From contig PNAS01000026.1 of assembly GCA_003169695.1 (NCBI GenBank), positions 62,001-126,000 on the forward strand: a stretch of DNA of 64,000 bases, in the 5' to 3' direction. How positions within the stretch are numbered: position 1 is the stretch's first letter; every line of letters begins with the position of its first letter. The notes beneath the pieces are model-generated. The model was not told the origin of the DNA. It ran no database searches and worked only from the letters and a program-made list of their open reading frames with translations. The DNA comes from Spartobacteria bacterium (GTDB taxonomy: Bacteria > Verrucomicrobiota > Verrucomicrobiia > Chthoniobacterales > UBA10450). Of this stretch, positions 1 to 64,000 are shown piece after piece. A program made the translations under genes and the position numbers.

Positions 1-1
1 G

Positions 2-430
2 TGGGACGAAGAGAAGGTCGTGGAAGCGGCGCGAGCGATCTTCAGCATGGGAATTAACGCAATTTCTCTGGCGGATACTGTCGGAGCTGCGGAGCCGAAA
101 CGGATTCATCGAGTCGTAGCGGCGGCGTTGCGTGGCTGCCCAGAACGCGAGGTAGGAATTCACATGCACAGCGCGCGCGCCGCAGCGGGTGCGAAGGTGC
201 TGGCTGCGTTCGAGGCTGGGTGCCGCCGCTTCGATTCGGCCATCGGTGGACTGGGCGGATGCCCGTTCGCGCAAGACGTGCTCGTCGGAAACATTCCGAC
301 GGAGGAAGTCGTTCGCGCTCTGGAGCAGCGTGGCCTGAGGTTGCCGATACGGGATTCACTCACCCACGTCATGGCGATGAATCGTGCGATCGGCGACGAA
401 TTCTCGGCTGCGGATGCAGCCGATCGTTAG
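2..430 (+). CDS. Hydroxymethylglutaryl-CoA lyase, C-terminal part (5' end outside window)
   Basis: HMG-CoA lyase cleaves HMG-CoA to acetyl-CoA and acetoacetate, the last step of leucine/isovalerate degradation. The frame is open from the window edge, so the N-terminus is missing. Visible family marks are the ISLADTVG segment, the metal-binding His-x-His (IHMH), and the GGLGGCPFA loop carrying the catalytic cysteine, followed by a short helical tail. The residues after IHMH (SARAAAG) differ from the usual DTYGQA, which is a little odd. It converges on the minus-strand degradation genes that follow. The stop lies exactly where the duplicated carboxyltransferase fragment begins, so the extreme C-terminus may have been affected by that rearrangement. 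Confidence 0.85.
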   Translation, partial: WDEEKVVEAARAIFSMGINAISLADTVGAAEPKRIHRVVAAALRGCPEREVGIHMHSARAAAGAKVLAAFEAGCRRFDSAIGGLGGCPFAQDVLVGNIPTEEVVRALEQRGLRLPIRDSLTHVMAMNRAIGDEFSAADAADR

Positions 431-940
431 ACTTGCACGACACTGGTATGGAATCGTGCCTTTGGCATTGGACGGGAACGTATTGCAGCAGCTGGGTGAG
501 GACTTCACGTGTTTCGTGCGGTTGAATGATCGCGTCCACCAGCCGCGCGCGGCGCCGTAACGGATATCGGTTTGTTCTTCGTAATTCTTCTTAACCGTCG
601 CGCGTCGTTCTTCGAGTGCTTCCGGCGATGATTTCTTGTCGCCCCGATCGTGCGCCCGAGCCAGCACGCTGAAGATGGTGTCGGAAGCCTGGGCAGCGCC
701 CATGACGGCGTAACGCGAATTCGGTCAGGCCAGGATGAAGCGCGGATCGTAGGCTTTGCCGCAAAAGGCATAGTTCCCCGCGCTGCGCAGAATCAGCACG
801 CGCTGGAGTTTATCGGCCGCGGCTTTTTCAATCGCCAGTTCGGCCGTCAATTCAATCGTCAGCGCGTTACGGCGCTCGGGACGATTCAGTGTTACTATGG
901 AGATCTGCGGACTCTGCTTTTCGACTAAAACGAGAGGCAC
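431..940 (-). pseudogene. Chimeric pseudogene: enoyl-CoA hydratase start joined to carboxyltransferase 3' end
   Basis: Reading from 940 (GTG), about 50 codons match the N-terminus of an enoyl-CoA hydratase of the methylglutaconyl-CoA hydratase type (VTLNRPERRNALT, then VLILRSAG). The frame then runs without a break into NYAFCGKAYDPRFILA. That segment belongs to the C-terminal domain of the carboxyltransferase encoded at 2655-4283. After it comes an in-frame TGA (complement of 725-727) where the intact copy has Trp. Near 533-545 one base of a CCC run is lost, shifting the frame after ARGW. The remaining ~350 bp resembles 2652-3010 throughout. The hydratase gene at this locus is therefore destroyed. 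The sequence is clear; the recombination history is inference. Confidence 0.85.
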
Positions 941-957
941 GATTGGACGTTGAAGCG

Positions 958-1278
958 TTAAAGGGTTAATTCAAGGATCGCTTGGCCCAGCGTTTTACCT
1001 TGGGCGTCGATTCGGAGCGAACGACTGCCGCCCTCGCCCAGGATTCCCTCAAGGAGAAAATTCAACGCATCTAGGTTTCGTGCTTCGTAGCGGGTGACTT
1101 TTCGAACTCCGAGCGGGTCGAAGAATTTCTTTACGACATCTTCGGTGAGCTGCTGGCGCAATCGTTCGTAATCCTCGGCTTTGCGCGCAAAGACGGCAAC
1201 GTTCGCGCTCGAGCCCTTGTCGCCGCTGCGGGCATAAGCGATTTCGCCGAGGCGAATTTTAATGCCGCTCTTCTTCAT
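958..1278 (-). CDS. AtuA C-terminal-like small protein
   Basis: This 106-residue protein corresponds to the small ferredoxin-fold domain that follows AtuA (former DUF1446) in acyclic terpene/isovalerate utilisation loci, sometimes fused and sometimes separate. Marks are LGEIAYARSGDKGSSANVAV near the N-terminus and the Y-E-A-x-N-L-x-A-L-N-F-L stretch in the second half. Its ATG overlaps the stop of the preceding AtuA gene by four bases (ATGA), so translation is probably coupled and the two products likely act together. The biochemical role of the family is not settled. The next minus-strand start (940, hydratase chimera) follows after 17 bases, so it was once part of the same operon. Confidence 0.8.
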   Translation of the reverse strand: MKKSGIKIRLGEIAYARSGDKGSSANVAVFARKAEDYERLRQQLTEDVVKKFFDPLGVRKVTRYEARNLDALNFLLEGILGEGGSRSLRIDAQGKTLGQAILELTL

Positions 1279-2651
1279 GCTGCCTCCGCCGCGATCATCT
1301 CAAACTCTTGCTGGACGAGATTCTTGTCGACCAGCGTAGGCCAATAGCCGAAGACCGCCTGCACCTTCGGCCGGCCGGCGGAGTAATCGGTCACACCCTG
1401 AGGTCCGGCTGTAACGAGTGGAGCAATCTGTCTTGAAAAGCGCTCGACGGCATCCCGACGCGGATCAGCGACGCTTACGCGCAAAACTGTCTCCAAAAGA
1501 TCGGCCGAATGGTCGGGAATTTCCACACCGCAAACCGACGCTCCACTGCCGAGACATTCCACGAGCGAACGCTCGAACTTGATGCCAACCTGCTCGAGTT
1601 GATGAAGAATATTCTCACCGCATTTGCGCGCCTTTAGCACGGCGTGACGTCCGAAAATTGTGATAATGGCGTGCGCTTTATAGCCATCGCGGTAGGTCGC
1701 GCTTACTTTGTATTGTGAAGTGGGCGGGCGCCCCGTGGCTCCCTCAATCAAAACACGATCTTGTGCGAGTTGGTCCAGACGAATTCCGAGCAACGAGACG
1801 GTCGCGTCGGGGGAGATGTAGTTTCCCGGATCTCCGATCTCGTAGAGAAGCTGCTCCTTCACCGTCCGCAGGTTCACGCTGCCGCCCGTAAGGTGAGGCT
1901 TGGTGACGATGCATGAGCCGTCCTCCAGAATCTCGACGACTGGAAAACCGATTTCCGCACTGTGAGGCAGTTCCAGCCAGTCGGTGGAGAATCCACCGCA
2001 CGCCTGAGTGCCGCACTCGATCATGTGGCCGGCAACCGTCGCGCCCGCGATCCGGTTGTAGTCAGTGGGCTCCCAATCAAAATGAGCGATGGCGGCGGCG
2101 GCCGTCAGGCTTGCATCTGCCACGCGACCGGTGACAACGATGTCCGCTCCGGCGCGCAAGGCACTGACAACGCCGTCGACACCAAGGTAGGCATTTGCAG
2201 TCGTTAGGCGATCTCGCACCGTGGAAATCGGCGCGCCGGTTTCCCAATTTGCATATCGCTCATCGGACGAATTCTTAATGATCGGCAAAATGTCGTCTCC
2301 ATAAACCGCCGCAACTTTCAATCGCCCCAATCCGAGTTCGGCTAATGCGGCGACGCAGGCGTGGCCGCACGCGACGGGATTCAATCCGCCAGCGTTGCTG
2401 ATGATCTTAACCCGCGAGCCGTCGCGCCATGACGAAGCCAGGCTGCGCAGAACTTCGACGAAATCGCGGGCATAGCCGCAGGTGGGATTTTTTTCGCGCT
2501 GAATCGCCATGATCGAAAGCGAGACCTCGGCCAGGTAATCCAGTGTCAGGAAATCGAGGTCCGGCCGTTGCCTAACGAGTCGTGCCGGAGCGTCGGGATC
2601 ATCGCCCCAGAAAGCTTGCGCATTGCCGACAAGAAGCGGTGCTCTCGCCAT
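1275..2651 (-). CDS. AtuA-family (DUF1446) acyclic terpene utilisation protein
   Basis: A 458-residue protein beginning VGNAQAFWGDDPDAPARLV, typical of the AtuA/DUF1446 family. It also has conserved ISNAGGLNP and VTGRVADASL segments. Family members sit with biotin carboxylases and acyl-CoA enzymes in citronellol, geraniol and isovalerate catabolism; the exact reaction is not established. No signal peptide is seen, so it is probably cytoplasmic. It starts 3 bases after the carboxyltransferase stop and overlaps the small AtuA-C gene by 4 bases, which indicates a tight operon. Length is normal for the version without a fused C-terminal domain. Confidence 0.83.
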   Translation of the reverse strand: MARAPLLVGNAQAFWGDDPDAPARLVRQRPDLDFLTLDYLAEVSLSIMAIQREKNPTCGYARDFVEVLRSLASSWRDGSRVKIISNAGGLNPVACGHACVAALAELGLGRLKVAAVYGDDILPIIKNSSDERYANWETGAPISTVRDRLTTANAYLGVDGVVSALRAGADIVVTGRVADASLTAAAAIAHFDWEPTDYNRIAGATVAGHMIECGTQACGGFSTDWLELPHSAEIGFPVVEILEDGSCIVTKPHLTGGSVNLRTVKEQLLYEIGDPGNYISPDATVSLLGIRLDQLAQDRVLIEGATGRPPTSQYKVSATYRDGYKAHAIITIFGRHAVLKARKCGENILHQLEQVGIKFERSLVECLGSGASVCGVEIPDHSADLLETVLRVSVADPRRDAVERFSRQIAPLVTAGPQGVTDYSAGRPKVQAVFGYWPTLVDKNLVQQEFEMIAAEAA

Positions 2652-3010
2652 GACTCAGACTTGTACGACACCAGTGTGGAATCGCGCCTTTGGCATGGGA
2701 CGGGAAACGTATTGCAACAGGCGCGTGAGGACCTCACGTGTTTCGTGCGGTTGAATAATCGCGTCTACCCAGCCGCGTGCGGCGCCGTAACGAATATCGG
2801 TTTGTTCTTCGTAATTTTTCTTAACCGTCGCACGCAGTTCTTCGAGGGCTTCCGGCGATGATTTCTTGTCGCCGCGATCATGCGCTCGAGCCAGTACGCT
2901 GAAAATGGTGTCGGAAGCCTGGGCCGCGCCCATGACGGCGTAGCGCGCATTCGGCCAGGCCAGGATGAAGCGCGGGTCATAGGCTTTGCCGCAAAGGGCG
3001 TAGTTCCCCG
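2652..3010. repeat. Duplicated segment (intact copy); decayed copy at 431-783
   Basis: The 3' end of the carboxyltransferase gene plus a few bases of downstream flank match the segment at 431-783 almost base for base, in the same orientation. The second copy carries scattered substitutions, a new TGA and a one-base deletion. The copies are about 2.2 kb apart, with the AtuA pair and the hydratase remnant between them. A direct duplication like this can recombine and delete the AtuA pair. Confidence 0.88.
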
Positions 3011-4283
3011 CGCCGAAAGAACCACCCACGACGATCGTGATCTTGGGGACGGTGGAGTTGCTGACGGCGTTCACTAATTTCGCACCGCTCCGGATGATCC
3101 CGCTTTGTTCCGCATCGCGACCCACCATGAATCCAGTAACGTCCTGGAAAAAAATGATGGGAAGGCCAGTCTGGTTGCAGTCCATAATAAAGCGCGCCGC
3201 CTTGTCGGCGCTGTCCGCGTAGATGACGCCGCCCATCTGAATTCCTTCTTTTTTCGTCCGTACTTGGAGGCGCTGGCTGGCGACGATTCCGACCGGGCTG
3301 CCCGCAATCCGCGCGTAGGTCGTTACGAGCGTCTTGCCGTAGTCCGCTTTGTATTCATCGAGCGAATTGGCATCGATGATCGAAGCGAGAAGATCGCGCG
3401 CATCGTACGGCTTATGGCCGTCGAGGCTCATCAGATTGTAAACGGCTTCCGGCTTTTTCGCCGGCTCGTAACTTTCATTCTTCTCCCTGTGTTTCACTTC
3501 TTCTGCTTCCGGCAACAAAGCGATCAAGGAACGCAATCGCTTCAAACATGACGGATCATCTTTCTCGTAAAAATCGACGGTGCCGCTGATCTCAGCGTGC
3601 ATTTTTGCGCCGCCAAGTTCTTCGGCATCGACCACCTGCCCGATCGCTGCTTTCACGAGTGACGGCCCCGCGAGATAAAGACCGCTGCCTTCGGTCATCA
3701 AAATCTTGTCGCAAAGGACCGGAAGATACGCGCCGCCGGCAACGCAGTTGCCCATGATCGCGGCAAACTGGGGGAGGCCCGCAGCGGAAATCACGGAGTT
3801 GTTGCGAAAGATGCGCCCGAAGTCGTCTTCATCTGGAAAAATTTCGTCCTGCATCGGAAGAAAGACGCCGGCGGAATCAACCAGATACACGAGTGGCAGC
3901 GCACATTCGAAAGCGATCCGTTGGGCACGAATCAGCTTCTTGGCCGTGGCAGGAAAAAATGCGCCGGCCTTCACGGTTGCGTCGTTGGCGATGATCATAC
4001 ACGGAACGCCTGCGACATTTCCGACACCCGCGACCGCTCCGGCGGCGGGAACGCTGCCCCACTGCTCATACATTTTATAGGCCGCCCAAAGCTCGACCTC
4101 AAAAAAGGGCGAACCCGGATCGAGGAGCCGGTTGATGCGCTCGCGGGCGAGCAGTCGACCCATTTTGTGCTGGCGGTCCTGGCCCGCTTTTCCGCCGCCT
4201 TCGCGCAAAACGCTTTCTTCCCGGGCGACAGCGGCGCAGCGCTCGCGCAACCCCTCAGGCGGTGGAACAGGAGATCGAGGCAT
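2655..4283 (-). CDS. Acyl-CoA carboxylase beta (carboxyltransferase) subunit, methylcrotonyl-CoA type
   Basis: Carboxyltransferase subunit of a biotin-dependent acyl-CoA carboxylase; by context probably 3-methylcrotonyl-CoA (leucine) or geranyl-CoA. The N-terminal carboxyltransferase domain includes KMGRLLARERINRLLDPGSP and VDSAGVFLPMQDEIFPD. The C-terminal domain includes FFQDVTGFMVG and GGSFGAGNYALCGKAYDPRF, the expected oxyanion-hole and acyl-CoA regions. I chose the ATG at 4283 (MPRSPVPPPEGL) because the upstream in-frame extension is basic and atypical; a start at 4322 is possible. The partner biotin carboxylase subunit is not in the window. Its last ~350 bp exist as a second, decayed copy at 431-783. 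Confidence 0.85.
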   Translation of the reverse strand: MPRSPVPPPEGLRERCAAVAREESVLREGGGKAGQDRQHKMGRLLARERINRLLDPGSPFFEVELWAAYKMYEQWGSVPAAGAVAGVGNVAGVPCMIIANDATVKAGAFFPATAKKLIRAQRIAFECALPLVYLVDSAGVFLPMQDEIFPDEDDFGRIFRNNSVISAAGLPQFAAIMGNCVAGGAYLPVLCDKILMTEGSGLYLAGPSLVKAAIGQVVDAEELGGAKMHAEISGTVDFYEKDDPSCLKRLRSLIALLPEAEEVKHREKNESYEPAKKPEAVYNLMSLDGHKPYDARDLLASIIDANSLDEYKADYGKTLVTTYARIAGSPVGIVASQRLQVRTKKEGIQMGGVIYADSADKAARFIMDCNQTGLPIIFFQDVTGFMVGRDAEQSGIIRSGAKLVNAVSNSTVPKITIVVGGSFGAGNYALCGKAYDPRFILAWPNARYAVMGAAQASDTIFSVLARAHDRGDKKSSPEALEELRATVKKNYEEQTDIRYGAARGWVDAIIQPHETREVLTRLLQYVSRPMPKARFHTGVVQV

Positions 4284-4419
4284 GAACGCGAAAGGCTTAC
4301 GCCGCGCGCGGGGCGGAATCAAGCGCGAGTGATTACGGAAACATCACGCCTCCCAAAGGATTGCCGCCACGAATTGGGCGCGCTGCCGAAACGAATCGGG
4401 GCACTGAGGCCCTCCCACT

Positions 4420-4722
4420 TTAATAAACGTCGGTCTCAGAAGGATAACCCGAGTCTCCCCGGATCGAACGTAATCGATTCCGGCTGCCGCGTTCGGATTC
4501 CGGTCGATTGATTCGTTCCATTGCCAATTTTACAAGCAGCGGAACCGCGGCGAGCGCGCCGACCGAGACGAGCGCGATGGCCGTGGCTTGTCGAAAAGGC
4601 CGGCGGATTCTATCCGCCACGAGCATTCCGACACCCAGGCCAATGGCCGTGCGCGTGAGCGCAAGCAAACCGTCGAGCGGAATTTGCTCCCCGGTTTTTG
4701 GAATGGATATCGAGAGAGACAT
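4420..4722 (-). CDS. Small membrane protein of unknown function
   Basis: A 100-residue product with two hydrophobic stretches. One is around residues 17-36 (LLALTRTAIGLGVGMLVADR). The other is around residues 46-66 (AIALVSVGALAAVPLLVKLA). They are separated by a short basic loop, suggesting a two-helix inner-membrane protein with a charged Arg/Ser-rich tail. I do not recognise a family. It stands alone, about 95 bases from the divergent mannose-1-phosphate guanylyltransferase start and about 140 bases upstream of the carboxyltransferase. The alternating hydrophobic and charged pattern supports this frame over overlapping frames. Confidence 0.55.
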   Translation of the reverse strand: MSLSISIPKTGEQIPLDGLLALTRTAIGLGVGMLVADRIRRPFRQATAIALVSVGALAAVPLLVKLAMERINRPESERGSRNRLRSIRGDSGYPSETDVY

Positions 4723-4815
4723 CGCATACCCTTATACTTCTCGTTTTGAAAAAGGAAACGGGAATCTCGCGACCCGCGTGATTGGGAAATCGGCCACTGT
4801 TTCGCTCCATCCACC

Positions 4816-5889
4816 ATGTCCAATCCGATCTATGCGCTCATCCTCGCCGGAGGGAGTGGTGAACGCTTCTGGCCGCTGAGCCGCCGCGCTCGCCCGAAAC
4901 AACTCCTTCGTCTTGTCGCGGAAGAAACGCTGCTTGAACAAACGGTGGCCCGACTCGATGGCTTGATCCCGCGAGAGCGTCTTTTGATTTTGACGAATGT
5001 TGAACAGGAAGCCGCGGTTCGTGAGCTATTGCCTGCTCTGCCGAAGGAAAATATTGTTGCTGAACCGGCGAAACGCGATACGGCGGCGGCTGTTGCTCTC
5101 GGCGCGGGATGGGTCGCGGTCCGAGACCATTCCGCCACGATGATCGTGCTCCCCGCGGATCACGTCATTAAAGACACCGCGGCTTTCCAAAAAACCTTGA
5201 CGACGGCCGCGGCGGCAGCCGAAGAAACGGGCGCGCTCGTGACGATCGGCGTCAAACCGAGTTGGGCGTGCCCCGGCTTTGGTTACATTGAGCAAGGGGC
5301 CGCCGTGCGTCTCCGAAATGTTGCGCCCGAGGCCGCGGTTCACCATGTCGTTCGCTTCCGTGAAAAACCAAACGCGGATCTGGCCGAAAGCTTTCTTCGT
5401 AAGGGGAATTTTCGCTGGAATGCCGGAATGTTTGTCTGGTCTGTGCCGTCGGTGCTGAGCGAATTCAACCGGCACACCCCGGAGCTCGCAAGCTTCATCT
5501 CACAACTGCGCGCGCAGGATAATTTCGAAAAAACCGTGCGGGAGCGATTCACCAAACTTCCGAGAATCTCTTTCGACTATGCGATCATGGAGAAGGCCGA
5601 TCGGGTTCTGGTCGTCGAGGCGACTTTCGATTGGGATGACGTCGGGAGCTGGGGCGCGGTGGCGAAGTATTTCAAGAACGATGCGGAAGGCAACGCGGCC
5701 AATTGCGAGATCACGACCCTGGATTCGACGAACAACATTGTGTTTAATCCCGACGGCACGAGCATTGCGCTGCTCGGCGTTCATAATCTCATTATTGTTC
5801 GAACACCCGACGCTGTTTTGATCTGCCACCGCCATCAAGCCGAGAAGATCAAGAGCCTTGTCGGCAAACTTCCCGAGGCGCTGCAGTGA
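4816..5889 (+). CDS. manC: Mannose-1-phosphate guanylyltransferase
   Basis: Makes GDP-mannose from mannose-1-phosphate and GTP for surface polysaccharide and LPS sugars. The nucleotidyltransferase signature LILAGGSGERFWPLSR with PKQLL is at the N-terminus. IVLPADHVI and the FDYAIMEKADRV/DWDDVGSW motifs follow in the expected order. At 357 residues it is the short form without the phosphomannose isomerase domain found in bifunctional ManC. The stop overlaps the ruvX start by 4 bases (GTGA), and truA follows directly, so the three are probably co-transcribed. Confidence in the activity is high; the downstream glycan is unknown. Confidence 0.92.
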   Translation: MSNPIYALILAGGSGERFWPLSRRARPKQLLRLVAEETLLEQTVARLDGLIPRERLLILTNVEQEAAVRELLPALPKENIVAEPAKRDTAAAVALGAGWVAVRDHSATMIVLPADHVIKDTAAFQKTLTTAAAAAEETGALVTIGVKPSWACPGFGYIEQGAAVRLRNVAPEAAVHHVVRFREKPNADLAESFLRKGNFRWNAGMFVWSVPSVLSEFNRHTPELASFISQLRAQDNFEKTVRERFTKLPRISFDYAIMEKADRVLVVEATFDWDDVGSWGAVAKYFKNDAEGNAANCEITTLDSTNNIVFNPDGTSIALLGVHNLIIVRTPDAVLICHRHQAEKIKSLVGKLPEALQ

Positions 5890-6356
5890 GCAGTCTGCCG
5901 ATTCGACGGCGCATCCTGGGTGTGGACTTCGGCCGCGCGCGAATCGGGATCGCCGTGTCCGACGAGCTTGGTCTGCTCGCGCATCCGGTAAAAACGATTC
6001 CTGCGTCGCGCGATGCGGCGAAACAGATCGATGAAATCGTGCGCAAAAAAAATGTGGAGCGGGTCGTGATTGGATTACCTCGCCATATGAACGGCAGCGT
6101 GGGTGAAGCTGCCGGCGAGGCGCTCGCCTTCGCCGGGAAATTGCGGAAGCTGCTTCCGTGTGAGGTCGTGACGTGGGATGAGCGTCTCACGACGATCGCC
6201 GCGAATCGCGCCTTACGCGACCGCGGTCAAAAGACGCGAGATTCGAGGAACGTCGTCGATCAGGTGGCGGCGCAGATGATCTTGCAGGGATATCTCGACG
6301 GATTGCAAAGCGCGCGCGATCGCGGTCCAGAGCAAGTAGTTCGCCAAAGCGATTAA
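5886..6356 (+). CDS. ruvX: Putative Holliday junction resolvase / pre-16S rRNA nuclease RuvX (YqgF)
   Basis: RNase H-fold nuclease of the YqgF/RuvX family, needed for 16S rRNA 5'-end maturation and proposed to resolve Holliday junctions. GVDFGRARIGIAVSD at residues ~9-23 carries the first catalytic Asp. VIGLPRHMNGS and TWDERLTT supply the following conserved acidic residues, and VDQVAAQMILQ ends the fold. Length (156 aa) is normal. It starts with GTG overlapping the previous stop and ends immediately before the truA ATG. Confidence 0.92.
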   Translation: MSSLPIRRRILGVDFGRARIGIAVSDELGLLAHPVKTIPASRDAAKQIDEIVRKKNVERVVIGLPRHMNGSVGEAAGEALAFAGKLRKLLPCEVVTWDERLTTIAANRALRDRGQKTRDSRNVVDQVAAQMILQGYLDGLQSARDRGPEQVVRQSD

Positions 6357-7106
6357 ATGCCGTCGCGGCTCAAGCTGATCGTTTCCTACGACGGTGCGTC
6401 GTTTTCCGGATGGCAAAGCCAGGCGAACGGCAATACGATTCAAGACCGCTTGGAGAACGCTTTTCAGCGTATCTGTTCTGAGCCCGTACGGGTGCATGGC
6501 GCCGGGCGGACCGATGCCGGTGTCCATGCGCTGGCGCAGTGCGCGCACGTGGATTTGCCGAATCGCCGCTATAAACCTGATCGGTGGGTCTCCGCGCTGA
6601 ACGGACTCTTACCGCCAGCGATTCGCGTTATGCGGTGCCGGTTTGTTTCTGAGGCGTTTCACGCGCGATTTTCCGCGAAGGGAAAAACGTATCGTTACCG
6701 CATTTGGAATGCAGCTGTGCTCCCGCCGTTTGAAAGCGGTCGCGCCTGGCATGTCGTGAGTGCTCTCGACTTCGATAGCATCGTTCTTGCGGCGACAAAA
6801 TTCTGCGGTGAACATGATTTCGCCTCGTTCTCGGCGAACCGGGGAACACCCGAAACAAACACCGTCCGGATCATTCGCGCGGTCCGCCTCCGGCGCGCTG
6901 GTCCTTGCATTTCCATGGAGTTCGATGGTGATGGGTTCCTTTATAAGATGGTGCGAATGATGGCTGGGACACTCGTGCGCATTGGCCTCAACAGGTCATC
7001 TCTGCACGACATCAACGCGCGGCTTCGGTTGCCCCGAAAAGCCATTTCGTGCGGACGAACAGCGGCGCCGGCCAACGGATTATTTCTGGTCCGCGTCCGG
7101 TACTGA
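6357..7106 (+). CDS. truA: tRNA pseudouridine(38-40) synthase TruA
   Basis: Converts U38-U40 in the anticodon arm of many tRNAs to pseudouridine. The family core is clear: LIVSYDGASFSGWQSQ at the N-terminus, and GRTDAGVHALAQ with the catalytic Asp. It continues with FHARFSAKGKTYRYRIWN and FDGDGFLYKMVRMMAGTLV. Length (249 aa) is standard. It abuts ruvX with no gap, so translation is likely coupled. About 80 bases separate its stop from the next gene. Confidence 0.95.
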   Translation: MPSRLKLIVSYDGASFSGWQSQANGNTIQDRLENAFQRICSEPVRVHGAGRTDAGVHALAQCAHVDLPNRRYKPDRWVSALNGLLPPAIRVMRCRFVSEAFHARFSAKGKTYRYRIWNAAVLPPFESGRAWHVVSALDFDSIVLAATKFCGEHDFASFSANRGTPETNTVRIIRAVRLRRAGPCISMEFDGDGFLYKMVRMMAGTLVRIGLNRSSLHDINARLRLPRKAISCGRTAAPANGLFLVRVRY

Positions 7107-7187
7107 TTTTGCTTTCCTACCCCCGACGCTGGGGCGCGGCAGCGCGCTTCAGAGGTATGGCAGGATACCTGCTTTCTGGAATTTATA

Positions 7188-10100
7188 ATGACGCAGACCG
7201 ACGCGCCCAACTCAGCGATGAAGGTAGGTCGAGGGATTTTCGGACGAAGCGTCGCCTGGCTTTTCAGCCCAAAGCATTTTCATTTCAAGCTCTTGTCGGG
7301 GACCGCGGTTGGCATCGCCGTCATCACGTTCCTGGCGGGGCTTTTTCTTTTCATAACTCTGCGGAATCACCATCAAGAGACGTTGCGAGCGCATACGATC
7401 GAAGTCATGCGCCTCGGCGGTGTGATTGAGAACGACATCGCCGCGCTCGAAACCGGCCATCGCGGATTCCTGCTTACCGGCGAAAATTCGTACTTAGAGC
7501 CATTCGAACGTCGCCGCGAGCAGCTCAAACACCGAGTCGAAGATCTGACGGGCTTAATTCTGGACAGTCCGCCCCAACGTAAACGCGTAATGAAAATACA
7601 GGAGATTGTGCAGAAATGGCTCGACACAGTCGCCTTACCACAGATGAGCGCTCGGCAAATAAAAGGCGTTGCCGTCCTCACCGAACCCGCCGGCCATCCT
7701 TCCATTTCTCTCGGAAATTCATTACTCGATCAAGCCCGGGATATCCTTCAATCGCTGCAAAACGAGGAGCAGATTGTTCTCAACCAGCGCATGCAGGACC
7801 AGGAATGGGCCACGCAATCGACCCAAGTCCTCGACCTCCTGACAAAGCTCGAGCGTTCTTTGATTGAAATGCAAAAGGAAAAGAAGGGTTATCTCCTTAC
7901 GGGCGCCAGTAGCTTTGCGGAAGCGTACAAACGCGCGACGACCGACTTTTATACTTATCACGGATATCTCTCCATTCTCATCGCAAATTCACCCGAAGAG
8001 TCAGATGCCTTGACCGATATCCGCACGGGCGTCGAACGATGGATCGCGGCCTCCGCTGTTCCCGAGATGGAAGCGAAACGCACCGGGAGAGATTTTGCGG
8101 TCCTCCTCGGGACTAACAAGAGCGAAGCAATGATGACCGAGATTCGTCAGATGCTAAACACCTTCCAGACGAACGAGGCTGGCGTCTACGAGCTCCGCTC
8201 CAACGCCACGACTCGCGACCGCATCATCAAAACAACGGCGCTGGCGATTCTTTGCGTCTTCGCGGTTGGTCTGCTCATTGTTTCGAACAGTTACAGCTTC
8301 GTGCTGGTCCGCCGCCAGTTGGCAAAACTCGAAGGCGTCGAGACCCGAATCCGCTCCATCATCGAGAACATCCTGGACGGGATGATCACCGTGGATAAAC
8401 ACGGCGTGATCCGCTCAATGAATCCCTCCGCTGAGAAAATGTTCGGATGCATCAACAACGAGATGGTCGGTCACAAGTTCACAAAACTTGTTCCGAAATC
8501 CTATGGAAGCGAAGGGCAACCAGTTGCCTGCGCCTGGGATGATCTCGCGCGACAAACGGGAAGCACCACGTTGGCGGTCGGCCGGACGCGACGCCACGCG
8601 ACTTTCCCGATCGAGATTTCACTGAGCGAAATGGTGGTAGACAAGCAAAAACTCTACGTTGCCATGGTCCGCGACGTGACGGAGCGGAAGCGCTTCGAGT
8701 TGGAAATCGCGGCTGACAAAGAAAGTCTCGCGGTGACGTTGCGTTCCATCGAAGACGGCGTCATCACGACCGACGTGCAGGGCAAGATCATCATGATCAA
8801 CAAGGCCGGCGAAAACCTGACCGGCTGGTCCTCGCGCGAAGCGATTGGACAACCCCTCAAATCTGTTTTCAACATCGCGATCGATTTGGCCGCACAGGCC
8901 CGCGCTCAGAAGAGCGGTTATCGCAATGAGGCGCATTCCATTCTTCTCAGTATGCCTGAGAACGCGACTTTGAGGTCGCGCGAAGGGACCGAACGCGTAA
9001 TCGAACAGGTCGCCTCTCCTATTCGCGACAGCAAGAACGAAGTCGCCGGCGTGGTGCTTGTCTTCCGCGACATCACCGAACGCCAGCGCAACGAAGCCGA
9101 GCGACGCAAAGCCGAGACCCTGGAACAACTCGGCCTGCTCGCCGGCGGGATTGCGCACGATTTCAACAACCTCCTTACGGCGATTATCGGAAACATCTCG
9201 CTCGCGTCCTTGCTCCTCCCGCCAGACGATGAAATGGCGACACGGCTGAACGATGCGAAAAACGCCTCGTTGCGCGCCCGTGACCTGGCGCAGCAACTCC
9301 TTACCTTCGCGCGTGGCGGCGCACCGATTAAGAAAACTGCGTCAATCGGGAAACTCATCCAGGACACGGTCAGCTTCTCGCTGCGAGGCACGCACAGCCG
9401 AAGCGAGTTCTTGTTCGGCGCCGATCTCTGGCCCGCGGAAATCGATCCGGGACAGATCAGCCAGGTCGTTGCGAATCTCGTCGTGAACGCCGATCAAGCC
9501 ATGCCGTATGGCGGGACGCTTCGGGTTAGTTGCGATAATTTTAGCTACCATCCAGACACCGCCCCGGCCGTGCCCGACCTGCTTCCGGGCGATTACATTC
9601 GGATCGCCATTCGCGATGAAGGTGTGGGCATCCCAGAAAATTGCCTCAAACGAATTTTCGATCCTTACTTTACGACCAAGGCGAAAGGCAACGGCCTCGG
9701 ACTCGCGACGACCTATTCGATCATCAAGAATCACAACGGCCTCATCTGCGTCGATTCACAAATCCATTTCGGCTCCACCTTCACACTCTACCTTCCCGCC
9801 TCCAAGTATCAGGAAATGCCGGTCGAGCCACCGCGCCAGCTCAACCAAGTGATTTCGGGGACGGGAAGCATCCTCATTGTGGATGACGAGGAAGCGATCC
9901 GCGCTCTTGTGGAGTTCACGCTCGAGCGCCTCGGCTATCAAGTGACGCAGGCGGAAAGCGCACTCGAAGGGGTGGAAATTTACCGGCAAAAACTCGAAGC
10001 GGGCGAGCGTTTCGACGCCGTCATTCTCGATCTCACGCTTCCTGGCGGGATGGGTGGCAAGGAGGCGTTGAAAAAATTGATCGAGATCGATCCCACCGTG

Positions 10101-10283
10101 AACGCAATCGTCTCCAGCGGATACGCGATGGATGCAACGATGAGCCGCTATCAAGATTACGGGTTCCGCGGCGTGATCGCGAAGCCATACGAAGCGGCGG
10201 AGCTGGGCAAAATCGTGCACGAAGTGATCGCTTCCAGTCACATCAATCTGGTTCCCGATTACCCGATGCAGGCGACTGGGTAG
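7188..10283 (+). CDS. Hybrid sensor histidine kinase (2x CHASE3, 2x PAS, HisKA, HATPase, receiver)
   Basis: A 1031-residue membrane sensor. TM1 is ~35-57. CHASE3-like sensor repeats follow at ~60-200 ([19 protein letters not shown]) and ~205-345 ([14 protein letters not shown]), then TM2 at ~350-372. PAS1 (~385-500) and PAS2 (~505-635) come before the kinase core. The phospho-accepting His is in [16 protein letters not shown] at ~657. The N box is [13 protein letters not shown] and the G boxes are DEGVGIPE and [11 protein letters not shown]-terminal receiver (~875-1000) has its phosphoacceptor Asp at ~948 in VILDLTLPG. The stimulus is unknown. No separate response regulator is adjacent. The ATG at 7188 lies inside a TATAAT hexamer, so the ATG at 7218 is a possible alternative start. 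Confidence 0.9.
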
Positions 10284-10375
10284 TCAACTCTTTCCTCACC
10301 AGATTCTCAGCGGATACTCTTCCGAGAAACGGGATTTCTCTTGCGGCGCAGGAGCGCGACTCTAGTGTTTCCGCG

Positions 10376-10912
10376 ATGCGCGAAGTTCGGCCCACGGCTT
10401 ACGATTCGAAGATCGAAGGCAACATTATTTTCACCCGCCTGGACGCGGCGATGAATTGGACGCGCAAGAACTCGCTCTGGCCGATGCCGATGGGCCTCGC
10501 CTGTTGCGCAATCGAGCTCATGGCGGCTGCATCTGCCCGTTTTGATATCTCCCGATTTGGCGCGGAAGTGATGCGGTTCTCGCCGCGCCAGTGCGATGTC
10601 ATGATCGTAGCCGGCACGGTTACGTACAAAATGGCGCTGGCCGTAAAGCGGATTTACGAACAAATGCCGGAACCGAAATGGGTGATCGCAATGGGCGCCT
10701 GCGCTTCAAGCGGCGGAATGTATCGGTCGTACTCGGTTTTGCAGGGGATCGATCAGCTGCTGCCGGTCGACGTTTACATTTCGGGGTGTCCACCCCGGCC
10801 GGAAGCATTGCTCGAAGGTCTAATGAAGTTGCAGGCGAAGATTTCGGGAGCGAGTTCATTCCGGGAACAGAAGCGCGAGTTGATTCGACAGCTCGAAGGT
10901 GTCACGGCATGA
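10376..10912 (+). CDS. nuoB: NADH-quinone oxidoreductase subunit B
   Basis: Complex I subunit holding the terminal N2 [4Fe-4S] cluster next to the quinone site. The four cluster cysteines are visible: the CC pair in [18 protein letters not shown], and [11 protein letters not shown]. Length (178 aa) is normal. The stop overlaps the nuoC ATG by 4 bases. The usual neighbours nuoA and nuoD are absent: upstream is a histidine kinase, downstream a broken nucleoside phosphorylase. The rest of complex I must be encoded elsewhere, or this pair is a second partial set. Confidence 0.95.
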
Positions 10913-11487
10913 CGGGGCCGGAACTTCTCGCGTCGCTTGGCCAACTTCTGGGTGCAAAGATCCGGGAAAGGGTTGAATTCCGCGGGGAAACCACTTTCAC
11001 GATCCTCGTGGGCGATCTACGTGAGGTGGCGAGATTCTGCAGGGACGAGCTCTCATTCGATTACCTCCTCGATATCACGAGCGTGGACAATTTTGGCGAA
11101 GAGCCACGATTCGAGATTGTTTACGAGCTCTACTCAATGACGCTCGCCATTCATTTGCGCCTCAAGCTGCGCGTTTCCGAGGACGAAGGCGAAGTCGCAA
11201 CCGTTTCCGACATTTGGCCCACAGCCAACTGGCACGAGCGCGAGATCTACGACATGATGGGTTTGCGTTTTACTGGCCATCCGGATTTGCGCCGGATCCT
11301 GATGTGGGACGGATATCCTTACTTCCCGCTCCGAAAGGAATTTCCGTTGGAAGGTTTGCCGAGTGATATGCCTGATGTCGCATTCTCCTCGGCCGCTCCG
11401 CTTGAAGGCGGCCCTTTCGTCACTTCCCCCAGCACCGCGACGACGAAGGACCGCGAACCTCGTGCACGAGGGCCGATGGATACCTAG
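10909..11487 (+). CDS. nuoC: NADH-quinone oxidoreductase subunit C
   Basis: 30-kDa-type peripheral-arm subunit of complex I. The family signature is [24 protein letters not shown], shown here as [14 protein letters not shown] and HPDLRRIL, with [10 protein letters not shown] after it. [14 protein letters not shown] appears in the N-terminal half. I placed the start at the ATG overlapping the nuoB stop; the frame stays open upstream, but that region codes for nuoB. The tail ([10 protein letters not shown]) is common in NuoC. No nuoD follows. The stop is followed by a palindromic repeat and then by minus-strand remnants. Confidence 0.93.
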
Positions 11488-11513
11488 TGAAGCTGTCCCC
11501 ACGGTCGTCCTGA

Positions 11514-11529
11514 GGTCGCCGCGGCGACC
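11514..11529. repeat. Perfect 16-bp palindrome after nuoC
   Basis: GGTCGCCGCGGCGACC is perfectly self-complementary and lies 26 bases after the nuoC stop, inside TCCTGA...GAAGAACCTCA. The surrounding sequence looks like a dispersed intergenic repeat of the 'TCCTGAGCGAAGCGAAG' kind seen in many genomes (from memory, unverified). There is no T tract, so it is not a typical intrinsic terminator. Confidence 0.5.
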
Positions 11530-11902
11530 GAAGAACCTCACAACGCAGAACAAGAACCGGGAGAAAAATTCTCGATCACAGTCCCGGCTGCGTTAGTGAA
11601 CGAGGCGCCTGATTCCGGCCGCCGCCAGAACTCTCACGCCGGCCGACACATCCTGCGCTGAATGTCCTGCGTAGAGATGAATGCGTCCTTGTGCATAGAC
11701 AATCGGTTTGCCGTGCATTTGTTTTGAGGACGAACCGGCCGGCATGTGCCGATGCCGACATTTTCGGCAGCTCACCAGACTCCGAATACGCGATGGCACT
11801 TTCCGCCGGAGCTTCTTGCGCGAGCGCGCTCAGACCCGAGCCCAGAACGATCGCAGTGTCTGCTCCCCATCCTCGCAAACGTCCGAGCGCAATTTCGTTC
11901 AC
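11530..11902 (-). pseudogene. Purine nucleoside phosphorylase remnant, frameshifted and truncated
   Basis: From a GTG at 11902, three bases after the stop of the HD-domain gene, the frame reads ADTAIVLGSGLSALAQ, the N-terminal phosphate-binding signature of trimeric purine nucleoside phosphorylases. It continues to HAGRFVLK. Near 11735 the homology jumps frame to HGKPIVYAQGRIHLYAGHS and AGVRVLAAAGIRRLV. A second shift of two bases near 11595 precedes TNAAG, where the family has LTNAAGG. Homology then fades before nuoC, so roughly the last two thirds of the gene are missing. It was probably the last gene of the phoH/HD operon. A sequencing error could explain one shift, not the missing 3' part. 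Confidence 0.75.
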
Positions 11903-11904
11903 CC

Positions 11905-13545
11905 CTAAGCCGCGGAGACCGGCGGCGCGGATTCGGGTTTTCTCGTCCCCGCCATCACGTCCGGCAGCGCGCCGTCGTCCCGGAGCATCGTGAGCTTCGC
12001 GTCCTGTTTCGGATACGCGATGCGGGTATGCAGCATCGTCATGAGCGTAAAGCGAAAGCGTTCCGCGATCATGTTCAAATCCGCCAGCGTCAGGTCGCAT
12101 TCGACCAACTGCCCATCCGCGATCCGCTGGCCGATCAGCTCAGTGACCAGTTGTTCGATTTTTTGTGGCGTCGGTTTCTCCAAACTTCGTGAAGCGCTTT
12201 CCACCATGTCAGCCAGGCTGATTATCGCGCTCTCTTTGGTCTGCGGTTTCGGGCCGCTGTAACGGAACGTCTCCTCCCGCACTTCCGGAACGTCGCCTTC
12301 CCGCAGGTTCATGATTTTGCCTCCGGTGCGGGCGTCGTCCTGCTGCTGCAGCGCGCGCTTGTAAAAATAATAAACCAATGACGTGCCGTGGTGTTCCTGG
12401 ATGATGTCGATGATTCGCTGATTCAGACCGTGCTTCAGCGCGAGGTCGACCCCTTCTTTCACATGCGCAATGATGATGAGGGCGCTCATCGTCGGCGCGA
12501 GATCGTCGTGCGGATTGCGCTCGAAGTTCATGTTCTCGGTGTAGTAGTCCGGCTTCACCAATTTCCCGACGTCGTGGAAATATGAGCAGACGCGGCAAAG
12601 CGTCGCGTTCGCGCCGATCGCTTCCGCGGCAGATTCCGCGAGATTCGCGACGACCAGACTGTGATGGTACGTGCCCGGCGCCTCGATCGTCATGCGCCGC
12701 AGCAGCGGGTGATTGAGATCCGAAGCCTCAAGCCACGATATATCCGTCGTGATCTGAAACAGATGTTCGAGGATCGGAAGGATGCCGCCCACGATCGTGG
12801 CGGTTAGGATGCCGTTCCCGACCGCAAGAGCGCTTTGAATGCCGATCATCTTCCAGTTGTTTCCACCCGGTGAAAAGAGATCGATCGGACCGATGATGCC
12901 GAAAGTGAGCGACAAAAGCCAGATGGCTACGCCAACACCGAAACCCGCCCGAATTAAACGGCTCCTTTGGCGAACTTGCAGAGTGAGATAAACCGCGGTG
13001 AATCCGCTGATCAATCCGCAAACCAGCAAAGGCGCGTCCACTTTGCCAAAGAGAATGCTGCTCCAAAGGCTGACGAAAACAGAAGCGTAGAGACCGTGGT
13101 TGCGCCCAAGGAGCACGCTGAGCACGAGTGGCGCAAAAGCATAAGGCGCGATCAACCCTGCCGTCTCGGGCCGCAGAAAAGAATACGTTCCGCTGTTGCA
13201 GAGGACGAGGACGAGCTTCGTCGCGGCGAGCTGCACAAAAATAACGCCGAAGACAAGGAGGAGCCGCGAGCTTCGTAGGAACGTCGTCGGCTGATTAATC
13301 CAAAGTTGGGTTAGCGCCGTGGCGAAAAAGAGGAGCGCAATGACAAAATTCTTGGTCGGCTCCGGCTGCTGGCCGCTGAAGATAAGAAACGCAAGGCCCG
13401 CGACGAAAGCCGCGAAACTAAACCACTTGATATAGGGCGCGTATTCGAGGCCGTGGAGCAATTCATTCGTGTTCTGGCGGCGCCGGGTTTTGCGCGAGGC
13501 GAGCCCGCGCTTCATAAGCTTATTGCGTCCAAGGAAGTCAAACAT
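11905..13545 (-). CDS. 7TM-HD family phosphohydrolase (YqfF/PgpH-like)
   Basis: About seven membrane helices fill residues ~40-270. A cytoplasmic HD domain follows: PGTYHHSLVVANLAESAAEAI, then YFHDVGKL giving the metal-binding His-Asp, and IIQEHHGTSL. PgpH enzymes of this architecture hydrolyse cyclic di-AMP; that activity is inferred here. The large extracellular 7TMR-HDED domain of Firmicutes PgpH is absent, since the protein begins only ~40 residues before the first helix. I chose the ATG at 13545, four bases after the phoH stop, although the frame is open further upstream inside phoH. The C-terminal tail is Ala/Pro rich. Confidence 0.82.
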   Translation of the reverse strand: MFDFLGRNKLMKRGLASRKTRRRQNTNELLHGLEYAPYIKWFSFAAFVAGLAFLIFSGQQPEPTKNFVIALLFFATALTQLWINQPTTFLRSSRLLLVFGVIFVQLAATKLVLVLCNSGTYSFLRPETAGLIAPYAFAPLVLSVLLGRNHGLYASVFVSLWSSILFGKVDAPLLVCGLISGFTAVYLTLQVRQRSRLIRAGFGVGVAIWLLSLTFGIIGPIDLFSPGGNNWKMIGIQSALAVGNGILTATIVGGILPILEHLFQITTDISWLEASDLNHPLLRRMTIEAPGTYHHSLVVANLAESAAEAIGANATLCRVCSYFHDVGKLVKPDYYTENMNFERNPHDDLAPTMSALIIIAHVKEGVDLALKHGLNQRIIDIIQEHHGTSLVYYFYKRALQQQDDARTGGKIMNLREGDVPEVREETFRYSGPKPQTKESAIISLADMVESASRSLEKPTPQKIEQLVTELIGQRIADGQLVECDLTLADLNMIAERFRFTLMTMLHTRIAYPKQDAKLTMLRDDGALPDVMAGTRKPESAPPVSAA

Positions 13546-13549
13546 GGCG

Positions 13550-14536
13550 TTATTTGCGCGCCGAATTTCCGCCGGCGATCGCAGGAGACCGGTGCAGCTG
13601 GTAAGCGTTGATGATCGCACGAACCAACTCGTGCCGGACGACATCGCGCTCATTGAAATAAACAAACGAAATGCCCGGCACATTTTTCAGGGCCTGGAGC
13701 GCCTCGACCAATCCAGAGCGTTTGTTCGAGGGCAAATCGATCTGAGTGACGTCTCCCGTCACGACGCATTTTGAGTTCGGTCCGATGCGCGTTAGCAGCA
13801 TGAACATTTGTTCGGTCGTTGTGTTTTGCGCTTCGTCTAGAATAACGAAGGCGTTGCTGAGCGTGCGTCCCCGCATGTAAGCAAGCGGCGCGACTTCGAT
13901 GGTTTGACGCGCCACCGCCCGTTCGATTTCTTCTGGGTCGAGCATGTCCCGCAATGAATCGTACAGGGGCCGGAGATAAGGCGTGATTTTTTCCTGCAGA
14001 TCACCCGGCAAAAACCCGAGGGCCTCGCCCGCCTCGACCGCCGGGCGGGTTAAAATAATGCGGCTGACCTGTTCTTTCTTCAGCGCTGCTACCGCCATTG
14101 CTACGGCGAGATAAGTTTTCCCCGTGCCGGCGGGACCAATGCCAAAGACGATGTCGTGTTTTTGAATCGCCTCAACATAATTGCGCTGGCCGATTGTGCG
14201 CGCCACAATCGGCGGCTTGCGCGCCGACGTGGTAATCTTGACGTCCACCACGTCGGTCAAATTGTCGGGACGCGACTCCGTCACGGAGTTCAATGCGTAG
14301 CTAAACTCGTGTTTGTGAATGTCCACGCCCTTCTGCCGCGCCTGTTCCAGCTGCTCGAAGACGCGCTGAGCACGGTCCACCTGTTCGGCTTCACCGTCCA
14401 ATTTCACCCATCCGTCGCGTGTCGTAACTTTCACGCCCAGTGAGTCTTCGAGCGTTTTCAAGAGTTTGAGATCGTTCGCATAAAGAGACTGCACGGCACG
14501 GGCGCTCTCAAACTGCAGCGTGCGGGATTCAATCAT
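13550..14536 (-). CDS. phoH: PhoH-like ATPase
   Basis: PhoH family P-loop ATPase linked to RNA metabolism and phosphate stress. An N-terminal KH-like region (~1-100) precedes the ATPase core: Walker A GIGPAGTGKTYLA, ILTRPAVEAGE, and Walker B-like NAFVILDEAQNTT, then TRIGPNSKCVVTGD. Those motifs are the family signature. The ATG at 14536 (MIESRTLQF) is preferred over the TTG at 14551. The 7TM-HD gene follows immediately. In many bacteria phoH, the 7TM-HD gene and ybeY form one operon; here ybeY is not seen. Confidence 0.9.
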   Translation of the reverse strand: MIESRTLQFESARAVQSLYANDLKLLKTLEDSLGVKVTTRDGWVKLDGEAEQVDRAQRVFEQLEQARQKGVDIHKHEFSYALNSVTESRPDNLTDVVDVKITTSARKPPIVARTIGQRNYVEAIQKHDIVFGIGPAGTGKTYLAVAMAVAALKKEQVSRIILTRPAVEAGEALGFLPGDLQEKITPYLRPLYDSLRDMLDPEEIERAVARQTIEVAPLAYMRGRTLSNAFVILDEAQNTTTEQMFMLLTRIGPNSKCVVTGDVTQIDLPSNKRSGLVEALQALKNVPGISFVYFNERDVVRHELVRAIINAYQLHRSPAIAGGNSARK

Positions 14537-14622
14537 TTCGGCGCGACCCAAGGGGCGCTGATGATACCGTCAGGGCCGGAAGTGTCAAATCAGGCTCACG
14601 ATGGCGCGTGCCAGACGCGGGA

Positions 14623-15072
14623 TCAGCGGAATCCGTAAACCAGCGCCCAGTGAGTTCGTTCCTCCGGCGACTGCTCGATCTCCACGATGACGAAATAGCT
14701 GCCCGTATTCTTCGGAATGACGTGCGCAGCGGCAAAGTGGCCCTTCTGCCAGCCGTCGGGCTGCTCCACGAGTTTGCCCTCCGAGTCGTAAACATGGACG
14801 GAAACTTTCGCTGCTTCGACTTCGGTCCCGAGCCAAAACCAATATTCGTTTCCCTTGAACAATTGCTGACGCACCGCCTTCTTCTCGCCGGCCGCGAGAT
14901 CGCCGCCCCAGTAATCTTCGCGTACTTGAAAACCTTCTTTGACGTAAGGCTCGGCCGCCTGGAGCGCGAAGGATTGCGCGTCGTCCACCGAGGCACGCGC
15001 CGCCGGAGCAAGCGCAAAAACGCACGCGATCAGGACGCTCCGGCGCCAGGCTGATTTCAAGGAAGCGGTCAT
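14623..15072 (-). CDS. Secreted protein of unknown function
   Basis: A 149-residue product with an N-terminal signal peptide: a basic start (MTASLKSAWRRS), a hydrophobic core (VLIACVFALAPA) and an A-R-A cleavage-like site. The mature part is acidic/aromatic, with a short beta-rich pattern (EYWFWLGTEVEA, VSVHVYDSEGKLVE, SYFVIVEIE) suggesting a small beta sandwich. No family recognised. It starts 7 bases after the stop of another secreted protein, so the two are probably co-expressed. The in-frame extension upstream to 15177 lies inside that gene and was not used. Confidence 0.6.
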   Translation of the reverse strand: MTASLKSAWRRSVLIACVFALAPAARASVDDAQSFALQAAEPYVKEGFQVREDYWGGDLAAGEKKAVRQQLFKGNEYWFWLGTEVEAAKVSVHVYDSEGKLVEQPDGWQKGHFAAAHVIPKNTGSYFVIVEIEQSPEERTHWALVYGFR

Positions 15073-15079
15073 CGGTCGC

Positions 15080-15883
15080 TTAAGGGGATTTCTTGGTGAT
15101 CGCATCGCCCAGCCGGGTCGTGATCTCGTTGATTTTCTTGACGGACGCCGGAGAAATGTGCTCTTCGCCCACATCAATCAGGGGCCGCACTTCGATCAGC
15201 GCTCCATGAATATCCTGGAGCAGTTTCAGGTTGAATTCCGGCATCGATTGCAGTCGGCTTTCGAAGTAAGAGAGCAAATCCGGCTGATGCAAGAGTTCTG
15301 CGCCATCCTGTGAATAGCGCTTGTTTACGACCGCGGTCAGAACCTCGGTGCCGCGGAGCCAGCCACCCAGACTGACCAATTGCGAGAGTTTTTCATCGTG
15401 CACTTCGTTCATTGCCTGCTGGACACTGTTTTGCGTGCGATCGAGCTCTTGACGCACGCTGACCCAATTCCGCCGGTCGGCCGCCTCCGTAATCGCCTTT
15501 GCGTGGGGCGTGATTGAATTGCCGACTCCAATGCCCTTAGCCAGCGCAAGGACCCTCTGGCCGATCTCCTTCACCGTGGGCGCGTCCTCAGCCTGCACCG
15601 CGATGAAGCCATCGGCGATCACGGCGCCAAGTAAAAGCGCGATGCGGGGACGTTCCGTGAAATTACTCCCCTTGTCGTTCCGGACGTATTCGCGCCAGTT
15701 CACGCCGCCGAGTTTATTCAGCGCGCCAAAGACCTCGTTCGGCAAAGGCACAACTACGTCATCGACCTTTTTCGACAATTGTTTTACGTCGACGTGTTTC
15801 GGAGTTTCCGCGGCGCGCACACAGAGCGAAAGGCCTGCCATGACGGCGACGGTCAGTTTGAAAATTTTAGCGAATGGGATCAT
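15080..15883 (-). CDS. Secreted helical protein of unknown function
   Basis: A 267-residue product with a signal peptide (MIPFAKIFKLTVAVMAGLSLCVRA) and a mature chain that looks mostly helical. Gly-containing turns occur around GVNWREYVRNDKG and SLGGWLRGTEVL. I do not recognise the family. Its gene is directly upstream of the smaller secreted protein at 14623-15072 and divergent from rfaE1. The ~170 bases between it and rfaE1 should hold both promoters; no strong consensus site was evident. Confidence 0.6.
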   Translation of the reverse strand: MIPFAKIFKLTVAVMAGLSLCVRAAETPKHVDVKQLSKKVDDVVVPLPNEVFGALNKLGGVNWREYVRNDKGSNFTERPRIALLLGAVIADGFIAVQAEDAPTVKEIGQRVLALAKGIGVGNSITPHAKAITEAADRRNWVSVRQELDRTQNSVQQAMNEVHDEKLSQLVSLGGWLRGTEVLTAVVNKRYSQDGAELLHQPDLLSYFESRLQSMPEFNLKLLQDIHGALIEVRPLIDVGEEHISPASVKKINEITTRLGDAITKKSP

Positions 15884-16056
15884 CGGGGAGCTTCGACTGT
15901 TGATTTCGCCTTCGTATTCAGGATTAATGAGTCACTCTAGGCAGAAGTCCGTGTCGCACAAATTTACCCGCTTAAGATTTTGACTCTGAATCGAAGGAAC
16001 CTCTCAAGCTGGCGGCATCGTCTGGCATTTCTTTTCCCTCGGCGGAATTGGCAACC

Positions 16057-17067
16057 ATGAATGTGCGACGCTTAAGGGAAATCCTGGCCAGAGCCAACAA
16101 GAAACGCATCCTCGTTATCGGGGATCTGATGCTGGACGAATTTGTCTGGGGCAAAGTCGGCCGGATTTCTCCCGAGGCGCCAGTGCCGGTCGTCGAGGTG
16201 ACTGGCGAGAGTCTTTATCCTGGCGGCGCGGCAAATGTCGCGCGGAATCTGCGTGAATTCATTGACGACGTTGCGGTCGTGGGCCTGATTGGATCCGATC
16301 GCGGCGGCCGGCAACTCCGTGAGCTTTTGGCTGAACAAAAAATCGATACGGCCGATGCAATCGAGGACGCCGAATTCCGGACGATCGTGAAAACGCGCAT
16401 CATCGCGCGCAATCAACAGATCGTGCGCGTGGACCGGGAGCAGATTCGCTTCCTTTCCCCGGCGCAAGTCTCTCGCGTAGCCGACAACGTCCGACGCCGC
16501 CTGGCGCAAATCGACGCCATAATTTTCGAAGACTACGGCAAAGGTTTCCTCAGCGCCGAACTGGTTGGAGAGATATGCAACGACGCGATTGGTGCCGGGA
16601 AGATCGTTTCAGGAGATCCGAATCCCCGCCACCCGATCGATTGGAAAAACATGACGGCCGTGAAACCCAATCGGAACGAAGCGTTTCTAGCCGCAGGCGT
16701 GCCGTGGAGCGACCCGGTTGATCCCGCGAACAAGGACGAGGCGCTTTTGAGGGTCGGCGAAACCCTATTAGACAGATGGGACACTAAATTCTTGCTCATC
16801 ACCCTGGGCGAACAGGGCATGATGCTTTTTCAGAAGGGGAATCGGCCTCATTACATTCCCACGAAGGCGAAACAAGTTTTCGACGTCTCGGGCGCGGGCG
16901 ACACCGCGATCGCGCTATTTACGCTCGCGCTTTGTTGCGAAGCGACGCCAAGTGAAGCGGCCGAGATTGCGAACCACGGTAGTGCCGTTGTCGTCGGCAA
17001 ACTCGGAACGGCCACAGTCGCGCATGAGGAACTGGTCGCCAGCTTTCAAAATGACAGTCTCGTCTAA
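16057..17067 (+). CDS. rfaE1: D-glycero-beta-D-manno-heptose-7-phosphate kinase
   Basis: PfkB-family kinase making heptose 1,7-bisphosphate for the LPS inner core. Marks are VIGDLMLDEFVWG, the SPEAPVPVVEV lid segment, GGAANVARNL, and the C-terminal anion hole with catalytic Asp (DVSGAGDTAIALF). It is the kinase domain only: the cytidylyltransferase half of bifunctional HldE is missing. The ATG at 16057 is chosen over a TTG at 16048. The gmhB start lies 17 bases inside its 3' end, so the two steps are translationally coupled. Confidence 0.9.
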   Translation: MNVRRLREILARANKKRILVIGDLMLDEFVWGKVGRISPEAPVPVVEVTGESLYPGGAANVARNLREFIDDVAVVGLIGSDRGGRQLRELLAEQKIDTADAIEDAEFRTIVKTRIIARNQQIVRVDREQIRFLSPAQVSRVADNVRRRLAQIDAIIFEDYGKGFLSAELVGEICNDAIGAGKIVSGDPNPRHPIDWKNMTAVKPNRNEAFLAAGVPWSDPVDPANKDEALLRVGETLLDRWDTKFLLITLGEQGMMLFQKGNRPHYIPTKAKQVFDVSGAGDTAIALFTLALCCEATPSEAAEIANHGSAVVVGKLGTATVAHEELVASFQNDSLV

Positions 17068-17596
17068 CGAGACCCGCCCGGCTGTTTTTCTGGATCGCGA
17101 TGGAACGATCATCCGCGATGTCGATTATTGCGGCGATCCCGCGCAGGTCGAAGTTTTTCCAGGCGCGGCCGACGCGCTGCGGCGCTTGAAAGCAAACGGC
17201 TATCAGTTGATCATCGTGACAAACCAAAGCGGAATCGCACGCGGTTATTTCAGCGAGAACGATTATCGTGCGGTCGAGCTGGAATTTCTCCGCCAACTGG
17301 GAGACGACTTGATCGACGACACTTATTATTGTGCCGACCTGCCCGAGATAAATTCACGGCGCCGAAAGCCAGCGCCCGGAATGATCTTTGAAGCGCAACG
17401 CGATCACCATCTCGATCTAGCGCGGTCCTACTTTATCGGTGACAAAACGAGCGATATCGAGTGTGGGCGAAATGCCGGCATGCGAACGATTCTCGTGCAA
17501 ACGGGATATGGCGCGCGCGAGATAGACTGCCGCGCTGATTGGATCGCGCGCGATCTCGCACATGCCGCCGAGTTCATCCTCGGGGTTAACGGATGA
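17051..17596 (+). CDS. gmhB: D-glycero-beta-D-manno-heptose-1,7-bisphosphate 7-phosphatase
   Basis: HAD-type histidinol-phosphatase-family enzyme removing the 7-phosphate after RfaE1. The nucleophile motif is AVFLDRDGTI, motif II is IIVTNQSGIARGYF, and motif IV is YFIGDKTSDIECG. The start is the ATG at 17051 (MTVSSNETRP). An upstream in-frame ATG at 16952 would add an implausible basic segment inside rfaE1. Next comes a 183-base gap, with no gene seen, before kdsB. Order kinase-phosphatase matches the pathway. Confidence 0.88.
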   Translation: MTVSSNETRPAVFLDRDGTIIRDVDYCGDPAQVEVFPGAADALRRLKANGYQLIIVTNQSGIARGYFSENDYRAVELEFLRQLGDDLIDDTYYCADLPEINSRRRKPAPGMIFEAQRDHHLDLARSYFIGDKTSDIECGRNAGMRTILVQTGYGAREIDCRADWIARDLAHAAEFILGVNG

Positions 17597-17779
17597 AGAA
17601 GAGCAGCCGCGCAGCCTCCTGCGGTCGAAAGCCGCTTCGGCGGCGGTACGACGGCGTGGGACTTCTCAATTGCAAGTTGCGTCAGCATCTAAAGGAGGCG
17701 CTCACCGCAGGTGCGAGGTCCCTCGCTTTGCTCCGGATGATATGCTTCTCCACGCGTCTATGACTTTTCGCCGACGAAT

Positions 17780-18541
17780 ATGAACAAAGTACTTGGCATC
17801 ATTCCAGCGCGTTGGGCTTCGACGCGTTTCCCAGGTAAGCCGCTCCATCCGATCGCAGGAAAGCCGTTGCTGCAACACGTCTGGGAGGCGAGCCGGCGCG
17901 CGAAAAGACTGGATCATTTGATCATCGCGACGGACGACTTCCGCATCGCTGAGGGGGCATTCGCTTGGGGCGCCGAAGTCGCCATGACGTCGGCGAATCA
18001 TTCGAGTGGAACGGACCGCATCGCTGAAGTCGCGGCGAAGGCAAAGCAATTCGGGCACATCGTTAACATTCAAGGCGATGAGCCAATGGTCGACCCGAAG
18101 CTAATCGATAGGCTGGTGCGCCAATTGCAGCGGGACCGCAAACTCGAGATGATCACCGCGGCGCACCCGTTCGCCGATCCGCGCGAAGCTGAGTCGCCAC
18201 ATCAAGTGAAGGTGGTCCTGAGCACAAAGAACGAGGCGCTCTATTTCTCGCGAGGCGCCATTCCTTTTGCCCGCGATACGGCAGCACCGCCCCAGTATTT
18301 TCGTCACCAAGGCATTTACGGTTACACGCGCGATCTTCTGCTCCGCTTCGTCCGCTGGAAAACGGCGCCGCTCGAGCGCGCAGAAGCGCTCGAGCAATTG
18401 CGCGCGCTCGAGAATGGGGTAAGAATCAAGGTGGTCATGACTGGGAGTGGCTCGCCCGGCGTCGACACGCCGGAGGACGCTCGAATGATCGAGCGCCTGA
18501 TCGTTTCCGCAAGCAAGCGATCCGCAAAACCACGGCGATGA
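17780..18541 (+). CDS. kdsB: 3-deoxy-manno-octulosonate cytidylyltransferase
   Basis: Activates Kdo as CMP-Kdo for lipid A-core assembly. Visible family marks are IIPARWASTRFPGKPLHPI at the N-terminus, the IQGDEPMVDP loop, and YFSRGAIPFARD with HQGIYGYTRD. Length (253 aa) is normal. Its last codons overlap the pyrG ATG by four bases. Pairing with CTP synthase makes sense because the reaction consumes CTP. The protein ends in a short basic tail (SKRSAKPRR). Confidence 0.94.
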   Translation: MNKVLGIIPARWASTRFPGKPLHPIAGKPLLQHVWEASRRAKRLDHLIIATDDFRIAEGAFAWGAEVAMTSANHSSGTDRIAEVAAKAKQFGHIVNIQGDEPMVDPKLIDRLVRQLQRDRKLEMITAAHPFADPREAESPHQVKVVLSTKNEALYFSRGAIPFARDTAAPPQYFRHQGIYGYTRDLLLRFVRWKTAPLERAEALEQLRALENGVRIKVVMTGSGSPGVDTPEDARMIERLIVSASKRSAKPRR

Positions 18542-20136
18542 AATACATTTTTATTACAGGCGGAGTTGTGAGTTCGTTAGGCAAAGGCCTTGCGGCGGCT
18601 TCCCTTGGCACTCTTCTCGAGCTGCGCGGTTTGCGGGTCGTGTTCCAAAAGTTCGATCCCTATCTGAACGTCGACCCGGGGACGATGAATCCTTTCCAGC
18701 ACGGCGAGGTCTATGTGCTCAATGATGGCGCAGAGACCGATCTCGATCTCGGCCACTACGAGCGCTTCACCAATTGCGTGCTCTCGCGCCACAACAATCT
18801 CACGAGCGGGCAAGTTTACGAAAACGTGATCCTGAGGGAGCGCCGCGGCGATTACCTCGGGAAAACCGTGCAGGTGATTCCGCACGTGACCGACGAAATC
18901 AAGAATCGCATTCGCGAGGTTTCGAATGAGAGCAAAGCCGACGTCGTTATCACGGAAATTGGGGGAACAACCGGCGACATCGAGGGGCTGCCGTTTCTAG
19001 AAGCGATTCGGCAGTTCATTCTCGAAGTCGGCCCGCAAAATGTGGTGAACGTGCACGTCACGCTCATTCCTTACATCAGAGCGGCCGGCGAACTGAAAAC
19101 AAAACCGACCCAGCAAAGCATCGCAAAACTGCGCGAGATCGGCTTGCAGCCGCAGGTTCTGCTTTGCCGTACCGAACACCCGCTCGATACCGAGCTACGG
19201 CAGAAGCTTTCGATGTTTTGCAGCGTTTCGCCGCGCGGCGTCATTGAAGCGCGCGATGTGAAGCACACGATTTACGAGATGCCCCTCATGTTGAACGAGG
19301 AAGGACTCGACGACCTCGTCTGCGAGTTACTGCACATCGATGCGCCGCCGCCGAACCTGGCGAACTGGCGGAAGTTCGTCGAACGCGTGGTCAGCCCAAA
19401 GAAACAGGTGAAAATCGCGGTCGTCGGAAAATACATCGACCTGCAGGACGCGTACAAGAGCATCTACGAATCGCTGACCCACGCGGCCGCAAGCCAGGAT
19501 TGCGGCATCGATCTGAAGTTGATCGACGCAGAATCGCTCCTGGATGGCGTCGATGGGCATCTCCAAGACGTTGCAGGCGTTCTAATCCCGGGTGGTTTCG
19601 GTGAGCGCGGTGTAGAGGGCAAAATCAGCGCGGCGCGTTTCGCCCGGGAAAACAAAGTGCCGTATCTTGGGCTCTGTCTCGGAATGCAAGTGGCGACGAT
19701 CGAATTCGCCCGAAACGTGTGCGGCCTTGAGCAGGCCAACAGCACCGAGTTCGATGAGAATGCGCCAGATCCGGTCATTTGCCTTCTGGATGAGCAGCGT
19801 GAAGTGAAAACCAAAGGCGCGAGCATGCGACTCGGGACCTGGCCCACGAAGATTGTGAAGGGAACCGTTGCAGAAAAAATTTACGGCGACGGCGAAGTGC
19901 TCGAGCGACACCGGCATCGCTACGAGTTCAACATGAAGTATCGGGACCAGATGGGTGAAAAGGGATTCACCATTTCGGGAACTTCTCCGGATGGAGCGCT
20001 CGCGGAATTAATCGAGCTACGCGACCATCCGTACTTTCTCGCCTGCCAATATCACCCCGAATTTCAGAGCAAGCCGAACAAACCGCACCCGCTTTTCAAG
20101 GCTTTCGTTCAGGCCTGTCTGGCGCACCAAAGTTGA
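18538..20136 (+). CDS. pyrG: CTP synthase
   Basis: Amidates UTP to CTP using glutamine. The synthetase domain begins [20 protein letters not shown] and includes [20 protein letters not shown] and [14 protein letters not shown]. The class I glutaminase domain has [10 protein letters not shown], the nucleophile Cys in [10 protein letters not shown], and the His-Glu pair in [11 protein letters not shown]. Length (532 aa) is typical. It is coupled to kdsB by a 4-base overlap and converges with sua5/tsaC, whose stop lies 14 bases downstream. Confidence 0.97.
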
Positions 20137-20149
20137 GGTAAGGCTTGTG

Positions 20150-21133
20150 CTATTTTGCGGCTCGGCACAGCCGGTCATTTATGGCCGCACCGAGACCTTC
20201 GTCTGGCAACTTTTCGGTGACGATCAGATCGAGATTAAGCCGATCCAATTCGCGCAGATAACGGAATAGATTTGCGGCGGCCTCCCGTAGGTCTTGGCGG
20301 GAACTGAGTTGTCGAATTTCCGCAAATTGTTTTGCTCCCGCCATGGAACGCCAGGCGAGCAGTCCACATCTTTTGTTCGAGGGCACGGCGAAGGAAAAAG
20401 GATCGTTCGCGAGAACGAGCGGAGTAAGCGGTGCGTAATGCGATGGAAGTTGGCCTGGCGCTTCCGGACGCTGAACACCTTCAGCGAAAAAGACCTCACC
20501 GAATGCCTCGAGCTCTTCAGCAGTTATCGGCCCCCGTCGCAGAAGTTCCATTCGTCCATTTCGCACTGCGACGATCGTCGATTCAATGCCGTGGAGGGTT
20601 GGTCCCGCATCGACAATGAGCGAAATTCGTCCATCGAGTTCGTCGAGGACATGCCGCGCGGTCGTCGGGCTCACGCGGCCAAATCGATTGGCGCTCGGCG
20701 CAGCCAAAGGCGAATCGAATGTACGAATGATTTCCGCAAATAGCGGATGCGCGCTGATTCGAACAGCGACCGTGTCGAGGCCGGCAGTGACAATTTCGGG
20801 AATGATTTCCCGCCGCGGCAAGACAAGCGTGAACGGGCCAGGCCAAAATTGGGCGATCAATTTCTCGATGAGCCCCTGCGAATCATGGTCGATTCTGGCG
20901 ACGCATTCGAGCCATTTGAGATCGGGCAAATGAACGATGAGCGGATCGAAGCGTGGTCGCGCCTTCGCCTCGAAAATCTTTGCAACGACTTCACTCTTGA
21001 GCGCATCGGCTGCAAGTCCATAAACGGTTTCCGTGGGCAACGCGACAGTGTTGCCGCTTCGCAGCAACTTTGCTGCGTTCGCCACGGCCTTCGCGCGCTG
21101 CTCGAGCGTGCGCGAAGGAAGGATCTGTGTCAT
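20150..21133 (-). CDS. sua5: L-threonylcarbamoyladenylate synthase, Sua5-type
   Basis: Makes threonylcarbamoyl-AMP for the t6A37 tRNA modification. The YrdC-like domain shows [58 protein letters not shown] and [10 protein letters not shown]-terminal Sua5 domain follows the linker [11 protein letters not shown], so this is the long Sua5 rather than the short TsaC form (327 aa). The ATG at 21133 overlaps the purE stop (ATGA). The frame is open upstream inside purE and was not used. Confidence 0.92.
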
Positions 21134-21630
21134 GGAACGCGCTGCGCGAGCACCGCGTCGGTCTGCTTCTTTCGAAAGGCCTGAAGGTTTTCGCGAACTT
21201 TCTCGTCGCTGATTCCGATAATGCTGGCGGCGAGCAGAGCGGCGTTTTTCGCGCCGGCACTTCCGATGGCAAGCGTTCCGACTGGGATGCCCCCGGGCAT
21301 TTGCGCAATCGACAGCAGCGAATCCAATCCATGGAGCGCCTGCGATTGGATTGGCACACCGAGAATTGGAAGCCACGTATGGGCCGCAATCACCCCAGCC
21401 AAATGCGCGGCACCGCCCGCGCCGGCGATGATCACGCGGAGCCCGCGGTCCGCAGCCTTTCGCGCAAACTCAGCGGTCGCCTCCGGCGTGCGATGCGCGG
21501 AGAGGATATGAGATTCGTTAGGCACGCCAAGTTCATCAAGCATTTCAGCGGAGCGGCGCATCGTTTCCCAATCTGACTTGCTGCCCATGATAATGGCGAC
21601 GAGCGCGCTGGAAGATTTTGATTCAGGCAT
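21130..21630 (-). CDS. purE: N5-carboxyaminoimidazole ribonucleotide mutase
   Basis: Purine biosynthesis step converting N5-CAIR to CAIR. The family core is present: [12 protein letters not shown] near the N-terminus, SAHRTPEA carrying the active-site His, and [16 protein letters not shown] with PILGVPI. Length (166 aa) is standard. The partner purK is not in the window. It is divergent from aroK with a ~120-base intergenic stretch containing short GGAAGCTT-type repeats but no clear promoter. Confidence 0.95.
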
Positions 21631-21753
21631 GGCTGCCGTTCACCAGTTCCCCATAACCGGTCGCGTTGTAAAGGGCTTTTTCTGCAAAGCAGCGGAAGCT
21701 TCTGGCTTTCTTGGAAGATTTCCCAAGCTGGAAGCTTGCGCTACTTTTCCGGC

Positions 21754-22275
21754 ATGACCGGGCGCGGCCAGTCCATTGTGCTCATCGGGTTTATGGGAGC
21801 GGGAAAGTCTTCGACCGGCAAAGCGCTGGCGCGGAAAACGGGACTTCCGCGTTTGGATACGGATGAAATTGTCTCAACGCGGTTTGGTTTGTCGGTTGGG
21901 GAGATTTTCGCCGCATTTGGAGAGGAAAAATTTCGTGACGCGGAGACCGAAGCGCTCAATCAGTTCTTTCACGAGACTCCTGCCATCATTGTGACGGGTG
22001 GAGGGATCGTGCTTCGTGCGGAAAACGTGAAAAAGCTGCGCGAGCTTGGAAATGTGGTGAGCCTCGAGGCGGACGAGGAAACACTTTTCCGCAGGATTTC
22101 CCGACGCGCGACCAGGCCGCTCTTGCAGACGCAGAACCCTCGCGGGACTCTGGTAGAGCTGCTGCGGGTGCGTGAACCGCTTTACCACGCGGCGGCGGAC
22201 GTTCGATTGGACACGTCGCGCCTTACGCACGACGAAGTGGCGGACGCAATCCTGAAGAGCATTGGAAAATTGTGA
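21754..22275 (+). CDS. aroK: Shikimate kinase
   Basis: Phosphorylates shikimate in aromatic amino-acid synthesis. Walker A is LIGFMGAGKSSTGKALA. The shikimate-binding LDTDEI, FRDAETEAL, VTGGGIVLR and the lid RRATRPLL all follow in order. I prefer the ATG at 21754 (MTGRGQSIV) to an upstream TTG at 21736. Its stop overlaps the GTG start of queG by four bases. Confidence 0.93.
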   Translation: MTGRGQSIVLIGFMGAGKSSTGKALARKTGLPRLDTDEIVSTRFGLSVGEIFAAFGEEKFRDAETEALNQFFHETPAIIVTGGGIVLRAENVKKLRELGNVVSLEADEETLFRRISRRATRPLLQTQNPRGTLVELLRVREPLYHAAADVRLDTSRLTHDEVADAILKSIGKL

Positions 22276-23360
22276 CCTCCCTATCTACAATACCGACCCA
22301 ACCACGGCGGGAAACAGCCATTGAGTTGAAGCAGGAAATCGTCGACCGCGCCAGAGCGCTTGGCTTCGATTCTTGTAGAATCGCCGCGGCGGCTTCGCCA
22401 CGACACGGTAGCGAATTTCGCGCGTGGTTACGCGAGGGGGCGGCGGGCGAGATGGATTGGTTGGCCCGCGGCGAGGAGAAACGGTGCGATCCGCAACAAG
22501 TTCTGTCCGGCGCCCGTTCAGTGATTGTGGTCGCGCTGAATTATTGGCAGGGGGAGCAGCGGGCCACCCCCGCGGCAGGCAAGATCGCTCGTTATGCCTG
22601 GGGGGAAGACTACCACGACGTCATGCTCCCGAAATTGGAACGGGTGGATGAATTTCTCTGCGAACGTGGCGGCACGCAAAAATGTTACGTGGACACGGGA
22701 CCGATCCTCGAACGCGATCATGCTGCGGAAGCTGGAATCGGCTGGCATGGAAAGAGCACCATGTTGATCGACCCACAACTCGGCACTTGGTTTTTTCTGG
22801 CGGAAATTCTGACCACCCTTGAATTACCTCCTGATGAGCCACAAACACCGCGCTGCGGGAGTTGCACGCGCTGTATCATTGCTTGCCCGACCGGTGCGAT
22901 CACGGATTCTCATCGGCTGGATGCGCGGCGTTGCATCTCCTACCTTACGATCGAGCTGAAAGGCTCGATCCCGCTTAAGCTGCGGCCGCTCATTGGCGAT
23001 CACATTTATGGTTGCGATGAGTGTCTTGATGCGTGCCCGTGGAACCGCTTCGCTTCGGTCTCGCGAGAAGCGGCATTCGCGGCGGGACCAGCAACGCGGA
23101 TGCCGCTGCGTGACTACTTGGCACTCGACGACGCGCAATTCCGCGCCCTTTTCCGCCGCTCACCGATTAAACGGATCAAGCGCCGGGGATTTTTACGAAA
23201 TGTCTGCGTCGCCCTTGGAAATGTGGGGAACCACACTGACCTGCCAGCGCTCCAAAAAGCGGCCTTTGACCCTGAAGAGCTCATCGCCGAGCACGCGATT
23301 TGGGCAATCAACCGTATCCTGGAACGTTCTGCCCTCCCCCAATCCGAAGTTCCAGTCTAG
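22272..23360 (+). CDS. queG: Epoxyqueuosine reductase
   Basis: Cobalamin- and Fe-S-dependent enzyme for the last step of queuosine synthesis in tRNA. After an N-terminal cobalamin-binding part (VIVVALNYWQ, then YVDTGPILERDHAAEAGIGW), two [4Fe-4S] motifs are visible: CGSCTRCIIACPTGAI and GCDECLDACPWN. A HEAT-like C-terminal end follows (RNVCVALGNVGN). It starts with GTG inside the aroK stop. No other queuosine genes are in the window. The following ~190 bases are non-coding. Confidence 0.94.
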   Translation: MTSLSTIPTQPRRETAIELKQEIVDRARALGFDSCRIAAAASPRHGSEFRAWLREGAAGEMDWLARGEEKRCDPQQVLSGARSVIVVALNYWQGEQRATPAAGKIARYAWGEDYHDVMLPKLERVDEFLCERGGTQKCYVDTGPILERDHAAEAGIGWHGKSTMLIDPQLGTWFFLAEILTTLELPPDEPQTPRCGSCTRCIIACPTGAITDSHRLDARRCISYLTIELKGSIPLKLRPLIGDHIYGCDECLDACPWNRFASVSREAAFAAGPATRMPLRDYLALDDAQFRALFRRSPIKRIKRRGFLRNVCVALGNVGNHTDLPALQKAAFDPEELIAEHAIWAINRILERSALPQSEVPV

Positions 23361-23547
23361 CGGCGCAAAATTTTGAATCTACCCAGCGTCCTGGCCGCAT
23401 CTCATGTATGAGCAGCTCCTTTGACGAAAACCCATCTAAAATTTACTCCTTCGCTCAACTAGCACCGAAGCGATTAGTGCACGAGATTTGCTTTCCAAAC
23501 GTCTAAAAAGCCATTATTTGTCTCCGCGCATAAACCCCCAGCAAGCA

Positions 23548-24897
23548 ATGCATCAAGTCGCTACTACTCCGGCCCCGCCCAAGAAAAGGCGTTCTCGGCG
23601 CAAACGATATCTCATCTTCGGCTCAATCAGCCTTGTCGTGCTCGGGATTATCGTTTCCATAATCCTCGGGAGACAAGAGAAGCCGATCCCGGTCACCACC
23701 GAGAAGGCAATTCGCAAAACGATCCTGCAGACCGTCTCGGCAACGGGGAAAGTTCAACCGGAAGTGGAGGTGAAGATTTCGCCCGAAGTCGCGGGAGAAA
23801 TCATTGAATTGCCGGTCGAGGACGGGATGGTGGTAAAAAAAGGCAACCTGCTGCTGAAGATCCTGCCCGACTCTTACAAAGCTTTGGTCGAGCAGCAGGA
23901 CGCCGCGATCAGCGGGGCGAAAGCAGTTAACTTGCAACAGAAGGCCACGCTGGCCAAGGCCGAACTTGATCTAAAACGCGCTAAGGATTTGTTTGCCAAG
24001 AAAATGATCTCCGAGTCCGACTTTTCGGTCGCGCAAACCGCCCGAGACGTCGCGCTATCCACTGTCGAGAGTTCACTGCACGGAATCGAGAGCGCGGAAG
24101 CGGCCTCCAGTCAGGCGCGTGATCAGCTTTTGAAAACGACGATTTACTCGCCAATCGATGGGACGATCACGATTCTAAATAGCAAGCTCGGTGAGCGGGT
24201 GGTCGCAACGAACCAATTCGCGGGAACAGAAGTCATGCGTGTGGCTGACCTCAGCCATATGGAAGCGCGCGTGAACGTAAACGAAAACGACGTTGTCAGC
24301 GTCCAAATAGGGCAGAAAGCAACCGTCGCGATCGACGCTTATACTGAACGCAGATTCAAAGGCACCGTGCAGCAAATCGCGAATACGGGCACAACGACTG
24401 GCACCGGGACGCAGGAAGAGGTCACAAACTTTGAGGTGAAAATTCGAATCGATGAACACGACGTGGCGCTTCGTCCCGGCCTCAGCTGCACGGCCGACAT
24501 CGAGACGAACATGGTCAAGGATGTCGTGTCCGTGCCGATGCAAAGCGTGACGATTCGCACTGGAGAGAGCAATCTCAGCCCGGAAGAAATCGAGAAGCGG
24601 AAGCAGAAGGCTGTCGCGCGAGACCAGGGCGACAACAATGCTGAGGTGTCGAACGACCGACAGGAAAAGCAGGCGCAAAAACTTGATCGCGAGAAACTGT
24701 CGAAAGTCGTGTTCGTTAAGAAAGCTGACAAGGCACAAATGGTCAAAGTCACCACAGGGATCGCCGACGATACTTCCATGGAAATTAAGAGCGGCATCAA
24801 GGAGGGCGACGAAGTGATCTCCGGGAGCTACAGCGCGATTAGCCGAAAGCTAAAGGACGGAGCAAAGGTCACAATCGACAAGGAACCGGCGAAGTAG
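23548..24897 (+). CDS. Periplasmic adaptor (membrane fusion) protein, MacA-like
   Basis: HlyD/MacA-type adaptor joining an ABC permease to an outer-membrane channel. An N-terminal basic stretch (KKRRSRRKR) and one TM anchor ([19 protein letters not shown]) precede the barrel-sandwich half motif [19 protein letters not shown]. Then come a long alpha hairpin (~110-200), the second lipoyl half (IYSPIDGTI) and a beta-barrel domain. A charged insertion near residues 350-400 is rich in Glu, Lys and Gln. The ATG at 23548 is preferred over a TTG at 23488. ATPase and two permeases follow, forming a complete tripartite-type export operon. Confidence 0.88.
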
Positions 24898-24940
24898 CGC
24901 GAGCTTTCGCCGGATCTGCTGGCCGAACTTCCCGACGAAT

Positions 24941-25687
24941 ATGCTGAACACAGATACGATGCGACCGCGCGGCCCGATCGTCATCGACATCGAAAACATC
25001 ACCAAGCATTACGTCATGGGCGAGGAAACCGTGCACGCTCTACGCGGAGTCACGCTCCAGATTCATCGCAACGAATATCTCGCAATCATGGGTCCGAGCG
25101 GCAGCGGCAAGTCGACCCTCATGAACATGCTCGGATGCCTGGATACTCCGAGCTCCGGGCGCTACGAATTTGGTGGCAAGGATGTCTCTGCGATGGATGA
25201 CGATGAGCTTGCCGCGATCCGCAATCGCGAGATTGGTTTCGTCTTTCAAACATTTAACCTCCTCCCCCGCTCCACCAGCCTGCGCAATGTCGAGCTGCCC
25301 CTGATCTATGCTGGGGTTGATCCGGCGACGCGCGAGGAACGGGCCGCGCAAACTCTGCGCGACGTCGGACTGGGCGAACGCCTCCACCATAAACCTAACG
25401 AGTTATCTGGCGGGCAACGCCAGCGGGTGGCGATCGCGCGGGCCCTGGTCAACAACCCTTCGATCATCCTCGCTGATGAACCAACCGGCAATCTGGATTC
25501 GAAAACCGGCGAGGAGATTATGTCGCTGCTCGAAAATCTCTATCAAGCCGGCAACACCATTATTCTTGTCACGCATGAAGCCGATATCGCGCGCCATGCC
25601 CGTCGCACGGTCCATTTACGTGACGGCTTGATCGAAAGCGATGCACTATCGGAAGCAACGGAAATTCAGACGCTCGCGTTCACATAG
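24941..25687 (+). CDS. ABC transporter ATP-binding protein, MacB/LolD type
   Basis: ATPase of the export system. Walker A is [15 protein letters not shown], the Q loop is FQTFNLLPR, the ABC signature is [15 protein letters not shown], and Walker B is [12 protein letters not shown]. The FNLL and TGNLD wording is typical of the MacB/LolD/FtsE subgroup. Length (248 aa) is normal for a stand-alone ATPase. The adaptor is upstream and both FtsX-type permeases are directly downstream. Confidence 0.93.
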
Positions 25688-25704
25688 ACTGGGTGTCGGT
25701 TCTT

Positions 25705-26955
25705 ATGAAGCGTTTCCTCTACGAGCTCACTGAAAGCTGGAAAATCGCGGCAGCGCAGATGCACGCGAACAAGACCCGCTCCATGCTCACTGCGCTCGGC
25801 GTGATCATCGGCATCGTAGCTGTCACGCTCATGGGCACCGCCATCAACGGAATTTCGACCGGTTTCGACAAGAGCATGGCAGTTCTCGGCGACGATGTGC
25901 TCTACATCGACCAACAACCATGGATTCGAAAGGACGACTGGTGGAATTTCCGCAGTCGAAAAAAGATAAAAACAGAGTATGCGGAACCGATCAACCGCAT
26001 GATCGCCGCCAGCCCGAACTCGAACTTGCTGCTGGCCGTTCCAGTCTCAAACTGGTTTCGTAGCGTCAAATACAATGAGAATCAGGTAAACAACGTCTAC
26101 ATGCTCGGCACGACCTCGGATTTCATAGCGATCTCGACGGTAGATTGTGTCAAGGGGCGCTTTTTCAACGAAATCGAATCGCGCGGTGGCGCAAACGTCG
26201 TCGTGATCGGTTACGATGTGGCAGACGCCCTTTTCCCTTCCGATGATCCGATCGACAAATCAGTGCTTATCAATGGTCAGCCGTTCAAAGTGATTGGGGT
26301 GAATACGCGGCAAGGCACGTTTCTGGGATTGTTCAGCTGGGATTCGATGGTGGCCATACCACTGCCAGCCTTCAAAAGATACTTCAACGCGAAAAGTGAA
26401 TCGGAAATTCGGGTGAAGGTGAAAGACAAGACCAAACTCCCGGAGGCCAAGGACGAGTTGATTGGTTACATGCGGCGGGTGCGGGGTTTGTCGCCCGAGA
26501 AGGAGAATGACTTTGCGCTGAACGAACAGCAGGCCTTTAAGAGCACACTCGATCCGGTCAAGAACTCGATAGCCATCGCGGGCTTATTCATCACCGGTCT
26601 CTCACTTTTCGTCGGCGCAATCGGAATCATGAACATTACTTTCGTAAGCGTAAAAGAGCGGACCAAAGAGATCGGCACGCGAAAAGCGCTCGGCGCGCGT
26701 CGCCGGACCATCCTGCTGCAATTCCTGATCGAATCGACCGCGCTCTGTCTTGTCGGGGGGGCGATCGGGCTGACATTTGCTTTCTTCATGTGTCTGGCAA
26801 TTGGGGCTGCGTTGCCCTCATTCCCAATCCAAATCTCTTTCGGTCTCGTCGTCACCAGCATGATCGTTTCGGTCCTGACCGGCCTGGTCTCGGGGTTCGC
26901 GCCGGCCTGGTCCGCTTCGCGCCTCGATCCGGTCACGGCGCTGAGATACGAGTGA
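25705..26955 (+). CDS. ABC transporter permease, MacB/FtsX type (first)
   Basis: Four-helix FtsX-type permease. An N-terminal helix (SMLTALGVIIGIVAVTLMGTA) is followed by a ~230-residue periplasmic MacB_PCD domain. Three C-terminal helices follow around the conserved FVSVKERTKEIGTRKALGAR coupling segment and the terminal ASRLDPVTALRYE. A GTG at 25693 is an alternative start; the ATG at 25705 gives the usual short N-terminus. It is one of two consecutive permeases, which suggests a heterodimer rather than the MacB homodimer. Confidence 0.9.
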   Translation: MKRFLYELTESWKIAAAQMHANKTRSMLTALGVIIGIVAVTLMGTAINGISTGFDKSMAVLGDDVLYIDQQPWIRKDDWWNFRSRKKIKTEYAEPINRMIAASPNSNLLLAVPVSNWFRSVKYNENQVNNVYMLGTTSDFIAISTVDCVKGRFFNEIESRGGANVVVIGYDVADALFPSDDPIDKSVLINGQPFKVIGVNTRQGTFLGLFSWDSMVAIPLPAFKRYFNAKSESEIRVKVKDKTKLPEAKDELIGYMRRVRGLSPEKENDFALNEQQAFKSTLDPVKNSIAIAGLFITGLSLFVGAIGIMNITFVSVKERTKEIGTRKALGARRRTILLQFLIESTALCLVGGAIGLTFAFFMCLAIGAALPSFPIQISFGLVVTSMIVSVLTGLVSGFAPAWSASRLDPVTALRYE

Positions 26956-26980
26956 GCAGTCGAGCCAAATAACGAAATAA

Positions 26981-28216
26981 ATGCGCTTCCGAGAAATCAT
27001 CATTATGGCGCTCACCTCCCTGGGGGCGAACAAGCTGCGATCGGCGCTTACCATGACAGGAATCACAATCGGCGTTTTTTCCGTGATCTCGGTCATGACC
27101 GCAATCGGAGCCCTACAGAGTTCAATCGAAAGCGGCATCAGCTTTCTCGGCTCGAATATTTTCCAGTTCGCCAAGTACCCGGCGAACGTCAATGCCGGCG
27201 GACGCAACCAGAAGAAGTATGAGAACCGGCACAACATCACCTACCGGCAGGCGCTGAGATATTACCAATTAATGGAGGGGAACGCGCGCGAGATCTGCCT
27301 CAAGAGTTTCGATTTCAAAGGCCAGGCCGTTTACAACGGCATGAAAACAACGCCGAGCTTAACCGTCGCCGGTTCCAATAAGAGTTTTCTCATCGCAAAC
27401 TCATACACGCTCGCCTACGGACGGAATATCAATGAGGAAGACGTTGCCTTTTCGCGGAGCATCGTTGTCGTCGGCAAGATGATTGAGAAGCGTTTGTTTC
27501 CCCACGAATCGCCCATCGGCAAGATGATAAAACTCAATGGGCATACTTTTACAATCATCGGCGGGCTCAGCGAAAAAGGGACGGCTTTCGGTCAAAGCCA
27601 GGACGATATTTGCGTGATTCCGATCACGCGATTTTTCGAAAATTTTGGCGAATCGAATCGCACGGTCAATATCGCGACGCAGTCGTTCTCGCAGGAGAAT
27701 TATAACACCACCCTGGACAAAGGCATGGGAGCTATGCGGATTGCCCGGGGGCTTCGCGCGGAGCAAGAAAACGATTTTGAACTCTACTCGAACGATTCGC
27801 TCAAGAGCGCTTTTACGGCCATCGCCGGCGTGGTGCGGATCGGGGCTTTCGTCATCAGTTTAATCGCACTTATCGCGGCCGGCATTGGGATCATGAACAT
27901 CATGCTCGTGAGCGTAACGGAGCGGACGAAGGAAATCGGTATCCGCAAGTCGATCGGCGCGCGGAGCCGCGATATCCTTCGACAGTTCCTGACCGAGGCG
28001 GTTTTCATCTCGGAGGCGGGCGGGATCCTCGGAATCATTCTCGGTGTCATCGGCGGGGACTTGCTGGCGATGTGGCTCCAGGCCGATCTGATCTTTCCTT
28101 TCGGCTGGGCGCTGGCCGGGTTGATCGTTTGCTCGGCGATTGGCATCGGCTTCGGGTTTTACCCGGCCTACCGCGCCGCACGGTTGGACCCTATCGACGC
28201 GTTGCGCTTCGAGTAA
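26981..28216 (+). CDS. ABC transporter permease, MacB/FtsX type (second)
   Basis: Paralogue of the preceding permease with the same plan: N-terminal helix (LTMTGITIGVFSVISVMTAIG), periplasmic MacB_PCD domain, then three helices with VSVTERTKEIGIRKSIGAR and the closing ARLDPIDALRFE. It starts 25 bases after the first permease. Shortly after the stop comes a GC-rich hairpin (GGCGG-aaa-CCGCC, 28220-28232). This lacks a T tract, but the operon probably ends here because a promoter-like site follows. Confidence 0.9.
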   Translation: MRFREIIIMALTSLGANKLRSALTMTGITIGVFSVISVMTAIGALQSSIESGISFLGSNIFQFAKYPANVNAGGRNQKKYENRHNITYRQALRYYQLMEGNAREICLKSFDFKGQAVYNGMKTTPSLTVAGSNKSFLIANSYTLAYGRNINEEDVAFSRSIVVVGKMIEKRLFPHESPIGKMIKLNGHTFTIIGGLSEKGTAFGQSQDDICVIPITRFFENFGESNRTVNIATQSFSQENYNTTLDKGMGAMRIARGLRAEQENDFELYSNDSLKSAFTAIAGVVRIGAFVISLIALIAAGIGIMNIMLVSVTERTKEIGIRKSIGARSRDILRQFLTEAVFISEAGGILGIILGVIGGDLLAMWLQADLIFPFGWALAGLIVCSAIGIGFGFYPAYRAARLDPIDALRFE

Positions 28217-28273
28217 CGGCGGAAACCGCCTCCTGGCGGGGTCGGGAGGCACGCAACTTGCGCTTGCATTGCT

Positions 28274-28301
28274 TTGACATGCGCAACGCTCCTTCTATCC
28301 T
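28274..28301 (+). promoter_or_regulatory. Candidate sigma-70-type promoter for the DUF4388 response regulator
   Basis: TTGACA (28274-28279) and TATCCT (28296-28301) are separated by 16 bases and lie 23 bases before the GTG at 28325. The -35 is a perfect match and the -10 matches four of six positions. This is one of the best consensus promoters in the window. Its position also argues that the TTG at 28274 is not the start codon. Confidence 0.55.
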
Positions 28302-28324
28302 CGCATTTCTCAGTCGCTACCGCC

Positions 28325-30505
28325 GTGCCTGCATCCCTCGAATCTCCTGCCGGGACAGCGCCTAGCGTTCTTCTGATCGAAGAGTACGACGCGCTGGCTG
28401 CGGCGATCACGTCCGCCTTGAAGAAATTTGCCCCGCAGCATCGTACGCGGGTGGTCGAATCCCTGAGCGAAGCTGAATCGGCGGCGGCCGAAACGCAGCC
28501 GCAACTCTTTGTCATCGATTTCGATCCACCGCATCCAAACGCGATCGAGTTCCTTAACCGGATCGGCCCGGCGCATCCGGATGCGCGCGTCCTCGTCATC
28601 GCATCCGGCACGTCGCCGGCGTTTGCCTCCGAACGCTACGGACCGAACGCAATTCAATTTGTCGAAAAGCCGTTTGAACTCGCAGATTTTGGCGCGGCGG
28701 TGCAGGCGCTTTTGGGTCCGTGGAAGGAGGCCAGCTCGGGTGATTCGCGCGGAACGCTGCGCGATCTTAGTCTCCGGGATCTCGTACCACTCGAATGCAT
28801 AGGTGGTGTGACGGCCGTTTTGAAGATCGAAGCGGCGGGTGGACGAGCAGGCGAGATTCATTTCTTCGATGGTCATATCTGCCATGCAAGCGCGTCTGGC
28901 CTGAGCGGAATCAACGCGCTGTATGAGATAATGCGTTGGAAAAACGCCCGCGGGACGGAGACTGAGAGAGCCGTTGACGGGCCTCGCACCATTCAGGGGC
29001 CATGGCTGCACGTTTTTCTCGAAGCCCTCCGCAGGGCGAAACCCAGCGCCGAGGAGCTGAAGGCTCCCTCGCCTTCGGTGTCTTTGCTAGAAGAGCCGAA
29101 ACCTGCGAAGGCGCGGGCAAAGAGCGGAAAGAAAATCGTTGTGATCGACGATACCGAGATGCTGTTGATTTTCGTAGAAGATATTCTGTCCATCGCTGAT
29201 CCAAGTCTTCAGATCGTCACAGCTCTCACTGGCGGCGAAGGCATAAGGCGAGCGGAGGTGATGATTCCAGATCTGGTGTTGGTCGATTACAGCCTGCCGG
29301 ATCTACGCGGCGACCAGATCTGCGAGCGACTTCATCAGAACGAAGCAACGGCGCGGATTCCCGTGGTGATGATGTCCGGCCATGTCCCGGAAATGATGGC
29401 TACGGCTGAACGTTACCCGAATGTAGTCGCCACGATCGCGAAGCCTTTTATGTCCGAAGCGCTGGTGCAACTGGTGAAGCAAACGCTCGCCAATAGACCG
29501 CTGCCTGTCGCTCCGCAAAAAGAAACAACGGCCGTGCGGACGGTCATCGACCATCCAGCCAGTGTCGCCAGCCCCGCACCCAAACCCATGCGGCCTGCAA
29601 ATGGAAACAAGTCGGCTAAGAAAAGTGCTTCATCGAAGAGTTCCACCAAAGAGTTACCGGAAAAAGCAATCCCTTCCGCCCCCCCACCCATCATACCGGC
29701 ACTTCCAGCGCACGAAAAAAGGGCCGAGCCTGCTGCGGCAAGAACGCCGGATTCCCCGACACCTGCCAGCTTAATCGAAGTCACAGAACCGACCGCGACG
29801 GTCGGAGCGCCAGTCCCTTCACATAGCCGCGGTACGCGCGATATCCGTCCCGCTGAGTCGGCGTTCTTTGAAGCGCCCCCATTACCTTCTACCCGGCCGG
29901 CGAAGCTCGCGGGATCAAGCGGCGGCGCCGTCGTTCTCGGCTTGGGAATGGAAGTGATCTCTGTTCAGTTCACCCCTCGGTTTCAGGTCGGCACAATCCG
30001 AGCAAAGCCGTCCGCCACGGCGTTGTCGCTAACCAAATTGTTGATGCCCTCGCTCGCACAGAATCCTTGGGGCGCCGGATTCGAGCTCGGAACCGTAGAG
30101 CTCGACTCCGATGGGCGAATCAGGACGATGCGCGTGCGGCCTACGCGGAGACCCGCCGATTCCATCCACACTCACAACGGTTTCCAAATCAATGACATGA
30201 AACTGGTGAATGAAGCCGCTTGTATTCAGCTCACCGCTGGAACGTCCGCGCCGATGACTATGCAGTTGATCGCCGTCTTCAAAGTAACTGCAGTCGAGCT
30301 CTCAGACCGATTCGAGGTGGCTCAACTGGTCCTGCAACCGGAAGGCAGCCGTGTGCGTATCACTCTCGATCCGCAATCGCGCGGCACGGCGGGCACAGAG
30401 TTCGAGACGGTTGGGGTGCGGCTCGATGCATCGGCCCGAATTGCTGAATTCGTTTTGAGTTCATTCCAATCCGAGCGATCGGAACGTCGAGTCAACGTGG
30501 CGTAA
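28325..30505 (+). CDS. Multi-domain response regulator: two receiver-like domains, DUF4388, duplicated C-terminal module
   Basis: About 726 residues, no membrane helix. Residues ~10-125 form a receiver-like domain with VLLIEEYD and LFVIDFDPP. DUF4388 (PatA-type) follows at ~135-240 (LRDLSLRDLVPLE, GEIHFFDGHICHA). A full receiver is at ~266-385 (VVIDDTEML, phosphoacceptor Asp in LVLVDYSLPD, VVMMSGHVP). A Pro/Ala/Lys/Ser linker (~390-540) leads to two ~65-residue modules sharing RFxV and FExxxVxLDxxxRI. I do not know a family for these modules. PatA-type regulators act in motility or development signalling; the role here is unknown. I chose GTG 28325 because a promoter-like site covers the upstream TTG. 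The 3' end overlaps purB tail-to-tail by 45 bases. Confidence 0.8.
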   Translation: MPASLESPAGTAPSVLLIEEYDALAAAITSALKKFAPQHRTRVVESLSEAESAAAETQPQLFVIDFDPPHPNAIEFLNRIGPAHPDARVLVIASGTSPAFASERYGPNAIQFVEKPFELADFGAAVQALLGPWKEASSGDSRGTLRDLSLRDLVPLECIGGVTAVLKIEAAGGRAGEIHFFDGHICHASASGLSGINALYEIMRWKNARGTETERAVDGPRTIQGPWLHVFLEALRRAKPSAEELKAPSPSVSLLEEPKPAKARAKSGKKIVVIDDTEMLLIFVEDILSIADPSLQIVTALTGGEGIRRAEVMIPDLVLVDYSLPDLRGDQICERLHQNEATARIPVVMMSGHVPEMMATAERYPNVVATIAKPFMSEALVQLVKQTLANRPLPVAPQKETTAVRTVIDHPASVASPAPKPMRPANGNKSAKKSASSKSSTKELPEKAIPSAPPPIIPALPAHEKRAEPAAARTPDSPTPASLIEVTEPTATVGAPVPSHSRGTRDIRPAESAFFEAPPLPSTRPAKLAGSSGGAVVLGLGMEVISVQFTPRFQVGTIRAKPSATALSLTKLLMPSLAQNPWGAGFELGTVELDSDGRIRTMRVRPTRRPADSIHTHNGFQINDMKLVNEAACIQLTAGTSAPMTMQLIAVFKVTAVELSDRFEVAQLVLQPEGSRVRITLDPQSRGTAGTEFETVGVRLDASARIAEFVLSSFQSERSERRVNVA

Positions 30506-31756
30506 ATGAACTTCTAGCGAACAAAGCCCATCGATCTCCGACTCCGAGAGACGCGCGGTGACCTCCGGTTCCCGTTTCGCATTATCCGCAAACGACCCTT
30601 CGCCTTTCCACGTTCGCATCGCGGCACGCTGCACCGCTTCGTAAGCGCTTTTCCGTTCGGCACCTGCTCGAGTTAAGGCGAGCAAGACCGATTGGCTGAA
30701 ATACAGCCCTTTGCTCAGTTCGAGATTTTGCACCATCCGCTCCGGATAAACCTGCAAGCCTTCTACGAGCTCCCGTAGCTTGACGAGCATGTAATCGAGC
30801 AGGGTGCAAGAATCAGGCAGAATGATGCGCTCTGCGCTGGAATGGCTAATGTCCCGTTCGTGCCAAAGCGCGACGTTTTCGAGCGCCACCACCGCATTCC
30901 CGCGGAGGACACGCGCCAGACCGCTCAAGCGTTCCCCCGTGATCGGATTCCGCTTGTGCGGCATGGCCGAACTCCCTTTTTGGCCTTCGGCGAAGAACTC
31001 CTCCACCTCGAGCACTTCGGTCCGCTGGAGGTGACGAAACTCGGTTGCCCAGCGATCGATACTCGACGCAATCAGCGCCAGCGTCGTGCAAAACTCCGCG
31101 TGGCGATCGCGCTGAATAATTTGAGTGGAGATATTCGCGGCCTTCAACCCGAGCTTTTCGCAAACAGCGCGTTCGATCGCCGGATCCAAATGCGCATGCG
31201 TGCCGACCGCCCCGCTGAGTTTCCCAACACGAATTCGCTCCTTTGTTTGCGCCAGTCGTTCCTCAGCCCGCCCGAATTCGTCGAACATGAGCGCAAGCTT
31301 GAGCCCGAACGTGATTGGCTCCGCATGAATCCCGTGGCTGCGGCCAATCATTGGCGTCATTTTGAATTGGCGCGCCCGCGTGGCGACCGTGGCCCGCAAG
31401 TCGGTCAGATCTTGCGCGAGAATTTGAGACGCCTCGGTCAATTGGACCGCCAGCGTTGTGTCGAGAACATCGGACGACGTGAGCCCCTGGTGCATCCACC
31501 GGGCGGCCGGCCCCACTGAAGAAGCGACGTTCTCAAGAAAGGCGATGACGTCGTGGTTCGTGCGTTTCTCGATCTCGGCTATCTCAGAGATGGAAAAACG
31601 AGCCCGCTTCCGAATTTCTGCCGCGTCCGCCTTCGGAATCTGGCCCAGTTCGGCCATCGCTTCACACGCCAGCGTTTCGATCTCCAGCCAGATCTCGAAC
31701 TTGCGCTTATCCGACCAAAGCTCACGCATCTGCGGCCGGGAATAACGATCGATCAC
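30461..31756 (-). CDS. purB: Adenylosuccinate lyase
   Basis: Catalyses two fumarate-releasing steps in purine synthesis. The fumarase/aspartase superfamily motifs are present: TNHDVIAFLE and the HQGLTSSDVLDTTLAVQL region. The active-site loop GSSAMPHKRNPI is near residue ~255. It begins MIDRYSRPQMRELW, the usual start for this subgroup, and has 431 residues. Its last 45 bases overlap the end of the convergent response regulator gene. A terminator of the upstream small gene lies just before its start. Confidence 0.95.
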   Translation of the reverse strand: MIDRYSRPQMRELWSDKRKFEIWLEIETLACEAMAELGQIPKADAAEIRKRARFSISEIAEIEKRTNHDVIAFLENVASSVGPAARWMHQGLTSSDVLDTTLAVQLTEASQILAQDLTDLRATVATRARQFKMTPMIGRSHGIHAEPITFGLKLALMFDEFGRAEERLAQTKERIRVGKLSGAVGTHAHLDPAIERAVCEKLGLKAANISTQIIQRDRHAEFCTTLALIASSIDRWATEFRHLQRTEVLEVEEFFAEGQKGSSAMPHKRNPITGERLSGLARVLRGNAVVALENVALWHERDISHSSAERIILPDSCTLLDYMLVKLRELVEGLQVYPERMVQNLELSKGLYFSQSVLLALTRAGAERKSAYEAVQRAAMRTWKGEGSFADNAKREPEVTARLSESEIDGLCSLEVHLRHVDSTFRSLGLE

Positions 31757-31803
31757 TAGAGGAAGATAAAAGCGCGCCGCGAAACGGAAAGCGTTTTGTA
31801 CGC

Positions 31804-31849
31804 AAAAAAGCGCCGCTTCCGCGGAACCGACCGCTGAAGCGACGCTTTT
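31804..31849 (-). terminator. Intrinsic terminator of the small gene at 31871-32053
   Basis: On the minus strand, AAAAGCGTCGCTTC and GAAGCGGCGCTTTT (31849-31836 and 31819-31806) form a 14-bp stem with one mismatch, followed by a run of six Ts (complement of 31804-31809). It lies 21 bases after the stop of the small gene and 47 bases before purB. This is the clearest rho-independent terminator in the window. Confidence 0.75.
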
Positions 31850-31870
31850 GAAAGCGTTAGAAAAGCGTTA

Positions 31871-32053
31871 TTAGCAAACTTGGGCGCGTGTGAAGCGACC
31901 GTTGCTTTGAATGCGCACCTGGCCGCTGCCCAGCAGGTCGGCCACTGCTGCCACGGTTTCCTTGGTGTTCTTTGTGCAAGAACTCACCGCAAGAATTAGG
32001 TCGCCCAAGGACAGTCCCTGACGTGGCTTGAGAATCTGATTGGTCTTTTTCAT
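31871..32053 (-). CDS. Small protein of unknown function (60 residues)
   Basis: A 60-residue product starting MKKTNQILKPRQGLSLGDLI, with a helical-looking middle (DLILAVSSCTKNTKETVAAVADLLGSG) and a short beta-like end (VRIQSNGRF). I do not recognise it, but it has its own promoter-like site and a strong terminator, so it is very probably a real and perhaps abundant protein. I chose the ATG at 32053. GAGAGG lies 11 bases upstream as Shine-Dalgarno and can pair with the CCTCT directly before the ATG, so initiation may be structure-controlled. Two cysteines (middle and C-terminal) are present. Confidence 0.65.
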   Translation of the reverse strand: MKKTNQILKPRQGLSLGDLILAVSSCTKNTKETVAAVADLLGSGQVRIQSNGRFTRAQVC

Positions 32054-32078
32054 AGAGGTTTGTCCCTCTCGTTGGAGC

Positions 32079-32105
32079 AATATAGATGCCACAGGGGCTC
32101 TTCAA
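32079..32105 (-). promoter_or_regulatory. Candidate promoter of the 60-residue gene
   Basis: On the minus strand, TTGAAG (32105-32100) and TATATT (32084-32079) are 15 bases apart. The -10 lies 25 bases before the ATG at 32053. The spacer is a little short and the -35 imperfect. The position, together with the terminator downstream, makes a single-gene unit plausible. Confidence 0.4.
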
Positions 32106-32230
32106 GTCCAGCACAGGGGAAATCTCCGTGTTACGGGTCGATATTCCAGCTAGGAATCCGCAAACCTGTTACACTAGTGTCTATTTTTTGAACACTTCCC
32201 CGACTCGCACTCAGGTCGATCCGCCCGCTG

Positions 32231-32884
32231 TTAATCACTGTGTACCATCGACTTCGGCGCCGTCAACTTCATCGCCACAAAATAGAGGACGCAAACCAAC
32301 ACCACCGCGCCGACAATCGGGAACGACTCGGATTTCGTTGCCTTGATGATCGCATCGGCATCCTGCAACTGCGCAGGCGTCAGCTTTACGCCGACGCGCC
32401 CCCCAAGCCAGGCTAACACGGTACACCAGACACCGGCGCCGATGAGCGTCAGGACGCTAAATTTTATGAAGCCCATCCGGACGATCCCGGCTGGAATGGA
32501 AATGAGATGGCGAATGACCGGCAGCAACCGCGCAAAGAAAATCCCCCCCGCTTCGTAGCGACGCAGGAATACCTCGGCGCGGGCAAACTTATCCGGAGGC
32601 ACAAAAAAATACTTCCCCCAGCGGAGCATCGCCGCCCGGCCGGCCCAGCGCGCGACCAGGTATATGATCACTGAGCCGAACCACGAGCCAAGCGTTCCCG
32701 CAATGACGACACCGACGAGCGACATGCCTGTGCCTTGCTGCGTCGCGGCGACGATTGCCGCCGGCGGAATCACAACTTCGCTGGGAACTGGAAACACGGT
32801 GCTTTCGAGGGCCATGAGCCAAAAGACCGCCGCGTATCCGCCCGTTTGCACCCAGTGGAACCAAACTTCAATAAGATGATGCAT
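32231..32884 (-). CDS. DedA-family membrane protein
   Basis: DedA/SNARE-associated (VTT domain) inner-membrane protein; family members take part in undecaprenyl-phosphate or lipid flipping and membrane homeostasis. Marks are ESTVFPVPSEVVIPPAA near the N-terminus, YLVARWAGR, and the ARLLPVIRHLISIPAGIVRM segment, followed by two C-terminal helices. Length (217 aa) is normal. It is divergent from the ABC exporter at 33000, with ~115 bases of A/T-rich spacer between them. Confidence 0.9.
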   Translation of the reverse strand: MHHLIEVWFHWVQTGGYAAVFWLMALESTVFPVPSEVVIPPAAIVAATQQGTGMSLVGVVIAGTLGSWFGSVIIYLVARWAGRAAMLRWGKYFFVPPDKFARAEVFLRRYEAGGIFFARLLPVIRHLISIPAGIVRMGFIKFSVLTLIGAGVWCTVLAWLGGRVGVKLTPAQLQDADAIIKATKSESFPIVGAVVLVCVLYFVAMKLTAPKSMVHSD

Positions 32885-32999
32885 AAGAGAGTATCAGATT
32901 TGGGATTTTGAAGTTTCGATTTCGGAATTAGCCTGAGCGGTTCGGCTGCGCGCCGGTAGTTCAATCGGAAATGTCCAATCCGCAATCTTAATTTTTGCC

Positions 33000-34757
33000 A
33001 TGTCGATTTACCGCCGCGCGCTTCATTACTATCGACCGTTTTTGGCGCAAACCATGATCGGCCTGGTGCTTTCGCTCTGCGGCATTGCCTTGAATCTGCT
33101 CAAACCCTGGCCTTTCAAAATCATCGTCGACGACATCTTGCCGCGGAATCCTCACGCGCATTTCGGAACCTCGCCTGACCTCATTCCCCTGCTCTGCCTG
33201 GCGCTGGTCGGTATTCAACTCCTCTGGGGCTTAACCAATCTCGCCAGCAATTACATTTTCGTGAAGGTCGGCTTGCAGGCTCTCCTCAAACTGCGCACCG
33301 ATCTCTACGCGTATCTTCAATCGCTCTCGCTCAAATACCATGACGCCCGCCGCTCGAGCGATTCAAGTTTTCGGGTCGCCTACGATTCGCAGTCGATTCA
33401 GACGATCTACAACAAGGGTTTCACAAATATTTTCGCTTCCATCATCACGCTAATCGGCACTTTCCTCGTCATGGTTCGGATCGACTGGCAGCTGACGCTG
33501 CTTTCGCTGGCCGTCGTGCCTGCGATCGTGGTCGCGATTTACTCTTTCGCCCATCGCATTCGGCGCGACTCGACCTCGATTCAGGAACAGGAGAGCGCCC
33601 TGCTCGCGCAAGCGCAGGAAGGTTTGAGCGCGGTTCGGATGGTCCACGCTTTCGGCCGCGAGGAATGGGAGGTGCGTCAGTTTCATTTGCAGGCGCAGCA
33701 AAGTCTTCATGCGAATTTGCGCCTCACCCTTACAAACGTAAACAGCGCGCTCGTGATCAGCACACTCATGGTCATCGGGACAGCGGCGATGTATTACCTG
33801 GGCACGCTCCACGTTCTCGCCGGCACACTCACACTCGGCTCGTTGCTCGTGTTCAGTGCCTACCTCCTTATGCTTTACCAGCCGCTCGAATCGCTCACTT
33901 ACACCGCGTGGGCGATGGAAGGCGCCACCGCCGGTGCAAGACGATGCTTTGAGGTGCTCGACCGGGAGGATGATGTGGTCGATGCTCCGAACGCGCAGGA
34001 AATTACCGAGACCGCCGGCCCGATTGGGTTTCAGAACGTCAGCTTCGGTTACGCGACCGGGCAACCCGTTCTCCACGACATCGATTTATCGATCGCACCG
34101 AATCAAATCGTGGCGTTGGTCGGCGGGACCGGTGCCGGAAAAAGCACCCTCCTGAGCCTCGTCCCGCGATTTTACGATCCGAATCAAGGCAACGTTACTC
34201 TCGACGGCTGCGATCTGCGGCAGATCACGAAAAAGTCGCTCCGGGCGACGATTGCGATCGTCCTGCAGGACACGCTTCTTTTTTCCACAACGATCCGCGA
34301 AAACATCGCCTACGGCCGTCCGGACGCGACCGACGCCGAAATACGTGAAGCCGCCCGTCGCGCTCAAGCAGATGAGTTCATCGGCCGCATGCCCGCTGGT
34401 TACGAGAGTCCGGTGGGCGAACGCGGCGGTCATCTTAGTGTCGGCCAGCGACAGCGGATTGGGATCGCGCGAGCGTTTCTAAAGAACGCGCCCATCCTGC
34501 TTCTGGACGAACCTACTTCTGCGCTCGATCCGACCACGGAAGCTGCCATCATGGAAACGATCAAAGACCTCATGCATGGCCGAACCACTCTCATCGTAAC
34601 GCATCGCCTTGCCACCATTCACGGCGTAGACCGGATCGTTGTGCTCGAGAATGGCAGGATCGTCGAACAAGGATCAGGCGCGGATCTTCTGACAAAGCGC
34701 GGCGTTTACGCGACATTGTACGCGGCCGGCAATTATCCTTCTCGCTCCAATGAGTAA
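33000..34757 (+). CDS. ABC exporter, fused permease-ATPase (MsbA/lipid-exporter type)
   Basis: A 585-residue half-transporter with a six-helix membrane domain (~15-310) and a nucleotide-binding domain: Walker [13 protein letters not shown] loop [15 protein letters not shown], signature [15 protein letters not shown], Walker [14 protein letters not shown] loop VTHRLATI. It should work as a homodimer. An acyltransferase overlaps its end by 8 bases and a glycosyltransferase-like gene follows. That context suggests export of a lipid-linked glycan or lipid; the substrate is not shown by sequence. Confidence 0.9.
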
Positions 34758-35343
34758 CGTAAACAGTGCGCGCCGCGTAGAAAGCGATTGGTGGTCCAAG
34801 CCCATTCCGCCGAACGTGATCTTTGGCGAAGGATTCTATTGCGAGACCGCGCAGATTTTTCGCCACATGCATACTACTGCGCCTGGAGCAGTGCAAATCG
34901 GTGATCACGTATCCTGTTACGCCGGGTGTTCGTTCGCTCTGGGCAAAAATGGAACGTGTTCAATTGGCGATTTCACACTCGTGAATGGCGCTCTTATCAT
35001 GGCGGAAGAGCGCATCGAGATCGGCTCGCATTGTCTCATCTCCTGGAACGTCGGCATCGCGGACTCCGATTTTCATCCGCTCGAGCCTGCGCAGCGACTC
35101 ATCGATGCCCAGGCACTCGCGCCATTCTTCAAAGACCGCCCGCCAAGGCCGAAATTGCGCACGGCGCCCGTAATCATCGCCGACAACGTTTGGATCGGCA
35201 TGAATGCCACAATCCTTAAGGGTGTGACAATTGGGGAGAACTCCGTTGTCGCCGCGGGGGCTGTTGTCACAAAGAGCGTCCCCGCGAATGTCGTGGTGGC
35301 CGGCAATCCTGCGATCGTTATCAAAAAACTCGCCGAAGCGTGA
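34750..35343 (+). CDS. Hexapeptide-repeat acyltransferase
   Basis: Left-handed beta-helix acyltransferase (WbbJ/maltose O-acetyltransferase type), 197 residues. The repeats are visible in [20 protein letters not shown] and [20 protein letters not shown], ending NPAIVIKKL. The catalytic-type His appears in SDFHPLEP in the central loop. The ATG at 34750 lies 8 bases inside the ABC exporter gene, indicating translational coupling. It probably O-acetylates a surface sugar made or exported by the neighbouring genes. Confidence 0.85.
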
Positions 35344-35365
35344 ACTGGTTTCCGCTTTTCCTAAT

Positions 35366-35403
35366 TGAATGTTGGACGTTGAACGTTGGGCGTTGGACGT
35401 TTC
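35366..35403. repeat. Short imperfect tandem repeat (GTTGGACGTT-like)
   Basis: Four imperfect units of ~10 bases (gttggacgtt, gaacgttggg, cgttggacgt) lie between the acyltransferase and the glycosyltransferase, followed by a ~28-base pyrimidine tract up to the next ATG. No Shine-Dalgarno is visible for the downstream ATG, so the tract may be part of its unusual leader. Function unknown. Confidence 0.5.
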
Positions 35404-35431
35404 CCCCTTCTTCTTCCCCTTCCCCCTCCCG

Positions 35432-36604
35432 ATGAAACGAAAGCGTCTCATCGTCATGGGTTTCATGGGCTCCTGTCCTATCGCGGGCGTCATCTGGCAG
35501 CACATCCACTACATCGTCGGCCTACAGAAACTCGGCCACGATGTCTTTTACATCGAGGACTCGGCGCGGCTTCCCTACAACCCCGAGACCATGGAGGTAA
35601 ACAATGAATTCGATTACGCCGCGAAGATCCTGGAAGACCTCGCGACAGAGTTCGATTTCAAACGGCGCTGGAGTTTCTGCGCACGCTATCTCCCGGGCAA
35701 CCCAACCGTCGGTCTTTCGCTAAAAAGAATTCGGGAACTCTACCGTGAGGCCGACGCGATCCTGAATGTTTGCGGCACACAGGAATTCAACGAAGACCTG
35801 CTGGCGAGCGATCGCATTCTCTACATCGAGAGCGATCCGGGGCTCGAGCAGATCAAGGTCGATCAACGCGTAAGAGCGACGATCAAGTACTTGCGGCGCC
35901 ATCACGCGCTTTTCACTTTCGGCGAAAATGTCGGCACCAAAGATTTCCCCGTGCCTACACACAATTTGAAATGGTTTCCCACGCGCCAACCGATCGTGAC
36001 CGATCTCTGGAAAACCAGTCGCCGTCCCCTGCCCCCGGCCGTTTTCACATCTGTCGCAAACTGGTCCACGAGCGGCCTGAAAGATATCGATTGGCGCGGC
36101 GAAAAATATCTCTGGAGCAAGTCGCGTGAGTTTCTCCGGTTCGTCGCCGCGCCAAAGAAATCCGGAGAGCCGTTCGAGCTCGCGACCGACATTAAGGATG
36201 ACCGAACGCGCACGAAGTTCAAGCGCAACGGCTGGCGCTTCCGTGCCCCGCAGGATCTGAGCGCGGACTATCGGCTCTACCGGGATTACATCCGGCGCTC
36301 GAAAGGCGAATTCACCGTGGCCAAGGACCAGTACGTCCGCCTCAATACCGGCTGGTTCAGCGACAGGAGCGGTTGTTATCTCGCCGCTGGCCGTCCCGTG
36401 ATCATTCAGGAAACCGGCTTCACGAAAATCTTCGGGAAACACGACGGCCTCTTCGCCTTTAACTCGTTAGGTGAAATCGCCGAAGCCGTAAAAAGGGTCA
36501 GCGCCGACTACTCCCGGCAGTCCCGCGGTGCGCGCGAAATCGCCCAGGAATTTTTCGAAGCCAAAAAGGTGCTGCACTCACTCCTCGAACGCGCAGGAAT
36601 TTAG
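35432..36604 (+). CDS. Glycosyltransferase-like protein
   Basis: About 390 residues. It opens with VMGFMGSCPIAGVIWQHIHY and GLQKLGHDVFYIED, typical of GT-B N-terminal Rossmann halves. The second half carries FTVAKDQYVRLNTGWFSDRSG, RPVIIQETGF and a C-terminal helical region. The product at 61974-63116 shares the same order of motifs in its second half (GEFT..K, GW.SDRSA, GRPVI.E), so the two are paralogues. Exact sugar and acceptor unknown. The ATG at 35432 is chosen because the upstream in-frame extension is encoded by the GTTGGACGTT repeat and a pyrimidine tract. Confidence 0.65.
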   Translation: MKRKRLIVMGFMGSCPIAGVIWQHIHYIVGLQKLGHDVFYIEDSARLPYNPETMEVNNEFDYAAKILEDLATEFDFKRRWSFCARYLPGNPTVGLSLKRIRELYREADAILNVCGTQEFNEDLLASDRILYIESDPGLEQIKVDQRVRATIKYLRRHHALFTFGENVGTKDFPVPTHNLKWFPTRQPIVTDLWKTSRRPLPPAVFTSVANWSTSGLKDIDWRGEKYLWSKSREFLRFVAAPKKSGEPFELATDIKDDRTRTKFKRNGWRFRAPQDLSADYRLYRDYIRRSKGEFTVAKDQYVRLNTGWFSDRSGCYLAAGRPVIIQETGFTKIFGKHDGLFAFNSLGEIAEAVKRVSADYSRQSRGAREIAQEFFEAKKVLHSLLERAGI

Positions 36605-36636
36605 CGAACACCGCCAAGCGCTAGCAGCATGCCTGG

Positions 36637-37224
36637 TTAGGCATTGTTACGCTGCGAACGCGACGAAGTATTGGTGTTGCGGCGCTGCTCACGACGTTCG
36701 CGTCTACGGGTGAGCAGCATGCGAATGATGTAGATCGGTTTGGGCGGAATCCATCCGAGTTGCCTGGCCATTCCGAGATCGTCGCGAACGGCATCGTGTT
36801 CAGCGATGGCGCCCTCGGCAATCCTGAACCAGTGCGTCTGCGGGACAGCAAAAGCGCGTCCGTTGGAGGGAAACGCATCGGTCACTCGTCCGTCGGGAGA
36901 GTCGTGCACAACGAAGGGTCCGTGCTGGCGGGCATGCAAGGTGACGCGCGCCACCGCCCGGTCGCCCACGATGAGCACTTCATGAAACTCAAACCGCATC
37001 TCGGTAAAGGCCCGGTGAAGCCACCGGATCGTAGCCCTTAGGCCCTCGGGTCCGTGCTGACGAGTTTCCATCGGCTCGTCCGCGGAACGATGATTGAAGT
37101 AATCGGACGTCACGTTCGCTTCCACAGCGTCGATCTCTCCGCTAGCCGTAATATTCAAATGTTCGCGAACGAGGCGCTCAGTCGCCCTTAGGTTCTCCGG
37201 GGTCGTGACAAATTGATTATTCAT
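36637..37224 (-). CDS. SnoaL/ester cyclase-like protein (NTF2 fold)
   Basis: About 195 residues. The NTF2-like SnoaL/ester cyclase pattern is visible: NLRATERLVREHLN, VTSDYFNHRS, GPEGLRATIRWLHRAFTEMRF, and THWFRIAEGAIAEHDAVRDDLGMARQLGW. The final ~35 residues are very basic (RRRERREQRRN) and look like an added tail. The reaction is unknown; members include polyketide cyclases and many uncharacterised proteins. The ATG at 37224 (MNNQFVTTPENL) gives the usual N-terminus. It is convergent with the glycosyltransferase gene. Confidence 0.75.
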   Translation of the reverse strand: MNNQFVTTPENLRATERLVREHLNITASGEIDAVEANVTSDYFNHRSADEPMETRQHGPEGLRATIRWLHRAFTEMRFEFHEVLIVGDRAVARVTLHARQHGPFVVHDSPDGRVTDAFPSNGRAFAVPQTHWFRIAEGAIAEHDAVRDDLGMARQLGWIPPKPIYIIRMLLTRRRERREQRRNTNTSSRSQRNNA

Positions 37225-37359
37225 GTGGATATCGCTGCGAACGTCGCCTAACGAAAGCAACATTCCGTCCCGAAGGGCGTCAAGGCAAGGCTGCGTTGGC
37301 GCTCGTCAGTGTAATCCGAAAGCATTCGGAGCTGCATCGCACGACTAGGCCGCCGTGAA

Positions 37360-37995
37360 TCAGGATAACGCGGAAATCGCTGCGCGATAAACCGTGAGTG
37401 TTTCATGAAAATCGGCAACCGTGACGTTCAGGTCTCTCAGAAGTCCGTCCTTCAATCCATAGATCCAGCCGTGCACCGTTAACTCCTGGCTACGTTCCCA
37501 TGCGTCACGGGCAATCGTGGTGTGGCAGACATTGGCCACCTGCTCGATGACGTTCAATTCGCAAAGCCGGTCGGAAGCCTCGGAGCCATCACCCGCGTTC
37601 CCCGGATGTTTCTCGCGCACGTCCTGAACATGACGCAGCCAATTATCGCTTAAGCCAATCCTCTCGCGCCGAAGCGCGGCTTGCACGCCGCTGCAACCAT
37701 AGTGTCCGCAGACGATGACGTGGCGCACCTTCAGGATATCGACCGCAAACTGCAGGACCGACAAACAGTTCAGGTCCGTGTGCACGACCAAATTGGCGAG
37801 ATTCCGGTGAACGAATAATTCTCCGGGCGCTAGTCCGACGATCTGATTCGCGGGCACTCGACTGTCCGAGCAGCCAATCCATAGATAGGTCGGAAGCTGC
37901 TGCTGTGAAAGATCGAGGAAAAACGTCGGGTCCTGCTGCCGGATACGCTCGGCCCAAGCCTTGTTGTTGTCGAAAAGATGGCTGAGCGTTCGCAT
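37360..37995 (-). CDS. can: Beta-class carbonic anhydrase
   Basis: Interconverts CO2 and bicarbonate. Zinc ligands and the Asp-Arg dyad are clear: WIGCSDSRVPA (Cys, Asp, Arg) and VIVCGHYGCSGV (His, Cys). The fold's FVHRNLANLV, the EQVANVCHT helix and HGWIYGLKDGLL follow. Length (211 aa from the ATG at 37995, MRTLSHLF) matches the E. coli Can/CynT type. The upstream in-frame extension is unlikely to be translated. About 230 bases of non-coding sequence separate it from the next gene. Confidence 0.93.
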   Translation of the reverse strand: MRTLSHLFDNNKAWAERIRQQDPTFFLDLSQQQLPTYLWIGCSDSRVPANQIVGLAPGELFVHRNLANLVVHTDLNCLSVLQFAVDILKVRHVIVCGHYGCSGVQAALRRERIGLSDNWLRHVQDVREKHPGNAGDGSEASDRLCELNVIEQVANVCHTTIARDAWERSQELTVHGWIYGLKDGLLRDLNVTVADFHETLTVYRAAISALS

Positions 37996-38227
37996 ACGGA
38001 ATTGTACCTGACGGGGACGGAGACACAAGACCAGCGCCGAGTGGGTTCGGGGCGGGCTGCATCCATGGCCCATCAATCACTCCAAACGCCTGACTGTTCG
38101 CGGAAAAAAGTAATCTCGATCGGAGCCGTGAAAAATGGCCATCGGCCGCATTGCGAGCGCAGCGGAGCATGTGGGCTGCATGGCGAGATTGGCACACTGG
38201 CACAACGTGACCGATGTCTCCCTGGCG

Positions 38228-39712
38228 CTACTTGCTCAGTGGTAAGAATTGCGCTGAGAATAGGAGCAAGCCGCCTATCATCTCCCACGACATCATGAGG
38301 GCGACCGTTCCTATACCTATTAAGATCGGCCAGATGTTCAGCTGCCAACGCAAGGCCAGATAGTGTTTGTGCGAGAAGGCCTTTTCCCATCTTATTACCC
38401 GCGCCGCGGCTACGCCCAACCAAGCAAGCGCGATAACACCGTAAACACCCAATGCCAGATATACTGACAAAGGCAGACTACCAGCAGTAGCTATACTGTT
38501 TACTGTTGGCTGCCTGGTCAAACTGAACAGCAAAGCCGATTCGCCAATGTAGGGAGCATCAGAGAAATTCGAGAGGAGGCGTGGACCAAGAAGCCTGCCA
38601 TCAGGAAGAGGCCACGAAGCCACCAGCGCCTGTGCGCTCAAGGGATACGCATGTTCAAAATCCCCGTTCGCACGCGCGGCCCCTATGCCAAAGGCGCTGG
38701 CCGCCGTACCATACCCAGCCAGCACTGGTCCCGCATCCACATCAAACAGCCGCCAGTTTGGCATCGGGTACTTTCGAGGAAACTCCCGAAAGCCCGCTAA
38801 CAGCCATCCTTCTTGCCAAAACTGCTCCTTGTACTGGACGTACCATTGCTGAGCGGTCTCGGGCCAAAGTTCGGCTGCCCAAATCAGCATAAACGATAGT
38901 CCAACCCCTCGAGCACTTCCAAGGCCCACACCTGTTTTTGAGCCGGCAACATAGGCCGGAAGCCCCGTCTCAGGGTCTAGTCGAGCGCCTTCAAAAGCAC
39001 GTAGAGCCCGGCTTGCAAACACAGCATGATCCGTCCCCAGCACGTCGTCTGCTTTCCGAATGGCCGCGATAGCGGGTAAAACATCAACAGGATAGCAACT
39101 CCCTGGATAGTCATCCAGCAAGCCGAAGGGCGACTTATCGATTTCGCTCGCCAGAGTTTCTACTTGGTCAGACAAGAGAGCCTGATAGGCATTATCTCCC
39201 ACTAGCTTCTGGTAACTCGTTAGACCACTGATGAGAAGCATACGATAGAATAGGTTTTCGTGTTGAAGGTAATCATCGCCCCATTGGGCTTTGACCCACG
39301 TGGCGTGGTTGGGATCAGCCACCAAAATGGTCACGGCCTCGATGGCCTCCCGAGCGTATTGCTTGGGCATCACTCGAGCCAATGACGGGTCTTTTTCCCA
39401 GGCGTCTTGAAGTCCTTCAGTGGCCCAAAGGTAGAACACCGAGCTAAAGAGAGGCCACTCTGTGCCAGAAACATTGCTTTTGGTCAATTGTGTGGCTCGA
39501 CCGGACGCAACTCGGCTCCGTGCCCAAGGCCCAAATCGACGCGACAACGAACGATGCCAGCGAAACGCAAAGTGTGGAACCTCTCCAGTGTGCAACCCTG
39601 GATCATTGAGCGCTTGCACCAGAACTCCAGTAGGCATTACCAAGAAGTAGATTGCGACAATAACGACAACAATTGCATTCCCATAGACCACGATGCGCAG
39701 ACGCTTCCTCAT
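38228..39712 (-). CDS. Membrane protein of unknown function, large extracytoplasmic helical domain
   Basis: About 494 residues. One N-terminal TM (VVYGNAIVVVIVAIYFLVMP) precedes a ~380-residue soluble part rich in Trp, Tyr and helical pairs (LWATEGLQDAWEKD, LLDDYPGSCYPVDV). Two C-terminal TMs follow (LPLSVYLALGVYGVIALAWL and WPILIGIGTVALMMSW). The central part faintly recalls alpha/alpha-barrel proteins such as linalool dehydratase-isomerase; I hold that weakly. I chose the ATG at 39712 because it sits right before the first TM. An ATG at 39775 is possible. It is divergent from the methyltransferase gene, with a ~270-base gap that holds no gene I can support. Confidence 0.6.
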   Translation of the reverse strand: MRKRLRIVVYGNAIVVVIVAIYFLVMPTGVLVQALNDPGLHTGEVPHFAFRWHRSLSRRFGPWARSRVASGRATQLTKSNVSGTEWPLFSSVFYLWATEGLQDAWEKDPSLARVMPKQYAREAIEAVTILVADPNHATWVKAQWGDDYLQHENLFYRMLLISGLTSYQKLVGDNAYQALLSDQVETLASEIDKSPFGLLDDYPGSCYPVDVLPAIAAIRKADDVLGTDHAVFASRALRAFEGARLDPETGLPAYVAGSKTGVGLGSARGVGLSFMLIWAAELWPETAQQWYVQYKEQFWQEGWLLAGFREFPRKYPMPNWRLFDVDAGPVLAGYGTAASAFGIGAARANGDFEHAYPLSAQALVASWPLPDGRLLGPRLLSNFSDAPYIGESALLFSLTRQPTVNSIATAGSLPLSVYLALGVYGVIALAWLGVAAARVIRWEKAFSHKHYLALRWQLNIWPILIGIGTVALMMSWEMIGGLLLFSAQFLPLSK

Positions 39713-39982
39713 TGTCGCTATGATAGCGCGCCCCACGAGAAGTCGACTGCACAATGTCGTAAAGAAAGGGGGCATTTTACACTCTATGTCTGCTGTTGCG
39801 GGGGGCTCTGCCCGAACACGACAATGCCAACGGAGGGACTTGTCAGCCCATGTCACCGTGTCCCATGGATCCGCTTCGCCTCGTCGCCCAGCCTCCTCCG
39901 CCAACGCACAAGCGGCGACTGGAAGGCATTGGTGCGCAGGCCGCACGGCCGGGACTCGCCTCAGCAAGTCCTTCCGGGTATT

Positions 39983-40708
39983 ATGATAGACGTCATGCGG
40001 TCAGGTTCAGCTCAAACCGACGTGGAGTTCGATAATCCGGTACCTTTCTCGATTGAAGACGAGAAGTTTGACCTGATCTATCCGCGGCAGATCCGAGAAT
40101 TCTCGTCGCTCCATTGGACGCCAGTAGCTGTCGCCGCCGAGGCTGCGAAAATGTTGATAACTGCATCGGGCCTGCGCGTTTTGGATATCGGCTCCGGGGT
40201 TGGCAAGTTCTGTCTGGTGGGCGCATCTCAGACGGATGGCCAGTTCACCGGAGTGGAGCAGCGAAGCGACCTCGTCGCGGCCGCCAGGCGGGCGGCAATT
40301 GATCTGAGGGTTTCCAACATCGAGTTCATTCACGGCAACGTGATGGAGATCGACTTCGCGGATTACGACGCGTTCTACCTGTTCAATCCTTTTGAGGAAA
40401 ACATGCATTACGGGCACAAGATCGACTCTGCCGTCCGCCTCTCCCCGGCGTTGTTCAAAACGTATACGAGCCATGTCGCCGCCCAGTTGGGAGCGAGGCC
40501 GATCGGGACTCGGGTGGTGACCTACATGGGATACTCCGATGACATACCGGCGTGTTACTACTGCGAGGAAGCGCTCTTTGGCGATGACCTGAAGTTGTGG
40601 ATCAAGCAGCGGGAGTATGAGCCTGACATCGAACGGCTCGGCCTTAACGTCTCGCGAAGCAATCGGGGCAGCAACGGTTGGAAGCCGCCACGGGGAAAAA
40701 CCAGTTGA
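39983..40708 (+). CDS. Class I SAM-dependent methyltransferase
   Basis: About 241 residues with a Rossmann methyltransferase core. Motif I is GLRVLDIGSGVGKFCLVGA, motif II is FTGVEQRSDLV, and motif III is IEFIHGNVMEID. Motif IV appears as YLFNPFEEN, a loop resembling the NPPY/NPPF type, so a nitrogen substrate is possible but unproven. Starts at 39983 (MIDVMRSG) or 39995 are both possible. Upstream sequence in the same frame is not gene-like. A hairpin follows the stop directly. Confidence 0.75.
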   Translation: MIDVMRSGSAQTDVEFDNPVPFSIEDEKFDLIYPRQIREFSSLHWTPVAVAAEAAKMLITASGLRVLDIGSGVGKFCLVGASQTDGQFTGVEQRSDLVAAARRAAIDLRVSNIEFIHGNVMEIDFADYDAFYLFNPFEENMHYGHKIDSAVRLSPALFKTYTSHVAAQLGARPIGTRVVTYMGYSDDIPACYYCEEALFGDDLKLWIKQREYEPDIERLGLNVSRSNRGSNGWKPPRGKTS

Positions 40709-40745
40709 GAGCGTAAAGCTCCGTGGGAGCCACGCTCCTTTACGG
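40709..40745 (+). terminator. Nested hairpin after the methyltransferase gene
   Basis: GAGCGT (40709-40714) pairs with ACGCTC (40732-40737), and between them GCTCC pairs with GGAGC. Then comes CTTTACGG. It starts on the base after the TGA. The T tract is short, so it may be a weak terminator or an RNA-stabilising structure. Confidence 0.4.
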
Positions 40746-40859
40746 AGTTAAGGGTTGATTGGCCACTAGGACCTTGTCGATAAACCATCAACGATCATCC
40801 ATCATCCCCTGCTTAGTATTACAATCGCGGCGAGCGCTTAATCCGTGCTTCAGTCAATA

Positions 40860-41207
40860 TTAGGTGGCATCTGTTTTCGAGCGTCCGGCAAATACGGCGA
40901 CCAACAGGAAAATATAAATGACAGCTTGCAGCACCGAACCAATCATGCCGAACGCGCTAAACGCCCACATTCGGGTTTCCCGGTTCCCGTTCTGAAGCGC
41001 CCAATTCTGGAGAACAGCCTGCCCGACAGGCATGACGAAGCAAAGAACCAGGGCGAGACCGAAACCCAGAAGTGCCCAAAGCGCACCCTTGGGCGCATCC
41101 CGCCATTTGGCAAGGATGACGAGGCAAGCCACCAGGGAAATTATGACTCTCGGCAGATACACCGCAAACGTGGAAAGGAATGTCTTGATCTCGTCCGTGT
41201 TGTTCAT
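40860..41207 (-). CDS. Small three-helix membrane protein of unknown function
   Basis: 115 residues with three hydrophobic helices: VYLPRVIISLVACLVILAKW, ALWALLGFGLALVLCFVMPVG and IGSVLQAVIYIFLLVAVFAG. The first 16 residues (MNNTDEIKTFLSTFAV) are polar. No family recognised. The promoter region and first ~38 codons occur again at 43097-43295, where the copy is truncated, so this gene belongs to a segment that was duplicated locally. The 290 bases upstream (41208-41498) hold the shared leader and no other gene I can support. Confidence 0.6.
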   Translation of the reverse strand: MNNTDEIKTFLSTFAVYLPRVIISLVACLVILAKWRDAPKGALWALLGFGLALVLCFVMPVGQAVLQNWALQNGNRETRMWAFSAFGMIGSVLQAVIYIFLLVAVFAGRSKTDAT

Positions 41208-41498
41208 AGGCCGGCGATGTTGCGTTTACCGCGTAACGAAAGCAAGCCTCTTGGTTCCAGCGGTAGCGTGCGACGCGGCAGGAGCTGGCCTCCCAATATG
41301 GCCACCGTCTAGATTTGTTGACGCCTATTTCCCATAGGTTTGGTAAGCAAAAGATGTTGCCGCCGAAAGCGAGCTGAATCAGAGGCCGGCGGTCAGGCGA
41401 CAGTAGTCTGGTAGCGCGACACCGGGCGAGCGATCTGCGTCGCGCGTCTCGCATGCTGGTGGCGGCGTTCCGCTGTCGCGAACCTTCTCTTCGTGCGC

Positions 41499-42032
41499 TC
41501 AGAGTTTATCCAGAGAAACGGCGACGTAAGGCTTTATGTCGTCGGTTAGATCACTGATGAGCTTAGAGATAACGTCCTTCTGCTCTTGGAGGTTGGTGTA
41601 ATGCGCCGGATCCTGGGTCTCCTCAAAATCTATGAAGACAAAGAATTTTGTCAGTGCTTTTCTCAACGCATTGACAAGATTCAGCACTTCAGCTGGGAGC
41701 CCCAACACCTTCTCGTCAGCAGTCTCATTGAAAAAGTCCGAGATAATGACGAGGGTTTGCATTGAATCGATTACCAGCTCATCCCCGTTTTTTTGCGGCG
41801 CTAGGTCTACCAAACGGGCTACTGAAATCTTCACGCGAGCCGTAAGTTTGATGAGAGAACGAAGCGCGTCCCTTGTGCCCTTGTCTTCGTTAATCGCGCT
41901 CGCTCGCCGGGCCAGGTGTTTCTGGAGCCTGAAATTCAGAAAAAGAGAGATTATCGACACAAAAGCCGCCACCAAGGCAGCGAAAGCCGTTGCCGTTGGC
42001 GAAGTCCAATCTTGGAACAAATGTTGAATCAT
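41499..42032 (-). CDS. Single-pass membrane protein of unknown function
   Basis: About 177 residues from the ATG at 42032 (MIQHLFQDWTSP). One N-terminal TM (ATAFAALVAAFVSIISLFLNF) is followed by a helical cytoplasmic-type domain with many Lys, Asp and Leu residues (LIKLTARVKISVARLVDLAP, NLVNALRKALTKFFVFIDF). It resembles other small anchored helical proteins of accessory regions, but I do not recognise a family. It follows the next minus-strand gene by 13 bases, so the two probably form an operon. Confidence 0.5.
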   Translation of the reverse strand: MIQHLFQDWTSPTATAFAALVAAFVSIISLFLNFRLQKHLARRASAINEDKGTRDALRSLIKLTARVKISVARLVDLAPQKNGDELVIDSMQTLVIISDFFNETADEKVLGLPAEVLNLVNALRKALTKFFVFIDFEETQDPAHYTNLQEQKDVISKLISDLTDDIKPYVAVSLDKL

Positions 42033-42045
42033 ATATTCATTGGGA

Positions 42046-42600
42046 TCACGGAAACTGCGGCTTGGGAGAAGAAGTTGGTGTCGCTTCTTGCGGGAATGGC
42101 AAAGAAACCGATGACGAACGCCGCTGCCCCCAGTGAAATCCACCGAGCCATTCGAGTCCGTCCAGTCTTCGATGCGTCAAGAATGTAACTTCGATGATGC
42201 AGGCTGCGTTCCTTGGAACCTTTAATGCCGCCGCGAATTCGGATTTCTCCTTCGCGTGCAGGTTGAGGTGTGGTTCTGGTGCGATCTTCTCCCAATTCAG
42301 TTTTCCTTCTTTGTCGGCAAGTCGCTGCATTCCGGCCAAACTGATAGGTGGCGGCCCTACCGTGGAGTCGAGATAAGTAACTCTCACTTGCGAGTCGCCC
42401 AGTTGTAAGGTGCCATACTCACCGCGTTCAAGCTTTACGTCGACCGCGAGATAGTCTTCCTGATCGTTGAGGTGGAAGCGAGAGGAATCGATCGCAACAT
42501 CCATATTGGCGGACATCCAACCTGTCAAAAGGCGGTAGATAAAGAAAATGCCGACAGCAAACACGGCAATTGTCTGGATGGATTCTTTCATAGAGATCAT
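42046..42600 (-). CDS. Membrane-anchored beta-rich protein of unknown function
   Basis: 184 residues. An N-terminal TM (TIAVFAVGIFFIYRLLTGW) precedes an extracytoplasmic-looking beta-rich domain (EDYLAVDVKLERGEYGTLQL, SQVRVTYLD, ACIIEVTFLTHRR) and a Pro/Ser tail. No family recognised. It starts MISMKES at 42600, with MKES three codons in as an alternative. The next gene begins 13 bases after its stop. Together they look like a two-gene membrane cassette of unknown purpose. Confidence 0.5.
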   Translation of the reverse strand: MISMKESIQTIAVFAVGIFFIYRLLTGWMSANMDVAIDSSRFHLNDQEDYLAVDVKLERGEYGTLQLGDSQVRVTYLDSTVGPPPISLAGMQRLADKEGKLNWEKIAPEPHLNLHAKEKSEFAAALKVPRNAACIIEVTFLTHRRLDGLEWLGGFHWGQRRSSSVSLPFPQEATPTSSPKPQFP

Positions 42601-43004
42601 GGTGGCGTGGTTGGGCGCTCGACAAAGATTAAGCGAACGTTCTTCGTCTATTTCGGCGGTTGAGGGGTCTTTGCGCAGCGGAAAACTGTAGGATCGAGAG
42701 CACGTCGAATTGCGTGGAGGGTGACAAGGTGAAAATGAGGAACTTGCGCCGTGAAAAAAATGGTCAGCGACGGCGATGATTTTTCAGATCGAAAATAGAT
42801 ATTCCTGCCGGATCCTGCCAACGGACCCGGACCCGATTCTCGACCGAGGTGGCCGGTAGCAGTCGGGCGCTCCACCGTAAGGAATTGCCTCACGCTAATT
42901 GACTACGGAATCCACCGGATGGGGTTCCAAGAATATTTGAGCGGCCAGAAGGAGAATTCCTGCATGCCATCTCCCGATCAGTTCTGCCTGAAGAGTGGTC
43001 AGTG
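42601..43004. other. Non-coding stretch with no gene supported
   Basis: Several short open frames cross this 404-base stretch, but none has a convincing start, composition or recognisable motif. It ends at the inverted-repeat element. Sequence upstream of the beta-rich membrane protein should contain its promoter; I see no strong match. Confidence 0.5.
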
Positions 43005-43096
43005 GGGGTCAAGTCTAAATTCCTTGACACACCTGCTTCAGCTCGGGCAGCTGAAATCCTTTCGACCGATATGTTAAGGAATTTAGACTTGACCCC
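43005..43096. mobile_element. 92-bp inverted-repeat element (MITE/REPIN-like)
   Basis: Two 24-base arms, GGGGTCAAGTCTAAATTCCT+TGAC at 43005-43028 and its reverse complement at 43073-43096, match at 23 of 24 positions. Between them is a small inner hairpin (CAGCT-cgggc-AGCTG). Nothing is encoded. It sits exactly where a truncated copy of the gene at 40860-41207 stops, so it inserted into or recombined with that copy. Arms starting GGGGTCA are reminiscent of dispersed non-autonomous elements moved by RAYT/IS200-type transposases; this link is from memory and untested. Confidence 0.7.
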
Positions 43097-43240
43097 GTCT
43101 GGACCCGGGCAAAGTGCAGCACCGCGTGCCTCCCGCCACTTGGCCAGGATGACGATGCAAGCCACCAGGCAAATTATGACTCTCGGCAGATACACCGCAA
43201 ACGTGGAAAGGAATGTTTTGATCTCGTCAGCGTTGTTCAT
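43097..43240 (-). pseudogene. Truncated copy of the small membrane protein gene at 40860-41207
   Basis: From the ATG at 43240 the first ~38 codons (MNNADEIKTFLSTFAVYLPR...) and about 50 bases of leader match the intact gene closely. The match ends near 43125, a few bases before the 92-bp inverted-repeat element. The frame then runs on through that element to 42890, giving an artificial 116-residue product with only the first helix conserved. It is best treated as a remnant, although a short single-helix peptide could still be made. Confidence 0.7.
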
Positions 43241-43481
43241 AGACCGTGATGTTGTATTTGCCGCGTAACGAAAGCAAGTCCCTTGGTTCCAGCGGGAACG
43301 CTCGACTGCGATGGAGAAGCCTTCGAAAGTCGAGAACATGTTTTGACTGAAAAGGGCTGCAATCAAATGGAGCGGCGTTACAGCAATTGGTCACCTGATT
43401 CTGTCAAGGTTTGACGACTCACCCCTATCCTCCAGCTATCTCGCTCACCCGACGTTGTGCATCAAGCAGCGGACAGTTAAC

Positions 43482-44372
43482 TTATTTTTGGCTCAGAAAT
43501 CGGCGCACTTCCGTGTTCACGAAGTGATGCGGTCTCCATCCGTTAATCAACTTCTCCAAAAAGAACGTATCGGCCGCTCCCAAGGCCAAACCGCTGATCG
43601 TGCCTATGCCGCCAGCGCCGGCTAAGTCCAGAGCTGCGCCGGTACCTGTAAAGATTGCCCAGCGCAGACTTTTGCCGGGCAATCGATCCAACCACGTAGT
43701 TTGAGAAACCGCCCTGGTATATTCTTTCAACAGATTCGAACTCGGTGGAGTGGCTTGCAACCACGAACGAAACTGTCCGGCTTTTTCGATCACCGGCAGG
43801 AAACCTCGAAAGGTTCGCTCGCCGGAATCGATAGCTTCGGCTAACGCATTGCCGTCATCGAATAACAAATCTTGAAAAGAGCGGAGCTGAGGCTCGTAGC
43901 TGACTCTAGGTCTCAGAATGTTCCCGGTCCTGAGGGCAATAAGATTGCTGTACAGCGGCTCTAGGGCCATTTCAGACCCCGCAATTGCCGCGTCTTCCGC
44001 TAGTTTGTGTGCGCGTAGCAATCTACCAATTAAATACGCGGTGCTAATCTCGGGATTCAGAAGTGATTTGCTAAAGGGATAAGGGGGATAGGTAGTATCG
44101 CGGTGGTACTTCGTGTTGAGCGCTTCAAAGCTGATGTCCGTATCCACTCGGACAAGTCCGTCCGGAATCAGCTCAACGTCAAATTGCAGTTGCTCGGGAA
44201 ATACCTCATCAGGGAACAACGTTGTTAGCGCGCATCTCGCACCTTTGACAGCGTAATCTCGGTTCAATCCAGCTAGGAATCGAGTCACCAAGTTTTCATC
44301 GATTGTGCGGCGGTGAATTAATTTGTTAAATCGGGAGTGCCATCCTCCGTGTCTTGCCAGTACGTTTTGCAA
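43482..44372 (-). CDS. Unknown protein, second part of a possible split gene
   Basis: Up to 296 residues, from a TTG at 44372. The chain looks helical with a Gly/Ala-rich C-terminal hydrophobic segment (AIFTGTGAALDLAGAGGIGT and ISGLALGAADTFFLEKLING), perhaps a hairpin in the membrane. No family recognised. It overlaps the upstream frame (44326-44697) by 47 bases, and its only start is TTG. It may therefore be the C-terminal part of one ~400-residue protein joined by a frameshift, either programmed or a mutation. Confidence 0.5.
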   Translation of the reverse strand: MQNVLARHGGWHSRFNKLIHRRTIDENLVTRFLAGLNRDYAVKGARCALTTLFPDEVFPEQLQFDVELIPDGLVRVDTDISFEALNTKYHRDTTYPPYPFSKSLLNPEISTAYLIGRLLRAHKLAEDAAIAGSEMALEPLYSNLIALRTGNILRPRVSYEPQLRSFQDLLFDDGNALAEAIDSGERTFRGFLPVIEKAGQFRSWLQATPPSSNLLKEYTRAVSQTTWLDRLPGKSLRWAIFTGTGAALDLAGAGGIGTISGLALGAADTFFLEKLINGWRPHHFVNTEVRRFLSQK

Positions 44373-44697
44373 TGGGTTTGAGGGTCTTGTTTAGACACTC
44401 CATTAAACTACCTTCCGTAATTGGGACGATTGCTGGGAGAACGATTTCGCGGCGCGTGCGATCAGGCCAAAATGTTCCTGTAGCGTTTTCTTCGTAGTCG
44501 ATTGCTAGATAGTTGCGAGAGAGATATTCCTCCAGAATGGCAGGCTCAAATTCTCGTATCAAACACGGCAGAGATATTTTGTCCGTGACGATTCGCACGC
44601 GTCCATAAAACAGCATGGCTTCCGCAAGGAAACCAAACTTGAAGGCGTACTCCGCACTTTGCCTACGCTCTGCCTCGACCGTGATTCGTTCGAACAT
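44326..44697 (-). CDS. Unknown protein, first part of a possible split gene
   Basis: 123 residues from an ATG at 44697 (MFERITVEAERRQSAEYAF). It looks like a mixed alpha/beta N-terminal domain with LAEAMLFYGRVRIVTDKISL and FEPAILEEYLSRNYLAIDYE. No family recognised. It ends TRRMALPI inside the next frame. No classic X-XXY-YYZ slippery heptamer stands out in the overlap, so a mutation or a coupled two-gene arrangement is as likely as programmed shifting. Confidence 0.5.
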   Translation of the reverse strand: MFERITVEAERRQSAEYAFKFGFLAEAMLFYGRVRIVTDKISLPCLIREFEPAILEEYLSRNYLAIDYEENATGTFWPDRTRREIVLPAIVPITEGSLMECLNKTLKPIAKRTGKTRRMALPI

Positions 44698-45158
44698 GAA
44701 ACCTTGGTTTCACCACCGTGCCGCACAGAGGTTGGTAGCGATAGTGACCGGTCTGCGCATTGTGGTTTATCCCGTTGCTGAAAAATCAGGCAGCGGGAAC
44801 GGGCAATCTATGGTGCGCTTTCACACATGTCAGCCGATCAACCCGTCATTTGCCTCGCAGTAAGTTGTTCATCGGTCGCAAAATACTGGGTCGGTAAATC
44901 ACAATTTGCGCTCGCCAGGATAAGCTCTCGACCAATGCGGACCGTGTGCATGAAGTAATTCATGAAGATGACATTTTTCCACCACGCGGAAGATGGAATC
45001 TATGTTGAGGCTTGCGCGGGCGGTGGCGGTGTCGCGCTTCGCCTTCTTTTCGGAGAATATATTTCGTTCATTCACCTTACGCTCATCGTCCTGGGGAACT
45101 ATTACCCTACTTCCCGGTCATACTCGAACGTCAACAATGACCCCGCTTGCGCCCCTGA
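44698..45158. other. Intergenic stretch, nothing recognised
   Basis: This 461-base stretch between the split gene and the Kelch protein has only weak open frames without motifs. An 89-codon plus-strand frame from 44962 runs into the end of the Kelch gene and looks spurious. No tRNA, repeat or clear terminator was found. Confidence 0.5.
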
Positions 45159-48100
45159 TCAGTTGAGTCCAAAAACTTCCACCAATGCAACACCGGTACC
45201 ATTGTTCACTCCGCGAACAATGGCGGTGTAAGAGCCGGGATTGAGACTGGTTAAGATCGCGGATTCGAGATAGTGGCGTGGCGCAAGGCCGCTATCGATG
45301 ATCGCCTGTTTATTAGATGCGTCCATCCAGTTGTCGTTGGATGCGAGCAACGCGCCATTGCCATCGTGCAATTCGAGGGAGGGATCGGCCAGAGCATTGG
45401 CAACACCAGATTGAGCCAAGGATGGCCCGATCGCGCGCACGACCACGTATTCCGGACCTGATCCAGTTACGATCAACCCGCCAATCATCACGCTGTCCCC
45501 CGTCTGAGCGAAAGCGCGCGTTGAAATATTGCCGAATTTGGAAATGGCGGTTTGATCGAGATCGTACGCTTCAACAACCGCGGTTCCGGTGCCATTGTTC
45601 ACGCCGTGAATAACAGCGGTGTAAGCGCCAGGATTGAGGCTGGTCAAAATCGCCGATTCGAGATTGTGGCTTGGCGCAAGGCCGCTATCGATGATCGCCT
45701 GTTTATTAGGTGCGTCCATCCAGTTGTCGTTGGATGCGAGCAATGCACCTGTTGAATCATGCAGTTCCAAAACCGGATCTTGTAATGCATCAGCAATCCC
45801 AGAATTTGAAAGGCTGGGCCCAATCGCACGCAAAATGACTCTCTTGACTCCACTGCCGGTGACGATCAATCCGCCGATCATGACGTTGTCGCCGGTCTGC
45901 ACAAAGGCTCGCGTGGAGATATTAGCGAGCCTCACCGGCGGCGGACCAGGCTGTCCTGCGCAATATTCTCCTCCAGTGCTGCGGACAAAGCCGTGAGCGT
46001 AGCCGAAAGAATCCTGAAAGGTAAAAAAGCCGCCCCATACAATCATCCGACTGCCAGTCCAGACTCCGGTTGGGGAGTCGACCGCGTGGGGGGCATTGAC
46101 TGGCGTAGTTGCGGTCCAAGTGTCAAAAGCCGGACTGTATCGGCCAGCTGTGTTGAGAAAGCGGTTCTGCCCGGAATTAAAACCGCCCCAGACGATCATC
46201 TCGTCGCCGGTCCATATAGTTGAATGAGCGCCGCGGCCTTCAGGCGCGTTGAAAAGGCTGGTAGCAGTCCATGTGTCGGTGTTTGGAGTGTACCTAGCTC
46301 CAGTGTTTACATCGGTACTGCCATTGTAACCGCCCCAGACGATCATCTCCTTGCCTGTCCATATTCCGCTATGCCCGGCTCGCGGTGCTGTACCAACGGT
46401 GCTAGTGGCGGTCCAACTGTCTGTGGCCGGATCATATTTTCCACCGGTGTTACCGGCGGCATAATAACCGCCGCCCCAAACGATCATCTCGCTGCCTGTC
46501 CAGACAGCGGTATGGAAGTTTCGCGCACTAGGCGCATTCGTCGTGCTCGTGGCGACCCAGCTGTCAGTATTCGGGTTATATCGCCCGCCAGTGTTGACCA
46601 GAGCAGCCCCATTTCCAGGAATATCAGAGTTACCACCCCACACGATCATTTCGCTGCCGGTCCAAACGGAGGAGTGATACCGCCGTCGATCAGGGGCATT
46701 CGCCAGCGTCGTAGGAGTCCAAGTGTTTGCTGCGGGATCGTATCGTCCACCGGTGTTCAAGATGTGAATGACGGTGCCATCGTCATACCAACCGCCCCAG
46801 ACGATCATTTCCGTTCCCGTCCAAACCGCGGTGTGGTCTTGCCGAGCTACAGGCGCGTTTACCGTGCTGGTCGGCGCCCATGTGTCTAAAGCAGGGTCGT
46901 ATCGGCCTCCAGTGTTTGTGGCTAAAACAGGAGCATTAGTTCCGCCGCCCCACACGATCATTTCACTCCCCGTCCAAACCGCCGTGTGCCCAGCTCGGCC
47001 CGCCGGTGTATTGGTAGTGCGAACTGGAGTCCAGGTATCGGCTGCCGGGTCGTACCTCCCACCGGTGTTGGACGTTTCACCATATAATCCGCCAAAAACA
47101 ATCATCTCGCTCCCTGTCCAAATGGTCGTGTTCGTATCTGCACCGTACGGGCCGTTAATTGTGCTCATCGGACTCCAGGTATTCGCAGCCGGATTATAGC
47201 GCGCCCCGGAATTGAATTGGCCGTCGACATTGCCGCCCCACACAATCATTTCGCTGCCTGTCCAGACAGTGCTGGGCGAAAAGCGGCCCGGCGGCGGGTT
47301 GCTTGCGCTCAACGCAACCCAGGTGTCAGACGCCGGGTTGTATCTGGCGCCATCACTTACGTAATGGCCATTCCAGCCGCCCCAAATTATCATCTCGGTG
47401 CCAGTCCACACCGCGGCATGGGAGTATCGCGCCCCGGGCGCATTCACCGCGCTCAGCGTCGTCCATGTGTTTAGCGCAGGATTGTATCTCGCCCCGTTAT
47501 TTAAGTAACCGTAGTAGTTTTGGCCGCCCCAAACGACCATTTCGCTGCCCGTCCATACAACTGAATGCTCGAACCGGCCCGCCGGCGCATTAGCGTTGAT
47601 GAGAGTAGTCCAGGTATCCGCTGTCGGGTCATATAGACCGCCAGTGTTCGAATATGCCGCTGCCGGATCTGTTTGCGTTCCATCTATTCCGCCCCATACA
47701 ATCATCGCGCTGCCGGTCCACACGGCGGTATGGGAAGATCGCGCTGTAGGTGCATTGCTAAGGCTAGTCGGCTTCCAACTGTCACTGGCCGGATCGTACC
47801 TACCACCGCTATTAAAATAAATGCCGCCAAGCGCATATCCACCCCAGACGACCATTTCCGTGCCGGTCCACACCGCCGTATGGCCATATCGCGCAACTGG
47901 TGCGTTCGTCAGGCTTACCTTCGACCAATTGTCAGTGGCTGGGTTATACCTGTCTCCGGTGCCTACAGCCTCGTCATAGTTGAACCCGCCCCACACGATC
48001 ATTTCGCTGCCCGTCCACACCGCAGTATGGAGGGCGCGGCGTGCCGGCAGGTCTGCCAAGGGCGACCATGTGTTATCAGTGCATACGCTCGCGGGACTGG

Positions 48101-48704
48101 TCAAAAGAGGTAGCGAGTAGCCGGTGAAAACAGAATCGCTCTCGCCTCGCGGGCTCTGAGAGTGGACCTCTGCCTGTCCGCGCTGCCTCGGAACGCTGCC
48201 GGGCTTTGCGTTCGTCTCATAAAATTCAGTCACCCGGCGCTCCGATAACGCCGGCCGGGCCAGACATTCCGCGATGACGAATGGATCATTGCCCAGCGCT
48301 TCAAATAATTCGCGCAACATCGCTGGATCCTTTGTGTGCTGCGCCATTCGCTCCATCTCTGCCTGTAATTGCTGGGCGCTAACCGGTTGCTGCCAGTATT
48401 CCTCCAGCACACCTGAGTTTCGCAAATGGTCTCGTACTTTGTTTTCAATCTGTGCCCGGGACATCACAGTCTCCAGGGCAGGCTTGGAATCAGTGCGTTC
48501 CTTCGGCCAGATGCGATGATGCCAATAAACTTCTTCAATCTTCCGTTGATAATCCACCCGCTGTTCAAACGTCAGCGTTCGGGGAAAAACTTTGGTCGAC
48601 GCTTCGGGAGGGAAGGAAGCGAGCAACGTTGCGCTCGCGAAACAGCCGACGACAAGTGCGGCACTGAAATAGATGCGGGAGCGGAGGGATAGGGGGGCGC
48701 TCAT
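45159..48704 (-). CDS. Secreted Kelch-repeat protein with SurA-like N-terminus and tandem C-terminal modules
   Basis: 1181 residues. A signal peptide (RIYFSAALVVGCFASATLLA) is followed by a ~170-residue helical part that resembles the N-terminal region of parvulin/SurA chaperones (SRAQIENKVRDHLRNSGVLE); that likeness is weak. I count fourteen Kelch-like repeats of ~50 residues, each with HTAVWTGSEMIVWGG and GGRYDPATDTW-like wording. Fourteen would fit two seven-bladed propellers. The end carries two ~120-residue modules (NISTRAFVQTGDNVMIGG, RAIGPSLSNSGI, SNDNWMD, PGAYTAVIHG). Cysteines are few. Probably extracellular or outer-membrane bound; function unknown. The same module appears at 63360-64000. 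Confidence 0.85.
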   Translation of the reverse strand: MSAPLSLRSRIYFSAALVVGCFASATLLASFPPEASTKVFPRTLTFEQRVDYQRKIEEVYWHHRIWPKERTDSKPALETVMSRAQIENKVRDHLRNSGVLEEYWQQPVSAQQLQAEMERMAQHTKDPAMLRELFEALGNDPFVIAECLARPALSERRVTEFYETNAKPGSVPRQRGQAEVHSQSPRGESDSVFTGYSLPLLTSPASVCTDNTWSPLADLPARRALHTAVWTGSEMIVWGGFNYDEAVGTGDRYNPATDNWSKVSLTNAPVARYGHTAVWTGTEMVVWGGYALGGIYFNSGGRYDPASDSWKPTSLSNAPTARSSHTAVWTGSAMIVWGGIDGTQTDPAAAYSNTGGLYDPTADTWTTLINANAPAGRFEHSVVWTGSEMVVWGGQNYYGYLNNGARYNPALNTWTTLSAVNAPGARYSHAAVWTGTEMIIWGGWNGHYVSDGARYNPASDTWVALSASNPPPGRFSPSTVWTGSEMIVWGGNVDGQFNSGARYNPAANTWSPMSTINGPYGADTNTTIWTGSEMIVFGGLYGETSNTGGRYDPAADTWTPVRTTNTPAGRAGHTAVWTGSEMIVWGGGTNAPVLATNTGGRYDPALDTWAPTSTVNAPVARQDHTAVWTGTEMIVWGGWYDDGTVIHILNTGGRYDPAANTWTPTTLANAPDRRRYHSSVWTGSEMIVWGGNSDIPGNGAALVNTGGRYNPNTDSWVATSTTNAPSARNFHTAVWTGSEMIVWGGGYYAAGNTGGKYDPATDSWTATSTVGTAPRAGHSGIWTGKEMIVWGGYNGSTDVNTGARYTPNTDTWTATSLFNAPEGRGAHSTIWTGDEMIVWGGFNSGQNRFLNTAGRYSPAFDTWTATTPVNAPHAVDSPTGVWTGSRMIVWGGFFTFQDSFGYAHGFVRSTGGEYCAGQPGPPPVRLANISTRAFVQTGDNVMIGGLIVTGSGVKRVILRAIGPSLSNSGIADALQDPVLELHDSTGALLASNDNWMDAPNKQAIIDSGLAPSHNLESAILTSLNPGAYTAVIHGVNNGTGTAVVEAYDLDQTAISKFGNISTRAFAQTGDSVMIGGLIVTGSGPEYVVVRAIGPSLAQSGVANALADPSLELHDGNGALLASNDNWMDASNKQAIIDSGLAPRHYLESAILTSLNPGSYTAIVRGVNNGTGVALVEVFGLN

Positions 48705-48972
48705 TCGGGGGCATTCTTATGCCGGAATAGAAAATTGTCAAACGGTATGTGCGTCAGCCGTCGACCGCAGATTTAGGGGAACGTCTTCCGCGACCTTACT
48801 TCGATACCCGGGGTCGGCATCCTCGGAGCGAGCTCGACTTCAATAGGCAGAAAGGGCGCTCAATCAATTGAGACGCAACCTTCAACAGTAATTCCCTGCC
48901 CAATGGGAAACCGTATTCCGCGCTGACGCCCGCACCGAAGATCCAGACTGTTTTTGCGCGTACCACCCAGTT

Positions 48973-49872
48973 TTATGAACGTCGTTCATCCTTCGAAGCC
49001 GCAATCACATCTGAATTAAAAGCCGCCGCACGCCATTGGTTATCACCTCCCGCACCCGTCGCTCTTAGGAGGAAGGAGATGAATCCCTTGCTTGTGAAAA
49101 AGTGCAAATGAGAAAAAGTATAAGGCGTTGTTATGTCGCCGATTTCGTGCGGCGGCGTCATCGATCTTCCGACATACATCTCGCATTCGTCGGTCTTTGT
49201 CGGATCTCCCAATAGATCGCCGTTTTCGCTGTATTCAGCCTGCCACAGCGTGTCGTCAGGTAGAACTACAACTGGCAAAACAAGGGTGAAAACATGAGGA
49301 ATCACGAACCGTTCCGCATGGCGCAAAGCCTCGCTCACCAAATCAAACGCGGACGCCAACGCTTGGAACCATTTGTCATATACGTCCGAATCTCTGGCCG
49401 AAAGGTAGCTCCCAGCTTTCTGTGCCGGCTTGAGTTGCAGAATGTTTCTCCCGACAAAATTCTTAGCCGGATAAAGTGACTCGTCGTTTCGAATGTTGCG
49501 GATCACACCAGCGGCGGCAACGTCGACGTAACCGGACATAGTGCTGAACATCCCACCTTTGCGCGACTCGACCAACGCATGCCTTGCCTCACGCGGTTCG
49601 CGCTTGCTACCAGATATGACTACGGGCGCATCGACCGAAACATTTTTGCATTCAATTGCTAGACTAAGAACCGTTTCCTCCCGCGGAAAAATCCAACGAA
49701 AGTCAAATTCGCGAATTTTATTCGTTTGCGGGTCCCGATAGCCGCCACCGTGCTCGAGTAAGCTTTCGCGACGATAGCTTTGCAGAATGCGGCGAACCCG
49801 CATCTCGTGACCGAAGTTCTCGCCGGCGATTACTGTTTTAATGTCTCCCGGAGTGATCGCCACGACGAACAA
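48973..49872 (-). CDS. Possible PD-(D/E)XK nuclease-like protein
   Basis: Up to 299 residues. The N-terminal third reads HEMRVRRILQSYRRESLLEHGG, then REFDFRW ... VLSLAIECKN. A conserved-looking Asp in a strand followed ~18 residues later by Glu-x-Lys is the arrangement of restriction-endonuclease-fold enzymes. The rest has no motif I know. Starts available are TTG 49872 and GTG 49863, with no ATG nearby. No methylase or helicase lies next to it, so it is not a recognisable restriction system. A non-coding gap of ~270 bases precedes it and contains a REP. Confidence 0.45.
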   Translation of the reverse strand: MFVVAITPGDIKTVIAGENFGHEMRVRRILQSYRRESLLEHGGGYRDPQTNKIREFDFRWIFPREETVLSLAIECKNVSVDAPVVISGSKREPREARHALVESRKGGMFSTMSGYVDVAAAGVIRNIRNDESLYPAKNFVGRNILQLKPAQKAGSYLSARDSDVYDKWFQALASAFDLVSEALRHAERFVIPHVFTLVLPVVVLPDDTLWQAEYSENGDLLGDPTKTDECEMYVGRSMTPPHEIGDITTPYTFSHLHFFTSKGFISFLLRATGAGGDNQWRAAAFNSDVIAASKDERRS

Positions 49873-50052
49873 GCTTTTACTAGAAGCATCACTTCCGCAA
49901 CGCTGTCTTCGGTTTAGTGGAAAGGTTGAAAGAAATCAGGCCAGGACCGGGAAAGCTTCCTTCTGTATTGCAGCCCTCTGTTCCACTACCTGAAAGCCAG
50001 TCTCGCATTCCGCTCGCGACGTTTCGGAATTTGCGATACCGATTGGCGCTGG

Positions 50053-50107
50053 GCAACGCAGTTGCCGGGGCAAATGCCGTTCCGAAGTACAACTTAGGAA
50101 CGAGGAG
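50053..50107 (+). repeat. REP element, degenerate copy
   Basis: GCAACGCAGTTGC (hairpin 1) is followed after ~13 bases by CGTTCCGAAGTACAACTTAGGAACGAGGAG (hairpin 2, imperfect). It is the same two-hairpin layout as the copies at 50426-50477 and 53136-53188. It lies directly after the orphan antitoxin gene, where a toxin gene would be expected. Confidence 0.7.
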
Positions 50108-50146
50108 CAACGAGATCGCGTTGCGCGTCTGGGAGGACTTCGATCC

Positions 50147-50368
50147 TCACGAGGTTTGTCGCCGGATTTCCTCTTTCGCCTTTTCCCAGTCGACGAATTT
50201 CGCTTCGCCGGATGCGACGCGAGCTTCGCGAACGCGCAGCTCTTCTTTATGCCAGGCCGGCGATTCGATTGCTTCGGGATTCGCCGACAGGCTTGCCCAG
50301 ATGGTTTCCATGGTCTGGAGTTTTTCTTCGACGCTCATTTCGTTGAGCGGAAGGACGGGGATTGCCAT
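50147..50368 (-). CDS. Addiction-module antitoxin-like protein (orphan)
   Basis: 73 residues matching the small 'addiction module component' family (unstable antitoxin type): MSVEEKLQTMETIWASLSAN, ESPAWHKEEL and ASGEAKFVDWEKAKEEIR. Such proteins normally precede a RelE/ParE-type toxin gene. Here no toxin frame is found on either side. Downstream is a degenerate REP and non-coding sequence. It is therefore an orphan antitoxin, possibly left after loss of the toxin. The ATG at 50368 gives the usual N-terminus, MAIPVLPLNE. Confidence 0.8.
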   Translation of the reverse strand: MAIPVLPLNEMSVEEKLQTMETIWASLSANPEAIESPAWHKEELRVREARVASGEAKFVDWEKAKEEIRRQTS

Positions 50369-50425
50369 GACCGGATCATATCACAGCGTCGGGAGGGATC
50401 GATAGCGGATTTGGTGGAGGAAGAG

Positions 50426-50477
50426 GCAACGGAGTTGCCGGGACATGGGCATTCCCAAACGGAGTTTGGGAACGAGG
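50426..50477 (+). repeat. REP element upstream of first radical-SAM gene
   Basis: GCAACGGAGTTGC hairpin (50426-50438), then CATTCCCAAACGGAGTTTGG+GAACGAGG hairpin ending at 50477. The second stem (TTCCCAAAC/GTTTGGGAA-like) is nearly perfect. It lies 33 bases before the TGTCGAGG promoter-like block. The copy before the second radical-SAM gene is 31 bases from its block, so REP and promoter were copied together. Confidence 0.8.
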
Positions 50478-50510
50478 GGTTGGGAGCGGCGGAGCAGGGT
50501 GAGAATTTGC

Positions 50511-50535
50511 TGTCGAGGGTGGGAATATTGTGTAT
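50511..50535 (+). promoter_or_regulatory. Conserved promoter-like block, first radical-SAM gene
   Basis: TGTCGAGG, eight variable bases, then ATTGTGTAT, followed by AAGG. The identical pair with identical 8-base spacing occurs at 53220-53244 before the second gene. With the preceding TTGC it can be read as a -35/-10 pair (TTGCTG ... TGTATA, 18 apart). The sequence on both sides has diverged, so the block is likely under selection. Confidence 0.5.
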
Positions 50536-50591
50536 AAGGTGCGGTCTGAAGCCGGAGGTCGGAGGCCAGAAGTCAGAGATCGGATAATCCA

Positions 50592-52379
50592 ATGTCTATT
50601 CCCAGCACATCAGCACGCGCCACGAAGCGTTTTTGCCTGATCCTCGTTAAGCCGTCGCATTACGATGACGACGGGTATGTGATCCAGTGGTTCCGCTCGA
50701 CGATTCCGTCGAATTCGCTGGCGGCGGTATATGGGCTGGCGAGGGATTGCGCGCAGCGGCATGTGCTGGGCGACGACGTGGAGATCGAGATTCATCCGTT
50801 CGATGAAACGAATACGCGGATCCGGCCGGAAAAATTGGCGCGGATGATCGAGATGGCGGGCGCGGGGATGGTGATGATGATCGGGGTGCAATCGAACCAG
50901 TTCCCGCATGCGCTCGACCTGGCGCGGCCGCTCCGGGAGCGCGGGATCCAGGTAGGGATCGGCGGGTTCCATGCTTCGGGAATCCTGAGCATGATGGGCG
51001 GTAATGACGTCGACCTTCACAAGGCGAAGGCGATGGGCGTGATGATTTTTGCCGGGGAAGCGGAAGGACGCATGGAGCTGGTGCTCAAGGACGCCTTCGA
51101 GAACAAGCTCAAGCCGCTTTACAATTTCATGGCGGACCTGCCGAACATCGAGGGCGAACCGCTGCCGCTCATCCCGGCGATTCGCGCGGCGCGGACGGCA
51201 GGCGCGGTGACGAGCTTCGACGCGGGACGCGGTTGCCCGTTCCAATGTTCGTTTTGCACGATCATCAACGTCCAGGGACGGAAGTCGCGGCGCCGATCGG
51301 CGGACGACGTGGAGCGGCTCATTCGCGAAAACGTGGCGCAGGGATTGAACCGCTTCTTTATTACGGACGACAATTTTGCCCGGAACAAGGATTGGGAAAA
51401 AATCCTCGACCGGCTGATTCACCTGCGACTGAACGAGAAGATCAAGCTGTCGTTCCTGATCCAGGTGGACACGCTCTGCCATAAGCTGCCAAATTTTATC
51501 GAGAAATGCGCCGCGGCCGGAGTGAAGCGGGTTTACATCGGGCTGGAGAATATTAACCCGGACAGCCTGGCGGGCGCGCACAAGCGACAGAACAAGATCA
51601 CGGAGTATCGGAAGATGCTTCAGGCTTGGAAGAAGGCGCGGATCATTACGTATTGCGGCTACATCCTCGGGTTCCCGAACGACACGCCGGAATCGATCAT
51701 CCGCGACGTGGAGATCGTGAAGAAGGAATTGCCACTCGATATCCTGGAGTTCTTTTTCCTGACGCCGTTGCCGGGCTCGGAGGATCACCAGACGCTGGTG
51801 AACTCCGGAGTGGTGGTCGATCCCGACCTGAACAAGTACGATCTCAACCACGTCTGCGCGCCGCATCCGAAGATGTCCCGCGAAGATTGGGAGCGAGTCT
51901 ATCGCAAAGCCTGGGAGACGTATTACACGGATGAGCACATGGAAGCGGTGATACGCCGCCTGGTCTCGAGACAGGCCCCGGCCAGCAACGCCATCATGCT
52001 GATCGCCTGGTTCTGGGGCGCAATTCAGATCGAGAAAATTCATCCGCTCGAAACCGGGTTGTTCCGCTACAAATTCCGACGCGATCGCCGGCCGGGGTTG
52101 CCGATCGAGCCGATCTGGAAGTTTTATCCGAAATACGCCGTGGAATCGGTAGTGAAGCTTGGAAAATGGGCGGTGTTGTATGGCCGGCTGCGCGCCATCT
52201 ACGTCCGGGTCAAGAAGGATCCGAAGAAGCTCGAATACATGGACCTCGCGATGACTCCGGTGACCGACGATGAGGATATGGAGATGTTTCACACGCCATC
52301 GGCGCCCGCGTTTATCGCGCAGGAGCAGCGGCGGCAGCATGCGCACGAGCATAAGCACGAGCATGCGGCGGTAGCGTAG
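50592..52379 (+). CDS. Cobalamin-binding-type radical SAM protein (copy 1)
   Basis: 595 residues. An N-terminal Rossmann-like region of the B12-binding radical SAM layout (~10-190) ends with GIQVGIGGFHASG. The radical SAM cluster motif CxxxCxxC is GCPFQCSFCTI at ~214-224, followed by ITDDNFARN, YIGLENINPDSL and FPNDTPESI. No DxHxxG cobalamin motif is seen, so B12 may not be bound in the usual way. The C-terminus is His-rich (QHAHEHKHEHAA), a possible metal site. It is closely similar to the gene at 53267-55045 along its full length. Substrate unknown; related proteins modify lipids, hopanoids or phosphonates. The stop TAG lies in a GTAG followed by a GGACGTCC palindrome. Confidence 0.85.
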   Translation: MSIPSTSARATKRFCLILVKPSHYDDDGYVIQWFRSTIPSNSLAAVYGLARDCAQRHVLGDDVEIEIHPFDETNTRIRPEKLARMIEMAGAGMVMMIGVQSNQFPHALDLARPLRERGIQVGIGGFHASGILSMMGGNDVDLHKAKAMGVMIFAGEAEGRMELVLKDAFENKLKPLYNFMADLPNIEGEPLPLIPAIRAARTAGAVTSFDAGRGCPFQCSFCTIINVQGRKSRRRSADDVERLIRENVAQGLNRFFITDDNFARNKDWEKILDRLIHLRLNEKIKLSFLIQVDTLCHKLPNFIEKCAAAGVKRVYIGLENINPDSLAGAHKRQNKITEYRKMLQAWKKARIITYCGYILGFPNDTPESIIRDVEIVKKELPLDILEFFFLTPLPGSEDHQTLVNSGVVVDPDLNKYDLNHVCAPHPKMSREDWERVYRKAWETYYTDEHMEAVIRRLVSRQAPASNAIMLIAWFWGAIQIEKIHPLETGLFRYKFRRDRRPGLPIEPIWKFYPKYAVESVVKLGKWAVLYGRLRAIYVRVKKDPKKLEYMDLAMTPVTDDEDMEMFHTPSAPAFIAQEQRRQHAHEHKHEHAAVA

Positions 52380-52394
52380 GGACGTCCCTTCTCT

Positions 52395-52463
52395 TGTAGG
52401 GCGTTTCTGTGAAACGCCACCATCGAACGACCTGTAGATGGCGTCTGACACAGACGCCCTACA
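52395..52463. repeat. REP pair (REPIN) with GTAG heads
   Basis: Left arm: GTAG + GGCGTTTC-tgt-GAAACGCC (perfect 8-bp hairpin). Right arm on the other strand: GTAG + GGCGTCTG-to-CAGACGCC hairpin. The arms are inverted and ~20 bases apart. A GTAG tetranucleotide at the foot of an imperfect palindrome is the classic substrate layout for REP-associated tyrosine transposases, one of which starts 130 bases downstream. Confidence 0.85.
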
Positions 52464-52490
52464 ATGCGGCGATGCGACCGGCCCCACAAC

Positions 52491-52511
52491 GGACGGCTTG
52501 GAGAGCCGTCC
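52491..52511. repeat. Hairpin repeat GGACGGCT-N5-AGCCGTCC
   Basis: A perfect 8-bp stem with a 5-base loop, 84 bases upstream of the transposase start. It is a third hairpin type in the REP cluster. On the minus strand it is preceded by GCAG rather than GTAG. Confidence 0.65.
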
Positions 52512-52525
52512 CTGCCTTTCCCCAT

Positions 52526-52578
52526 CCTCGTTCCCAAACTCTGTTTGGGAACGCACTTGTCCGAAGAAACTCCGTTTC
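52526..52578 (-). repeat. REP element left of the transposase (inverted copy)
   Basis: CCTCGTTCCCAAACTCTGTT+TGGGAACG hairpin followed by GAAACTCCGTTTC. It is the inverse orientation of the REP at 53136-53188, so the two bracket the transposase gene. The inner hairpin has drifted (GAAAC rather than GCAAC). Confidence 0.8.
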
Positions 52579-52594
52579 TCATCCTCCCGAACGC

Positions 52595-53128
52595 GTGCGC
52601 AGTCGCTATCGCATCAACAATCAAAGCTCCGCGCATTTCATCACTTCGACCATTGTCGAGTGGCTCCCAGTCTTCACGACAGCGGCGTGCTGCGATATCC
52701 TCGTGCGCTCGTTGGAGTATTGTCGTCGGGAGAAAGGTCTGCGCGTCCACGCTTGGGTAATTCTCGACAATCATTTCCACGCCATCGTGTCCGGGCTGCA
52801 ATTAGCGCGCACTGTGGCGGACCTCAAGAAATTCACGGCTCACGAGATTCTCGGTCAGCTTAAGCTTGAAGGTCGCGATTGGTTGCTGAATCAGCTGGAA
52901 TTCTTCCGCGCGGCTCACAAGCGCGAGAGCACTCATCAAGTCTGGCAAGAAGGCGTTCATCCACAATCCATCGCGAGCGATCAGATGATGCTGCAGAAAC
53001 TTGAATATCTGCACAACAATCCCGTGAAGCGCGGACTGGTGGCATCGCCGGAGCACTGGCGCTATTCGTCGGCGCATGAATGGTTGACGGGCGCTGTTCC
53101 TGCGATGCGTGTTGATCCCTGGCGATAG
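52595..53128 (+). CDS. REP-associated tyrosine transposase (RAYT, TnpA-REP)
   Basis: About 177 residues from a GTG at 52595 (VRSRYRINNQ). The HUH-type metal motif His-hydrophobic-His is in ILDNHFHAIVSG. Downstream are FTAHEILGQL, HQVWQEGVHPQSI and the family's C-terminal signature KLEYLHNNPVKRGLVA and HWRYSSAHEW. Single-domain Y1-type transposases of this kind cut and join REP sequences as single strands. They are usually single-copy and vertically kept rather than spreading like IS200. No accessory orfB is present. REPs of three types surround it. It lies between the two radical-SAM copies. The frame is open upstream to 52409 through REP sequence, which I consider untranslated. Confidence 0.88.
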   Translation: MRSRYRINNQSSAHFITSTIVEWLPVFTTAACCDILVRSLEYCRREKGLRVHAWVILDNHFHAIVSGLQLARTVADLKKFTAHEILGQLKLEGRDWLLNQLEFFRAAHKRESTHQVWQEGVHPQSIASDQMMLQKLEYLHNNPVKRGLVASPEHWRYSSAHEWLTGAVPAMRVDPWR

Positions 53129-53135
53129 GGAAGAG

Positions 53136-53188
53136 CGCAACTGAGTTGCGAAGATAAGTGCGTTCCCAAACAGAGTTTGGGAACGAGG
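53136..53188 (+). repeat. REP element right of the transposase
   Basis: GCAACTGAGTTGC hairpin (53137-53149), 11-base spacer, then CGTTCCCAAACAGAGTTTGG+GAACGAGG hairpin. It begins 8 bases after the transposase stop and ends 31 bases before the promoter-like block of the second radical-SAM gene, so it serves both as the transposase's right-hand REP and as part of the duplicated cassette. Confidence 0.82.
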
Positions 53189-53219
53189 AGGCGGAGACGA
53201 AGGGCGAGGCAATTTTGCC

Positions 53220-53244
53220 TGTCGAGGATCGCTGCATTGTGTAT
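53220..53244 (+). promoter_or_regulatory. Conserved promoter-like block, second radical-SAM gene
   Basis: TGTCGAGG-N8-ATTGTGTAT, the same two words and spacing as at 50511-50535, preceded by TTTTGCC. It lies 22 bases before the ATG at 53267, closer to its gene than in copy 1. Confidence 0.5.
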
Positions 53245-53266
53245 GGTGGGGCGTTTGGAAACCGTG

Positions 53267-55045
53267 ATGCCGACCCCGACTACATCCGCGCGCGGAATGA
53301 AGCGTTTTTGCCTCGTTCTCGTCAAGCCGTCTCACTATGACGACGACGGCTACGTGATCCAATGGTTTCGTTCCACGATTCCGTCCAATTCGCTGGCGGC
53401 AGTCTTTGGCCTGGCTCGCGATTGCGCCGAGCGCCACGTCCTCGGCGATGATGTCGAACTGGAGATCCATCCTTTTGACGAGACGAACACCCGCATCCGT
53501 CCGGAGCGCCTGGCGCGCATGATCGAAGAGGCCGGCGCGGGCATGGTGATGATGGTCGGCGTGCAATCGAATCAGTTCCCGCACACGCTCGACCTCGCGA
53601 AGCCGCTGCGCGAGCGCGGCATTCAAGTCGGGATCGGCGGTTTCCATGTCTCCGGGACGATGAGCATGCTCGGCGGCAACGATCCCGATCTCCATCGCGC
53701 CAAGGCGATGGGCATCTCGCTTTTTGCCGGTGAAGCGGAAGGGCGTCTTGAGCAAGTGTTGCAAGATGCCTTCGAGAAAAAACTTAAGCCGCTCTACAAC
53801 TACATGGCGGATTTGCCCGGCATCGAAGGGTCGCCCATCCCGATTATCACTGCTGTGCGCGCTGCACGCACCGCCGGCGGCATCACCAGCTTTGACGCGG
53901 GACGCGGCTGTCCGTTCCAATGTTCGTTCTGCACCATCATCAATGTCCAGGGTCGAAAATCGCGCCGCCGTTCGCCCGACGACATCGAGGCGATCGTGCG
54001 CGCGAACGTGGCGCAGGGGCTGCACCACTTCTTCATCACCGACGACAATTTTGCACGGAACAAAGATTGGGAGCCGATCCTCGATCGCCTCATTCGCCTG
54101 CGTTCGGTCGAGAAGATCAAGTTGTCTTTCCTCATCCAAGTGGACACGCTTTGCCATAAGCTTCCGAATTTTATCGAGAAATGCGCCGCGGCGGGGGTGA
54201 AGCGGGTGTTCATCGGACTGGAGAACATCAACCCCGACAGTCTGGCCGGCGCACATAAGCGGCAGAACAAGATTACGGAGTACCGCAAGATGCTCCTCGC
54301 CTGGAAGACCGCGAGGATCATCACCTACGCCGGCTACATCACCGGCTTTCCGAACGACACGGTGGAATCCATCAGGAGTGACATCGAGATCATCAAGAAG
54401 GAATTGCCGGTCGATCTGCTGGAGTTCTTTTTCCTGACGCCGCTGCCGGGTTCGGAAGATCACCAAAAACTGGTCAACGCCGGAGTCGTGATCGATGCGG
54501 ACTTGAACCGATACGATCTCAATCACACTTGCGCCCCGCATGCGAAGATGTCGCGCGAAGATTGGGAGCGGGCTTACCAGACGGCGTGGGAGACTTATTA
54601 CACCATGGAACATATGGAGACGGTGTTGCGCCGGTTGATGGCGAAGAAGGCGAGTGGGAGCAATGCCATCCTGCTGATCACCTGGTTCATGGGCTCGATC
54701 CACATCGAGAAGATTCACCCGCTCGAGAGCGGCTTCCTGCGCTTGAAGTTCCGGCGTGACCGCCGGCCCGGGCTGCCGATTGTGCCGAGGTGGAAGTTCT
54801 ATCCGGGCTACATCGTGGAATCCGCGGCAAAGCTCGCCCGGTGGGTGTCTCTCTATTTTGGGCTGCGGCGCATCTACGTGCGAATCAAGAAAGACCCGCG
54901 CAAGCTCCAATACATGGACCTCGCGCTCAGTCCCGTAACCGATCATGACGTGGACGATCTCGAGATGTTCCACACGCCTTCGGCGCCGGCGTTTGTCGCG
55001 CAGGAGCAGCGGCGGCAGCATGTTCACGAGCATGCGGCGGCGTAG
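53267..55045 (+). CDS. Cobalamin-binding-type radical SAM protein (copy 2)
   Basis: 592 residues, collinear with copy 1. It has the same N-terminal region (LVKPSHYDDDGYVIQWFRST), the same CxxxCxxC (GCPFQCSFCTI), DNFARNKDW and FIGLENINPDSLAG. The His-rich tail is shorter (QHVHEHAA). The N-terminal leader, TESI/PESI segment and C-terminal 100 residues vary most. The ATG at 53267 (MPTPTTSARG) aligns with the start of copy 1; the frame is open upstream only through REP sequence. The stop TAG is again within GTAG followed by a GGTGGCGCCACG palindrome. Confidence 0.85.
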   Translation: MPTPTTSARGMKRFCLVLVKPSHYDDDGYVIQWFRSTIPSNSLAAVFGLARDCAERHVLGDDVELEIHPFDETNTRIRPERLARMIEEAGAGMVMMVGVQSNQFPHTLDLAKPLRERGIQVGIGGFHVSGTMSMLGGNDPDLHRAKAMGISLFAGEAEGRLEQVLQDAFEKKLKPLYNYMADLPGIEGSPIPIITAVRAARTAGGITSFDAGRGCPFQCSFCTIINVQGRKSRRRSPDDIEAIVRANVAQGLHHFFITDDNFARNKDWEPILDRLIRLRSVEKIKLSFLIQVDTLCHKLPNFIEKCAAAGVKRVFIGLENINPDSLAGAHKRQNKITEYRKMLLAWKTARIITYAGYITGFPNDTVESIRSDIEIIKKELPVDLLEFFFLTPLPGSEDHQKLVNAGVVIDADLNRYDLNHTCAPHAKMSREDWERAYQTAWETYYTMEHMETVLRRLMAKKASGSNAILLITWFMGSIHIEKIHPLESGFLRLKFRRDRRPGLPIVPRWKFYPGYIVESAAKLARWVSLYFGLRRIYVRIKKDPRKLQYMDLALSPVTDHDVDDLEMFHTPSAPAFVAQEQRRQHVHEHAAA

Positions 55046-55070
55046 GGTGGCGCCACGCGATCAGAACCAA

Positions 55071-55187
55071 GTAGGGCGTGCTCTCGCCGCGCCCCCATCG
55101 CCACTTTGGCGCGCAAGAGGCCGAGCGCGCTGACTTCTCTTGACGCAGTCGATTCTTTCGACAGACGCCCCGGAGGTGCGTCCCTAC
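55071..55187. repeat. REP pair with GTAG heads after the second radical-SAM gene
   Basis: GTAG + GGGCG...CGCCC hairpin at 55071-55095, and on the other strand GTAG + GGACGC...GCGTCT hairpin ending at 55187 (read 5'->3' on minus). Same head and layout as 52395-52463, with diverged stems. The ~200 bases between the radical-SAM and protease genes contain nothing else recognisable. Confidence 0.65.
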
Positions 55188-55253
55188 CTGCTTTGTAGAG
55201 AAGCCGCAATGATTTGATTTCTGAGGCATCTGTTTCATCTTCTCGGACTTCCG

Positions 55254-56849
55254 ATGAAGCGCTTCGCATTTTTGCTGTCCGCTTTGCTGTACTTGAATGG
55301 GGGAGAAATTCAGGCGCAGCAGAGGACCGTGCCACCGCCGCCTGGAGCGACGTCTGTTGCCACGCCCACTCCGGCAGCGCCGCAGACCCTTATCCAGGCC
55401 CCTGCTGTCGCGACGCGTCCGAACGGCAAGATCCAGAAAAGTTTGGTCCGCATCACGGCGACGGAAGTCGAGCCGGATTACAGAGCGCCCTGGAACTCGG
55501 GCGCAATTCAGCGGGGCATCGGCGCGGGCTTTGTGATCGAGGGCAACCGCATCATGACCAATGCGCATGTGGTCAGCAACAGCCGTTACCTCACCGTGGA
55601 GCGCGATGGGGATCCGAATAAATACCCGGCGACGGTTCTCTTTGTCGCGCATGACTGCGATCTGGCGCTCCTCAAGGTTGCATCCCCGAACTTTTTCAAG
55701 AACATGACGCCGCTAACCTTCGGTGGGATCCCGGAACTCGAGGCGGTCGTGTCGGCCTACGGTTATCCTCTCGGTGGCGAGCGAATGTCAGTGACCACCG
55801 GCATTGTGTCGCGAATCGATTTCCAGCCCTACACGCACTCTTCGATCGACCAGCATCTCGCGATCCAGATCAGCGCGCAGATCAATCCTGGCAACAGCGG
55901 CGGGCCCGTGATGCAAAATGCGAAAGTGGTCGGCGTGGCGTTTCAAGGATATAGCGGCGACGTCGCGCAAGGCGTCGCATATATGATTCCCACGCCGGTG
56001 ATTCAACGCTTTCTCTCGGACATCAAGGACGGGCACTACGACAAGTACGTGGATCTCGGGCTCACTTACACGAAGCTTCAGAATCCTGCGCAGCGCCATT
56101 TTCTTGGCTTAAAAGATGACGATCGCGGTGTGCTCGTGGGCACCGTGATCGCCGCCGGCCCATCCGCAAAAAGCGTGCAGTCAGGCGACGTGCTTCTCTC
56201 GATCGACGATCATCCCATCGCGAGCGACGCGACGGTCGAGCTCGAAGGCGAGTCTGTCGAAATGCCGGAAGTAGTCGAGCGGAAATTCAAAGGCGACGTG
56301 GTAAAAATCGAGCTCTTGCGAGACAAAAAACCGGTCACCGTCAGCCTCGAGCTCGGATCGGTTTGGCCCTATGCCTACCTCGCCCACACTTATGATGTGC
56401 GCCCGCGTTACGTTGTCTATGGGGGCCTGTTGTTTCAGCCGCTCACGCTCGATCTGGTCGACGCGTATCAACCGACCGACATCCGCATCCGGCATTATTT
56501 TGATTATTTCGTCACGGAGCAAATTTACCTGGAGCACCCTGAAGTAATCGTCCTGACGAACATTCTGCCCGATCCGACTAACAGTTATCTCGCCCCCTAC
56601 CGGGCCAGCATCGTGGACGAGATCAACGGCCAAAAAATCCGAACGTTGACTGACCTGGCCAAGGCTTTCTCAGAAACGCCAGATCGCTTTGTCGTTCGTA
56701 TGATCGGCGACGGACCTCCGCTCGTGCTTGATCCGAAAGAGGTGGAGTCCGCGCGGGAGAGAATCAAAACGCGTTACAACGTCGTCTCGGAACAAAACCT
56801 GGAAGACCAGCCGGCCAGGCCCACGCCAGTCGATCAAAACAAAACCTGA
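55254..56849 (+). CDS. HtrA/Deg-like secreted serine protease with PDZ domains
   Basis: 531 residues with a signal peptide (RFAFLLSALLYLNGG) and a Pro-rich linker. The trypsin-like domain (~60-255) keeps the full triad: His in IMTNAHVVS (~104), Asp in HDCDLALLKV (~135) and Ser in INPGNSGGPVM (~214). Two PDZ-like parts follow (~270-370 and ~430-510; GVLVGTVIAAGPSAKSVQSGDVLL, shown as GPSAKSVQSGDVLL, and IVDEINGQKIRTLTDLA). Expected to be periplasmic, degrading misfolded proteins or processing a specific target. The stop shares its last base with the ATG of a paralogue, so the two are made together. The start ATG follows a modest purine-rich stretch. Confidence 0.9.
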   Translation: MKRFAFLLSALLYLNGGEIQAQQRTVPPPPGATSVATPTPAAPQTLIQAPAVATRPNGKIQKSLVRITATEVEPDYRAPWNSGAIQRGIGAGFVIEGNRIMTNAHVVSNSRYLTVERDGDPNKYPATVLFVAHDCDLALLKVASPNFFKNMTPLTFGGIPELEAVVSAYGYPLGGERMSVTTGIVSRIDFQPYTHSSIDQHLAIQISAQINPGNSGGPVMQNAKVVGVAFQGYSGDVAQGVAYMIPTPVIQRFLSDIKDGHYDKYVDLGLTYTKLQNPAQRHFLGLKDDDRGVLVGTVIAAGPSAKSVQSGDVLLSIDDHPIASDATVELEGESVEMPEVVERKFKGDVVKIELLRDKKPVTVSLELGSVWPYAYLAHTYDVRPRYVVYGGLLFQPLTLDLVDAYQPTDIRIRHYFDYFVTEQIYLEHPEVIVLTNILPDPTNSYLAPYRASIVDEINGQKIRTLTDLAKAFSETPDRFVVRMIGDGPPLVLDPKEVESARERIKTRYNVVSEQNLEDQPARPTPVDQNKT

Positions 56850-58354
56850 TGCGAGCTTTCCGTTTCAGTCTCGCCCTCATCGGCGTTCTTCTCCTACCGC
56901 TCGGGATGTTTGCAGCGCCCAAAAAAGAACCGGGCCCTGCAACTGTGGTGAAGCCGAAGGAGCTTTCACTGGTGCGGGTCAATGTCACCGGGCAACCATA
57001 CGACTACGTGCGGCCATGGCAGAAGCGGGCGGCCTTTTCAAAACGTGCTTTGGGCGCGGTGCTGCCGCAAGGCCGCGTCCTTGTCACGGCGGATCTGGTT
57101 GCGAATCAAAATTACGTCGAGCTGGAGCGCGCGGAGTCTGGCGAAAAGACCGGGGCTAATGTGGTGGTCGCTGATTATGAAGCGAATCTGGCGCTTCTGG
57201 AGCCCACCGACAAAAAATTCCTGAACGGCCTCACGCCACTTCAGCTTGCGCTCGATACGGTGGTCGGCGATCGCCTCGCGGCGTGGCAGCTCGAAGCCAC
57301 CGGCGCGCTCGTTGGCACCGAAGGACTCGTGACCACAATCCAGATGACCCGTTACCCGGCGGATCTGGGCCAGTTTCTGACTTATCGCATCAGCATCTCG
57401 ATGCAGTACCGCGATAACAGCTACACCGTCCCGCTCGTCAAGAATAACAAGCTCGCCGGTTTGCTCCTGCGGTTCGATCCGAGAACTCAGGTGCTCGACG
57501 CGATCCCGGCTCCGATTATCGCGCATTTCTTGAAAGACGCGGAGACGCAGCATTACCGCGGCTTCCCCTCCGCGGGATTCGGGTTTTTCCCCACGCGTGA
57601 TCCGCAGCTGCGCAGTTTCGCGGGGCAAAGCGGCAAAGCCGCCGGCGTCTACGTGACAAGCATCGAACCACACATGCCGGCAGCCAAAGCCGGTTTGAAA
57701 GTTGGCGATATTGTTGTCGGCGTCGGCAACAATGAGATCGATCAAAATGGGAACTACGTCGATCCGCTCTATGGGAAAATCGAGTTTACGAATCTGATCA
57801 CCGCGCGCGCTTTTGCGGGCGATACCATGCCGGTGCAAATTCAACGCGAGGGCAAGACGATGCAGTTGAATCTTGCGCTCGATCATCGCGCCGCGGATGA
57901 CTACGTGATCCCGCCCTACAACATCGATCGGGCGCCGCTCTATTACGTTCTCGGCGGGCTGATTTTTCAGGAATTGTCCCGGCAATTCCTCCGGGAATGG
58001 GGCGCGAACTGGCTGAAAGATGCGCCACAGCGCTTCGTCTATAAGGATCGATTCCAATCGGAGCTCTACCCGGAAGGGAACCGCCGGGTGGTGGTTCTGA
58101 CTCAGGTCCTCCCGGCGAATAGCACGATCGGCTACGATGATCTGGCGTATCTGACGGTTACCAAGATTAATGGCAAGGAAATCAAGTCGCTGGCGGATTT
58201 GGCGGAAGCCGTAAAGCAGCCGCTGGACGGTTTCATCAAGATCGAGACGGAAGAAGATCCGAAGCAGATCGAGCTCGAAGCAGCGCAAGTGGAGGCGGAA
58301 GCGGCGGCTCTTCAGCAGAATTACGGTCTGCCATCTCTGCAGCGGCTCGAGTAG
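56849..58354 (+). CDS. Secreted HtrA-like pseudoprotease with PDZ domains
   Basis: 501 residues with a signal peptide (FSLALIGVLLLPLGMFAA). It aligns with the upstream protease throughout, but the catalytic signatures are gone: TNAHVV is VTADLV (His to Asp), DCDLALLKV is YEANLALLE (Asp to Asn), and GNSGGPV is DNSYTVPLV (no oxyanion loop). PDZ-like parts remain (VYVTSIEPHMPAAKAGLKVG and VTKINGKEIKSLADLAEAV). It is probably a non-catalytic partner, adaptor or inhibitor of the upstream enzyme. The C-terminus adds a Glu/Ala helix (ELEAAQVEAEAAALQQ). The ATG overlaps the previous TGA by one base. Confidence 0.85.
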   Translation: MRAFRFSLALIGVLLLPLGMFAAPKKEPGPATVVKPKELSLVRVNVTGQPYDYVRPWQKRAAFSKRALGAVLPQGRVLVTADLVANQNYVELERAESGEKTGANVVVADYEANLALLEPTDKKFLNGLTPLQLALDTVVGDRLAAWQLEATGALVGTEGLVTTIQMTRYPADLGQFLTYRISISMQYRDNSYTVPLVKNNKLAGLLLRFDPRTQVLDAIPAPIIAHFLKDAETQHYRGFPSAGFGFFPTRDPQLRSFAGQSGKAAGVYVTSIEPHMPAAKAGLKVGDIVVGVGNNEIDQNGNYVDPLYGKIEFTNLITARAFAGDTMPVQIQREGKTMQLNLALDHRAADDYVIPPYNIDRAPLYYVLGGLIFQELSRQFLREWGANWLKDAPQRFVYKDRFQSELYPEGNRRVVVLTQVLPANSTIGYDDLAYLTVTKINGKEIKSLADLAEAVKQPLDGFIKIETEEDPKQIELEAAQVEAEAAALQQNYGLPSLQRLE

Positions 58355-58378
58355 CAGCCAGCACTGACGACATCATTG

Positions 58379-58453
58379 GTAGGCGACGCTCCCCGGAGCC
58401 GTTTTCGTCGAAAAACCTTACCTCGCGCTCGGTTCGACAGAGTCTCGCCCTAC
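58379..58453. repeat. REP pair with GTAG heads after the pseudoprotease gene
   Basis: GTAG + GCGACGCTCC-cc-GGAGC... hairpin on the plus strand and, inverted, GTAG + GGCGAGACTCTGTCGAACC at 58453-58431 on the minus strand. Outer words TTGGTAGG are shared by both arms. It fills most of the space between the convergent pseudoprotease and SGNH hydrolase genes. Confidence 0.7.
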
Positions 58454-58476
58454 CAAAAGAACGGCGCATTGCGGCG

Positions 58477-59286
58477 CTACTTCAGCATCCCCGGAAGAAT
58501 TGATTCCAGCGAGCGATACCAAATTGCATATCCCTTCGCACTCAAGTGCACTTTGTCAGGCATAATGTCGGCGGGAATATTTCCGTCGCCATCAAGAAAC
58601 TGAGCGCCAATGTCGGCGAAGTGGACGTGCGCTCCATCGCTGAAATGTTGAATCTGTTGATTTACAGCGGTGATCGTTCGTTGGACACGGCTGTCTTTCT
58701 CGTCGCGAGGAAAGATTCCGAAAAGAAGCACCTTGCTCGCCGGCGACCGCTTCTGAATGACGGTGACAATTTTTTCGATTCCTCTCGCCGTCCACTCGGG
58801 TGTTTCATCGGCAAAGTAGAAAACGTTGTTGCTGCCGATGAGGACGACAACAATTTTCGGGGATATCGCGTCCAGCTCTCCATGCTCGATGCGCCAGAGA
58901 AGGTGCTCGGTGCAATCGCCTTCTATCCCAAAGTTGGCGGGTTTGTAGGGTGCGAGCTTCAGCCAGCTCCATTCCCCTACCCTTGGCCACCGGTCCGTGA
59001 TCGAATCTCCCAAAAATACCAGATCGATATTCCCCTGCTTCGATCGTTCCAGAAACTGCGCGTGACGATCGGGGTCCTTTGAGATCGCCGTGATCGCATC
59101 GTCCGCTTTTCGCGGCTTCAGATGCATCCTCTGAAAGTGAGCGGCAACCTTCCGATCGCATTGAGAAACGGCGAACACGGCGCCCAGAAGCAGGACGCCA
59201 GCGACACATCCGCCAATCACCGCAGCGACTCTCTTTTTCGCCGACGGCACAGTCATCGCATTTGCTCGAGCTCGCACATTTGTCAC
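58477..59286 (-). CDS. SGNH/GDSL-family hydrolase
   Basis: Up to 269 residues with an N-terminal anchor or signal (KKRVAAVIGGCVAGVLLLGAVFAVS). SGNH blocks are visible: block I VFLGDSITDRW (Ser), block II-like NFGIEGDCTEH (Gly), block III VVLIGSNNVFY (Asn) and block V PDKVHLSAKGYAIW (Asp, His). Likely an extracytoplasmic esterase or deacylase, as for platelet-activating-factor acetylhydrolase-like bacterial members that act on sugar esters. GTG 59286 and ATG 59256 are both possible starts; the ATG gives the more usual signal peptide. It is downstream of dop on the same strand. Confidence 0.85.
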   Translation of the reverse strand: MTNVRARANAMTVPSAKKRVAAVIGGCVAGVLLLGAVFAVSQCDRKVAAHFQRMHLKPRKADDAITAISKDPDRHAQFLERSKQGNIDLVFLGDSITDRWPRVGEWSWLKLAPYKPANFGIEGDCTEHLLWRIEHGELDAISPKIVVVLIGSNNVFYFADETPEWTARGIEKIVTVIQKRSPASKVLLFGIFPRDEKDSRVQRTITAVNQQIQHFSDGAHVHFADIGAQFLDGDGNIPADIMPDKVHLSAKGYAIWYRSLESILPGMLK

Positions 59287-59318
59287 ATAGCTAGATCGGA
59301 GTCATCCGATCCAAGCCG

Positions 59319-60779
59319 CTAGTCTTCTCCTCCTCTTTCGATCATCGATTGTTGCCCGGCCCCGGCGGACCGCGGCGGCCGCGGGTGCGACAAAAACTTC
59401 GCGACCTCCGCCCTGTAGTCCTCGAATGGGTTGCCCATCACGAGAAAATCGCGGTTATCGCACGCGATCGAATCCCAATTGATCACGTAGGGTTGATCTC
59501 TTTTCTGAAACCACGCGACGGCCTGCGCGCGACCGGCCGCGCGTGTATTCGCGGGCGGATGATAGCTCGCCTCCTTCCGGCGCACGCTGTTGTTCCATTC
59601 GCCGATTCGTTTCGCTGGGTTCACCCCAAAGAAGAGCCCTTTCTCGGAATCAATGTTATGATACTCGAGATCCAAACTTTGGAGCCACGGATCGTTCCAA
59701 CCAATCCCCTCGGCTTCCATAAACGCTTCCAGCAGCCATTTCTTGGTAATCCAATCCACGCCTCCGATGAGCGATTCCGGTTTGTTGCCCAAAGCCTCAA
59801 GAGTGAAACTCCAGCTCTCGAGAAGCCAATCGGTTTCCTCGTTGGCGCCGCCGAGATGTTTGTGCGCCAGCTCGTAGAATTGCCACTGAATGTCGAGACC
59901 ACCGATCGTCTTGCCATTTTCGAGCCGCACGATCCAGGCGCCCGTCGGATCGCGAGAAATGTCGCGCGTGCTCTGCACTGCATCGCTCAGACTGAGATTC
60001 TTTGGCAGGCGGCCGTCTTCGAGCAGCGACAAGACGCAAGCAGTGGTTCCAATTTTTAGCGCGGTCGCAAACGGACTCATATTGGAATCGCCGATGAGAA
60101 GATGGAGCCGCCGGTATTTTCGATAATCGGCGAGCGGTTCGTCGCGGGCGTTGATAATGGCGCGATTGAACTGCACCCACTGGTAGATGTCGTTCACGAT
60201 GTGATCGGCGCGCTGGCTGAGTTGAAAATCCACGTGGACCTCCGGCTGCGGCAGTTGGAAGTCGAACGCGAGAGGGTTCGCCTGCCCCACGCGGCCCGCG
60301 CCCGTGAAAATCTGGCGGGTAGCGAGGAAAGCCAGCAATGTGCCGAGCACCGGCGGCGTGAATTGCGCCTCGCGCTTCATCAAGTAATTCTCGTGGCAGC
60401 CGAAGGTCGCGCCGGTGTTGTGATCAATGTTGTTCTTGATGAATGAAACGCGGTCGGCCGCATCGAGCGACTCGAGGGCCGATTGAAGCAGTTGATCGCC
60501 GGCGACGTCGTAAGCCACCACATCACGCAGGTGCAGACACTCCGGCGACGCGTACTCGATATGCCCCATGTCGAGATAGAGGCGGCCGCCATTAAGGAGG
60601 AAACCGCCGTTGCCCGGAGGTTCCTCGTAATCCCGGTAATGCAGATCGATGGCGCCGGCCTCCGCCTTCCGAAACAGGAAATTTTTCACCCTGACCGGCC
60701 AGGCATCAGTATGTCCGCGCCCGTCTTCTCCGCTGACGAGGCAACCATATTCCGTTTCGATTCCGGCGACGCGATCCAT
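59319..60779 (-). CDS. dop: Dop/PafA-family Pup or UBact ligase/deamidase homologue
   Basis: 486 residues of the carboxylate-amine ligase fold that attaches or removes prokaryotic ubiquitin-like proteins. GIETEYG near the N-terminus carries the catalytic Glu. Further marks are NGGRLYLDMGHIEYASPEC, FIKNNIDHNTGATFGCHENY, TGAGRVG, FQLSQRADHI, and INARDEPLADYRKYRRLH with LIGDSNMS. The wording is closer to Dop than PafA, but in non-actinobacterial (UBact) systems the split is less clear. No Pup/UBact, proteasome subunit or Mpa/ARC gene is within the window. The last codons spell a strong Shine-Dalgarno (AGAGGAGGAGA) with no gene right behind it. Confidence 0.85.
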   Translation of the reverse strand: MDRVAGIETEYGCLVSGEDGRGHTDAWPVRVKNFLFRKAEAGAIDLHYRDYEEPPGNGGFLLNGGRLYLDMGHIEYASPECLHLRDVVAYDVAGDQLLQSALESLDAADRVSFIKNNIDHNTGATFGCHENYLMKREAQFTPPVLGTLLAFLATRQIFTGAGRVGQANPLAFDFQLPQPEVHVDFQLSQRADHIVNDIYQWVQFNRAIINARDEPLADYRKYRRLHLLIGDSNMSPFATALKIGTTACVLSLLEDGRLPKNLSLSDAVQSTRDISRDPTGAWIVRLENGKTIGGLDIQWQFYELAHKHLGGANEETDWLLESWSFTLEALGNKPESLIGGVDWITKKWLLEAFMEAEGIGWNDPWLQSLDLEYHNIDSEKGLFFGVNPAKRIGEWNNSVRRKEASYHPPANTRAAGRAQAVAWFQKRDQPYVINWDSIACDNRDFLVMGNPFEDYRAEVAKFLSHPRPPRSAGAGQQSMIERGGED

Positions 60780-60910
60780 TGAATCAATTAGCGATTTAGC
60801 AAGTTAATGATTGAACGAGTGAAATTCATCCAACCGTCGCATTGCTCAAATGTTTAAATTCCGCTTGAGTTCCGAAAACACAGGAGGCAAACCACTGGGT
60901 TCAACGACAT

Positions 60911-61342
60911 ATGAAAGATTTTGCCCTTCGGAGTCCCGGTGCAAAAGTGGGCAGGCTCGTCTATTTCGGCCGGATGCTCGACAAGATTCGCGTGCACGCG
61001 AAGGGCGAGCTTCCCGACGAGTATCAACCGAACCTGGGCAAGCGGCTTGACCGGAGGTGTGTCGATCTCTTGCAGATCGATTACGGTGAGCTCGTTGAAC
61101 GCATGAAGGAAGGGGGAACGGACGAGGAGATTCTCGAGTGGTGCTTCGCAAGAGGGCGGAAGCCTACGGACGGTGAAATCCACGTTTGGAATGAGTTCAT
61201 GCGGAAACGCGGTTGGAACGACGAGATCTCCGAGACGTTGACGCGTCGCAAGAAGGAGGCGGGAATGGCTGGACGCTCGGAAATCCGAACGATGTTTAAC
61301 TTCATCGACGCCGATGAAGGCCGGGCGGTCGATCAGCGTTAG
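60911..61342 (+). CDS. DUF5069 protein
   Basis: 143 residues matching the small DUF5069 family common in Verrucomicrobiota and Planctomycetota: DFALRSPGAKVGRLVYFGRMLDK, shown as SPGAKVGRLVYFGRMLDK, then LDRRCVDLLQIDYGEL and DEEILEWCFARGRKP. Soluble, no signal peptide. Function unknown. It is divergent from dop across a 130-base A/T-rich gap. An AGGAGG lies ~25 bases before the ATG at 60911, too far for ideal spacing, so the exact start is slightly uncertain. Confidence 0.75.
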   Translation: MKDFALRSPGAKVGRLVYFGRMLDKIRVHAKGELPDEYQPNLGKRLDRRCVDLLQIDYGELVERMKEGGTDEEILEWCFARGRKPTDGEIHVWNEFMRKRGWNDEISETLTRRKKEAGMAGRSEIRTMFNFIDADEGRAVDQR

Positions 61343-61357
61343 CGCGAAAGCGGTACC

Positions 61358-61516
61358 TCAGCGGTTTGCCGCTGGTGCGCTCCTCGGCGGCGGCGGTGGC
61401 TGCATTCGGTAATCGATAAACTTCCAGACACCGATGACGGTCAACACGACAAACGCACTCGCAAAGAAGGCTCTTCCGCGCGTCGAGGTTCCCTTCGTGC
61501 CGAGCGCGGTGGGCAT
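61358..61516 (-). CDS. 52-residue single-pass membrane protein
   Basis: A short open frame, ATG 61516 to TGA 61358, encodes a basic N-terminus (MPTALGTKGTSTRGRA), one clear TM (FFASAFVVLTVIGVWKFIDY) and a Pro-rich tail (QPPPPPRSAPA). GGAG lies ~12 bases upstream. It begins 8 bases after the pterin dehydratase stop, so it is probably the second gene of that operon. No family recognised. The strong helix and operon spacing make it believable despite its size. Confidence 0.55.
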   Translation of the reverse strand: MPTALGTKGTSTRGRAFFASAFVVLTVIGVWKFIDYRMQPPPPPRSAPAANR

Positions 61517-61524
61517 CGAGGGGT

Positions 61525-61809
61525 TTACTCCGAGAGCGTATCGATTCGTTCCGCCAGGCTGAAGTCGAGCTCGGTGAGGCCGCCTTTGCTATGCGTGGAA
61601 AGAATCAAGCGCACCTTGTTATAGCGAATATCGATGTCGGGATGGTGTTCCTCGTCCTCGGCGACTTCCGCGACCCCATTCACAAAATCGATTGATTCGG
61701 AAAAGTCGTCGAACTCGAACGTGCGCTCGATATGCTTCTTCTCCAGTTCCCACTCCGGGATCTTTTTCAGGCGCGCTTTCGCCTCATCCGTTTTTAGCAA
61801 ATCAGCCAT
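61525..61809 (-). CDS. phhB: 4a-hydroxytetrahydrobiopterin dehydratase
   Basis: 94 residues; regenerates pterin cofactor after aromatic amino-acid hydroxylation and also acts as a PCD/DCoH fold protein in molybdopterin or folate contexts. The family signature is nearly complete: EDEEHHPDIDIRYNKV with the active-site His pair, then LSTHSKGGLTELDFSLAERID. I chose the ATG at 61809 (MADLLKTDEAK), the normal start. A pterin-dependent hydroxylase is not seen nearby. Confidence 0.92.
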   Translation of the reverse strand: MADLLKTDEAKARLKKIPEWELEKKHIERTFEFDDFSESIDFVNGVAEVAEDEEHHPDIDIRYNKVRLILSTHSKGGLTELDFSLAERIDTLSE

Positions 61810-61886
61810 AACCGGGAACGAGTAACATCCCAAACTCGTTTTGCAAATGGGGAATCAACTCCTTTAGAACTGTTGCTGGGAGGCGT

Positions 61887-61973
61887 GGTGGATCGCGCGC
61901 CCCATCGCGCGATGGGAGAGAAATGCGGCTGCGCCGCTCAAGTCAACATCGCACGCGGAGCGCTCGATCCACC
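61887..61973. repeat. Nested inverted repeat at the 3' end of the glycosyltransferase-like gene
   Basis: GGTGGATCG (61887-61895) pairs with CGATCCACC (61965-61973). Just inside the left arm is a perfect 16-base palindrome, CCCATCGCGCGATGGG (61901-61916). The right arm ends at the base before the stop codon of the minus-strand gene. It could act as a processing or termination structure, or be another dispersed repeat. Confidence 0.5.
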
Positions 61974-63116
61974 TCACAAATCGAGAATCCTGCGGAGATT
62001 TTTCACCGAATCAAAAATTTCCATCGCGCAATCGCGCGCTTGCTTTGAAAGCCGCGGCCAATCCACGAGGACTTCATTCACGGCCGTTTCCGCTTCGGCG
62101 AGCCGGCTAACGAAGCGGAACCCACTCTCGCGCGGCAAGTAATTTCGGGCCCCGGTATCTTCCGTAATTACAGGCCGTCCGAACGCGAGAAACGCCGCCG
62201 ACCGATCGCTCAGCCATCCAGAGCGCCAGGCTACGTCGACGCCTTTGATCGCGGTGAATTCGCCGAGCGCGCTGGCCACGTACCGTCGATACGCGCGTGG
62301 TGTCCGTGCGACGCGATGCGGAGAGACGACATGCCAGCCTCGCTCGCGCAGTCGCGCAATCTCGGGATCGTCCGCGTTTAGATTCATGGCGAGCTCGAAA
62401 CAAACGCCCGGAACGCGACGAGGTAAATTCAGGTACGGTTCGAAGGCAAACTTTTTCGAGAGATCTGGGAACTCGCCATCGACCTCGACTCCCCCTCCCC
62501 AATACCACTGCCCGATTGTCGAGAATTTGGCGGTTCTCGGGCGGCGCTGCGGCTGAAGAAGTTCGGTGTCGGCCAGCGGATAAAATGTCCGCCACCCGAG
62601 CGGGGACGGAGGCAACCGGCAATTCTTCGCGTGGACATTGAGCCCGATCGTCCAGAACTCGTGGTGATGGGATTGGCCCATCTCAATTTTCGTCATCCAG
62701 AAAAAGATTTCGCTCGGATCGAGATCGCAAAAAATCCGCCGTTCGAACTCCAGGAGAAACGGAGGATGGAGGGAGTAGCTCAGGTTAAGCAACGTATTCG
62801 GACCTGCCAGACGCTCGCGCAGTTCGCGACGCGACATTCCGAAGCAACGCATTCGTGCCAGCTCGTGCACGTCATCGGCCGGCGCTTGATGAAGCAGACA
62901 ATAACATTTCTGGAGGCCATGTTCCCGCAGGCGCCGCTGGAAATGGCGAATGCGCGCTTCGTCTTCGCGCGCGTCGGCGGTCGCTGGCAGGAGCTCGAGC
63001 CAGACAGCGTCGAGACCGAGCCGGCGCAATCCCAGCATCCATTGCAGCGGCACCGAAAAATTGCCGCCTCCTTCCGGGTATTTCGCCGCAAACCCGCAGC
63101 CGAGGAAGATCGTCAC
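61974..63116 (-). CDS. Glycosyltransferase-like protein (paralogue of 35432-36604)
   Basis: About 380 residues from a GTG at 63116. It opens FLGCGFAAKYPEGGGNFSVP with QWMLGLRRLGLDAVWLELL, a GT-B-like first half. The second half has GEFTAIKGVDVAWRSGWLSD, RSAAFLAFGRPVITEDTGA and a C-terminal helix. Those motifs match the gene at 35432-36604 in order and wording. The donor and acceptor are unknown. It stands alone on this strand, with tRNA-Arg ~90 bases behind its start. The GTG start lacks a strong Shine-Dalgarno. Confidence 0.65.
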   Translation of the reverse strand: MTIFLGCGFAAKYPEGGGNFSVPLQWMLGLRRLGLDAVWLELLPATADAREDEARIRHFQRRLREHGLQKCYCLLHQAPADDVHELARMRCFGMSRRELRERLAGPNTLLNLSYSLHPPFLLEFERRIFCDLDPSEIFFWMTKIEMGQSHHHEFWTIGLNVHAKNCRLPPSPLGWRTFYPLADTELLQPQRRPRTAKFSTIGQWYWGGGVEVDGEFPDLSKKFAFEPYLNLPRRVPGVCFELAMNLNADDPEIARLRERGWHVVSPHRVARTPRAYRRYVASALGEFTAIKGVDVAWRSGWLSDRSAAFLAFGRPVITEDTGARNYLPRESGFRFVSRLAEAETAVNEVLVDWPRLSKQARDCAMEIFDSVKNLRRILDL

Positions 63117-63208
63117 AGACAGAGAATCGTCCGTCTCGGATTTCGCTCAAGCCGAGCGTGTCCGTCATTTGACGGCCCATGCATCATCCGCTAATTAGCA
63201 TCCGCCGA

Positions 63209-63282
63209 GCACCCGTAGCTCAACTGGATAGAGCATCTGACTACGGATCAGAAGGTTTGAAGTTCGAATCTTCACGGGTGCG
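63209..63282 (+). tRNA. tRNA-Arg (anticodon ACG)
   Basis: A full cloverleaf can be drawn. The acceptor stem is GCACCCG/CGGGTGC. The D arm is within TAGCTCAACTGGATAGAGCA. The anticodon stem is TCTGA/TCAGA with loop CTACGGA giving anticodon ACG. The T arm is TGAAG-TTCGAAT-CTTCA. The discriminator is G and the CCA end is not encoded (CAC follows). It should read CGN arginine codons after A34-to-I editing. Confidence 0.95.
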
Positions 63283-63359
63283 CACCTATGGTTAGCCGAC
63301 CTTTCAAACCAGCAAGTTCTTTGCGTAACGCAGCCTGGTCAGCTCCAGTTAATGCCCAT

Positions 63360-64000
63360 TCAGGGCACGATGTAAACTTCGACGACAGCTACGCCTGTTG
63401 TGTTGCCTGTTCCGTGTATGATCGCGGTGTAATTGCCGTCCGGTAGTGTCGTGACAAGCGCTGATTCACGAATGTCAGTGGGCGCCAGGCCTGTTTGGTT
63501 AATGTCATTTTCCTGCGACTGTTGCCAGTTATCATTACTGATCAACGTGGAACCGTTCGCGTTCTTGAGTTCCAGAAAAGGATCTTGTAACGCGTCCGTG
63601 ATCCCGAAGGCAGACAGCGATGGTCCTATCGCGCGGATGACGACACGTCCGTTGGCTCGCCCATTTCCTCCGATGATGAAACCGCCGATCATGACGTTGT
63701 CGTTAGTTCCCACAAACCCGCGCGTGCTGATGTTTGCAAGTTGCGAATCCGCCGCAAGATCGTCGTCATACATCTCGACCAGCGCTGTGCCGCTCGTTTC
63801 GTTATTTCCGCGGACGATCGCCGTGTATCGCCCCGGCAGAAGCGTAATGACAAGCGCGGATTCAGAGTCATCCGCCGGCGTCAATCCCGCCGCTGCCAGC
63901 TCCGCCGCTGACACTGCATCGTCGTTCCAGTTGTCATTCGCGGCCATCAGAGTACCATCGGCACCGTGGAGCTCGAGAACCGGATCCGCCAGCACGTCGT
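63360..64000 (-). CDS. Secreted protein, C-terminal repeat modules (5' end outside window)
   Basis: The frame is open to the window edge, so only the last ~213 residues are seen. They hold one complete module and most of a second: ANISTRGFVGTNDNVMIGGF, VVIRAIGPSLSAFGI, LISNDNW, RESALVTTLPDGNYTAIIHG and VAVVEVY. The Kelch protein at 45159-48704 ends in the same two-module arrangement. Such tails probably form beta-sandwich domains for surface attachment or secretion; this is inference. tRNA-Arg lies ~80 bases beyond the stop. No terminator was obvious. Confidence 0.75.
   Translation of the reverse strand, partial: DVLADPVLELHGADGTLMAANDNWNDDAVSAAELAAAGLTPADDSESALVITLLPGRYTAIVRGNNETSGTALVEMYDDDLAADSQLANISTRGFVGTNDNVMIGGFIIGGNGRANGRVVIRAIGPSLSAFGITDALQDPFLELKNANGSTLISNDNWQQSQENDINQTGLAPTDIRESALVTTLPDGNYTAIIHGTGNTTGVAVVEVYIVP

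Follow-up and report, generated by a model that had tools for sequence, protein, structure and literature searches.

A Deg-type protease gene and its adjoining, conserved pseudoprotease paralogue in Verrucomicrobiota

Does a protease-like protein that has lost its catalytic machinery retain a function when its gene directly follows that of an apparently active paralogue, and do the two proteins act together? The question was raised by two adjoining genes, here called A and B, in the window (the whole analysed stretch of 64,000 nucleotides), which a first-pass annotation had read as an active HtrA-like protease coupled to a dead paralogue. The coordinates, frames and one-base overlap given there were reproduced.

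55254..56849, + strand: gene A, 531 aa, Deg/HtrA (S1C) protease with intact triad, protease-PDZ-PDZ_3 (ORF, Pfam, structure matches)
56849..58354, + strand: gene B, 501 aa, pseudoprotease paralogue, degenerate protease-PDZ-PDZ_3 (ORF, Pfam, AF2, Foldseek)
56847..56851, + strand: TGATG stop-start junction (read by eye)

The adenine at position 56849 is common to both genes, as it closes the TGA of gene A and opens the ATG of gene B. No Shine-Dalgarno-like stretch was seen by eye directly 5' of the B junction. The genes are two ORFs in different frames and do not encode one polypeptide. B proved to be a full-length paralogue of A with 27% identity across 443 aligned columns, and this alignment, the 501 aa ORF and the Pfam matches to PDZ_2 and PDZ_3 bear out the earlier description of a protein with PDZ parts and an undamaged frame.

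The features of protein A are as follows.

55254..55319, + strand: presumed Sec signal peptide, residues 1-22 (sequence reading and hydropathy score only)
55521..55937, + strand: Trypsin_2 domain, residues 90-228 (Pfam)
55566..55568, + strand: catalytic His105 (sequence, family alignment)
55659..55661, + strand: catalytic Asp136 (sequence, family alignment)
55896..55898, + strand: catalytic Ser215 in NPGNSGG (sequence, family alignment)
56109..56354, + strand: PDZ_2 domain, residues 286-367 (Pfam)
56385..56792, + strand: PDZ_3 domain, residues 378-513 (Pfam)

Protein A has the characteristics of HtrA/Deg (S1C) enzymes, with a trypsin-like domain carrying the His-Asp-Ser triad and the GNSGG loop, followed by PDZ domains. 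The Pfam match to Trypsin_2 was strong (E 3.1e-24) and was accompanied by PDZ_2 and PDZ_3; the nearest solved structures were Deg2 4fln and Deg9 5il9. The triad residues, rightly recognised in the first pass, are also conserved: in the alignment of family/class loci (109 A rows, the window's own genome included twice), His and Asp were found in 106/106 and Ser in 109/109 rows covering the sites. A is apparently a working protein-quality-control protease, as predicted from these features.

Protein B is different in its protease domain.

56849..56914, + strand: presumed Sec signal peptide, residues 1-22 (sequence reading and hydropathy score only)
57092..57094, + strand: Asp82 at the His place (alignment; E or D in 99/116 B rows)
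57185..57187, + strand: Asn113 at the Asp place (alignment; N in 114/116 B rows)
57419..57424, + strand: Ser191-Tyr192, former nucleophile loop (aligners disagree on which residue takes the Ser place)
57632..57880, + strand: PDZ_2 domain, residues 262-344 (Pfam)
57908..58336, + strand: PDZ_3 domain, residues 354-496 (Pfam)

The His-Asp-Ser triad that marks active HtrA/Deg proteases is missing from B, and Trypsin_2 stayed below its cut-off (14.6 bits vs 27.6), with PDZ_2 and PDZ_3 detected. The predicted model (AF2 pLDDT 91.0, pTM 0.87) nevertheless has the Deg2/Deg9-like fold of a protease and two PDZ domains over its whole length (Foldseek against Deg9 5il9_A: TMq 0.87, rmsd 2.6). The N-terminus is hydrophobic in both A and B, in line with the signal peptide proposed for B, which is presumed from hydropathy score and sequence reading. 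Asp in place of His, Asn in place of Asp and the lack of the GNSGG loop were all confirmed; the loop reads YRDNSYTVPL in B and INPGNSGGPV in A, with Ser191 at or beside the nucleophile place. Profile-profile comparison, and phmmer against Deg9, pair the catalytic Ser with Ser191 (of DNS); in the large MAFFT alignment and in BLASTP its counterpart is Tyr192. Because of this disagreement, the alignments make the loss of His, Asp and the oxyanion loop sure, and that of Ser not sure.

The position of Ser191 in the profile alignment could indicate an enzyme with an altered centre composed of Ser191, Glu/Asp and Asn. Ser was present at this place in 95/116 B rows, in addition to the frequent acidic residue and Asn listed above. 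His is absent, though, from all 115 site-covering B rows (of 116), the GNSGG oxyanion loop is replaced and no S1-family protease is known to work in the absence of His. B proteins from other loci of the phylum carry unrelated residues at the His and Ser places, occasionally a lone His or Asp, and their nucleophile place lacks the supposed centre (GEG in L134, GWS in L113). The Asn at the Asp place belongs to the 3% of B columns that vary least, and the His and Ser places lie at the 35th and 39th entropy percentile. Since these two places are not exceptionally conserved and are occupied by unrelated residues elsewhere, no sequence of the altered site is shared by all. An altered enzyme is therefore considered very improbable. 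In two of 20 further tandem loci (L150 and L151), a Ser stands one place ahead of the Ser column, as in B of the window.

Homologues of B with an intact triad had been named beforehand as a result that would overturn the first-pass reading, and none was found in the family/class alignment, the phylum loci or the genomes with unlinked genes. Profile score, gene position and tree together decided between A and B, and the rows represent fetched loci, mostly the better matches rather than all matches. Since the higher score decided the filing, a protein with a triad would more readily be counted as A; the absence of a live B is based on gene position and tree too. The survey for this gene pair and its residue losses, proposed in the first-pass annotation, showed that the pair recurs through the phylum; all 20 of the further tandem loci, and Leptospira too, have a live gene followed by a dead one. 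Such recurrence, with losses of the same type, argues against a chance association. At loci with a single gene, the Deg9-like gene was live in 20/20; two of them (L157 and L173) run into the end of the contig, which may have removed a B.

In the unrooted tree, B formed one clade of 50 rows (SH-aLRT 100), closer to the lone-gene group than to A, with the position of the root unsure. The tree is thus no more than compatible with B having arisen from A by simple tandem duplication. A and B distances correlated at 0.964 (109 pairs), as common descent alone would predict. For inter-protein covariation, the roughly 70-80 effective sequences available over some 930 columns are insufficient.

Could B be a functionless, decaying duplicate? 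Its protease domain is more variable than that of A (mean entropy 2.00 vs 1.08), and frames are broken in two draft-genome loci (B in L076, A in L244), possibly by assembly errors. Neutral decay, which should bring dN/dS near 1, was looked for against 19 relatives and B gave values of 0.043-0.101 (16 computable), in the same low range as A (0.045-0.117, 18 computable); as dS was at least 0.9 in every comparison and synonymous sites are near saturation, the values are rough and, if anything, too high. Such low ratios, the phylum-wide retention, the confident fold and the open reading frames in the great majority of listed matches already contradict decay, which is hardly credible. B combines the conserved loss of catalytic residues with purifying selection, and on these sequence data would be classed as a functional pseudoenzyme. 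Because many related bacteria maintain the pair under selection, B very probably has a function.

The spacing of the genes was found to vary. An overlap of 1 or 4 bases occurred in 36/108 pairs, with gaps in others (start codons chosen by a simple heuristic score, which passed over overlapping starts in L006, L068 and L109), and the distance reached about 2.4 kb in L243. A was absent from the fetched stretch in seven loci, three at contig ends (L035, L117, L076) and four with unlinked genes (L100, L103, L104, L122). Unlinked A and B genes occur in nine genomes (G139 and eight from a single genus); both are kept in all of these, A with His, Asp and Ser and B without His in 9/9. Some matches to the unlinked A list internal stops; open frames of at least 488 aa cover the triad. 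The near 1:1 synthesis deduced earlier from the overlap is thus not supported, because unlinked pairs and variable spacing make coupled synthesis dispensable.

The adjacency of A and B outlives its context, since none of the six genes flanking the pair in the window was found near it in 77 order/class loci and 20 further loci (flanks up to about 4 kb per side). No conserved third operon gene was detected either. The genes next to the pair in the window recur in its own family only, and the largest neighbour clusters were rejected as operon genes, being interpreted as shadow frames of the pair itself. Among class genomes, 14 had a live gene without B. In 13 of these the lone-gene profile gave the best score, ahead by 17-49 bits; the exception, G400, carries a true A without B, which counts against a partnership of the two proteins. 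B without an A match was confined in the class draw to contig edges (G351, G379, G413, G448) and one unresolved genome, G297. No B match was obtained in 166 class genomes; 11 of them were also queried with A, giving nothing at 1e-20 in ten and a weak hit on another HtrA in G150. The plasmid collection yielded three matching records, two from Leptospira (one examined) and one from Sulfurovum with a lone gene. A cultured member with the pair is Chthoniobacter flavus Ellin428 (L250), in which the junction is an overlapping TAATG.

B might act apart from A as an exported PDZ adaptor, chaperone or ligand binder, the adjacency reflecting shared regulation only. Its PDZ regions are conserved nearly as in A (mean column entropy 2.08 and 2.00 vs 1.80 and 1.95), the genes persist when unlinked, and the metal-binding role of MamO is distinct from MamE activation (PMC4794232). 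The scarcity of B without A and the persistence of adjacency and order while neighbourhoods change speak against independence, which is judged unlikely, if worth keeping in mind. A lasting functional link between A and B is strongly supported.

The reading preferred here, with moderate confidence, is that A and B form an ancient, presumably exported Deg9/Deg2-like pair in which A would be proteolytic and B its non-catalytic partner, most likely in a mixed oligomer. The age of the dead family, its low dN/dS, the lasting adjacency and the co-retention of both genes mark B as a pseudoprotease under selection that most likely serves A as a partner. Proteolysis would be carried out by A, and B, keeping the protease-PDZ-PDZ_3 body without the catalytic machinery, would join A through its retained scaffold, namely the N-terminal segment with an invariant Pro-Trp and the PDZ domains. 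In HtrA structures the N-terminal segment builds the oligomer. Within the oligomer, B may activate A, position it or pass substrates to it. Physical contact, the mixed oligomer and the kind of effect exerted by B (activation, restraint or substrate delivery) are what we infer from these patterns. A fused A-B chain, made by translating across the stop codon at 11 loci in which A and B share a frame, was modelled with pLDDT 72.6 and pTM 0.56 and gave no confident docking (11-row alignment). Frames of 1,033-1,100 aa at L118 and L060 were considered as A-B fusions that would prove contact, but these are stretches without stops that overlap A in a different frame.

Alternatively, B could restrain A, as a mixed-in or decoy subunit damping the protease until stress or substrate frees it. 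The gene overlap in a third of the scored pairs would suit an inhibitor made together with its target, and the resting state of Deg2 is reportedly locked by an internal PDZ ligand. The data favour activation no less, and MamO, the nearest tested precedent, is an activator; restraint is thus regarded as improbable.

Plant Deg2 (4fln) and Deg9 (5il9), which among solved structures come closest to A and B across almost their full length, are homo-oligomeric active proteases, whereas B has no triad. The arrangement had been thought new for the family, a claim that precedents contradict: MamE/MamO (PMC4794232), plant Deg7 (PMC3473262) and Leptospira LIC20143/LIC20144 (PMC7709667). MamE and MamO resemble A and B as an HtrA protease and a trypsin-like paralogue with a degenerate triad; MamO is required for MamE-dependent processing, its own active-site His is not, and pairing of active and inactive HtrA proteins arose repeatedly in magnetotactic bacteria (PMC4794232). 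They differ in being magnetosome genes, MamO with a TauE-like domain, while A and B are tandem and of Deg9 type. The NCBIfam MamE model scored 72 bits with A and 21 bits with B, and the MamO equivalog 36 bits with A and no listed match to B at E up to 1 (cut-off 800 for both).

Plant Deg7 has the layout of A plus B (protease-PDZ-PDZ, then inactive protease-PDZ-PDZ) in a single chain (1,108 aa in Chlamydomonas), with the inactive half of AtDeg7 involved in trimerisation, whereas A and B are separate proteins (PMC3473262). Deg5 and Deg8 are plant genes outside any operon. Like A and B, they are two HtrA paralogues of one compartment, and Deg5 is reported to lack casein-degrading activity; unlike A and B, both are described with triad residues (PMC3640471). 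The Leptospira operon LIC20143/LIC20144 encodes an HtrA protease with the triad and then a PDZ protein, the latter described in the portion consulted as PDZ-only, with no mention of a degenerate protease domain such as that of B (PMC7709667). The Leptospira locus L254 (NZ_CP020413.2) is likely the same, as an adenine phosphoribosyltransferase gene adjoins it; its genes fall in the A and B families, within the respective groups of the tree, and the triad places of its B read S-N-F.

No related paper on a Verrucomicrobia pseudoprotease was found, as judged on title and start of abstract, and within the literature searched the Verrucomicrobial pair appears new in its depth, its constant polarity and its recognition. 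Control of HtrA enzymes by pseudoproteases is known so far from few special cases, and a pair in the same order and state at every tandem locus examined would represent a general, directly testable form of protease control. The pair also suggests that 'PDZ domain-containing' annotations beside an S1C protease can hide overlooked pseudoproteases. A bolder and rather doubtful possibility is that envelope quality control in Verrucomicrobiota and Leptospira uses an obligate hetero-oligomeric Deg machine, half of its subunits being pseudoproteases whose former active site has been turned to substrate sensing or to activating the live subunits; it would be a two-gene counterpart of Deg7, commoner than the magnetosome pair.

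The C-terminus of B, YGLPxLxRL, was considered as a PDZ ligand for A and rejected, being homologous to the end of the PDZ_3 of A and replaced by variable tails elsewhere. Similar B ends recur in the window's order.

The apparently active protease A and its paralogue B, the putative pseudoprotease, overlap by a single base (56849) and lie on the same strand of the window:

55254-56849, + strand, gene A, upstream HtrA/Deg protease, ORF of 531 aa
56849-58354, + strand, gene B, downstream paralogue, ORF of 501 aa

A domain search detected Trypsin_2 (E 3.1e-24) followed by PDZ_2 and PDZ_3 in A, the N-terminus of which is presumed to be a signal peptide. B possesses the same two PDZ domains, and the Trypsin_2 score of its protease region was under the cut-off. 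The closest solved structures found by sequence search for both proteins, over most of their length, were the plant proteases Deg2 (4fln) and Deg9 (5il9). A and B share 27% identity over 443 columns. The full triad ascribed to the upstream protein was confirmed (His105, Asp136 and Ser215). In B, Asp82 and Asn113 occupy the His and Asp places and the loop reads YRDNSYTVP where A has NPGNSGGP. The loop Ser of B was put at the nucleophile place by hhalign and phmmer, and the next Tyr by BLASTP and a large MAFFT alignment. Hence, the first-pass description of B as a dead paralogue held for both substitutions and the replaced loop, while the loss of Ser depends on the aligner.

The B query matched 79 of 83 genomes of the window's family, 218 of 384 in the class draw and 112 of 288 in the phylum-wide draw, which partly includes the class set; these counts do not separate B from A or from a lone relative (a Deg9-like live protease gene with no B beside it). 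Among the 218 matching class genomes, 199 had at least two matches and 19 a single one. In a scan of named genomes, the best 80 of 359 matching stretches belonged by title to Verrucomicrobia, Spartobacteria, Chthoniobacterales and their kin, or the PVC group; they included Chthoniobacter flavus Ellin428, and the top match was a Spartobacteria MAG (91%). Outside the phylum, a plasmid collection gave two Leptospira interrogans records (two places each) and one Sulfurovum record; the one Leptospira record examined carries an A/B pair and the Sulfurovum record a lone gene. The loci examined were those delivered by the family and class searches, a further 80 stretches surrounding matches (class draw, family and own genome), and 40 more taken from the phylum draw, 38 of them outside the class and two (L152 and L153) inside.

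The complete triad proved general in A. In the family, order and class (109 rows), His and Asp were present in all 106 covering rows and Ser in all 109. The corresponding 116 B rows, with the window's genome present twice, had E 55, D 44, A 6, Q 6, S, R, T and N one each and one gap at the His place, N 114, G 1 and D 1 at the Asp place, and F 53, Y 47, A 6, W 5, L 2 and T, S and G one each in the Ser column, directly preceded by Ser in 95 of 116. In 20 tandem loci of the phylum draw, the upstream gene had the complete triad and the Ser column of the downstream gene lacked Ser in every case; an isolated His or Asp was kept in some B, and the B of L134 had both, with Glu at Ser. The Deg9-like gene of the 20 lone-gene loci from this draw had the complete triad; at two of them the contig ends shortly past the gene, and the genome of a third (L167) also carries a tandem pair (L143). 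Among the named loci L174-L253, A (75 rows) kept His, Asp and Ser in all covering rows (71, 71 and 74 of 75), the exception being the truncated, misaligned row of L252, and B had Asn at the Asp place in 80 of 80 rows and no His in 79 of 79 covering rows. The Leptospira pair combines a complete triad in A with S-N-F in B. The search for triad-bearing B homologues, proposed in the first-pass annotation, thus returned no B row with His among class and named loci.

Neutral decay, with dN/dS near 1, was the other sign sought. Nei-Gojobori estimates for the window against 19 relatives, with synonymous sites close to saturation, were 0.043-0.101 for B (16 computable) and 0.045-0.117 for A (18 computable). 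Mean column entropy of the protease domain was higher in B than in A (2.00 vs. 1.08) and similar for PDZ_3 (2.00 vs. 1.95). AlphaFold2, run on mature B together with 39 named-genome relatives, gave a model with a mean pLDDT of 91.0 and pTM of 0.87, whose Foldseek matches in the PDB were Deg9 (5il9_A; TMq 0.87, rmsd 2.6, 475 columns, 25% identity) and Deg2 (4fln_B; TMq 0.86). Because of this confidence and these matches, B is predicted to be a complete Deg-type protein rather than a remnant.

In 108 loci with both genes, A and B were on the same strand with A upstream; with heuristic starts, they overlap by 4 bases in 24 loci and by 1 base in 12. In L243 the two genes are about 2.4 kb apart, with other sequence between them. 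A tblastn search (1e-10) for six genes that flank the pair in the window detected none of them next to A and B in 77 loci (L054-L130) or in a further 20 (L134-L153), in flanks of about 4 kb at most, shorter at contig ends; the pairing therefore persists while neighbours change. Nine genomes, eight of one genus and G139 (L276/L296), contain A and B unlinked. In G279 of that genus (L281/L288) they lie apart on a single contig (2.03 vs. 3.59 Mb), and in the others on separate contigs, with full 1.5-kb flanks of B without A. In all nine, A has the complete triad and B lacks His. These genomes, which retain both genes without linkage, serve as a natural experiment that speaks against an obligatory coupling of translation. 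Of the coupled, near 1:1 synthesis suggested earlier, the overlap is real in the window, but the genes are kept without it in these genomes. Among class genomes with a live gene and no B, 13 scored best with the lone-gene profile; G400 (L256) was the sole class-draw genome seen to hold a true A while the search placed no B within 1.5 kb downstream of it or anywhere else. The genomes in which B had no matching A were those with B at a contig edge (G351, G379, G413 and G448) and G297. The window's own genome contains a third Deg-like gene with an intact triad (G000:C11:2600-3910, L003), its protein scoring highest with the lone-gene profile.

In a quick tree of 123 proteins, built without bootstrap and with an unsure root, B (50 rows) formed one side of a branch (SH-aLRT 100), A (50 rows) showed two label changes and the lone genes (21) one (support 68). 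Leptospira A fell within a 42-row A set (support 96), and Leptospira B adjoined the B of non-class loci on a long branch (support 92). As the root is unsure and B is closer to lone genes than to A, an origin of B by duplication of A in place would be compatible with these sequences but not proven.

The arrangement had been considered new for the family; the concept of pairing an active with an inactive HtrA protein is, however, already in print. In the parts of PMC7709667 consulted, LIC20143 and LIC20144 of Leptospira share one operon, LIC20144 is termed PDZ-only, co-expression is speculated to serve regulation, and a heterodimer is proposed for a second couple, LIC11112/LIC11111. The Leptospira protein annotated just as PDZ domain-containing (L254 5800-7383, NZ_CP020413.2) is a full-length B-family member with a degenerate protease region. 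For the verrucomicrobial pair, no paper was found in a literature search with most subscription journals and all preprints outside its scope.

For the A/B pair, sequence, triad state, selection and co-retention are established and the fold is predicted; we infer that B serves A. A is proteolytic and B its non-catalytic partner, most likely in a mixed oligomer, in the reading that we favour by a modest degree. As a precedent, MamE-dependent processing requires the inactive paralogue MamO, whose own active-site His is dispensable for it (PMC4794232). According to the excerpt seen of PMC3473262, the inactive half of AtDeg7 takes part in trimerisation. A read-through A-B chain modelled with 11 paired rows (pLDDT 72.6, pTM 0.56) gave no confident docking. 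An obligate hetero-oligomeric Deg machine in Verrucomicrobiota and Leptospira, its pseudoprotease subunits bearing a re-purposed site, is a tentative and rather less probable extension. By column entropy, the Asn place ranks within the 3% of B columns that vary least, with the His and Ser places at 35% and 39%; since two of the three altered sites show no exceptional conservation, confidence in both the partner and the machine readings is slightly lowered.

Downstream of the pair, past a GDSL-lipase gene, the opposite strand encodes a Pup-ligase family protein, Dop or PafA like (59319-60779, - strand; PF03136, E 1e-125), found in 41 of 181 loci compared and in none of L054-L130 and L134-L153. 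Upstream, two proteins highly alike by eye are encoded at 50592-52379 and 53177-55045 (+ strand), the second with a Radical_SAM domain. Between them lies an ORF (52409-53128) which, by its motif, we take to resemble a REP-associated tyrosine transposase, and stretches translating as 'SFPNSVWER' occur repeatedly around these genes.
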